A DNA stretch of 34,214 bases from an uncultured bacterium (GTDB taxonomy: Bacteria > Verrucomicrobiota > Lentisphaeria > Victivallales > UBA1829): assembly GCA_949297765.1 (NCBI GenBank), contig CASFTV010000037.1, positions 1 through 34,214 on the forward strand. Direction: 5' to 3'. Position 1 is the first letter of the stretch; each line of letters begins with the position of its first letter. This document shows, one piece after another, positions 1 through 34,214 of the stretch. A program made the position numbers and the translations under genes. The notes beneath the pieces were generated by a model. The model saw nothing but the letters and a program-made list of their open reading frames with translations. It was not told where the DNA came from and made no database searches.

Positions 1-1
1 G

Positions 2-202
2 GACATGAACGACTGCAAGATTTCAGGCAGCAGCCTGACATGGTCGAATGGAGTTCATTCGGGAACTCTGACGCTGAATGGCGTGAGCTGGGATTCCGTA
101 AAATTCTACTGTGCCGCGAACGGCGACGGAGATCTTGCCCAGATCGCGGAGTACAATGATCTGAAGAACAAGGGAGCGTTCGCGGCGGCATCGTCGCACT
201 GA
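2..202 (+). CDS. C-terminal part of an unrecognised protein, cut by the window edge
   Basis: An open frame enters from the left edge and stops at TGA (200-202). A Met codon at position 5 exists, but the frame is already open before it and no ribosome binding site can be seen, so this is probably the tail of a longer protein. The visible residues are rich in Ser, Thr, Gly and Asn with alternating hydrophobics (SLTWSNG, TLTLNGVSW, KFYC), which suggests beta strands. Two Cys are present, and the chain ends in a polar helix-like stretch and AAASSH. I do not recognise a family. It lies 84 bases upstream of the small peptide gene on the same strand, so it could belong to the same transcript, but nothing in the sequence proves that. 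Confidence 0.5.
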   Translation, partial: DMNDCKISGSSLTWSNGVHSGTLTLNGVSWDSVKFYCAANGDGDLAQIAEYNDLKNKGAFAAASSH

Positions 203-218
203 TGATTTGAGAAAGGTT

Positions 219-250
219 CGCCGGGGAGGCGGGATGTGTTCTCTCCGGCG
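219..250 (+). other. stem-loop upstream of the peptide gene
   Basis: CGCCGGGGAG (219-228) pairs with CTCTCCGGCG (241-250): ten base pairs, one of them G-U, with a 12-base loop. No T-run follows, so it is not a typical intrinsic terminator. It lies in the 84-base gap before the small peptide gene and could mark an RNA processing or stability site, or the end of the upstream message. Confidence 0.4.
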
Positions 251-286
251 GAGATGAAACCCATACAACAGAAAGGATCCATCAAA

Positions 287-376
287 ATGGAAAAGTTTTC
301 CTATGAGGCTCCGGAGATGACCGAACTTTCCGCCGCGGTTGCGGAAGCGGCTGTCATTCCGACGCCTGTGTCGTAA
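287..376 (+). CDS. putative 29-residue RiPP precursor peptide
   Basis: This ORF encodes 29 residues, with a good ribosome binding site (GAAAGGA, 271-277) nine bases before ATG and a TAA stop at 374-376. The N-terminal half contains FSYEAPEMTEL. Tyr6, Pro9 and Met11 fit the YxxPxL leader motif that PqqD/B1-type recognition elements bind in lasso-peptide systems (established for that family). The second half is Ala-rich with two A-x-A stretches (residues 17-19 and 19-21) and ends in VIPTPVS, so the last residue is Ser29. Downstream genes encode a PqqD-like protein, an HprK-like kinase and an S26-type peptidase, matching a precursor role. By analogy with paeninodin, where an HprK-like kinase phosphorylates the C-terminal Ser, Ser29 is the likely kinase target (inference). 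No Cys is present. A chance ORF cannot be fully excluded, but motif, ribosome binding site, terminator and context agree. Confidence 0.6.
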   Translation: MEKFSYEAPEMTELSAAVAEAAVIPTPVS

Positions 377-393
377 GCTGAAAATTTTTCAGC
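377..393 (+). other. hairpin touching the peptide stop codon
   Basis: GCTGAAAA and TTTTCAGC form a perfect 8-base inverted repeat with a 1-base centre, starting directly after the TAA of the peptide gene. It may protect the 3' end of the short peptide mRNA. It precedes a second, stronger hairpin. Confidence 0.45.
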
Positions 394-399
394 GGAAGA

Positions 400-446
400 A
401 ACCGGAACTCTTCCATGTATCATCGGGAGAGTCCCGGTTTTGTTTT
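400..446 (+). terminator. intrinsic terminator between peptide and enzyme genes
   Basis: AACCGGAACTCTTCC (400-414) pairs with GGGAGAGTCCCGGTT (425-439) over 15 positions, with one A-C mismatch and one G-U pair, and a 10-base loop. TTTTGTTTT follows. This is a strong rho-independent terminator. It would leave an abundant short peptide message and let only readthrough reach the kinase, PqqD and peptidase genes, an arrangement often seen in RiPP clusters. I found no clear separate promoter in the 50 bases between it and the kinase start. Confidence 0.8.
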
Positions 447-495
447 CAGAAAGAAATAAAAAACTGTTATTTTTTTAGCTTGGGAATCATACGGG

Positions 496-1413
496 ATGGT
501 ATTTGAATTGTCGTTCACCACTGCGGATGGCAGTGTAATCCGCATCGGCGCTCTGGACGAGAGGGCTCGCGGAGTTCTTGAGACGACTGCCCGCATTCAT
601 GAAATTCCTCCGCCGGAAGAACTTCCGGAAAGAAGCGAATCCTGCCGGGTTATCCTTTTTTCGGAACGGAACGGACTGCCGCCCGGCGTTCCTGCCAAGC
701 CGGTCCTGACGATTTCCGGACTGGAGATTTATCGTTCCGGGAATCTGTTTTATTATGGTCTTTCCGAATTGCCCCCGCCCACCTGGGAGGAGAGTTTCCG
801 CTATCGCCTTCCTCTGCTGAATGCCATGATGGCGGCAACTCTTGAGGACGGAAAAAGTATTCTGTTTCACGGCTGTCTCCTTCTGAACGATGCGGGGGAG
901 GGGATCGTTCTGACCGGGGAAAGCGAGGTCGGGAAATCCACGACGTTCCGCCGCTGGATCGCCGCCGGAGGGACGGGACTCTGTGATGATCTGATGATTC
1001 TGACGGTTCTTCCGTCGGCGGGAGGAGGATGCCGCTTTTGCGCGCAGCCGCTTCCGACCTGGAGTCGCTGTCTGAGGGAAGGGGTGCCTGCGGAAGTTCT
1101 GCGCTATCCGCTCGGGAAGGCTGTGAATGTCCGTCATATTCTCTGGCTTACGCGATCCGCAACGGACCGGGAGGAGATCCTGCCGGTCCCTGTGCAGAAA
1201 TGGCACGGGCAGCTGCTTGCCGCCTGCAATCAGCATCTGCTTTTTTCCCAGTACGCTCTGAGCGTAGAGGAACGGCGGAATCTGGTGATGGCCTACTGGA
1301 AGATCGTGGATGAAATCGACAGGATATATCGCCCGCTCGCTCTTGCGGCACATCTGAAAGGTGACCTGCGGGAGACATGGAAGCAACTGGAATCGTATGG
1401 GAGAAAAGAATGA
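496..1413 (+). CDS. HPr-kinase-like ATPase, candidate peptide kinase
   Basis: The product is 305 residues. A P-loop GESEVGKST lies at residues 141-149, followed by GTGLCDDLMIL with the Asp pair at 164-165. That spacing and the DD motif are typical of the HprK kinase fold. The first 130 residues are not similar to the HPr-binding region I know, so it is unlikely to be the true HPr kinase/phosphorylase of sugar control. HprK-like proteins encoded beside PqqD proteins occur in lasso-peptide clusters such as paeninodin, where they phosphorylate the precursor, and in SynChlorMet-type cassettes. Its stop overlaps the PqqD start (ATGA), so the two are translationally coupled. No strong ribosome binding site precedes the ATG at 496 (ACGGG only). 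Likely role: ATP-dependent phosphorylation of the 29-residue peptide in the cytoplasm (inference). Confidence 0.75.
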   Translation: MVFELSFTTADGSVIRIGALDERARGVLETTARIHEIPPPEELPERSESCRVILFSERNGLPPGVPAKPVLTISGLEIYRSGNLFYYGLSELPPPTWEESFRYRLPLLNAMMAATLEDGKSILFHGCLLLNDAGEGIVLTGESEVGKSTTFRRWIAAGGTGLCDDLMILTVLPSAGGGCRFCAQPLPTWSRCLREGVPAEVLRYPLGKAVNVRHILWLTRSATDREEILPVPVQKWHGQLLAACNQHLLFSQYALSVEERRNLVMAYWKIVDEIDRIYRPLALAAHLKGDLRETWKQLESYGRKE

Positions 1414-1664
1414 AAATCAATCCGCTGGCAATCTATCGCGAGGAATTTGACAAAAGTGCAATTCTGTTCCGTCCGGACACGGGGGAAAGTTTCATGCTGA
1501 ACCGGAGCGCTTCGTTCATCTGGAAGCAGCTGGAGAAAGGCTCCGGAAGGGAAGAGATCCTTGCGGCACTCGCCGAGGCCTGCGGCGGACTGCCCCCGAC
1601 GGCGGAACGGGATCTGGATACGTTTCTTGCCCGTTTGAAGGAGAAGGGATATCTCGCGGAATGA
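1410..1664 (+). CDS. PqqD-family RiPP recognition element protein
   Basis: The product is 84 residues, the usual size of free-standing PqqD proteins. The pattern is typical of the family: an N-terminal strand region, DTGESFMLNRSASFIWKQLE in which a beta hairpin is followed by the N-x-(S/T)-A-x-x-(I/V)-W helix, then an acidic helix and a final LARLKEKGYL helix ending the winged fold. Such proteins bind RiPP leader peptides and present them to enzymes. The start at 1410 is chosen over the in-frame ATG at 1377 because GGGAG lies just upstream and because it gives the ATGA overlap with the kinase stop. Its own stop overlaps the next start (ATGA at 1661-1664). Expected partner: the YxxP leader of the small peptide. 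Confidence 0.85.
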   Translation: MKINPLAIYREEFDKSAILFRPDTGESFMLNRSASFIWKQLEKGSGREEILAALAEACGGLPPTAERDLDTFLARLKEKGYLAE

Positions 1665-3322
1665 ATGCGGAGTCTCTGCCGTCCTGTCTGGTGGCCGGTT
1701 TCAGCATGCAGCCTCTGCTGCAGAACGGAGACCGTGTTTTCCTCCAGCCGGTGAAACACTGTGAACTTCTGCCCGGAGATGTCATTGTCTTTCAGCGCGG
1801 AGGCAGAAACATCGTCCACCGGGTGATCCGGACCGGCGATGTGATTCAGACTCAGGGAGATGCCAATCCGCTGCCCGACGAGCCGCTGATGCCGGAGACG
1901 GAGACTTCTCTCTGTCTGAGTTTTGAACACGGAAACGTGCGGACTCCATTGAAGCGCGGTGACAGGGGCCTCGCGGAATTCCGCCGGAATCAGCGTCTCC
2001 GGAAAAGGCGGGAGCTTCTGCTGAAAATCGCCCGCTTTCTCTGTCGGATTGCTCCGTTCAAGCTGCGGGCGGAAGAACTGGAACAGGCGGAGTTTGACTC
2101 TCTCCGGGTCTTCTATTGGCGAAAACATCCGGTCGCCTGCGAACAGAACGGCGAATGGCGCTGGAACAGAATCCGTTATGCCTGTTTCATCAAACGGGCG
2201 CATCGACAGAAACTGCGGGAGAACGAACGAAAAGAGATCCTCTTTGCGGAAACACTTTTCCGCCTGCTCGGCGAGATGGTGTTCGGCGATCCCCGGAAAT
2301 TTTTCTCGGAACAGTCCCCGGAGATGCAGGAGGAACTCTGCCGGAGAGGACGGATGCAGGCGCTTTCCCCGATCTTTTATTATCTGCTGACGGATCTGCT
2401 TCCTCAAACATGGTTCCCTGTATTCAAACAGGATTTCTATGCGCAGGCGCATTTTGATTTTTTCTATTCCGACGCCCTGAAAAAGATTTACGGGGAGTTT
2501 TCCTCTCTCGGTACGCCTTTCATTCCGCTTAAGGGGAGTTTCTTCGCCTACGAGGTTTATCCGCATCCGGCGCTCCGGCTCCGGCGGGATCAGGATATTC
2601 TGCTCCGCCGCTCGGAGGCGGAAAAGGTCTTCCGGCATCTTCAGGAGAGCGGCTGGAATTCCAAAGAGCAGCGGCATCCGTTCTTCAAACGGCTGCATCT
2701 GCCGACTCTGATCCGGGAAGGGCGTCCTGCACTTGAACTGCACTGGCATATTCTGAAAAACCGTTTGTTCTTTGATCCGGAAACGCTTTGGTCTGAAGCA
2801 TCTGTTCCGATTCCCGGTGAACCGCTTCGCCGGAATCTCTGTCCGGAAGCGCATTATCTGCTGACGGTCTACAATCTCTATTTCGACCGCTGGCAGTTCG
2901 CCTGCCGCTCTCTGCTGGATCTTGCCTTCCTGCAGAAGAAGTACCGTCCGGATCCGGAGCGGATTGCGGAATTGAACCGGAAATGGAATCTGAATCTTGA
3001 TCTTGGACTCTGCTATCGCCTGTTTCCGTCCATGTTCCCGGAGGAGCAGCGTCTGTTCCCGTCGGTGACCGCGGTTCCGGACCGGGCGCGGTTCGCGGTT
3101 TACCGCTTGAGTTTGACGGAGTATCCGGAAGCCGTTGTTCCGTTACTGAGCCGGTCCGGCGGACCGCTTCCGGCGATCCCCGAGAAACGGAAGCGCCGCG
3201 GGATCTTCCGCCGGGCCCGAAGACGGACCCCCGAAACAGAAAAGGCTCTCCGCCTGCTGGAGCGTCTCCTGCCCGGTGCGATGGAACTGAAGCAGAATTA
3301 CCGGAAAAACAAGGACAAATAG
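1661..3322 (+). CDS. fusion of soluble S26-type signal peptidase and nucleotidyltransferase
   Basis: The product is 553 residues. Residues 10-75 match S26 peptidases: GFSMQPLLQNGD with nucleophile Ser15, IVHRVI with His53 in place of the bacterial Lys (as in SipW, archaeal and ER enzymes), and GDANPLPDEP with Asp73. No membrane segment precedes Ser15, so this would be a cytoplasmic peptidase. From about residue 170 to the end it resembles the nucleotidyltransferase family PF14907: FIPLKGSFFAYEVYP (Lys291-Gly292-Ser293), RLRRDQDILL with metal-ligand Asp310 and Asp312, then LELHWHI. PF14907-like proteins accompany HprK-like kinases in some lasso clusters such as pseudomycoidin, where they act on the phosphate added by the kinase. 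The fusion suggests one protein both trims the leader and decorates the phosphorylated peptide (inference). The stop is TAG. The last 60 residues are basic. Confidence 0.75.
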   Translation: MNAESLPSCLVAGFSMQPLLQNGDRVFLQPVKHCELLPGDVIVFQRGGRNIVHRVIRTGDVIQTQGDANPLPDEPLMPETETSLCLSFEHGNVRTPLKRGDRGLAEFRRNQRLRKRRELLLKIARFLCRIAPFKLRAEELEQAEFDSLRVFYWRKHPVACEQNGEWRWNRIRYACFIKRAHRQKLRENERKEILFAETLFRLLGEMVFGDPRKFFSEQSPEMQEELCRRGRMQALSPIFYYLLTDLLPQTWFPVFKQDFYAQAHFDFFYSDALKKIYGEFSSLGTPFIPLKGSFFAYEVYPHPALRLRRDQDILLRRSEAEKVFRHLQESGWNSKEQRHPFFKRLHLPTLIREGRPALELHWHILKNRLFFDPETLWSEASVPIPGEPLRRNLCPEAHYLLTVYNLYFDRWQFACRSLLDLAFLQKKYRPDPERIAELNRKWNLNLDLGLCYRLFPSMFPEEQRLFPSVTAVPDRARFAVYRLSLTEYPEAVVPLLSRSGGPLPAIPEKRKRRGIFRRARRRTPETEKALRLLERLLPGAMELKQNYRKNKDK

Positions 3323-3347
3323 AACATCCCCGGCGGCAGAGACGGGA

Positions 3348-4577
3348 TCAGTTCTGTTTCGATGTGTTTTCCGGAGTGAAATATCCGGCGGCGCGTGCGG
3401 CCCAGTAGGCGCCGATCAGCGTGTAATTGGCTCCCGGCCACCCTCTGGCTCCGAGACGCAGAATGTCGCTGCGCAGATCTTCCTGACGTTTTGCAGAGAG
3501 TTTCCATCCGGGCATTTTCAGCTGTCCCCCGACGACTTCCGCAAGATCGCGGAAGCGCGCCTTCGAATACACCGGCGATTCCTCCGCAAACTGGTTGACG
3601 GCCCGGAAAACCTCCAGAATCCGCGTCCTCTTTGAGGGGTCGTTGACGACTTTTGCGGTAAGTTCCAGCGCATGTGCCTGCTGGAGAAGAACATACGCCG
3701 GAGAGTGGGCGAAGCGCGATTTTGCCTTGCGGTTCTCTTCCACCCACTTTTCCGTTCCGGCAAGCCCGTTGTCGAGATTTTTCAGAAAGAGCGTGAAATA
3801 GGCGTTGTTCCGCGAGACGTCCGATGCCGCGGCGTAGATCATGGCAAGACGAAGCGTGATGTAGGATGGATCGGGCGAATACATCTTTGCCACGCCCCGG
3901 TCGTCCGGGACGCCATAGGCGAAGCGGAAGGAGTAGTTGTTTTCCGGAGTGATTTCCCGCGTCATCTTGTCGGCAACCGCGCAGAGAATGGCTCGAATCT
4001 CCGTTTTCTCCTTGTCCGAGGCCAGAGGGGTGTTGTAATAGCGCCAGAGTCCGTAGACCGCATTGGTGTACTGATCGCGGGAGGTCCCGGCAAAAATACT
4101 TTTTCCGTCTTCGTGACAGACGCCGCGGGCAATGAATCCCGGTTCTCCGTGCGCGGTGGCCGCGGTACGGAGTCCTTCGTAGGCCATTCTCGCCTGTTCC
4201 CGGCAGGCGGGATCGCCGGTGGCCGCATATTTGTCGCAGACGGCTCCGAGCAGAGTCCCGGTGAAGAGAGAGCAGTCTTCCGTTCCGCTGCCTCCGCCGT
4301 GCAGATTGTAGCCGACGGTTTTTTCGTCGCCTTTCCGGTAACCTTGCGTGCGGTATTCGCCTTTCCGGTACTGTTCCCGTGTCGGATAGGCGTCCGGACC
4401 CGGAAGTTCGCGGAGGGGTTTGCCGTAGAAAAGACCGGTCTTCGGTGAACGGAAGGTCTTTGCGGAATAGTCCCACAGCCGGTTGATCCGCTGTTCCAGT
4501 TCGGCATTGCTCCGGGCGGAAAGGACCGTCGTGCAGAGAACGGCGGCGAGGAGTGGAAGAAGAGAGTGATTCAGCAT
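3348..4577 (-). CDS. secreted, mostly helical protein of unknown function (last gene of module 1)
   Basis: The product is 409 residues, starting at MLNHSLLPLLAAVLCTTVLS, a clear Sec signal peptide ending near SARS. The start at 4577 is chosen because AAAGGAG lies seven bases upstream; an in-frame ATG at 4634 would bury the signal. The mature part is alpha-helical with repeated amphipathic helices and several aromatic and Asp-rich loops: GGGSGTEDCSLFTG, a SRDQYTNAVYGLWRYY stretch and YSPDPSYITLRLAM. This looks like an (alpha/alpha) toroid as in six-hairpin glycosidases or lyases, but I cannot name a family or catalytic residues. It starts 13 bases after the pseudopilin stop and is the last gene of the module 1 operon. 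It ends tail to tail with the S26-nucleotidyltransferase gene, 25 bases away. Confidence 0.7.
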   Translation of the reverse strand: MLNHSLLPLLAAVLCTTVLSARSNAELEQRINRLWDYSAKTFRSPKTGLFYGKPLRELPGPDAYPTREQYRKGEYRTQGYRKGDEKTVGYNLHGGGSGTEDCSLFTGTLLGAVCDKYAATGDPACREQARMAYEGLRTAATAHGEPGFIARGVCHEDGKSIFAGTSRDQYTNAVYGLWRYYNTPLASDKEKTEIRAILCAVADKMTREITPENNYSFRFAYGVPDDRGVAKMYSPDPSYITLRLAMIYAAASDVSRNNAYFTLFLKNLDNGLAGTEKWVEENRKAKSRFAHSPAYVLLQQAHALELTAKVVNDPSKRTRILEVFRAVNQFAEESPVYSKARFRDLAEVVGGQLKMPGWKLSAKRQEDLRSDILRLGARGWPGANYTLIGAYWAARAAGYFTPENTSKQN

Positions 4578-4590
4578 TGCTGCTCCTTTA

Positions 4591-5286
4591 TCAGTAGGCG
4601 GTTGTATAGGTTTCCATGCGGAACTGTCCGGCAAGGGTTGCCAGCCAGCTGTTGAGTTTCAGCCATTCCGAACGGACAACGGCGTGCCCGGCGGCCTGGA
4701 CGTGTCCGTCGGCGAACAGACCGTTGACTTTCGCCTTGTGGCGGAAATGGTAGCCCGCATTCGAATAAATCGACGGATTGTAGGCCTCTTTTCCCGCATT
4801 GCTCCCGGAAAAATAGACGGAATCGACAAGCATCCAATAGCTGGAGGCGTGTTTCAGACGCCGGGTGTTGAACTAGCGTGCCGGCGAGGTTCCATCGCCG
4901 AAGTCAAAACTTTCCAGCGGGTTGCCGTGAAAGGTGTTGTAGCCGTCGCCGAGGCCCTGCATGATCGTCGATCCATAGACATTGCTGCTGTATTTCGGTC
5001 GAAGAGTCATCGCCGGACAGGAGAGGTAGGCCGGTTCCTTGTTCAAAGGGAAATACTGTGCTCCCCACTGGATATCGGTGGTGGCGCATTTACAGATCGG
5101 AATGATGCCGTCGCTGTCGTTGGCATAGAGCGAGTAGAGCAGTCCGACCTGCTTCTGATTGTTCCGGCAGGAGGCCTCCTGCGCCGTTGCCCGCGCGGAA
5201 TGCAGCGCGGGAAGAAGAAGCGCTGCAAGAATTGCAAGGATCGCAATCGTAATGAGAAGTTCTACCAGAGTGAATCGCCGTTTCAT
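4591..5286 (-). pseudogene. pseudopilin-like protein gene interrupted by an in-frame TAG
   Basis: The frame starts with MKRR and [20 protein letters not shown], a type IV pilin/pseudopilin N-terminus: cleavage before Phe5, Glu9, long hydrophobic helix. Codon 138 is TAG (4875-4873). The same frame continues without another stop to TGA at 4591, and the downstream part still codes recognisable family features: LKHASSYWMLVDSVYF and H-X9-DG (His183, Asp193-Gly194), the prepilin-processing-associated H-X9-DG motif. A single base change such as TGG to TAG would explain it. Either the gene is newly broken, giving a 137-residue product without the C-terminal motif, or the codon is read through, or it is a sequencing error. 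The start overlaps the stop of the glycosidase gene (ATGA at 5286-5283). Confidence 0.85.
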
Positions 5287-8285
5287 TTGTATTCTCCTTC
5301 CCGGGGATGCCAGAGACCGTAGCGGTGACGGAAACGGTGGTTGTCGTTTGTGCCGGACCAGACCGCCGAGCTGACCTCCCCTTTTGCATTCGCATTGTTG
5401 ATTTTGACATCCAGCCCCAGAATTCCCGCGGAGCGCATGCCCAGTTCGCTCCATGGAATCCGCGCTTCCGCACGGTATCCCTGTTCCGTTCCGGTGATCG
5501 CCGCCGAAATTCTGGAAGAGTTCATTCCGAGGGCGCTTTTGTACTCCGGCAGGCCGTTCGAAGAGGGGGGCGCGAGAAAAAGACGGCGGACCGTTTCTCC
5601 CGCATTCCGGTTTCCCGGATCGCGGAGCGGAGCGGAATCGAAAAAGAGTTCGATGGAGTCTCCATCCCACGGCGCGTCGGCTTTTCTGGGACCGCGTTCC
5701 GGATCGGTCACGCGAACGGAAAGGCGGAGTCCTTCCGGCGACGAGGTCGCGCGGAAGGAAAAGTTTTTCCCGCTTCCGGTTTCTCCGTCGCGGAGGAGCT
5801 TCCTCTGGAACGGGGGAAGGGGAATTGTGAAATTCCGTTCGCCGTCCGAGAGATAAATCTTCGTTTTCCCGGGAATGGCCGTCTCCGCTCCGGAAAACTG
5901 CAGGACCGTTTTCCCGTCGATCTCCAGATCCGCAAATTGCGGCGTTTCGGAGAAGTCGGGGCGGATCACGGCGTGGATTTTTTGCGGAGCGAGATTCTGA
6001 ATTTCCAGCACCAGAACTTTTCTCCCGTTGTTCAGAACCGGAAACGCGGAGAGAATCCGGAACGAGCGCTCTCCGGTCAGTTCCGCTTTCTTCAGGAGCT
6101 CCCGCAGATTTTTCCCCCGAAGGAAGAACGGATACTCCGACAGCGGGATCGGTCCGCGGTTTTTTACGGGATTCAGATACATGTCAAGCCGTTCGCAGTC
6201 GCCTTCGGGCAGGTGGAAGGTGAAGTTCTGTGCACCGGGAGCTTTCCAGAACGCGGCGAGTTCTCTTCCGTCGTGCATGCGGTAGAGATATCCGGCGGCT
6301 CCGGCTGGCCAGTCGAACCGTTCCAGCGCTTTGGCTCCGTTCAGAAGATGCGAGGCGATGCTCTGACCGGTGTAGAGATCATGGGGAATGTACCCCGAAT
6401 GCGCCAGCCCGTCGCCGAGTTCCCAGTGGGGGGCAAGTTCGTTCTGGAGGAGCTGATCGTTGTTGAGCGGCATCGTCCGGGCAACGCCTTCCCCGAGATC
6501 AATCAGCGTGCGTCGCAGCAGGTGGTGCGCATGGGATGCCCGTCCGGCAACCGCGTAATGCGCACTGGCCGCGGGGCCGATGTAGTAGAGTTCCGTATTC
6601 CAGAGGGGCAGTCCCGGAGTATAGCGGTCGAGCAGTTCCCGCAGTCCCAGAAGCGCGCTCCGGGCGGAAAGCGGCGAGGAGTCCAGCGGGGAGGCGTAGG
6701 GATGGAAACTGAGCGCATCACAGAAGTTCAGAACGCCGCTTTTGCCCATCTCGGCCAGGAAACGGTCGGTTTTCCCGCCGTAGTCGGTGGTGATTCCTCC
6801 GCCGATGATGAGCGTGTCGGGATCGTTCTGTTTGAGAATTTGCGCGGCGCTTTTCAGATACGGAATATACTCTTTTGCTCCGGGAAGGGCGATGTTCGGT
6901 TCATTGGTGATCTCATACGCTGCGATTTTCCCTTTGTAGCGGGAGGAGATGGCGGAGGCAAGACGTTTCCAGGCGGCCGGATCGGGAGAGACACCGTCCC
7001 AGAGTCCCTTCATTTTGTGAATCGTTGTTGCGGGAGACTTCAGAACCCAGTCGGGGAGGGGGGAGAACACCCGCTTTTGGTTGCCCCAGTCGCGCAGATA
7101 AAGCATGTTGCCGAAGACCGGCATCAGGGCGAAGCCGTTGTCAAGAGCGAAACGGAAGCGGTCGTCGGCGATGGACCAGTCGAATTTTCCCGGTTCCGGC
7201 TCTATGAGCTTCCATTGCAGTCCGCCGTCGTGGAGACGCAGAAGAATAACTCCCGAACGTTTCAGGAATTCCGCAAATTCCGGATCTCCGCAGCCGTTCA
7301 TGGTCCGGCAGGAGTTCGGTATGACGGCTTGAAACGGAATGCCGAGATTGCAGTTGATTCCGGTGACAAACTCCTTTTTCGGATCAATGGTCCGGTTCTG
7401 CGGTTCGGGAATTTCCGTGAAGAACCAGTCGCCGAGCGGCTGCCGGGAGCCCGCCGTGTCGAAGTTTCCCGAAAGACGGAAATGGCCGAAACGGTTTGTC
7501 TCCGTGGAGAGCGGTATGGAGATTGTCTGCCGCGCGGGGATGGTCTGTGCGACGGTCCGGTCGGGGAAGGCGGCTTCCGGCATCAGCGTGTCGCGGAGGG
7601 AGAGGACCGCACGGACCGTCTGCGGGGCATCCGTGTGGTTGACGAATCGCAGCGTGCACGGAAGGTTCTCGTTCCGGAACCGGACCCGCCGGTCGCCGCA
7701 GATCGAGCCTTCGACCGGACTGGCCGGAGCATATTCCGCCGGCGTTTTTCCTTCGTTGATCTGGAGTGCGTCGAGCCAGAGCGTGGCGCGGTTGCGTTTC
7801 CCGTTCACTTCCCAGCGGAAGAGCGTGAAATACCAGCTCCGTTTTCCTTTGGCGGTGAACGAGAAGGAGTAACGCTTCCATTCCTTTGCGGTCCGGAAGT
7901 TCCGCGCGGTGAACATGGACCAGTCGCCGAAGGTGGGAGTGACCATCTCTCCGACATACTGGCCCGCACGGATCTCGACGGGTTCGCTGCTCTTCATGTA
8001 CCATGAAAACGTGTAGGTTTTTCCCGGGATCAGTTTGTATTCCCGGCTGACAAGTTCAATCATGTCCGCGCCGGGGTTGTCAAAGCGGATGCTCTGTTTT
8101 CCGTGGATTTTCTCCTTTGTGTCGAAGACCGGTTCCTGAAACACCTTTCTGTTTCCCGGCCGGACGTACCGCCGGATGCCGAAGTCGGCGCGCCCGAGTT
8201 CAAAACTGGAGTTCCGGATCGGATTCTGCGCGGCAAGCGCAGCTCCTGCCGACAACAGAAGAAACACAGCAGATGGATATTTCAT
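5283..8285 (-). CDS. secreted multidomain glycosidase, type A: CBM4/9-like, TIM barrel, CBM9-like
   Basis: The product is 1000 residues with a signal peptide ([20 protein letters not shown]). Residues 22-180 look like a CBM4/9 beta-sandwich ([30 protein letters not shown]). A linker beta domain follows, then a clan GH-A type TIM barrel from about residue 310 to 690. The acid/base is probably Glu462 in YEITNEPN and the nucleophile Glu565 in LWNTELYY. The last 150 residues resemble CBM9 ([27 protein letters not shown]). This layout recalls GH39-like enzymes, but I cannot fix the family or substrate. It is translationally coupled on both sides by ATGA overlaps: to the small binding protein upstream (8285-8282) and to the pseudopilin downstream (5286-5283). 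The enzyme should act in the periplasm or at the cell surface. Confidence 0.8.
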
Positions 8286-8851
8286 TTTTTCCTCTCCCAG
8301 ACAATATCCTTGGCATAGAGTTCATTCAGTGAATTCTGGAAAAAACCGAAGATAAGATACAGTTTCCCGTCCGACAGTGTGGAATCCGGCGTCGCTTCCG
8401 GAACCTTGAACTCAAAGGAGCTGCGCTTCCATTCCTGATCCACCCGGAAACGGATCGGCTTGAACCACTGTTTCCGGTCTTTCGCCCACGGGCTGGTCAG
8501 CTGGATCTGGGCGAGTCCTTCCCGGTCCGCCTTGAACCAGCCGGAGATCTGATAGGTGGTTCCCGCTTTGAAGTTCAGATTCCGGGTGTTGACGCGCAGA
8601 CGATCGAATGTGGCAAGTCCGTTCTTTTTTGTCAGTTTGAGCGCTTTTCCTCCGTTCGCATGATCCTCCGCCTTGACGATTTCGATGGTTCCTGCGTCGT
8701 CGTCTCCGCCGATCCGCCATCGTCTCTCCTTGACGAACTGCGAGGGTTTCGGCCCGGTTTCTCCATCGAAGGAGAAGAGAATCCTTTCCTCATCCGCACC
8801 GGCAGAGAGAATCAGAACGGCGAAAAGAACGGTCAACATTGATGATTTCAT
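8282..8851 (-). CDS. small secreted carbohydrate-binding-like protein (first gene of module 1)
   Basis: The product is 189 residues with a signal peptide (MKSSMLTVLFAVLILSAGAD). The mature part is one beta-sandwich with CBM4/9-like features: FSFDGETG, KALKLTKKNG, TTYQISGWFKADREG, WKRSSFEFKVPE and a final strand KLYLIFGFF. No catalytic motif is visible. It resembles the N-terminal domain of the glycosidase it is coupled to, so it may bind the same glycan and feed or anchor the enzyme (inference). The start follows AAAAAGGTG eight bases upstream. It is divergent from the AraC gene at 8968. A counterpart of similar size and position accompanies the type A glycosidase of module 4 (25796-26311). 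Confidence 0.65.
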   Translation of the reverse strand: MKSSMLTVLFAVLILSAGADEERILFSFDGETGPKPSQFVKERRWRIGGDDDAGTIEIVKAEDHANGGKALKLTKKNGLATFDRLRVNTRNLNFKAGTTYQISGWFKADREGLAQIQLTSPWAKDRKQWFKPIRFRVDQEWKRSSFEFKVPEATPDSTLSDGKLYLIFGFFQNSLNELYAKDIVWERKK

Positions 8852-8967
8852 TCCGATACACCTTTTTGCTGTTTTTCTTTATTATTATAAATTCTGTTTC
8901 TTGAAAAATATCAATAAAAGTATATTTTTATATAGGAAAAGCTAAAAATATATCAGGAAAAATAAAA
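8852..8967. promoter_or_regulatory. AT-rich divergent promoter region of module 1
   Basis: This 116-base gap separates the module 1 operon from the AraC gene and is far more AT-rich than its surroundings. On the minus strand a TATAAT lies at 8889-8884 with a TTGATA 19 bases upstream (8914-8909), a plausible but widely spaced promoter for the operon. For the AraC gene only TATA-rich sequence near 8920-8935 is seen. AraC binding sites are likely here, but I could not define them. Confidence 0.45.
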
Positions 8968-9918
8968 ATGCGTGTTTTGGAAGACTGTTCCGTTTTTCTT
9001 CGTCAGAAAGCCCGGCTGTTTTTTCATGCGGGAGCGTTTTCCATGTACGATGCCGGACTGCGTCCTCCCAGATCCCATGCGACAGCCGGGAGGAGCGGCC
9101 TTCTGGAATCTCAGGGCCTTTACTGCGATTATCTGGTCCGTTCGGAAATCCATGAGTTTTATCTTCAGCGGCGGATCCGGCAGAGGTTTCTTTCCATCGA
9201 ATACATTTATTCCGGGGAGTTCTGCATCCGCAACGGAGAAAAGGGATATCTCGGGGAGGCGGGAGATCTCTTCCTGCTGCATCCCGGACTGGATCACGAT
9301 CTGATGTTTCAGTCCGACAGGAAATGCCGGAAACTGGGATGCATCATTTCCGGCTGGATGCTTCCAGAGCTTCTGAAGTCGTTTCAGCTGGAACATGTGG
9401 AGGTGATCCATCTTCCCGACCCAAGACGGCTGGATGAGATCCTCGACCAGATTCAGGAAACCCTGCGGATCGGAATGGGCCGTTCCGCGTGCGAGCGGAA
9501 TACCGGTCTGACCTTTGAGCTTCTCCAGATGCTCTCGAATGTTCATCAGGAGCAGCCGCTGCCCCGGGAGATTGCTCAGATCCTGGATTTTTTTGAGGAA
9601 CACTGTTCCGAAGAACTGAACATGACGCGTCTTGCGGAGTCGTACGGAATGACTCTGCCGACGCTGAACAAACGGTTCCGTGCCGCGCTGCACATGACGC
9701 CGTATCAGTATCTGATCAAACTGCGGATGCACCGGGCGCTCAGCCTGCTCCAGACGGATGAATGGGCGGTCAAGGAGATCGCGGAGATGTGCGGCTACCG
9801 GAATCCTCTGCACTTTTCCTCCGAATTTCACCGGGTCTTCGGCTGTTCCCCGCGGGAGTTCCGGAAGAAAATGCGTTTCGGCGTCGCGGAGGGCGACTCC
9901 CGGACAAGTGCGGATTAA
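8968..9918 (+). CDS. AraC-family transcriptional regulator of module 1
   Basis: The product is 316 residues. The N-terminal 180 residues form a cupin-like sensor region (YIYSGEFCIRNGEKGYLGEAGDLFLLHPGLDHDL). The C-terminal 100 residues contain the two helix-turn-helix motifs of the AraC family: LNMTRLAESYGMTLPTLNKRF, and VKEIAEMCGYRNPLHFSSEF with the family signature ending FGCSPREFR. It is divergent from the small binding protein, glycosidase and pseudopilin operon and should control it in response to a sugar that binds the cupin (inference). Only a weak ribosome binding site (CAGGA) precedes the ATG. The gene ends tail to tail with a second AraC gene; the two stop codons share the palindrome TTAA. 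Confidence 0.9.
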   Translation: MRVLEDCSVFLRQKARLFFHAGAFSMYDAGLRPPRSHATAGRSGLLESQGLYCDYLVRSEIHEFYLQRRIRQRFLSIEYIYSGEFCIRNGEKGYLGEAGDLFLLHPGLDHDLMFQSDRKCRKLGCIISGWMLPELLKSFQLEHVEVIHLPDPRRLDEILDQIQETLRIGMGRSACERNTGLTFELLQMLSNVHQEQPLPREIAQILDFFEEHCSEELNMTRLAESYGMTLPTLNKRFRAALHMTPYQYLIKLRMHRALSLLQTDEWAVKEIAEMCGYRNPLHFSSEFHRVFGCSPREFRKKMRFGVAEGDSRTSAD

Positions 9919-10748
9919 GAGTCCTTCTGCATTTCCCGGCTCTGTTTCCGGAGTTCTGCCGGACCCATTCCGGTCGCGCGGCGGATCAGACGGGAAAAGG
10001 AGGTCTGTTCCTTGTATCCGCAGCGGCGGGCGATTTCCTTGACCGGAAGGTCGGAACCGCGGAGAAGTGCGAGCGCATGTCCGTAACGCTGGTCCCGGAT
10101 ATAGTTGCCCAGGGAACGGTGCATGTTGTCGTAAAAGACCTTGGTCAGAGTCGAACGCGGCGTTTGAAAAACATCGCAGAGCATGCCGATGCAGAGATCC
10201 GGATTGCTGTAATTCTTCCTGATGTATTCCAGACAGCGGGAATAAAGCCCGTTGGAGGAGTTCGACTGCCGGTCTTCGCCCCGGGCATGTGCCAGAATCA
10301 TCAGGGCCAGTCCCGCCATGCGGCCGATCTGCAGCGGATCGTTTGTGCTGATCCAGCGGGCGATTTCATCGAAAAGTTCGTGCGGGCAGTCGCCGGCGGA
10401 ACGCTGAAACCGGGGAAATTTGCAGGCAAGGATGGTGGCTTCCGCAAGCGGTCCGTCCAGGCAGAGCCACCGGGAGTGCCACTCCCGGGAGATTCCCCGC
10501 AGATCGTGATCTTCGCCTGGAAGAAAATAGAAGATGTCGTTTTTCTGCATCTGGAAGCGTTGCCCGTAATAGATTACTTCGCCGATTCCGGAGACGCTCC
10601 AGACCAGTTCGACAAAGGAATTTTTCTGCCCTTGAGCAAATGCGATTTCATTTTCCTTCAGCACTTTTGTTCCGACGGACCACACATAGAACGGCATCGG
10701 CGTTTTCGGAAGAAGATCGGCATCTCCCCTGGAATATTCCTGCAGCAT
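9915..10748 (-). CDS. AraC-family transcriptional regulator of module 2
   Basis: The product is 277 residues. The N-terminal cupin region includes FQMQKNDIFYFLPGEDHDL. The C-terminal AraC domain has helix-turn-helix motifs LCIGMLCDVFQTPRSTLTKVF and VKEIARRCGYKEQTSFSRLIRRATGMGPAELR. It differs clearly from the AraC protein at 8968, so the two are not a recent duplication. It is divergent from the pseudopilin-glycosidase pair beginning at 11008 and most likely controls it. A promoter with TTGACA and TATATT spaced by 16 lies upstream at 10861-10834, giving an untranslated leader of about 80 bases. The ribosome binding site is weak. Confidence 0.9.
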   Translation of the reverse strand: MLQEYSRGDADLLPKTPMPFYVWSVGTKVLKENEIAFAQGQKNSFVELVWSVSGIGEVIYYGQRFQMQKNDIFYFLPGEDHDLRGISREWHSRWLCLDGPLAEATILACKFPRFQRSAGDCPHELFDEIARWISTNDPLQIGRMAGLALMILAHARGEDRQSNSSNGLYSRCLEYIRKNYSNPDLCIGMLCDVFQTPRSTLTKVFYDNMHRSLGNYIRDQRYGHALALLRGSDLPVKEIARRCGYKEQTSFSRLIRRATGMGPAELRKQSREMQKDS

Positions 10749-10833
10749 GATCGCTCGTTATGGTTGTAAAGATTTCTTTTTTAGTTGAAAAGTCATGTTG
10801 ATGTTTCTGTTTTCCATTTTCTGTTTTTCCCTT

Positions 10834-10861
10834 AATATAGCTCTGAAACTCCTTATGTCAA
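10834..10861 (-). promoter_or_regulatory. sigma70-type promoter of the module 2 AraC gene
   Basis: On the minus strand TTGACA (10861-10856), a 16-base spacer and TATATT (10839-10834) point toward the AraC gene that starts at 10748. Only the last base of the -10 triplet region and the spacer length depart from ideal. Confidence 0.6.
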
Positions 10862-10935
10862 GTTCTCTCCGGAACTCGATGGGGACGCCGGAATCTTCCG
10901 GGTCAAAATGTCTTCTGAAAGAGATCTTTTGTCTA

Positions 10936-10964
10936 TTGCGGTTTTCTGGATTTTGTTGTATAAT
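10936..10964 (+). promoter_or_regulatory. sigma70-type promoter of the module 2 pseudopilin-glycosidase operon
   Basis: TTGCGG (10936-10941), a 17-base spacer and a perfect TATAAT (10959-10964) lie 44 bases before the chosen ATG. The poor -35 fits a promoter that needs an activator such as the divergent AraC protein. The two promoters of this gap point away from each other with about 75 bases between them, room for AraC sites. Confidence 0.65.
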
Positions 10965-11007
10965 ATAGAGAACTGAAATGACTGAATACAACCAGAGGAT
11001 GGAAAAA

Positions 11008-11796
11008 ATGAAAATCCTGAACCATGATGCAGAAGAGCGAATGACAAACAGCAGAATTTTCTGCCGATTTATGAACTTCACCCTGATAGAACTCCTCATC
11101 GTTATTGCGATTCTTGCGATCCTTGCGGGAATGCTTCTTCCCGCGCTGAACGCCGCCAGAGAACGCGCCTATACCGTGAAATGTCTGAGCAATCTCAAAC
11201 AGACCGGGGCCGCATCCGTGATGTACTACGGTGACAATGGCGACTGGACCCCGCCAACCTCTTCTGCTCCCTCCTGGAATATCGGAAATATTCCTGCCAA
11301 ATGGATTCCTCTGGTGGCGGTTTATATGGGGGTCTCCACCGACGGTGATTATGCAAAGAACATTCAGCGGTCGAAAAAATTTGTCTGTGACAGCAATCTG
11401 CGTCTTTCCGGATATTCCAGTCTGGAACAGCTGCCGGTTCAGACGACGTATGCCAATTATTCGCCGAACGCCTGGGTGCGGGGCGGCGATTCCTTTAAAA
11501 TCACCACTCTTCCGAAGCCGGACCGGGTCTGTGCCTTGACCGAATCCCGCTGGGTCAACACCTATTTTTCTCAAGCATCCAAAGGAGATGAACTTCCCAA
11601 CATTCCACCCCACAGCGGGAATTCCGGAAATTTCCTCTTTTTCAGCGGTCGGGCAGCCTCCCTGCTGTATAAAAAGGTTCCGATGACCTCCTCCAATGGA
11701 ATGACGATGAGTTCCGCGGAAGTGCAGAAGTATCTGATCTGGTCGTCGAAATGGAGCTGGCTTTCCGATTCCCAGTTCAAAGATCTCGGTTTGTAA
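11008..11796 (+). CDS. pseudopilin-like secreted protein of module 2
   Basis: The product is 262 residues from ATG 11008, chosen because AGAGGA lies eight bases upstream; earlier in-frame ATGs at 10978 and 10999 lack a suitable site. After a leader of 23 residues the pilin-type segment [20 protein letters not shown] begins at Phe24, with Glu28, and is preceded by Asn instead of Gly. The soluble domain has paired Cys (KCLSNL, FVCDSN) and a degenerate form of the H-X9-DG motif: His202 is followed by ten residues and then Ser-Gly. Members of this family are very numerous in Lentisphaerota. Their role is unknown; assembly into pseudopilus-like structures is assumed from the N-terminus only. The glycosidase gene begins 33 bases downstream. 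Confidence 0.85.
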   Translation: MKILNHDAEERMTNSRIFCRFMNFTLIELLIVIAILAILAGMLLPALNAARERAYTVKCLSNLKQTGAASVMYYGDNGDWTPPTSSAPSWNIGNIPAKWIPLVAVYMGVSTDGDYAKNIQRSKKFVCDSNLRLSGYSSLEQLPVQTTYANYSPNAWVRGGDSFKITTLPKPDRVCALTESRWVNTYFSQASKGDELPNIPPHSGNSGNFLFFSGRAASLLYKKVPMTSSNGMTMSSAEVQKYLIWSSKWSWLSDSQFKDLGL

Positions 11797-11829
11797 GTTC
11801 AATTTTATTTCCGGAACAGGAGGATTTTC

Positions 11830-14800
11830 ATGTCTCGATTCCCAGCATTGTTTTGCATACTGATTCTTTTTTCCGCATCTCTGCGGGCGGAGGATTGCCC
11901 GTGGTTTCAATGGAAAGCCGATGGCAGTTTCACGGCGGGTGGACTTCCCTTCCGGCTGGTTCACTCTTCGACGAAGTGGGAGACCAGCGAACAGAATTCC
12001 GGAACCATCATTCCGGATGAGAAGTTTCCGGCTGCCGCAAAGCAGAATTTTCATCTTCGCGGAGTCTTCCGCCTCCGGAGTGGAAAACGTTTCCGTATGG
12101 AAGAGTCCGGGACATGTTCCGCAGAAAAAATGAACTGGTCCGTGAAATTGAGCAGTTCCGAAGGAATTCCCGGAAGCTCTCTTTATCTGCGGACGACTCT
12201 TCCTGTCCGGGAGTTCCTGAATCAGGAGATCCGGATCGATGGGAAACCGTATGGATTCGGAGAGACGTTTCAGAAAGACCGGAACCATTTCCAGTTCAAC
12301 AACTTTGTGAAAACGATCGTTCTTCCGCTGAAGGAGGGGCGGCTGACGATCCGGGGTAATTTCCGCTGTCGTCTGCAGGACAACCGCCAGTGGAAGCACG
12401 ATGTCTGGGAGCTGAGAATTCTGCTGCATCCGGCGTGGGGGACGATCCGGGATTCGGAATTGAAGCTGGAGTTTTCATTGGAACCGTGGAACTCTGTTCC
12501 GATCTCTCTGAAGGAGGCCGCCAACATGGGATTCCGCGATGAAAAGGCGGAGGACCGCAGTGGCGGATGGACCGATCAGGGGCCCGAAAACGACCTCCGG
12601 ATGTTTCCGGTCGGAAAACAGGAATTCGCCGGACTTCCGTTTGAGATTGTCGATCCGGAGCAGAACGGCGGGAAAGGGTGCATTGTGCTGAAGGGATCCG
12701 CCCGTCCGTATTTCCCGGAACAGGCGGAAGTTGTACTGAAGAAGCCGGTGAAGGGAAAGTATCTGTATCTGCTGCACGGGGTCGCCTGGCCGGCGAAACC
12801 GGGAAGCTCGATCGGAGAGATCCGAATCGAGTCGGCAAGGGCGCAGTTCGTGGAGAAGGAATTCCTGACGCATGACGTGATCTGCGGACGGGATGTCGGG
12901 AATTTCTGGTCACCGCTCCGCTTTGACAACGGGATCGTCGCGTGGAGTTCCGGCAATGCCAGCGCGCAGGTGGGACTTTACCTGAGCCGCTTCGAGCTGG
13001 GAGAAAATCCCATTGCGCGGATCGTTCTGAAGAGCCGGGGACGGAGTGTCTGGATGATCGCCGGAATGACCGTCTCCGATCGTCTGCTGAGCAGCGCAAA
13101 GGACACATCGGTGGTTCTGAAAGCCGGAAAAGAGTGGATTCCTCTGAAAAACAAAAGAGTTCGGAAGGGAAGCATCCTGGATTTTTCCTTTCTGCTGGAT
13201 GCTCCCTCGGGAAAATACGGCTTCCTGAAAAACCGGAACGGCCGTTTCGAATTTGAAAAGGCGCCGGGAAAGGCGGTCCGGTTCTATGGAGCGAATTCAT
13301 GTTTTGCGGCCAGCATGATGGAGCATGAACTTTCGGACCGGATGATGGACGAGTTCGCTGCGATCGGTTACAACCTTGTCCGGTTTCATCACTTTGACCA
13401 TATTCTCGCCGAGCCGAAAAACGGAGGTCCGCTGAAGTTCCGGGCATGGGCGCTGGACCGGATGGATTATCTTGTGGCGGCAGCGAAAAAGCGGGGGATT
13501 TATGTGACGCTGGATCTCTACACCATGCGGAAGATTCAGAAAGGGGAGATCCCCGGCTATCCGGAACAAACCCTCTCCGGAGACGATTTCAAAATGATGA
13601 CGTTCATTGATGAAAACACCATGAAAAATTTTCAGGAGTTCGCGCGGAAACTCCTGACGCACAAAAATAAATATACCGGTCTGGCATGGAAGGATGATCC
13701 GACCATCGCTCTGATCAGTTTCCTGAACGAGGATACCATCTACAAGATCAGCGGCGGGTTTGTCGGGATGCTCTATGAGAAGAAGTTCCGGGAGTGGTGC
13801 GGAAAGCGGAAGTGTTCTCCGGAGGGGGAATCCCGCGATCTTCTCTGGAATCAGTTCCTGGCGGAAACTTACCGGAAGGCGTTTGCGGAACTGCGCCGGT
13901 TTGCGGAAGAGATCGGAATCCGGACTCCTGTGACGGATCAGAATTTCCTGGATACGATTCCCGTGACGCTTGACCGGGAACTGTATGATTATGTGGACAA
14001 TCATTTTTATTGGGGACATCCGGTGTTTCTCGGAGAAAGCTGGCGTCTGCCGATGTACATTGTCGGAGAGAGCTCCATCACCCGGTTCGGCGCGATTCCG
14101 GGAAAGGCGACCAAACGTCTTTACGGAAAACCGTATACGATCACGGAATGGAATTACGTCAGTCCGAATCCGTATGCGATGGAAGGTGCGTTTCTCGCCG
14201 GAGCGTATGCCGCGGCGCAGGATTGGAGCGCTCTGGTCCGCTTCGAATATTCCGGCGGAGCGGAGCGGTTGAAAAAAACGGATTCCACAACGGGGGGATT
14301 CTCCATTGCAAATTGTCCTGTTCAGCTGCTTTCCGAGCGCGCGGGAGTCCTCTTCTTCCTGCGCGGAGATGTGCAGACATCAAAGAAAAATTATCCGATT
14401 CTGATCTCCCGGAACCATCGGAAGCGCAGCCGGAGCAAAACGATCCCGGGATATCTGGATCGTCTTGCTCTGCTGGGGAAAACGGGAGTCCGGATGGTCG
14501 ATGACGGAGAAACGGTCGTTTTGCCGGAAAACAGTCCCTTTGCTGTTGCGATGGAGGGCGTCTCATGCCATGCGAATGTCCCTGTTTATACCCCGGAGGC
14601 GTGCGTGAAGAAATTCGGTCTGGACCGGAAATCGTCGTTTGTCAACGACACCGGAGAGCTTTCCATGGATGCCGAAGGCGTGACATTCGTTGTCCGGACC
14701 CCCCGGAGCGAGGGGGCTGTCCTGAATCCGGGACAGACCCTGCGGACTCCGTTTTCGGAGCTTGTCTGCCGTCTGACGCCGGCCGCGGTGCTGATCGCCT

Positions 14801-15123
14801 CCATGGATTCCGCGGATCTCCGGAACAGCCGCCGCTATCTTCTTCTGCACCTCACCGATGTGAAGAATACCGGGATGAAGTTCCGGGATGCCAAAATGAC
14901 AATTCTGGAGGATTACGGAACAGTTCCTCAGCTGCTCCGCCGCGGAGAGGTTGATCTGCTCCTCCGCCGGGATCTGCGGGGATTCAGACTTCATGCGGTC
15001 GATTTCGACGGGAAACGTCTCTTTGAACTCCCGATGAAACCGCTTCCGGGCGGGACGGCGTTCACGTTGAGGAATGCCGCTGACGGCCGGGTCGTCTGCG
15101 CCTACGAGCTGGTGCGGGAGTAA
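11830..15123 (+). CDS. secreted large glycosidase, type B (module 2)
   Basis: The product is 1097 residues with a signal peptide (MSRFPALFCILILFSASLRA). AGGAGG lies six bases before the ATG. A beta-rich N-terminal region leads to a domain starting NMGFRDEKAED with GGWTDQGPENDLR near residues 244-256. A TIM barrel of clan GH-A type spans about 470-830 (GANSCFAASMM, GYNLVRFHHFD, YVTLDLYT). Probable acid/base is Glu634 in SFLNEDT and probable nucleophile Glu773 in YTITEWNY. The C-terminal beta domain contains RRYLLLHLTDVKNTG. The same domain order is found at 17157 and 29418, so the three are paralogues. Family and substrate are not known to me; a glycan of the gut or diet is likely. Second gene of a two-gene operon. 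Confidence 0.8.
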   Translation: MSRFPALFCILILFSASLRAEDCPWFQWKADGSFTAGGLPFRLVHSSTKWETSEQNSGTIIPDEKFPAAAKQNFHLRGVFRLRSGKRFRMEESGTCSAEKMNWSVKLSSSEGIPGSSLYLRTTLPVREFLNQEIRIDGKPYGFGETFQKDRNHFQFNNFVKTIVLPLKEGRLTIRGNFRCRLQDNRQWKHDVWELRILLHPAWGTIRDSELKLEFSLEPWNSVPISLKEAANMGFRDEKAEDRSGGWTDQGPENDLRMFPVGKQEFAGLPFEIVDPEQNGGKGCIVLKGSARPYFPEQAEVVLKKPVKGKYLYLLHGVAWPAKPGSSIGEIRIESARAQFVEKEFLTHDVICGRDVGNFWSPLRFDNGIVAWSSGNASAQVGLYLSRFELGENPIARIVLKSRGRSVWMIAGMTVSDRLLSSAKDTSVVLKAGKEWIPLKNKRVRKGSILDFSFLLDAPSGKYGFLKNRNGRFEFEKAPGKAVRFYGANSCFAASMMEHELSDRMMDEFAAIGYNLVRFHHFDHILAEPKNGGPLKFRAWALDRMDYLVAAAKKRGIYVTLDLYTMRKIQKGEIPGYPEQTLSGDDFKMMTFIDENTMKNFQEFARKLLTHKNKYTGLAWKDDPTIALISFLNEDTIYKISGGFVGMLYEKKFREWCGKRKCSPEGESRDLLWNQFLAETYRKAFAELRRFAEEIGIRTPVTDQNFLDTIPVTLDRELYDYVDNHFYWGHPVFLGESWRLPMYIVGESSITRFGAIPGKATKRLYGKPYTITEWNYVSPNPYAMEGAFLAGAYAAAQDWSALVRFEYSGGAERLKKTDSTTGGFSIANCPVQLLSERAGVLFFLRGDVQTSKKNYPILISRNHRKRSRSKTIPGYLDRLALLGKTGVRMVDDGETVVLPENSPFAVAMEGVSCHANVPVYTPEACVKKFGLDRKSSFVNDTGELSMDAEGVTFVVRTPRSEGAVLNPGQTLRTPFSELVCRLTPAAVLIASMDSADLRNSRRYLLLHLTDVKNTGMKFRDAKMTILEDYGTVPQLLRRGEVDLLLRRDLRGFRLHAVDFDGKRLFELPMKPLPGGTAFTLRNAADGRVVCAYELVRE

Positions 15124-15163
15124 AGAAAAAATCCCGATCCGGGACCGCCGCTCCGGATCGGGA
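15124..15163 (-). terminator. intrinsic terminator of the GH2 gene
   Basis: TCCCGATCCGG (15132-15142) and CCGGATCGGGA (15153-15163) form a perfect 11-base-pair stem with a 10-base loop. On the minus strand it is followed by TTTTTTCTTT, so it terminates the GH2 gene. For the + strand glycosidase the hairpin is present but no T-run follows. Confidence 0.85.
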
Positions 15164-15186
15164 AAGCGGAATCCGGAAGATCCCGT

Positions 15187-16956
15187 TCAGAATTCCGGAT
15201 TCCGGCTGAAGATTTCAAAAAGCCGTTCGACGGGGACTTTCGGCGTGCGGTCGTAGTTGTAAACCCCGTTCTGCTCCTGTTCGACATCGGTCAGCTGAGT
15301 ATAGCAGTAGCCGGTCATGCCGGGAACGGAGAGAATGGCGTCGGTGAGTTCCCGGATCTTGGCGCAGAACTCTTCCGGGGAACAGATCTGCTGTTTGTTG
15401 TATCCCCAGCTGTTCCGCTGCCACGGCGTGCGTCCTTCGGGAATGTAGCGGATGCCTCCGTATTCGTCGATGTTGTACGGCTGACCGGAATAGGGAACGG
15501 ACTGCTCGGGCTGGCACACCTTGACTCCCCCTTCGGCGGGCATGAGACGGGATTTGAGAATCTCTCCGTCTGAAGCGTAGTCATGGACGGTCCAGAGATC
15601 GGTCTTCACATGGGTGTAGCCGCTGCAGTCGTTGACCGGCCGGGTCGGATCCAGTTCTTTTGTGGTGTCGTAAACCGTTTCGATGAACCGCCGGTACCGG
15701 AGATTGTAGGCGTTCGACGTGCAGGATTCGTTGGCGGGACTCCAGGTGATGATGGACGGATGGTTGCGGTCGCGCTTGACGATCTCTTTCCACTCCTGAA
15801 GGAAGTTGAATCCGGAATTCCAGAAGAGCTCCCCGCCGGCCGGGACGGCGTTGAAGCAGGCGCAGCCCCAGGAGGAGCTTTCGCCCCAGGTGAGGTAGCC
15901 GAGCCTGTCGGCCCAGTAGTGGAAACGTTCTTCAAAGACTTTCTGATGCAGACGCGCCCCGTTGAATCCGGCTTTCATGGAAAGCTCGATGTCGCGCCGG
16001 AGCGCTTCATCGTCGGGCGCGGTCCAGATCCCGTCCTCGTAGAACCCCTGGTCGAGGACCAGACGCTGGAAGAGCGGGTGGTTGTTGAGATAAACCCGGT
16101 TGCCTTCAATATGGATTTTCCGGAGTCCGGCATAGCTGCGGACGCGGTCGAGAATTTTGCCTTCGGCGTTCCGGAGCGTGTATTCCACGTCGTAGAGAAA
16201 CGGATCGGCGGGACTCCATGGACGGATCTGCGGAAGTTTGAGTGTCACACTTGCCCCGGTCTCCGCCCGGCACTCCGCCTCGACGGTCATCTCTTCGGAG
16301 AAAACCCGGATTTTCAGTGTGCAGGCGGGATCCTCCCGATAGAATTCCGGATCGAACCGGAACGCGCCGTTGTCGAACAGCGGAAGAATCCGGCAGGATC
16401 GCAGGCCCTGTTGTGCAACGGCTTCCATCCAGACGGTCTGCCAGATCCCGGTCGTCCGTGTGTAAAGACATCCGTAGGAGTGAAAACGGTTGGACTGTTT
16501 TCCGTGGGGCTGAATGCCGCTTCGGAGAGCATCGCGGACCCGGAGAACAAAGTCGCATGCAGTGCCCGGCGTGACAAATTTCGTAATGTCGAATTCGAAT
16601 GAAACCGTTCCCCCGGAATGGGTCCCGACACTCTCCCCGTTGAGGAAGCCTTCACATTCATAATCGACCGCGCCGAAATGCAGAAGAATCCGCTTTCCTT
16701 CCCATTCCCGCGGAATTTCCAGAATCCGGTGGTAGAAGATTGCCGGAATGAAGTCTTTCCAGCCGATCCCGGACAGCTTGCTTTCCGGACAGAACGGAAC
16801 GATGATTTTCCGTCCGAATCCTTTGGATTTGTGCCACTCCTGCTCCATTCCGGTTTCACCGAAATCGAATTCGCAGCTCCATTCCCCGTTCAGATTGATC
16901 CAGTCGCCGCGTTCAAACTGGGGACGCGGATATTCCGGCCTCGGAATTGTGTTCAT
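15187..16956 (-). CDS. glycoside hydrolase family 2 enzyme, cytoplasmic
   Basis: The product is 589 residues from ATG 16956 (AAGGAG upstream; the upstream in-frame start at 17016 lacks one). No signal peptide is seen. The order is typical of GH2: jelly-roll domain (WINLNGEWSCEFDFG, GKRILLHFGAVDYECEGFLNGESVGTHSGG), immunoglobulin-like domain, then TIM barrel. Acid/base Glu410 lies in SPANESC and nucleophile Glu498 in NIDEYGG. It ends after the barrel and so lacks the extra C-terminal domains of LacZ, in line with beta-glucuronidase- or beta-galactosidase-like short GH2 enzymes; substrate not decided. It would act on small sugars released by the secreted enzymes and imported. It appears to be a single-gene unit with its own terminator. 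Confidence 0.9.
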   Translation of the reverse strand: MNTIPRPEYPRPQFERGDWINLNGEWSCEFDFGETGMEQEWHKSKGFGRKIIVPFCPESKLSGIGWKDFIPAIFYHRILEIPREWEGKRILLHFGAVDYECEGFLNGESVGTHSGGTVSFEFDITKFVTPGTACDFVLRVRDALRSGIQPHGKQSNRFHSYGCLYTRTTGIWQTVWMEAVAQQGLRSCRILPLFDNGAFRFDPEFYREDPACTLKIRVFSEEMTVEAECRAETGASVTLKLPQIRPWSPADPFLYDVEYTLRNAEGKILDRVRSYAGLRKIHIEGNRVYLNNHPLFQRLVLDQGFYEDGIWTAPDDEALRRDIELSMKAGFNGARLHQKVFEERFHYWADRLGYLTWGESSSWGCACFNAVPAGGELFWNSGFNFLQEWKEIVKRDRNHPSIITWSPANESCTSNAYNLRYRRFIETVYDTTKELDPTRPVNDCSGYTHVKTDLWTVHDYASDGEILKSRLMPAEGGVKVCQPEQSVPYSGQPYNIDEYGGIRYIPEGRTPWQRNSWGYNKQQICSPEEFCAKIRELTDAILSVPGMTGYCYTQLTDVEQEQNGVYNYDRTPKVPVERLFEIFSRNPEF

Positions 16957-17156
16957 CACAGTCTCCTTCTTTTTTTTTGAAGAGCAGTTCCTGCGGTTCT
17001 GCCCTGTGTATACCATAGCATGAAGGAGGGAGTTTCAAATGGAGAAAAAAGAGAAAAACATGAGGATTCGACGCATGAGGAAAAGTCAGATCTTTGCCCT
17101 CCCGTTTTTCCGGGCCGGGAGGGCAGGGGGCTTCCTCTTTTCCGCAACAGAGAGGC
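16957..17156 (-). other. 200-base gap between GH2 and the module 3 glycosidase
   Basis: This must hold the GH2 promoter and the end of the module 3 message. On the minus strand TTGAAA near 17040 and TATGGTATACAC near 17010 could be promoter parts, but spacing is not ideal. A stem-loop occupies 17096-17124. I see no coding frame with a start signal. Confidence 0.4.
17096..17124 (-). terminator. stem-loop after the module 3 glycosidase
   Basis: GCCCTCCCG (17096-17104) pairs perfectly with CGGGAGGGC (17116-17124), loop 11 bases. It lies 33 bases beyond the stop of the minus-strand glycosidase. No T-run follows on that strand, so termination may be weak or need Rho, or the hairpin may protect the 3' end. 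The stem core CCTCCCG/CGGGAGG is the same as in the hairpin at 22474-22501. Confidence 0.5.
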
Positions 17157-20100
17157 TTACGGTTTGCGGATCAGTTCGTAAACCATGGAACCGTAACGAT
17201 CTGTGTCTGCGGTGAAAAGAATGGTTCCGTTTTCTTCCCGGAACGGGATTTCTCCGAGAACGGCTCCGTTGATGTCGAGGGCGTTGATCCGGAGAGCGCC
17301 TTTCCCTGTATTTTTCAGTGCGATGTCCGCTTTCCCTTTCCGCAGGAGATAGGGATCCATCCTGCCCCAGTTGTAGACGATCTGGAGTTTGCCGAGCACG
17401 GTTTTCTTCCGTCCGGTTGCTTGAATGTCGGTCATATGGAAGAGCAGAATGCGGGAGGAGTCCGCGAGCGTCTTTCCGTCCAGAGCCGCGGCAAAAACCG
17501 AGCACAGAGCGCTGCTTCCGGAAACGCTGAGAAATTTCCCTTTCGCCGATTTTCCCGTGACGGTGAACCCTTCGCTTTTCGGCGTGAGAACCCGGATGGT
17601 TTTGTTTTTTGCATCCACGGAGATCTCTCCGGTTGAACTGACGATTCTTCCCTCTTCCGGGCGGTAGACTCCCTTGCCTCTGCGCGGCGGATTCAGGGGC
17701 TTTCCGGAAAGCATTTCGCGGAGGGAGCGGCTTCCCGCAGGGACACGGTCCGCGGCATCCGTCGCGATTTTCGTGTAGAATGCCAGCGAATGGAATTTCG
17801 CCGGAATCGCGGCATCTTTCGCCAGCCGGTAGAACGAGTAGTTCTGGACTTCCGGAAGTTTGTAGTCGTCGGGAGTGATGGTCAGGAGTTCCAGCTCCTC
17901 TGCGGGAGCCTGCTTCACGTCGCCGCGGAGATAGAGAAGCGCAATCACGCGCTGGGTCAGAAGACGGATCGGATCGACCGATATGCCGAACCATCCGAGA
18001 TGTCCGCCGACCTGGTTCAGCGTGTTCCAGCGCGTCTTGTGACCATACCCGGCGTACTCAAAAACAAAAATACCACTGAGATTCTGAAACGCGGAAAGAC
18101 TTCCCATCGCCAGTCCTCCCTCATGGCGATAGGTGTTCGGGGCGCAGAAGTTGAATTCCGTGATCGTCATGGGTTTGCCCTGGATCCGGCTTGCAGCGAC
18201 CCGGGTCATGTTGTCGAACAGGACCGTGGTCATGCTGTCGTCGGAGTAGCTGTTCGGGAAGGTCCATTCGTTGCCGAGCGCTTTGGGATGGGAGAAGTAA
18301 AAGTGGTTGTCCACATAATCGAAGGTCTTCCGGGGAATCGCCGTGATGGAGTTCGCCGAACAGGAGATGTCCGATGTCATCTGGCGCACGCCCATTTTCC
18401 GGAGGGCGCCGGTCATTTCCCGGTAGATTTGGATGTGGTGATCGTTGAGAAACCGCGCATACAGTTCCTTGTCCGGTTTCGCCGGAGGAGGAATATTCCG
18501 CGCCGCGCAATACGATTCAAACGCCCGCCGGACCGCCTGATGGCGCACGGGATCGGAATTCGGATATTTGTACTGATCGTGAATGGTCATTGTCGGGTCC
18601 TCGTTGATGAGGCCGATGAAGATCAGCGCCGGATCGTCTTTGAGCGCAAGGCCGGTGTAGGGATTCACGGGCGTGAGCATCGTGCGGGCGAAATTCATCA
18701 GGTTGGCGCGCAGTTCCGGGGAGAAGATCATGCGGCTTTTGACGTCGAACATGCCGCTGAACTTTTCCGGAAAGCCGGTTGTGCGGCTGGTGTAGAGATC
18801 CAATGTGACATAGATTCCGCGTTTTTTCATCGCGTACACGAGATAGTGCAGGTTGTCGAGCCGTTCCGGATTGACGGCGCCGTCGGTCCGGGCGGAGTCC
18901 ACAAGATCGCGGTCGAAGTGGTGCAGACGGACTGCATTGAGTCCGAGCGCGGCAATCTGTTCCGCGAGGCGTTCCGCCTCCTCCTTTGTGTACCGGGTTG
19001 AGATCTCTTCACACAGATTGGCTCCGTTGAATCGGACCGGAACGCCCGGACGGCCCTCAAAGACAAAATTTTCCCCTTCGCTTTTGAGAAATCCGTATTT
19101 TCCCGCCGGAGCATCCAGCAGGAACGAGAAATCCAGCGCACTGCCGCGGACGGGATGTTTTTTCTTCACGGTCAGCGAGTATTCCCTCCAGTCGCGCGGG
19201 TCCATGGTGACGGGGACTTCCAGCGCTTCGGCATCCGCCGGAGGAAAGGGCAGATCCTCCACGCGAACCCCCGAAATCGCAAGAACCAGCCAGACCGACT
19301 GTTTCGAGGAGATCAGTTCCAGCGAACGGATCGGTTTGTCCTTCACCGGGAAGCGGCTGATATAGAGTCCGAGGAACGCATTGCGGTTCTGTCCCTTCCA
19401 GGCAACGGCGGCGTTGACGGCGGATTTCGGGTCCCACCAGTTTGCCACATCGCGTCCGTCCACGATGGAGAAGCGGCAGGTTTCCCCGTCCTGATAGTTG
19501 ACCTGCAGGGTGCCGACCTCCTTTTTCTTTCCCCACGCGTCGGCGTGAAGAAGATAGATCCAGCGGAAACGTTTTCCGTCCGCGGGGACGATCGCTCTTT
19601 CGGCAAAATACGGCCGTTCCGGACAGGCAAACGCCAGAACCGATCTGCCGTTGTTCGCGGCCGGATCGACCACTTCAAACGGAATATTGACAAACGTCCG
19701 TGTTCCCGGTTTCATCATGCGCAGATCGTTTTCGGGTCCCTGATCGGTCCATCCGCCTTGTTTGTCATCGGCGGTGTCGTCGCGGAAGCCCATGTTCATG
19801 ACCGGTTTCAAATTCAGCGCTTCGGAGCGGTAGGGCTCATAGGTGACCGTCAGATCCGCTCCGGTACCGGTGATGCTTCCCTTGTCCAGGTAAAGACGCA
19901 GATTTCCGGTGTTCGTCCCGTACTTGCAGGCCATTGCCGGAGCCGTGGCTCCTTCGATGATCAGTTGGCCGCGGTACAACGGAATCCGGATGGCGCGGAC
20001 TTTCTGATTTTCCGGTGTCGACCAGATCCATCCGCCTTTGTGCTTCTGCGGAAAAATCAGTTTGTGGCGCCAGAAACGACCGTCGGACATCTCCACATCG

Positions 20101-20537
20101 AGCGCAACGGGAACATCCAGAAGCGCCCGGTTCAGACGGAGACTGACAAAACTCTCCTTCAGATTCCCCGGCTTCTCCCTCTGAAGACGGAAGGAGAAGC
20201 GGATCTGCTCTCTGCCGGTCTTTTTCACGCTGGAGGTATAGAGAAATGGAAGTTTTTCGCGTCCGGCTTCGATGGAGCCTTTCTGCGAGAAGGTCTTCGG
20301 ATCGGTGTTCAGCTTCTTCGCCTGCGGATCCGAGGAGAGATCCATGAAATCAATCAGGACCCTCTGATCGCGGTGAGTCAGGTGCTTGCTGGAATCAAAT
20401 GCAGGAGTCTCCGCATTTTCCCGTTCGATGATTTCGATCCCTCCGGGAATCGGACGGATGTTGGCGGTGAGCTGCTGCGCGGAGAGCAGAACTCCCCATG
20501 AAAGACATAAAATTCCCCAGGCTGTTTTTCCTTTCAT
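17157..20537 (-). CDS. secreted large glycosidase, type B (module 3)
   Basis: The product is 1126 residues from ATG 20537 (AAAGGA upstream), with signal peptide MKGKTAWGILCLSWGVLLSA. The domain order matches the 11830 and 29418 proteins: N-terminal beta region, NMGFRDDTADDKQ followed by GGWTDQGPENDLR near residues 260-272, TIM barrel from about 490 to 850 (RFNGANLCEE, GLNAVRLHHFD, YVTLDLYTS), and C-terminal beta domain (SRILLFHMTDIQATG). Probable acid/base is Glu646 in GLINEDPT and nucleophile Glu794 in MTITEFNF. The start lies 38 bases after the pseudopilin stop, so the two form an operon under the divergent LacI-type gene. Substrate is not known. Confidence 0.8.
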   Translation of the reverse strand: MKGKTAWGILCLSWGVLLSAQQLTANIRPIPGGIEIIERENAETPAFDSSKHLTHRDQRVLIDFMDLSSDPQAKKLNTDPKTFSQKGSIEAGREKLPFLYTSSVKKTGREQIRFSFRLQREKPGNLKESFVSLRLNRALLDVPVALDVEMSDGRFWRHKLIFPQKHKGGWIWSTPENQKVRAIRIPLYRGQLIIEGATAPAMACKYGTNTGNLRLYLDKGSITGTGADLTVTYEPYRSEALNLKPVMNMGFRDDTADDKQGGWTDQGPENDLRMMKPGTRTFVNIPFEVVDPAANNGRSVLAFACPERPYFAERAIVPADGKRFRWIYLLHADAWGKKKEVGTLQVNYQDGETCRFSIVDGRDVANWWDPKSAVNAAVAWKGQNRNAFLGLYISRFPVKDKPIRSLELISSKQSVWLVLAISGVRVEDLPFPPADAEALEVPVTMDPRDWREYSLTVKKKHPVRGSALDFSFLLDAPAGKYGFLKSEGENFVFEGRPGVPVRFNGANLCEEISTRYTKEEAERLAEQIAALGLNAVRLHHFDRDLVDSARTDGAVNPERLDNLHYLVYAMKKRGIYVTLDLYTSRTTGFPEKFSGMFDVKSRMIFSPELRANLMNFARTMLTPVNPYTGLALKDDPALIFIGLINEDPTMTIHDQYKYPNSDPVRHQAVRRAFESYCAARNIPPPAKPDKELYARFLNDHHIQIYREMTGALRKMGVRQMTSDISCSANSITAIPRKTFDYVDNHFYFSHPKALGNEWTFPNSYSDDSMTTVLFDNMTRVAASRIQGKPMTITEFNFCAPNTYRHEGGLAMGSLSAFQNLSGIFVFEYAGYGHKTRWNTLNQVGGHLGWFGISVDPIRLLTQRVIALLYLRGDVKQAPAEELELLTITPDDYKLPEVQNYSFYRLAKDAAIPAKFHSLAFYTKIATDAADRVPAGSRSLREMLSGKPLNPPRRGKGVYRPEEGRIVSSTGEISVDAKNKTIRVLTPKSEGFTVTGKSAKGKFLSVSGSSALCSVFAAALDGKTLADSSRILLFHMTDIQATGRKKTVLGKLQIVYNWGRMDPYLLRKGKADIALKNTGKGALRINALDINGAVLGEIPFREENGTILFTADTDRYGSMVYELIRKP

Positions 20538-20575
20538 AGCCGTATCCTTTTCTTGATGTGATTGTTGAAGTCCGT

Positions 20576-21322
20576 TTAGAAGGTAAAGAGGGTCATGGTC
20601 TCGGTCATGCCGTTTCCCGATCCTTTGCAGCGGGAGGAGAGCTCGGCGGTTCCGAGCGAGAGCGCGCTCCCGTCCAGCATCAGTCCGTTGGTCCGGTTGG
20701 AGTGGCGCAGATGGATGGAGGAAGTGGAGCTGTTCATCATGTACGCCTGGCTGAGAAAATCGTTGCTGAGAGTGTCGGTCAGCAGCAGAAGCGAGGACGG
20801 AGAACCCTGCGGAACCCAGGTCCCGCCCTTTTTCCCGATCTGGGTGCGTTTCGGATAGTAGTCGATGGCCCACTGGCCGTTGTTTTTCAGATTGCAGTTC
20901 ATGCCGTAGGTGTTGTATCTGCCCTTTGTGGGTTCCGTGCCGATGATGTCGTAAGGACAGCGGTAGTCGGCATAGCCTTCGAATTTCCATTTCAACGCCT
21001 CGTCTTTGACGCCGAGAAGGTAGCTCCAGGTCAGTTCTCCGGAACTACTGTCAAAAACGGCGGGGAGATAGTCATCCCAGGTGTCGGCATAGAAGGTCAT
21101 CTTGAGACCGCAGGTTTTCAGATTGTTGAGGCAGGAGACGCTTTTCGCTTTTTTCCGCGCCGAATTCAGCGCCGGCAGGAGCATCCCCGCAAGAATGGCG
21201 ATGATCGCGATGACGATCAGAAGCTCTATCAGAGAAAATTTCTTCCGCGCCGGATTCCGAAATCCAATCCGTTTCTCTCTGTCTGCGGAAAATGTTTCCC
21301 ATTTCAGGTTCAGAAATTTCAT
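20576..21322 (-). CDS. pseudopilin-like secreted protein of module 3
   Basis: The product is 248 residues from ATG 21322, preferred over 21349 because AAGGAAG lies upstream of it. A basic leader of 28 residues precedes [20 protein letters not shown], with Phe29 preceded by Lys rather than Gly, and Glu33. The soluble part has [10 protein letters not shown] with two Cys, [19 protein letters not shown] and a perfect H-X9-DG motif (His207, Asp217-Gly218). First gene of the module 3 operon, followed by the type B glycosidase. A promoter is seen at 21392-21364. Confidence 0.88.
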
Positions 21323-21363
21323 TTTCTTTTCTTCCTTTCTTGCTAACATGTTTCATTGGGGTA

Positions 21364-21392
21364 ATTATAGCAAAAAAACGGGATTTTGACAA
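21364..21392 (-). promoter_or_regulatory. sigma70-type promoter of the module 3 operon
   Basis: On the minus strand TTGTCA (21392-21387), a 17-base spacer and a perfect TATAAT (21369-21364). Its -35 overlaps a + strand TTGACA (21386-21391) that could serve the LacI gene, so the two divergent promoters may compete. Confidence 0.7.
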
Positions 21393-21432
21393 GAGTTCTC
21401 CGGATCTGTTTTTATGCAAATTCTGAAAAAAG

Positions 21433-21450
21433 TGAAACAAAATATGAAAC
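21433..21450 (+). promoter_or_regulatory. paired TGAAAC boxes between the module 3 operon and the LacI gene
   Basis: TGAAAC occurs at 21433-21438 and 21445-21450, exactly 12 bases apart. Further copies lie at 21483-21488 on the + strand and at 21355-21350 on the minus strand, next to a palindromic AACATGTT. The positions, in the leader of the LacI gene and just after the pseudopilin promoter, suit operator sites for the local regulator. Function is inferred. Confidence 0.4.
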
Positions 21451-21503
21451 AAAACTTGATTTTTTATGGAAAAGCGTTACGTTGAAACAGAAAAGGAGCT
21501 GTT

Positions 21504-22472
21504 ATGAAAACGGTCAATATCCGGGATGTGGCGGAGGAGGCGGGAACCTCCATATCCAGCGTTTCGCGCTGCCTGAATGACGTTCCCGGGGTTGCGGCGC
21601 CGGTCCGGAAAAGAATCCTTGCCGCAATTCAGCGTCTCGGCTATGACTTCCGGACCGGGAAACAGCGCGTGGCCGCTCTGATTCTGCCGACTCTTGAGAT
21701 CCCGGGAATCGGATTGTACTGTGCGGCGGTGATTGACTGCATCCGGAAAGAGGCGGCAAGAAGAGGCTTCGCCTGTCTGATGGTCTCCCGGGAAGATCTC
21801 GGGCTCCTCAGCGAAACTCTGATCTCCTGCACCGTTTCTTTTGACTATCTGGGGGGCATCAGCTATAAGTTCCCGAATATGAAGAACATACCGCTCGTCT
21901 GCCTCAACGATGCCGGCAACCATCTGGAACAGGTTTATACGGTTCATTCCAATGAAGAGGACGGAATCCGGAAGGCGGTGGAATATCTGCTTCAGAACCA
22001 TCATACGCGAATCGGACTGCTCTCCGTTCTGGAGACTTCGAACAATCTGACGACCCATCTTCGCTGCAGGGCGTTCTGGAGCATCACGGAATCGCTGGGG
22101 ATCCGCAGCCGCTGTGCCGTTCAGTTCTTTTCCAACGAACTGCCCGCGCAGGAGGCGTTGGCTCTTCTGCTGCAGAAAGACTGTACCGCTCTGATTGCCA
22201 TGGGCGAAAATTCAGCTCCGAGTGTCGTATACGGTCTTTCTCTTCTGGGCAGACGGGTCCCGGAGGATATTTCCCTGATTACCCATGAGACCTCATATTC
22301 CCGCTATTTCGTGCCGAGACATACAACGCTTGCTCAGAATTTCCCGGCTCTGGCGGAGGCGGCGTTTGACCTGCTTGAAAAAATGATGCACGGAGAAACG
22401 GATCTTGCAGATGTCGAAGTCGATTATGATCTGGTGATCCGGGAATCGGTCCGGGACCTGTTTGCGGAATAA
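21504..22472 (+). CDS. LacI-family transcriptional regulator of module 3
   Basis: The product is 322 residues. The N-terminus has the LacI helix-turn-helix and hinge (MKTVNIRDVAEEAGTSISSV, SRCLNDVPGV). The remainder is a periplasmic-binding-protein-like sensor domain (RKAVEYLLQNHHTRIGLLSV, ALIAMGENSAPSVVYGLSLLG, VPEDISLITHE). It deviates from ordinary LacI in the first strand of the sensor, where the usual F-x-x-P-YY core is replaced by LEIPGIGLYCAAVID. AAAAGGAG lies six bases before ATG. It is divergent from the pseudopilin-glycosidase operon and should repress it until a sugar binds. Confidence 0.92.
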   Translation: MKTVNIRDVAEEAGTSISSVSRCLNDVPGVAAPVRKRILAAIQRLGYDFRTGKQRVAALILPTLEIPGIGLYCAAVIDCIRKEAARRGFACLMVSREDLGLLSETLISCTVSFDYLGGISYKFPNMKNIPLVCLNDAGNHLEQVYTVHSNEEDGIRKAVEYLLQNHHTRIGLLSVLETSNNLTTHLRCRAFWSITESLGIRSRCAVQFFSNELPAQEALALLLQKDCTALIAMGENSAPSVVYGLSLLGRRVPEDISLITHETSYSRYFVPRHTTLAQNFPALAEAAFDLLEKMMHGETDLADVEVDYDLVIRESVRDLFAE

Positions 22473-22473
22473 C

Positions 22474-22501
22474 CCTCCCGCCCGGTTTTGCGGACGGGAG
22501 G
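22474..22501. terminator. shared hairpin terminator between convergent genes
   Basis: CCTCCCG (22474-22480) pairs with CGGGAGG (22495-22501), extended inward by CCG/CGG past one C-A mismatch. It lies between the LacI stop (22472) and the stop of the minus-strand glycosidase (22517). Short T-rich tracts flank it, so it can serve both directions. Confidence 0.55.
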
Positions 22502-22516
22502 ACGCTTTTCCGCCTC

Positions 22517-25500
22517 CTATTCAACCAGAAGAAGCTGCGGATAAAGGTGCGGCGACCGGAAGGGCGTTCCGAGAAGCGGATTGACATTCTGCAGAACCGC
22601 TTTTTCCGGAGCTTTCGGATCGGCGGAATCGCGGTCCCAGATCATGATGCCCAGTCCGGGCGTGTTGCCCGCCTTCAGGGCGAGGGGCATCAGATAGCGG
22701 GCCGGAAATTTCACGCTGCTGATCCGGATCTTCCGATCGTAGAACGAGAAGAGTGCGGGAATTTCCGGAACGAGCTGATTCGGAAGGAATCCGCCGATGA
22801 CGCCGCCGGTCAGCTGATGGTCCGGTGCATCGCGGCGGAAGACCTGCATGGTTTTCCCGTCCCGGGGGATGAGTTCATAGGAGAAATCATCCTCGCCGTA
22901 GCCGATGGAATTGGATTTGAGCTTTGCCCGCGCGTCGCCGCGGGAGTCGAAATAGAGCTGGATGGTTTCATAGGTCCAGCAGCGGGCGGGCGGAAGGTCC
23001 GCCGGAGCCGGGAGAAATTGATCGTCATAGACTTCGAAACGCAGATAGAGTCCCGTTTCATTCCATCCGAACCGGGCGAGCGCATAAAAATCGTTGTTTC
23101 CCTTCAGCGGATTCGAGGGGTGCAGATTGTGGTAGTACGGCATCCGCACGGACGGAATCCTTCTCCAGGCTCTCGAATCTTTGAGGGAGAACGCGTCGGG
23201 AACGCGGGAAACTGCGATTGCCCGGGTACTCAGCGTCTCGCGGTGGGTCCCGCCGTTCAGACGGAGTTCCAGACGGACGGCAACATCCGAGAAACGGTCG
23301 AACGCAATCGGTTCTTTCAGCGTTACGGGAATGGCGGCTTTCGCGTTGGCGTCGAGCTCCATCTTCCGGAACGGAGAGCCGTTGACGGAGATCTCCGCAC
23401 TCTGTTTGCGGGAGAGGGGATTTTCCAGTTCCACGGCGGCCTCCGTGCGCGTTTTCAGGCGGAGTCCGGCGTGCAGCGGCAGGCGTCCCGAATCCTCCGG
23501 GACCTCCGCCTGCTCAATCGCCTTTTCCAAGACGGCGGAATCGGCGGAACGGACGCGGATGAAGAGCGGGAAATTCGACAGCGGAAGGGTGTGTTTCCCG
23601 CTGCCGTGTTTTACGGGAAGCGAGTTGCCCATCATGTCGATGAACTCTGCCTTGATGTTTCCGAGCTTCAGCACGGCGTTGACGCCGGGCATGGAGCCCC
23701 GGTCCATTTCTTCGCGGAATTTCCAGAGCGCGGCGACGGTGTGTCCGTGTCCGTCATGGAAGAGATAGGCGCGGCAGTCCGGAGCGAAACGGATGTCGCG
23801 CAGGAATGTCGAATCGCCGAGCAGGTTGCTCAGGTTCGCGTTCGACACCGACCATGCGAGCGGAGTCTGTTCATCGACCGTGTGAATCAGCCAGGGGAGC
23901 ATCTGAACCACCTGCGGCATGTATTTGTAGGCAGCAAGCATGGTCCGGAGCACCATTGCCGCGCCGACCCGCTCTCCCCAGCCGAGATCGTAGGAGGGAA
24001 TGGTCATACATTGAAAGCGATCCTTGTTCTGCGTGCTTTCCCACGGGGCGATGCTGTACTCCCGGACGATCAGCGGATAGAAATAGGCGCCTTCGCCAAG
24101 ACGGATCCGGATGTCCGGATAGCCGATTTTCCGAAGTCCTTCCACGAATTTCGCAAGATCGGCATCCGTGTCCGGCAGTTCGGGGAAGGGACGGTAGGTG
24201 TGGATCTCGATGAAGCGATAGTGCACCGAGGGATCCAGATGTTTCGCCGCGCTCAGGAAGGCGATGACCTGATCGCGTCCCTCCTGATACATCGTGTAGT
24301 GTCCCATCGGCATATGGTCGCAGTCCGGATTGCCGCGTTTGAGTCCGCGGGTGACTGCCAGCTGGAGTCTGGCGTATTCGGTGTAGTTGCCGTCCTTCAG
24401 AGTCTGCCAGAGGGTGATCGGTTCGGTGTCGGACTGCCAGACCTTTACATGCGGACGCGACGCCGCCAGTTTTGCCGCCTCCTCTTCCAGACGCTTCAGA
24501 ATATCCTGCGAATAGCGTTTCAGCTTGATCAGAGGGATGCCGTTCTCCTCGATTTTTACGCCGTTGATCCAGGTTTCATCCGTCTGCCAGGGGTGATGGA
24601 ACACGATTGATCCCCAGTCCACGATGTTGTACTTCTTCAGGAAGGCGTAATCCTCCGCGCTGTTCGCGGCCTGCCCGACCGGAGCTTTCCGGCTGTGCGG
24701 ATACGGCACTTTGTTGTACGGGAAGGTGGAGAAGCCGAAGATCGTCCAGAGACGGGCGAAGCGCTCGTTCCGGTAGAGCCGTCCCGCACAGCGCTGGCCG
24801 TGCATCGAGCTGTTCTTCCGCTGATTCGAGGCGTAGCGGAACTTGGCAAACCGGACGTAGTCGGTGACCGCGGGAAGACGGTCGGAGGAAAGTTTGACCT
24901 CCAGTGCATGAATTCCGTCCGTGAAGGTTCCGCTGTCGGGGAGGGCGATCCGGTGTTCGCCGTTCCGGTCGAAGGTGAAACGGAATTCGCCGAGATCGCG
25001 TCGGCGGCCGAAAAAGTCGGAATCGGTGATCCGGCAGCGGGCGGAAACTCCGGCCGGTCCGCGCAGAAGAAGGGCGGTCTTCGCATTCCGCGCCGAGTCG
25101 ATGATCGCGTTTTCCGGCGATTCCGAGCGGAATTCCATGCCGACCGGATTGCCTGCATACGGCGTTGCTTTCGTGCCGGCTTCCAGCTGAAGATCGTCGT
25201 ACAGAAGATTCTCCTGCGGCCAGAACTGCAGAAGAAGAATCGGGGAAGGCGTGCGGAATGTGCCTGCGTAACGGGTCCAGCCGTTTTCTGTTTCGCCGGT
25301 CCGCGCCAGGGAAACGGAGAGGTCCCCGGACGGTGATGCGGCGCTTCTCAGAAGACGGAATCCGACTTTGTGCGCGGGAAGCGGTGCTTTTCCGTCCGTT
25401 CTCTTGATGTAGCAGCTGAATGTGTAGTCGCCTCCGGCGCGGACCGGGATTCCCAGCGTTCCGACCGGTCCCGATTCCCAGGTGACGCGGAGGGAGTGTT

Positions 25501-25792
25501 TGCCGCTGCGGGCATCTTTATCCCAGAGCGCCAGAGGAAAGTCTCCGGCATATTCGTTTCCGCGCGGAGGGGTGAAATAGCGGAGTCCCGACTCCATCGA
25601 GGGATTCATCAGCAGATTCCTGCCGGGTCCCCGGACGACCCGCTGATCGTTGTTCGCTCCGAAGTCGACTCCCCCGACCACGCAGGCCGCAATTTTCTTC
25701 CCTTTCACAAATGGCGCGGACGGGGCCGTAAGAGTTTCCTGCGCCGTCAGCGAGGCGGCGAGAAGCATGCAGAAAATCAGATTCCGGATCAT
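22517..25792 (-). CDS. secreted multidomain glycosidase, type A (module 4)
   Basis: The product is 1091 residues with a signal peptide (MIRNLIFCMLLAASLTA). Residues 58-215 resemble CBM4/9 (NLLMNPSMESG, GKHSLRVTWESG, YTFSCYIKR, NLLYDDLQLEAG). A beta linker leads to a TIM barrel of about 330-690, with probable acid/base Glu457 in WQSDTEPITLW and probable nucleophile Glu567 in RLGEGAYFYP. The acid/base context is TEP rather than the common NEP, so the family assignment is open. The last 200 residues are CBM9-like (LARFGWNETGLYLRFEVYDD, YETIQLYFDS). The start follows the TAA of the small binding protein by three bases, with GGAG inside that gene. Last gene of the module 4 operon. Same layout as 5283-8285. 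Confidence 0.75.
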   Translation of the reverse strand: MIRNLIFCMLLAASLTAQETLTAPSAPFVKGKKIAACVVGGVDFGANNDQRVVRGPGRNLLMNPSMESGLRYFTPPRGNEYAGDFPLALWDKDARSGKHSLRVTWESGPVGTLGIPVRAGGDYTFSCYIKRTDGKAPLPAHKVGFRLLRSAASPSGDLSVSLARTGETENGWTRYAGTFRTPSPILLLQFWPQENLLYDDLQLEAGTKATPYAGNPVGMEFRSESPENAIIDSARNAKTALLLRGPAGVSARCRITDSDFFGRRRDLGEFRFTFDRNGEHRIALPDSGTFTDGIHALEVKLSSDRLPAVTDYVRFAKFRYASNQRKNSSMHGQRCAGRLYRNERFARLWTIFGFSTFPYNKVPYPHSRKAPVGQAANSAEDYAFLKKYNIVDWGSIVFHHPWQTDETWINGVKIEENGIPLIKLKRYSQDILKRLEEEAAKLAASRPHVKVWQSDTEPITLWQTLKDGNYTEYARLQLAVTRGLKRGNPDCDHMPMGHYTMYQEGRDQVIAFLSAAKHLDPSVHYRFIEIHTYRPFPELPDTDADLAKFVEGLRKIGYPDIRIRLGEGAYFYPLIVREYSIAPWESTQNKDRFQCMTIPSYDLGWGERVGAAMVLRTMLAAYKYMPQVVQMLPWLIHTVDEQTPLAWSVSNANLSNLLGDSTFLRDIRFAPDCRAYLFHDGHGHTVAALWKFREEMDRGSMPGVNAVLKLGNIKAEFIDMMGNSLPVKHGSGKHTLPLSNFPLFIRVRSADSAVLEKAIEQAEVPEDSGRLPLHAGLRLKTRTEAAVELENPLSRKQSAEISVNGSPFRKMELDANAKAAIPVTLKEPIAFDRFSDVAVRLELRLNGGTHRETLSTRAIAVSRVPDAFSLKDSRAWRRIPSVRMPYYHNLHPSNPLKGNNDFYALARFGWNETGLYLRFEVYDDQFLPAPADLPPARCWTYETIQLYFDSRGDARAKLKSNSIGYGEDDFSYELIPRDGKTMQVFRRDAPDHQLTGGVIGGFLPNQLVPEIPALFSFYDRKIRISSVKFPARYLMPLALKAGNTPGLGIMIWDRDSADPKAPEKAVLQNVNPLLGTPFRSPHLYPQLLLVE

Positions 25793-25795
25793 GTG

Positions 25796-26311
25796 TTACT
25801 CCATTTCCGTAAGAGTGAGATTGCGTATTCCGAAAGTGCCGGTCACGTTGTTGAGACCGCACAGAAACACCGGATTTTCCGCGTCCGCGGGCAGCTGGAA
25901 AGCCGCGGAGAACGGAATCCATTCCGTCGTTCCGTAGCGCGGAAACCCGGAGAAAAACCGGTAGCCGCGTTTTCCGTTCTGAAGATAGCTCAGGAACAGA
26001 GCCACCCCTTCCGATTTCTTTCCTTCCGTGACGTCCAGCAGTTTCAGTTCTCCGGCAATGCGGAAGGCAAACGCCTTCCCCGGCTTGCGGGAGGAAAAAT
26101 CCAGCGGAAGATTGACCGTTCTCCACGTCCACGGCAGTTTGCGTCCGGGCGCGACCTGAAATGTCAGGATCCCGTCGCAGACCGAGGCATACATCTCCTT
26201 GCCCTTCAGCGCCGCGCGGACGCTTTCCGAATGCAGGTCGTAAAGCCGGGTCTCCTCCGCGCCAAGAAGACATGCGCAGAAACAAAGAATCCGCCCGAGT
26301 GTTTTCTTCAT
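25796..26311 (-). CDS. small secreted binding-like protein of module 4
   Basis: The product is 171 residues, starting MKKTLGRILCFCACLLGAEE, a short signal peptide. The ATG at 26311 is preferred over 26314 because AAGGAG is six bases from it. The mature protein looks like a single beta-sandwich (TFQVAPGRKLPWTWRTVNLP, FAFRIAGELKLLDV, VALFLSYL, a last strand GTFGIRNLTLTE). The closing IRNLTL strand is common in CBM4/9-like or CBM6-like folds. No enzyme motif is seen. It lies between pseudopilin and glycosidase and parallels the small protein at 8282-8851. Likely glycan binding (inference). Confidence 0.6.
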   Translation of the reverse strand: MKKTLGRILCFCACLLGAEETRLYDLHSESVRAALKGKEMYASVCDGILTFQVAPGRKLPWTWRTVNLPLDFSSRKPGKAFAFRIAGELKLLDVTEGKKSEGVALFLSYLQNGKRGYRFFSGFPRYGTTEWIPFSAAFQLPADAENPVFLCGLNNVTGTFGIRNLTLTEME

Positions 26312-26353
26312 CATTCTCTCCTTATGTTTCAAGATTCCGATCCGCGGGACGGA

Positions 26354-27100
26354 TCAGCGTTTCAAAGTGAAATCCATGCGTGCCGCATAGCAGCTGCTGC
26401 TGGATTCGGAATACGGAAACATCAGAACCGCCCGGATCGCCCCGTCCAGCATGACGATGTTCTGACGGTTCGCGTGTCCCAGCGCAACGGAGGTGCCGAC
26501 ATAATAAAACATGAGATAGTGTGATCCGATCCGATGATTGTACCAGGTGCCGTTCGGTTTTTCCAGCTGCATGTCTCCGAGAATCATGGAGTTCGGGGTG
26601 AAGCGGGTGATCTTTTTGTTCTTTCCGGTTTCCCCCCAGCCGTAGAGCCATTTCGGATCCCAGCTGCTGTATGTTTTTGCGGCTTCGATCGTTCCCTTGT
26701 TCCATTCCAGAGGAGTTTGAGTCCTGTCCCAGGCGGGACAGTCCGCCGCGTTCTTCAGCTGCGGACAGAGAAACACATGCGGAAAGCGGAACACCGCAAG
26801 GTTGTCCGCCGGATTGATGATTTTTCCGTTCTTCGGCGGAACATAGCCGGTCAGGAACAGTATGGAGGCAAAGCTGTTTCCTTCCGGCATATAGTCGTCG
26901 TGATCCCCGGAATAGTTCATCAGCATAAGATAGGTCTGCCGCATCTGGTCGCCGCAGGTAACCGCGTACACCTTCTTCCGTGCCGAGTTCAGTGCAGGAA
27001 GAAGAAGCGCCGCAAGAATCGAAATGATCGCAATTACTACAAGAAGTTCGATCAAAGTGAAATCATTTCTTCCTTTTCCGTTCCGGACTACTCTTTGCAT
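26354..27100 (-). CDS. pseudopilin-like secreted protein of module 4
   Basis: The product is 248 residues from ATG 27100, with GAGGAGGG upstream. After 13 residues comes [20 protein letters not shown], with Phe14 preceded by Asp instead of Gly, and Glu18. The soluble part carries VTCGDQMRQTYLMLMNYSGD, VFLCPQLKNAADCPAWD, WLYGWGETGKN and a perfect H-X9-DG (His209, Asp219-Gly220). It starts 13 bases inside the end of the GntR-type regulator gene, so translation is probably coupled to the regulator. The ribosome binding site lies within the regulator's last codons. Confidence 0.88.
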   Translation of the reverse strand: MQRVVRNGKGRNDFTLIELLVVIAIISILAALLLPALNSARKKVYAVTCGDQMRQTYLMLMNYSGDHDDYMPEGNSFASILFLTGYVPPKNGKIINPADNLAVFRFPHVFLCPQLKNAADCPAWDRTQTPLEWNKGTIEAAKTYSSWDPKWLYGWGETGKNKKITRFTPNSMILGDMQLEKPNGTWYNHRIGSHYLMFYYVGTSVALGHANRQNIVMLDGAIRAVLMFPYSESSSSCYAARMDFTLKR

Positions 27101-28137
27101 TGTTTCCCTCCTCTGTAAAAGAATGTTTTCCATGAAATGGTTTCGGAAATGACCGGAGCAGAGGGATGGTCCATCTGTTCCGTGAGATTGTCGATCAGTT
27201 TTTCCACGGGATGCGCCAGGTCGAAGCAGGAGACGTATCCGGTGTAGTTCATGGTTTTCCGGAGCGCGGATTCTCCCATGATGATCCGGCAGTCGTCCTC
27301 GACATCCATGGTTTGCGCGATTTTCCGGAAAGCCCCCATGGGCGTATGCTGGAAAAGGACGCCGTCGAACCGTTCGCCGGATTCCAGAAGACATGTCAGA
27401 TCCTCCATGAGATTCAGCGGCGCATTGTTGAGGATCCGGACGCTGTCGGGGGAGAGATCCGCCTGCACACAGGCCGATTTGACCGCCGCCGCACTCTCGA
27501 CTGCCCGGTTGTCCGCCGAGACCAGCAGAATTTTCCGGCGTCCTTCGCGGAAGAGCCGCAGCAGATTCTCCACCATGTACCACTGCAGATCGACTTCGGC
27601 GGACGAGACCGGATACGGATGCGGGCGGCTGCTTCGGACATTCATTGCAACCACCGGCATTCCTTGCGTCCGAAGCCGGGCGGAAAACTCCAGAATCCGC
27701 TCCCACGGAGCAACCAGAAGCAGTCCGGAGAGTTCCGCTTCCGCCGCGAGCTTCTGAAGATGGTTCGGCTCCTCCACATAAAGATGCTGAGCGAAAAAGC
27801 GCTCGTCGCGATGCAGCAGTTCGCCGACCAGCGCGGAGGAGAGATCGAAAAAATAGCGGTCGTCGAACACCTGATGCCCCGTTCCGCATGTCCAGCCGAA
27901 AATCAGCCGCGGCGGATTGTTTTTCTTCGGACGGGAGATCGCGCCGCCGCCCCGGCAGGGTTCGAGGATTCCATCCTCAATGAGTCCCTTCAGCGCATGG
28001 AGAACCGTCGGGTGCGACACATCGAACATCTTTGCCAGCTCCCGCACCGGCGGAAACCGGACCGGACGCTCTCCCGCCGCCGTCACCTTGTCCACAATAT
28101 ATTCCCGGATCCGCAGAAATCCCGCCTTCTTTTCCAT
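27088..28137 (-). CDS. GntR/LacI hybrid transcriptional regulator of module 4
   Basis: The product is 349 residues from ATG 28137, chosen because AAGGGG lies just upstream; in-frame starts back to 28194 fall inside the promoter. Residues 1-75 are a GntR winged helix (FLRIREYIVDKV, FPPVRELAKMFDVSHPTVLHA, LKGLIEDGILEPCRGGGAI). The rest is a LacI-type sensor (LSGLLLVAPWERILEF, GMPVVAMNV, RRKILLVSADNRAVES, FDGVLFQHTPMGAF). This is the AraR architecture. It heads the operon with pseudopilin, small binding protein and type A glycosidase, overlapping the pseudopilin by 13 bases. Its promoter is a perfect sigma70 consensus, so strong basal transcription held down by autorepression is likely. The stop is TAG. 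Confidence 0.9.
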   Translation of the reverse strand: MEKKAGFLRIREYIVDKVTAAGERPVRFPPVRELAKMFDVSHPTVLHALKGLIEDGILEPCRGGGAISRPKKNNPPRLIFGWTCGTGHQVFDDRYFFDLSSALVGELLHRDERFFAQHLYVEEPNHLQKLAAEAELSGLLLVAPWERILEFSARLRTQGMPVVAMNVRSSRPHPYPVSSAEVDLQWYMVENLLRLFREGRRKILLVSADNRAVESAAAVKSACVQADLSPDSVRILNNAPLNLMEDLTCLLESGERFDGVLFQHTPMGAFRKIAQTMDVEDDCRIIMGESALRKTMNYTGYVSCFDLAHPVEKLIDNLTEQMDHPSAPVISETISWKTFFYRGGKQCKE

Positions 28138-28157
28138 CCCGATCATCCCCTTGAGGC

Positions 28158-28175
28158 TTACCATAAAATTTACCA
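28158..28175. promoter_or_regulatory. TTACCA direct repeat, possible operator of module 4
   Basis: TTACCA at 28158-28163 and at 28170-28175, 12 bases apart, within the leader just downstream of the -10 box. A repressor bound here would block the strong promoter. The likely binder is the GntR/LacI hybrid encoded directly downstream (inference). Confidence 0.4.
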
Positions 28176-28185
28176 AGTTTTCTAC

Positions 28186-28214
28186 ATTATACACGATTTC
28201 CCTGAATTTGTCAA
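28186..28214 (-). promoter_or_regulatory. perfect-consensus promoter of the module 4 operon
   Basis: On the minus strand TTGACA (28214-28209), exactly 17 bases and TATAAT (28191-28186). Both hexamers match the sigma70 consensus fully. It drives the regulator, pseudopilin, small binding protein and glycosidase. Confidence 0.85.
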
Positions 28215-28226
28215 GAGGGTGTCCGG

Positions 28227-28253
28227 AAAAAAGCGGAAGATTCGTTCTTCCGC
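28227..28253 (-). terminator. intrinsic terminator of the module 5 operon
   Basis: Reading the minus strand, GCGGAAGA, loop ACGAA, TCTTCCGC, then six T. This classic terminator stops transcription after the GntR/LacI gene at 28291 and sits just before the promoter of module 4, so the two modules are separate transcription units. Confidence 0.9.
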
Positions 28254-28290
28254 AGGGAAAAACGGGAGCGGCGGAAGGGAAGGGCTTCCG

Positions 28291-29337
28291 TCAGGACTCC
28301 ACGAGGGGAACGGGGATGGGAATCTGTTCCGGCGGCAGATCTTTGTTGTTCATGAGAGTGAACAGTCTGTCCACGGCGGCGGCAGCGTATTCCCGGAACG
28401 GCGGTTCGTAATAGAGTCCGCCGGGGATGGAGATCTTCTCCCGGTAGATGGCATTGTTGACCAGTGTGCATTTTTCGTTCCGGTCGATGCCCAGCGAATC
28501 GAAGATTTCCACGACTTTTTCCACCATGAAGAGCGGATTGATGACTGCGTCGACGGGAACTCCGAGTTCGAGAATTTCGCGCAGTTTTTCCAGCCTGCTG
28601 TTGCAGCTGTTCAGGAAGAGTTTTTCATTCAGGGGTACGCCGGCTTCCGCAAAGGTCTTCAGGAGCGTATCCCGTGCGGTGTTCCACGGTTTCCGGTCGG
28701 CGAGGAACACGACCTGGCGGCGCCCTCGTGCAAGCAATTTCCGGGCGATCTCCGTTCCGAGAGCCGGCATGTCGAAGTAGACGTTGTCGCATCCGGGAAG
28801 CGGTTCGCTTCTCATGGTCACAACCGGGAGTCCATGTCTGCGGAGTTCGGAGATGGTTCCGGGGTCCAGCTGCGGCCCTTCCCAGATCAGTCCGTCGAGA
28901 TCCTCCGCGAGAATCTCCCGGATGATCCGTTCCCGGCTGGAGGACGTCAGATTGATGATGTGCAGCACGGCGGGACGGTGGATCACCTGTTCCAGAATCT
29001 GCGCAAGAACTTCTCCGAAAAAGAGTTCGTAATGCACGACCATCCCGTCACCGAAGATGATTCCGATGATCGGCATCCCCTCCAGGAGACTTCCCTTCTG
29101 GCACTCCTCAATGGCGGGATTGATGAAGGATCCGATGCCGGGTTTTCCAATCACATATCCGTCGTCGGTCAGCGTTTTCATCGCCTTGCTGACGGTCGGC
29201 CTGCTGCACCCGAACTGTTTCGCCAGCTCCTGGGCGGTCGGCAGCTGGATCGGCTTTCCGCATGCCCGGTGAATCCGGTTGAGCACATAGCGCCGGATCT
29301 TCATGTATTCCGCTGAAAAAGTCTTTTTCTCCGCCAT
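28291..29337 (-). CDS. GntR/LacI hybrid transcriptional regulator of module 5
   Basis: The product is 348 residues. The N-terminal winged helix shows YMKIRRYVLNRIHRACG, LPTAQELAKQFGCSRPTVSK and DDGYVIGKPGIGSF. A LacI-type sensor follows (PIIGIIFGDGMVVHYELFFG, LDGLIWEGPQLD, GLPVVTMRSE, RRQVVFLADRKPWN, GVPVDAVINPLFM). Same AraR-like layout as the regulator at 27088 but clearly diverged in sequence. It is the last gene of the module 5 operon, 80 bases after the glycosidase stop, and ends before a strong terminator. A TTGCA pair 12 bases apart lies in that gap and could be an extra control site. Its target is probably the promoter at 34095-34067. Confidence 0.9.
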   Translation of the reverse strand: MAEKKTFSAEYMKIRRYVLNRIHRACGKPIQLPTAQELAKQFGCSRPTVSKAMKTLTDDGYVIGKPGIGSFINPAIEECQKGSLLEGMPIIGIIFGDGMVVHYELFFGEVLAQILEQVIHRPAVLHIINLTSSSRERIIREILAEDLDGLIWEGPQLDPGTISELRRHGLPVVTMRSEPLPGCDNVYFDMPALGTEIARKLLARGRRQVVFLADRKPWNTARDTLLKTFAEAGVPLNEKLFLNSCNSRLEKLREILELGVPVDAVINPLFMVEKVVEIFDSLGIDRNEKCTLVNNAIYREKISIPGGLYYEPPFREYAAAAVDRLFTLMNNKDLPPEQIPIPVPLVES

Positions 29338-29360
29338 ATTCCGCCTGTGGTTTCAAGCCC

Positions 29361-29377
29361 TTGCATTCTGTATTGCA
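29361..29377. promoter_or_regulatory. TTGCA direct repeat before the module 5 regulator
   Basis: TTGCA at 29361-29365 and 29373-29377, period 12, in the 80-base gap between the glycosidase stop and the regulator start. No convincing promoter is seen in the gap. An operator role is only a guess. Confidence 0.25.
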
Positions 29378-29417
29378 GTAAGATAAAGCAGGGATTTCAT
29401 TTTGCAACCGGGAAATC

Positions 29418-32400
29418 TTATTTTTCCGCGATTTCGAAAAAGACCGCCGGTCCGCCGGGAAGATTCGCCGTATCCGCCCGGAGATGGAGAATCCCATCCT
29501 TTGCGGAGACCGGGATTTCTCCCTGCCGTTTCCCGTCAAGTCCGACAGCAAACGCCTTCAGTTTCGCCGCATTTCTGTTGCGGACGGCAACGGAAAAAAC
29601 TCCGGTCTCATACAGGATCGGCATGGACCCGAGCTTCTGCAGCACGCGGCGGCTGGAGTCGTTGAAGACCATTCCGGAGTTCAGCGCATCGGTCGCATAG
29701 ACGATCATCAGATGCTTCGACGATTCCAGATCGGCGGCGTTGTCGATCGAGACGACCGCCAGATTCCCGTTCCGCGTCATCTCCTTCACTTCAAAGGAGG
29801 AAAGTTTGACGGTTGTTCCCGCGGGAGCGCAGATTCCCTGAAGGCGTTTTGTCTGGATGCTCATGAAATTCTTTCTGGCATCCAGCAGCAGTTCCCCGGT
29901 GGAGCTTTCGAAGATTTCCGCAGCGGCATTGGTCCGGTTGGAGGCCGGGAGCAGTCCGCGCTTCTTCAGATCCCGGACCAGCGCATCCAGGTCGAACACG
30001 GATTTCCCTCCGTCGAGGATGCTGGAAAAACCGGCGGTTCCGAGTGCCGAGGTCAGGACGGCACTTCCTCCGGTCCGCTTGAGAATCATTTCCTTCCGGG
30101 CAACGGGGAACACCGGTTTTCCGTCTCCGGAGTTTTCAACGCGGAAGCGGCCGAGGAGCGCGAGACGGGTCTGTTCGGATCCGAGTCCCCAGCGATAGGC
30201 GTGGCAGGCAAGAACCTCCGGCTCGCTCAGGACCACCCGGCTGGTCAGCTCCGCTTCCCGGACATCGCCGCGGGCGTAGATATAATAGGCCAGAAATTCG
30301 CACGCATGCATGATCGGATCGAAGGTCCCTCCGAACGGATGAATCCGTTTGGAAGATTTGTGGGTAAGCTCATTCTGTCCGATGAATGCCGTGATGCCGT
30401 CGATTCCCTGAAGAGCCGCATAGCCATCGGTGACAAACGCCTGTTCATAGCGGTATTTATTCCAGAAAACGTGTCCCTGTTCCGTGATGACAAACGGTTT
30501 CCCCGGCATCTGATAGGCAAAAAATCCCCGTGCGATGTTGGCGGCGCTCGCGATCGAACTGCTCTGGTTGATCGTGGAACCGGGCTGAATGTAATTGCTC
30601 GGATGGGCGTGATAGGAGTTCATCGCGACAAAGCCGGCTTTTTCCCGCGCCATCACATACTGAATGGATTTTCCCATGTTGAAGTTCGTGACCGGTCCCT
30701 TCCAGCCGAGCTCCCGCAGATAGGATACATAGAAATCGAAGATCTCCTGTTCCATCATCCGGGTGAATTCGAAGGCGTCGCGTCCGCGGGGATTGGTCTC
30801 CATCATGTCGGAACCGCGGAAAACGGGAAGATCGTCAAAGCTCCGCCAGTTGTTTTTCACTTTCCAGGCGGTTTTCAGGCGGTCTATCGTCCCGTATTTC
30901 TCCTTGAGGAATTTTTTCCAGCGGGGCATGGCTTCGGGAATGGGTTTTTCCGTGCTGAAAATAAACTCCTGCTCGTTGAAACCGATCAGACAGACCAGAA
31001 TGGGATCGTCGATCAGCCGCAGTTTCGTATAGGGATTCACCGTCAGAAGCACTTTGCGTGCGCCGGCTTTCCAGTTTTCCCGGCTGTCCTCATCGAAATA
31101 AATATGTTTTTTCGCATCCTTGTGATCTTTCCGCCAGGTCCAGTCCGCCCAGGTGATCCCGGGATAATAGCCGAGGTGGCTGGCGGCGATATCAAGATTC
31201 AGATAGATGCCGTTCTCCTTCATGCACTGGATCGCATAAAAGAAATTGTCGAATACGTCGGGGGGGAAATCAAGTCCGTTTTTCTGCGCGAGCTCTCCTT
31301 CGATCATGTGCATGCGGAGCATGTTGTAGCCCTTATGGCGATAGGAGAGTATGGTATCGTGGATTTTGCTTTTCTGGTCCTCATTCGACCCGGAATACAG
31401 AAAATCCCGGAACAGTTTCTTTCCTGCTTCCGGAGTCTGCGGCTGAATGAAGGTGTTTGGAAACATGGCCGCAAAAAAACGGATCGGCTTTTCCGGATTC
31501 TTTTCAAATGCGAATTTCCCATCCTTGTTGACAATCACACGTCCGAACGTTCCCGCAGGTTCCCGTTTTTCCTTTCCCCGGTTCAAGGCGGAATTCGGAA
31601 GGATTCCGAACTCCTCCGGAATGCGAAACGCTTTCCAGACCGCGTTTTCCCGGATCGTTTCGATTTCCGCTTTCGGAAACTCATAGAGATTGGAGGAGAG
31701 GGTCGCCGCCAGAACGATCCAGACCGATGTCTGCGAACAGGGGATAAAACGAAGGGAACGGAGCTCCCCAAGCTCCGCATCCAAAGGGAACACCGATGCA
31801 AATACGCCGACAATTCCTCCGCTCGCATTTGTCCAGATCTCCGCCGGATGGGCGTTGGATGCCGGTTTCGCCATCCACCAGTCGTTGACATCCCGCTCTC
31901 CTCTGATTTCCAGAATCTGCTTTTTTCCGTTGACTCCTGTCACTTCTATGCTGCCGATCCTGCCTTTGGTCCCATACGTCATTGTATGAAGAAGATAGAG
32001 ATAGCGTCCTCCCAGAGCCTTTTCCCCGAAAGACACCAGCGCCTCCGGAAGTCCGTTCTGAAAATTGCTGGAGCGGAAAACCAGAGCGCTTTTTCCATTG
32101 TTCTTTGCCGGATTGACCACTTTGAACGGAACATTGGCATAACGGTTTTTGGAAAAGTTGAAATTCCGGGCGTCGTTGTCGGGCCCCTGATCGGACCATC
32201 CGCCTTTTCCGTCTCCGGAAACCGGATCGGCAAATCCCATATTCATCTTTCCGGAAAGATCCAGCAGAGTGTCCAGAATTTCTATTTTCAGATTCCGGAA
32301 CAGAATGGAGCCGGCCGCATGTTCGGTTCCCAGGACAAGATCGGCTTTCGTGCTGTCGCGCGGGACGGTGAATTCAAATGAGACGGCAGTCCAGTCATAG

Positions 32401-33236
32401 GTTCCCGTTTTCGGATTCTCCTGAGGATAGAAGGTTTCCTTCGGCGTCTGAACCGTGAACATGAATTTTCCGCCGGTCTTTGAATCGGTCACCGCCTCCA
32501 GATTCTCCGCTTTTGCCTCAACGGAAATCCGGACTCGTTTTCCGAGAAGCGGTTTGACGGGAATTGAGCGGATAAATCCCTGATATTTCCCTTTTGCCGC
32601 TTTCGTCGCCGTGATTCGAACTCCGATTCCGGGAAGAGCTTTTGCCTCGGTTCCCGGAGCAATCCAGCAGTTGGAGAGCGCATCCGGACGGGTCAGAGAA
32701 TGAAAGTAAAAGGCATCGACTTTCGGCTCGGATGCCAGAATCTCGACCTTCAGATTCCGGAACAGAATCGAACCGGAGGCATGTTCGATTCCCAGACAGA
32801 AATCCACTTTGCTGCTGTCATGCGGGACAAAAAAATCAAACGAGAACGTTTTCCAGCCGTAGGTTCCGCATTCCGGATTGTTCTGCGGATAAAAGGTTTC
32901 CCGGGGCGTGCGGATGGTGAACATGAATTTTCCGCCGGTCCTGCTGTTTCCGAGCGGAATGAGGTTTTCCGCTTTTGCCTCAACGGAAATCCGAACGAGC
33001 TTCCCCTGAAGCGGTTCGGCAGGAATTCCCCGGATCACTCCCCGGAAGTTCCCTTTCGCTTCTTTTGTCGCCGTAATCCGGATGCCGGTTTCCGCGATTG
33101 CTTTTGCCTCGGTTCCGGGGGCGATCCACCAGTGTTCCAGCGAATCCGTCTGATTCAGCGGATTGGTGTAGTGCACGTCCGCTGCAGATACGCTGAGTCC
33201 GAACAGGCATAAGGCTGTCAAAGAGAGAATTTTCAT
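29418..33236 (-). CDS. secreted large glycosidase, type B, with duplicated N-terminal domain (module 5)
   Basis: The product is 1272 residues with a signal peptide (MKILSLTALCLFGLSVSA). Residues 22-167 and 176-321 are two close copies of one beta domain, each with CWIAPGTEAKA- or WWIAPGTEAKA-type starts, GGKFMFT, ETFYPQ and ILFRNLK. Next is the shared type B domain (NMGFADPVSGD, GGWSDQGPDNDAR near residues 343-355). The TIM barrel spans about 590-960, with probable acid/base Glu755 in IGFNEQEF and nucleophile Glu919 in FVITEQGHVFW. The C-terminal beta domain contains KHLMIVYATDALNSG. It is paralogous to 11830 and 17157 but more distant than those two are from each other. It starts 15 bases after the pseudopilin stop. 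The extra repeats account for its greater length and probably bind glycan. Confidence 0.8.
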   Translation of the reverse strand: MKILSLTALCLFGLSVSAADVHYTNPLNQTDSLEHWWIAPGTEAKAIAETGIRITATKEAKGNFRGVIRGIPAEPLQGKLVRISVEAKAENLIPLGNSRTGGKFMFTIRTPRETFYPQNNPECGTYGWKTFSFDFFVPHDSSKVDFCLGIEHASGSILFRNLKVEILASEPKVDAFYFHSLTRPDALSNCWIAPGTEAKALPGIGVRITATKAAKGKYQGFIRSIPVKPLLGKRVRISVEAKAENLEAVTDSKTGGKFMFTVQTPKETFYPQENPKTGTYDWTAVSFEFTVPRDSTKADLVLGTEHAAGSILFRNLKIEILDTLLDLSGKMNMGFADPVSGDGKGGWSDQGPDNDARNFNFSKNRYANVPFKVVNPAKNNGKSALVFRSSNFQNGLPEALVSFGEKALGGRYLYLLHTMTYGTKGRIGSIEVTGVNGKKQILEIRGERDVNDWWMAKPASNAHPAEIWTNASGGIVGVFASVFPLDAELGELRSLRFIPCSQTSVWIVLAATLSSNLYEFPKAEIETIRENAVWKAFRIPEEFGILPNSALNRGKEKREPAGTFGRVIVNKDGKFAFEKNPEKPIRFFAAMFPNTFIQPQTPEAGKKLFRDFLYSGSNEDQKSKIHDTILSYRHKGYNMLRMHMIEGELAQKNGLDFPPDVFDNFFYAIQCMKENGIYLNLDIAASHLGYYPGITWADWTWRKDHKDAKKHIYFDEDSRENWKAGARKVLLTVNPYTKLRLIDDPILVCLIGFNEQEFIFSTEKPIPEAMPRWKKFLKEKYGTIDRLKTAWKVKNNWRSFDDLPVFRGSDMMETNPRGRDAFEFTRMMEQEIFDFYVSYLRELGWKGPVTNFNMGKSIQYVMAREKAGFVAMNSYHAHPSNYIQPGSTINQSSSIASAANIARGFFAYQMPGKPFVITEQGHVFWNKYRYEQAFVTDGYAALQGIDGITAFIGQNELTHKSSKRIHPFGGTFDPIMHACEFLAYYIYARGDVREAELTSRVVLSEPEVLACHAYRWGLGSEQTRLALLGRFRVENSGDGKPVFPVARKEMILKRTGGSAVLTSALGTAGFSSILDGGKSVFDLDALVRDLKKRGLLPASNRTNAAAEIFESSTGELLLDARKNFMSIQTKRLQGICAPAGTTVKLSSFEVKEMTRNGNLAVVSIDNAADLESSKHLMIVYATDALNSGMVFNDSSRRVLQKLGSMPILYETGVFSVAVRNRNAAKLKAFAVGLDGKRQGEIPVSAKDGILHLRADTANLPGGPAVFFEIAEK
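32274..33173 (-). repeat. internal tandem duplication in the module 5 glycosidase gene
   Basis: Two copies of about 146 codons each with a period of 154 codons (462 bases): copy 1 at 33173-32736 and copy 2 at 32711-32274. Long stretches are identical in protein, for example WIAPGTEAKA (one residue around it varies), VRISVEAKAENL, GGKFMFT and GSILFRNLK, which indicates a fairly recent duplication or exchange between the copies. Confidence 0.9.
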
Positions 33237-33251
33237 AAAAGAACCTTTCTG

Positions 33252-34001
33252 TTAATTATCGTATGCGATATACTGCTGCATATTCTGATTGCCTTTGCTC
33301 CAGATCGCGGAGGCCGGACAATTGTAGGGATTCAGTTTGGCGGACGTGCTGCTTTCTCCGTGACCGTCAAAGAAAATAACATTCGCAATCCTGTTCTGCC
33401 GATGACGGTAGGCGACGATACAATGCGACGGATTCTCATTTGAAAAATCATAGGCGAGATACGAAGATGGCAGAAAATCCTCCTCGGTCCAGATTTGAGG
33501 AAGTTCTCCGCCGCAGACCCCCTCCATGAAAATCACCTTTTTGGACGCCTGACGGATTTTTGATAATTTAAAACAGTTTTCGGAGAGATTTCCGCTGGTG
33601 TTCACCATTCCGTAGGTCTGCCCGGCATGTTTGAATCTCCCATTCAGCCGTTGCTGGGGTGCCCGGCTTTCCGGACACAGAAGGGAGGCATTCCAGAACT
33701 GTGCCCCCCACTCCGGCTCCTCCAGCGCACGGGTTTTTACGCCAAGAAGAGAAAGATAATGCGGATTCATGATCCAGCGGGCGGACGAATTCTCCGGCAG
33801 AGCCATTTGAAACGGAATCCAGAAATCATCGCTTTCGATGGAGTAGCTGATTCCGGCGGATCCCATCTGCTTCATACTGTTGATGCACGAGGTCTGTCGA
33901 GCGGTTTCTCTCGCGGAATTCAGCGCAGGAAGAAGGAGTGCCGCTAAAATTGCAATAATTGCAATGACAACAAGGAGCTCAATCAGGGTGAACTTTCGCA
34001 T
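33252..34001 (-). CDS. pseudopilin-like secreted protein of module 5
   Basis: The product is 249 residues from ATG 34001, eight bases after AAAGGAG. A GTG at 34010 overlaps that site and is less likely to be the start. Only MRK precedes [20 protein letters not shown], so Phe4 follows Lys rather than Gly, and Glu8 is present. The soluble part includes [31 protein letters not shown] and [16 protein letters not shown], where His200 is followed by eleven residues before Asp-Gly, a longer version of the H-X9-DG motif. First gene of the module 5 operon. Confidence 0.88.
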
Positions 34002-34017
34002 TCCGAACACTCCTTTT

Positions 34018-34062
34018 ATTTACAATAGTTGCTAATTGTAAATTGATCTTTACATTTGGTAA
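34018..34062. promoter_or_regulatory. inverted-repeat operators downstream of the module 5 promoter
   Basis: ATTTACAAT (34018-34026) and ATTGTAAAT (34035-34043) form a perfect 9-base inverted repeat with an 8-base centre. A second, shorter one, TTAC-N5-GTAA, lies at 34050-34062 and would overlap the transcription start. Both lie between the -10 box and the gene, where a repressor would act. The GntR/LacI hybrid encoded at the end of the operon is the obvious candidate; AraR-type proteins bind AT-rich palindromes of this sort. Confidence 0.6.
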
Positions 34063-34066
34063 TTAT

Positions 34067-34095
34067 ATTATACATCATTCGGCTTTTTTTGTCAA
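34067..34095 (-). promoter_or_regulatory. perfect-consensus promoter of the module 5 operon
   Basis: On the minus strand TTGACA (34095-34090), exactly 17 bases and TATAAT (34072-34067). The spacer contains a run of seven A. This matches the quality of the module 4 promoter; both modules use GntR/LacI hybrids. Confidence 0.85.
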
Positions 34096-34214
34096 CCCCT
34101 GAAAACAGAGAAAAATCAGTGCCGTCCCATAATTCTTTGAAATCGTCATTCTAACCACCCTATTTGAGCCTGAGTTGATTGTTTTTTTAAATTACCCATT
34201 TCCGGTTTTTCCTT
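34096..34214. other. right-end segment with no recognised feature
   Basis: These 119 bases upstream of the module 5 promoter hold no coding frame with a start signal on either strand and no clear hairpin. The stretch is AT-richer than the coding regions, so it probably continues into another intergenic or regulatory region beyond the window. Confidence 0.4.

Follow-up and report, generated by a model that had tools for sequence, protein, structure and literature searches.

What peptide does a small set of coupled tailoring genes make in this bacterium, and does that peptide stand on its own? The window, meaning the whole stretch of 34,214 nucleotides that was analysed, is an entire contig, and the genes in question lie at its left edge, all on the forward strand.

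2..201, + strand: 3' end of a gene for a giant protein, 66 codons and a stop (C-terminal end 'CTD-B', ...WDSVKFYCAANGDG...AFAAASSH); the start is lost at the contig edge
287..376, + strand: 29-residue YxxPxM precursor peptide of the RiPP type, encoding MEKFSYEAPEMTELSAAVAEAAVIPTPVS; predicted leader 1-21/22, predicted core (A)VIPTPVS with Ser29
386..446, + strand: hairpin resembling a rho-independent terminator, 3' of the peptide gene
496..1413, + strand: HprK-like peptide kinase (ScmC/LppK-like) with invariant His125, Lys147 (P-loop), Asp164 and Asp165
1410..1664, + strand: PqqD-like protein, a discrete RiPP recognition element (RRE), above the PF05402 cut-off and with TbiB1 and LppB as PDB relatives
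1661..3322, + strand: fusion of an archaeal-type S26 signal-peptidase domain (Ser15, His52, Asp67) with a PF14907 nucleotidyltransferase domain

Organization of the locus

The kinase gene overlaps the PqqD gene, and the PqqD gene overlaps the S26-PF14907 gene, through an ATGA at each junction. The hairpin carries a U-rich tail; a scan placed it at 422-438, and folding of 386-446 gave -24.1 kcal/mol (z -4.2). It is kept 3' of all four known copies of the peptide gene (in the window, on contig C41 of the same genome, and at the loci L032 and L033), and the order of peptide, kinase, PqqD and S26-PF14907 genes is conserved in L032 and L033, which represent two other genomes of the family. The coordinates, the hairpin fold and this shared order bear out the original prediction of a 29-residue peptide, a terminator and three ATGA-coupled genes. 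That prediction started the cassette at 287; the four genes are real, but the preceding end of a giant-protein gene (2-201), which is part of the same arrangement, had been overlooked. Gene calls were greedy picks of open reading frames, and some of the listed neighbour genes are therefore artefacts; counts were based on frames matched by HMMs and on one fixed peptide rule.

The short open reading frame encodes a conserved precursor

The motif of the peptide reads YEAPEM and fits the RRE-binding pattern YxxPx[L/V/I/M] of LPP precursors. In eight aligned precursors, Y6, P9 and E13 are invariant. The peptide is found at three other places with 79-93% identity, and over the first 22 codons any two copies differ by 0 or 2 amino-acid changes as against 4-9 silent ones. 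A chance frame, or a regulatory short open reading frame of 29 codons, would be in keeping with the small size and with the strong hairpin alongside, but the scarcity of replacements relative to silent changes and the presence of four copies argue against it. Further, shuffling the intergenic stretch 20,000 times produced a frame with Y..P.[LIVMF].E in 12 cases, and the motif is common to many relatives, leaving this explanation with a negligible probability.

In the four near copies, the leader is constant and the tail variable, and the terminal Ser is invariant. The emphasis placed earlier on a C-terminal Ser holds for these copies but not beyond them, as 2 of the 39 listed distant precursor frames, a list that includes one obviously spurious frame, end in Ser. 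This rules out a C-terminal Ser as a general hallmark, and Ser29 as the phosphorylation site is a prediction. A Gly followed by Ser or Thr within 3 residues is seen ∼14-21 residues past the Tyr in 37 of the 39 listed distant precursors, near the position at which Ser3 is phosphorylated in the core of the linear polyphosphorylated peptides (LPPs). Four tandem precursors at L113 share one leader and have variable tails. Precursors of the window's clade contain no Cys, and in the genome G022 a decayed kinase gene lies beside a decayed precursor-like stretch.

The enzymes point to a probable linear phosphorylated product

The kinase matched the ScmC model TIGR04249 with 40 bits (cut-off 125), and HprK models matched weakly. 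The fold of the kinase model matches HprK/PEPCK, and the His-Lys-Asp-Asp (HKDD) residues, which form the catalytic motif of paeninodin kinases, are invariant across seven kinases. A search of contigs with a profile of the kinase yielded a single locus, because the P-loop pattern is too common. The PqqD protein scored 59.8 bits with PF05402, above the cut-off, and 61 bits with the ScmD model TIGR04248 (cut-off 100); a profile of the RRE family matched the lasso RRE TbiB1 (1.6e-10) better than the LppB structure 9x8z (5e-4). In the fusion protein, the PF14907 domain reached 105 bits, above its cut-off, and the S26 domain reached 49.9 bits with the archaeal-type signal peptidase model TIGR02228, just below the cut-off of 51.85, with Ser15, His52 and Asp67 invariant. 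The same fusion occurs in L032 and L033 (58-60% identity). The gene set of L090 (Lentisphaerae bacterium SIG80) is the same as that in L104.

Could the cassette be what is left of a lasso, SynChlorMet or radical-SAM cluster, with a cyclase or radical SAM enzyme acting from elsewhere in the genome? ScmC and ScmD are the best matches among named models, related kinases of other genera adjoin radical SAM-like genes (L111 and L116), and one full Asn-synthase-type protein is encoded in the genome. However, this protein, the sole full-length PF00733 match in the genome, is encoded on contig C1, far from the cassette; no lasso B2 protease (PF13471) scored above the cut-off genome-wide; no cyclase or radical SAM gene was seen in the window contig or at the L032 and L033 loci; and the precursors of the clade offer no Cys. 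The reported absence of a lasso cyclase, a B2 protease and a radical SAM enzyme at the locus is borne out, and we consider the remnant explanation very improbable. A lasso cluster as such is ruled out by the lack of a PF13471 match above the cut-off and by the distant Asn-synthase-like gene, and membership in the SynChlorMet family by the sub-threshold ScmC and ScmD scores and the missing radical SAM gene. The small gene set, judged from its sequence, would probably yield a short linear phosphorylated peptide. The original proposal of a linear RiPP, modified by a kinase and accompanied by an RRE and a leader peptidase of the S26 type, is upheld as a prediction, one that comes close to the LPP pathway.

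Precursor genes are paired with genes for giant proteins

The giant-protein end in the window is 73% identical to the C-terminus of an RTX-repeat protein (L032:3-1991). RTX repeats (PF00353) occur in the L032 protein and also in L033, where the relative has at least 2370 residues. A second giant-protein and peptide pair, with the same C-terminal end and without enzymes, is present on contig C41 of the window genome. Across the order, a YxxP peptide gene is the next gene for 34 of 55 giant-type proteins that share one C-terminal domain, compared to 15 of 451 controls (Fisher 7e-27, computed without correction for relatedness), and the median gap from giant-protein gene to peptide gene is ∼22 nt. 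For the giant-protein type of the window itself, the pairing is found in 4 of 4 cases. Away from any kinase seen, 20 of 37 proteins have a peptide gene (20 of the 34 pairs), in a set where the flank was read for only 1-2 kb in some cases and a kinase further off is possible. By the fixed peptide rule, 21 of the 55 proteins have no recognizable peptide; in G130, where no kinase was found, not one of the matches in the count has a peptide. The giant protein and the precursor are conserved together. The precursor being tied to a giant-protein gene, the cassette is therefore not the free-standing minimal unit that was initially described.

Many giant proteins of the order end in another C-terminal domain, which was likened to a β-helix end cap. 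Foldseek gave no confident match for this domain (best E 0.31), and the VIA ranking had the ends of β-helix proteins on top (7jvi, Z 5.7; pertactin, Z 4.9), so that the resemblance to a β-helix end is only suggestive.

The peptide may alternatively be an independent LPP-like signal or antimicrobial, found near giant genes only through a common surface or biofilm life style. LPPs in Bacillota sit with capsule genes, and their role is not known (PMC13381572); the tandem precursors at L113, on a short contig with no giant gene, look like those of a natural product; and L099 has a precursor, a kinase and a PqqD gene with no giant neighbour. Nevertheless, precursors lie directly behind giant genes even where no kinase is seen nearby, as in the enzyme-less C41 pair. 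Such direct pairing is not predicted by generic clustering of loci and therefore counts against it. We hold an independent peptide to be unlikely, albeit with a real chance of being correct.

The tight one-to-one pairing and the conserved C-terminal domains of the giant proteins also speak for a docking role of the short peptide, in which the kinase, the peptidase or the nucleotidyltransferase would really act on the giant protein, perhaps on its C-terminal domain. In opposition to this, the tails of the precursors vary in the manner of RiPP cores, with Ser or Thr at a similar spacing from the leader motif, and the LPP and paeninodin kinases modify the peptide itself. A docking element is thus improbable.

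Type I secretion genes and the cassette

HlyB and HlyD genes lie directly downstream at L032 (TIGR01843 above the cut-off, TIGR01846 below), occur at the L033 locus, and neighbour several cassettes. The link to type I secretion (T1SS) is partial, because 92 of the 137 genomes of the order encode HlyD relatives, in many cases with no kinase, and because the T1SS of the window genome is on contig C10, not adjacent to the cassette, with an HlyD that is only 42% identical. This distribution, with many such loci having no nearby RRE, rules out T1SS as the exclusive partner. No MsbA-like exporter gene was found beside the cassette in the contig; an MsbA-like ABC gene is present at L049.

A proposed pathway

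We think it reasonably likely that the cassette is an LPP-type RiPP pathway of a Lentisphaerota bacterium and that its precursor is produced jointly with a giant secreted surface protein. The gene order and the hairpin suggest that the giant-protein and peptide genes would be co-transcribed as far as the terminator at ∼430, with the downstream enzymes expressed through read-through or from a promoter of their own. The YxxPxM leader would be bound by the PqqD-like RRE, as the conserved Y6, P9 and E13 and the precedent of LppB and TbiB1 indicate. The HprK-like kinase may phosphorylate a Ser of the tail, with the C-terminal Ser29 as the likeliest site here. The S26 domain would cleave near A19-E20-A21/A22, and in the four close copies ∼7-12 residues would remain once the leader is gone; the fused PF14907 domain could decorate the phosphate further. 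The product would be exported to act with the giant protein, which itself probably leaves the cell through type I secretion. The second pair, on contig C41, is probably served by this one enzyme set as well.

Inferring both chemistry and function, we read the pathway as LPP-like, with a product that would serve the giant surface proteins. More tentatively, and rather less likely than not, each giant secreted surface protein may have its own dedicated phosphorylated linear RiPP precursor, with one shared enzyme set modifying them all, and may need the modified peptide for its export, anchoring or activity. If true, phosphorylated RiPPs would have a concrete role in the assembly or control of surface proteins in bacteria, and new precursors could be found behind genes for giant repeat proteins. 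The locus places an LPP-like enzyme set in a phylum other than Bacillota, with precursors paired with giant secreted-type proteins, and this pairing offers an initial hint of the role that these peptides might have. The natural joining of peptidase and nucleotidyltransferase in one protein also suggests a coupling between removal of the leader and decoration of the phosphate.

Comparison with known systems

The RTX repeats in the giant proteins of relatives and the HlyB and HlyD genes at L032 and L033 recall the type I secretion of giant RTX adhesins, whereas many giant proteins of this order end in the other C-terminal domain. In the literature searched, we found no RiPP-type peptide pathway associated with such secretion. 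The lasso peptides paeninodin and pseudomycoidin share with the window an HprK-like kinase with the His-Lys-Asp-Asp residues, a PF14907 protein, an RRE and a C-terminal Ser. Unlike them, the window locus has no macrolactam cyclase or B2 protease, carries YxxP in place of WxxP, and has an S26 peptidase. SynChlorMet provides the nearest named models for the kinase and the PqqD protein (TIGR04249, ScmC, and TIGR04248, ScmD), but both are matched below their cut-offs and no radical SAM gene is seen at the locus.

LPPs were described by Popov et al. (2026) and reported as restricted to Bacillota (PMC13381572). Their pathway was demonstrated experimentally with the lpp cluster of Paenibacillus alginolyticus, where LppK phosphorylates the peptide and LppS cleaves it together with LppB (PMC13381572). 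In common with LPP clusters, the window has a YxxP precursor, a discrete RRE, an HprK-like kinase, a leader peptidase resembling archaeal-type signal peptidases and an NTP transferase (PF14907), and has no cyclase. It differs in its host, which is outside Bacillota, in the fusion of peptidase and NTP transferase, and in having no adjoining MsbA-like exporter. The window leader, YEAPEMTELSAAVAEAA, diverges from the LPP leader consensus YxxPxVLxHQxIxFETxxS (PMC13381572) in having no xVLxHQxIxFET part, and the tail is much shorter and ends in Ser. Its partners are giant secreted-type proteins, in contrast to the capsule loci with which LPP clusters co-localise (PMC13381572). Since the enzyme set resembles that of LPPs, the idea of a linear phosphopeptide is close to a published family. 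The enzyme set, described at first as minimal, is of this published kind; the novelty here lies in the fused protein, the phylum and the pairing with a giant protein.

A RiPP-type cassette with a genuine precursor peptide

The window cassette is of real RiPP type, and the original prediction described 287-3322 accurately: the peptide, hairpin, kinase, PqqD and S26-PF14907 genes and the ATGA junctions are all present.

287-376: precursor peptide, MEKFSYEAPEMTELSAAVAEAAVIPTPVS
496-1413: HprK-like kinase
1410-1664: PqqD-like protein
1661-3322: 553-aa protein, S26 signal-peptidase domain and PF14907 nucleotidyltransferase domain

Downstream of the peptide gene lies a stable hairpin ending in a U-rich tail, and ATGA overlaps link the kinase to the PqqD gene and the latter to the fusion gene. 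The window is a complete contig (G000:C37), and its remainder, encoding carbohydrate-active-type proteins, pseudopilin-like genes and regulators, is apparently unrelated to the cassette. The region at 3348-34010 resembles polysaccharide-use loci: alongside several pseudopilin-like genes, it encodes regulators similar to AraC, LacI and GntR, and large proteins whose domains are of carbohydrate-binding or cellulase-like type.

A comparable motif-bearing ORF arose in only 12 of 20,000 shuffles of the intergenic stretch. A search of the same genome revealed a second peptide copy (C41:29379-29465, 93% identical), and two genomes of another genus in the family carry the peptide at loci L032 (81%) and L033 (79%). 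The four-gene order, for which a search of relatives had been proposed, was found at both, with identities to the window of 59–60% for the kinase, 79% for PqqD and 58–60% for the fusion. Over the first 22 codons, copy pairs differed by 4–9 silent versus 0–2 replacement codons; random single changes would leave the amino acid unaltered in ∼23% of cases. VAEAA is invariant across the four copies and is followed by VIPTPVS, AIITPVS, NILNPAVVVVS or NTLAPVVS; this constant leader and variable tail give the peptide the look of a RiPP precursor. The last Ser is the sole hydroxyl residue common to all four tails. Another relative (L113, G075:C539, 1240-1928) has four tandem precursor genes with one YVAPKMVVVSRRVVNT-like leader and variable tails, followed by kinase and PqqD genes.

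Modification enzymes and variant loci

Kinase residues His125, Lys147, Asp164 and Asp165 were invariant in an alignment of seven relatives; this His-Lys-Asp-Asp set is conserved in lasso-peptide kinases and needed for catalysis (PMC9266682). The best Foldseek matches of its AlphaFold model (pLDDT 85) were HprK and PEP carboxykinase. Ser15, His52 and Asp67 are conserved in the S26 domain. The PqqD-like RiPP recognition element (RRE) profile matched TbiB1 and TfuB1 and, more weakly, 9x8z, the LppB-leader complex. No lasso B2 protease scored over the cut-off in the whole genome, and the one full-length Asn-synthase-type match lies on another contig.

In loci of several relatives (L106, L108, L111, L112, L116, L173, L178-L181), HlyB-HlyD, frequently accompanied by PqqD, S26 and a radical SAM-like gene, comes before the kinase; some of these genomes encode Cys-containing precursors (KGESCYIDC...DDICP), possibly a radical-SAM-modified variant. 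At L034 (7016-10962), a glycosyltransferase-like gene lies between kinase and PqqD, as might be expected if the phosphate were glycosylated; an in-frame TGA occurs within that genome's S26-PF14907 match.

Precursors are paired with giant secreted-type proteins

The cassette, originally described from 287, has an overlooked partner: the final 66 codons of a large-protein gene lie at 2-201. RTX calcium-binding repeats occur in the relatives of this protein at L032 and L033, the latter of at least 2370 aa. HlyB-type ABC transporter and HlyD genes lie downstream of the fusion gene at L032, and the same two ORFs were seen at L033. The C41 peptide copy has the same giant-protein end upstream and the same hairpin downstream, with no kinase after it. 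Both C37 and C41 break within the giant gene, as expected from its repeats. A search of 36 family genomes with the C-terminal end yielded four clear genes, all four followed by a peptide, plus one weak match.

Across the order, kinase profile matches occurred in 47 of 137 genomes. In an inspection of 40 further loci, large G/N/T/S-rich proteins, mostly of 1200–3600 aa, lay upstream of many of the better-scoring kinases, with YxxP peptides in between. Most share another C-terminal domain of ∼100 aa (alignment A4), whose confident model (pLDDT 91) is a beta domain; its best, though weak, structure matches were the ends of beta-helix proteins. We searched the order with this second domain alone, using no peptide information, and scored a 20–85-aa ORF with Y..P.[LIVMF] within 300 nt downstream. 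Among 55 distinct domain-bearing proteins with enough downstream sequence, 34 were followed by such an ORF (median gap ∼22 nt): 14/18 near a kinase and 20/37 away from any kinase seen. Control genes passed the rule in 15 of 451 cases, at least four of them real (Fisher P = 7e-27, uncorrected for relatedness). The association of precursors with giant secreted-type proteins is new and statistically strong.

In genome G130, where no kinase was found, no peptide lay behind the weakly matching proteins; its locus L205 (G130:C177) groups PqqD, an MsbA-like ABC gene, S26 and HlyB/HlyD. Kinase and precursor have apparently decayed side by side in G022 (L044/L159), where a kinase remnant has a stop codon and, behind a giant-protein gene, a decayed YxxP-like stretch precedes kinase-like sequence; the two appear to have been lost together.

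RTX-type giant proteins are likely exported by type I secretion. HlyD relatives occurred in 92/137 genomes, many lacking a kinase. The window's own genome has a HlyB/HlyD pair alone on another contig (L188, G000:C10:51241-55294); a similar HlyD occurs in three genomes of the same genus, two of which lack a kinase match.

Proposed mechanism and comparison with linear polyphosphorylated peptides

Giant protein and peptide would be encoded on a single transcript terminating at the hairpin. The RRE would present the peptide to the kinase, which may phosphorylate a tail Ser (Ser29 in the window peptide); in most relatives the phosphorylated Ser or Thr is perhaps right behind a Gly, near the LPP (linear polyphosphorylated peptide) position. 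The S26 domain would remove the leader near AEA, and the fused PF14907 domain could decorate the phosphate, by analogy with pseudomycoidin PsmN, which is linked to hexose addition. The finished peptide may act extracellularly, together with the giant protein.

The LPP set comprises a YxxP precursor (LppA), kinase (LppK), RRE (LppB), archaeal-type signal-peptidase-like LppS, NTP transferase LppN and MsbA-like exporter LppD (Popov et al. 2026, PMC13381572). Core Ser3 undergoes multiple, kinase-dependent phosphorylation, and LppS, assisted by LppB, cleaves the leader; the family was called restricted to Bacillota, its role left open by the authors (PMC13381572). The window cassette resembles this pathway in its parts, but we found neither the full leader consensus in its precursor nor an MsbA-like exporter beside it. 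For these reasons, and since its RRE is no more than a candidate member of the LPP clade, we do not file it as an LPP member; we regard it as an LPP-like pathway from Lentisphaerota, and so from beyond the Bacillota, in which peptidase and nucleotidyltransferase are fused.
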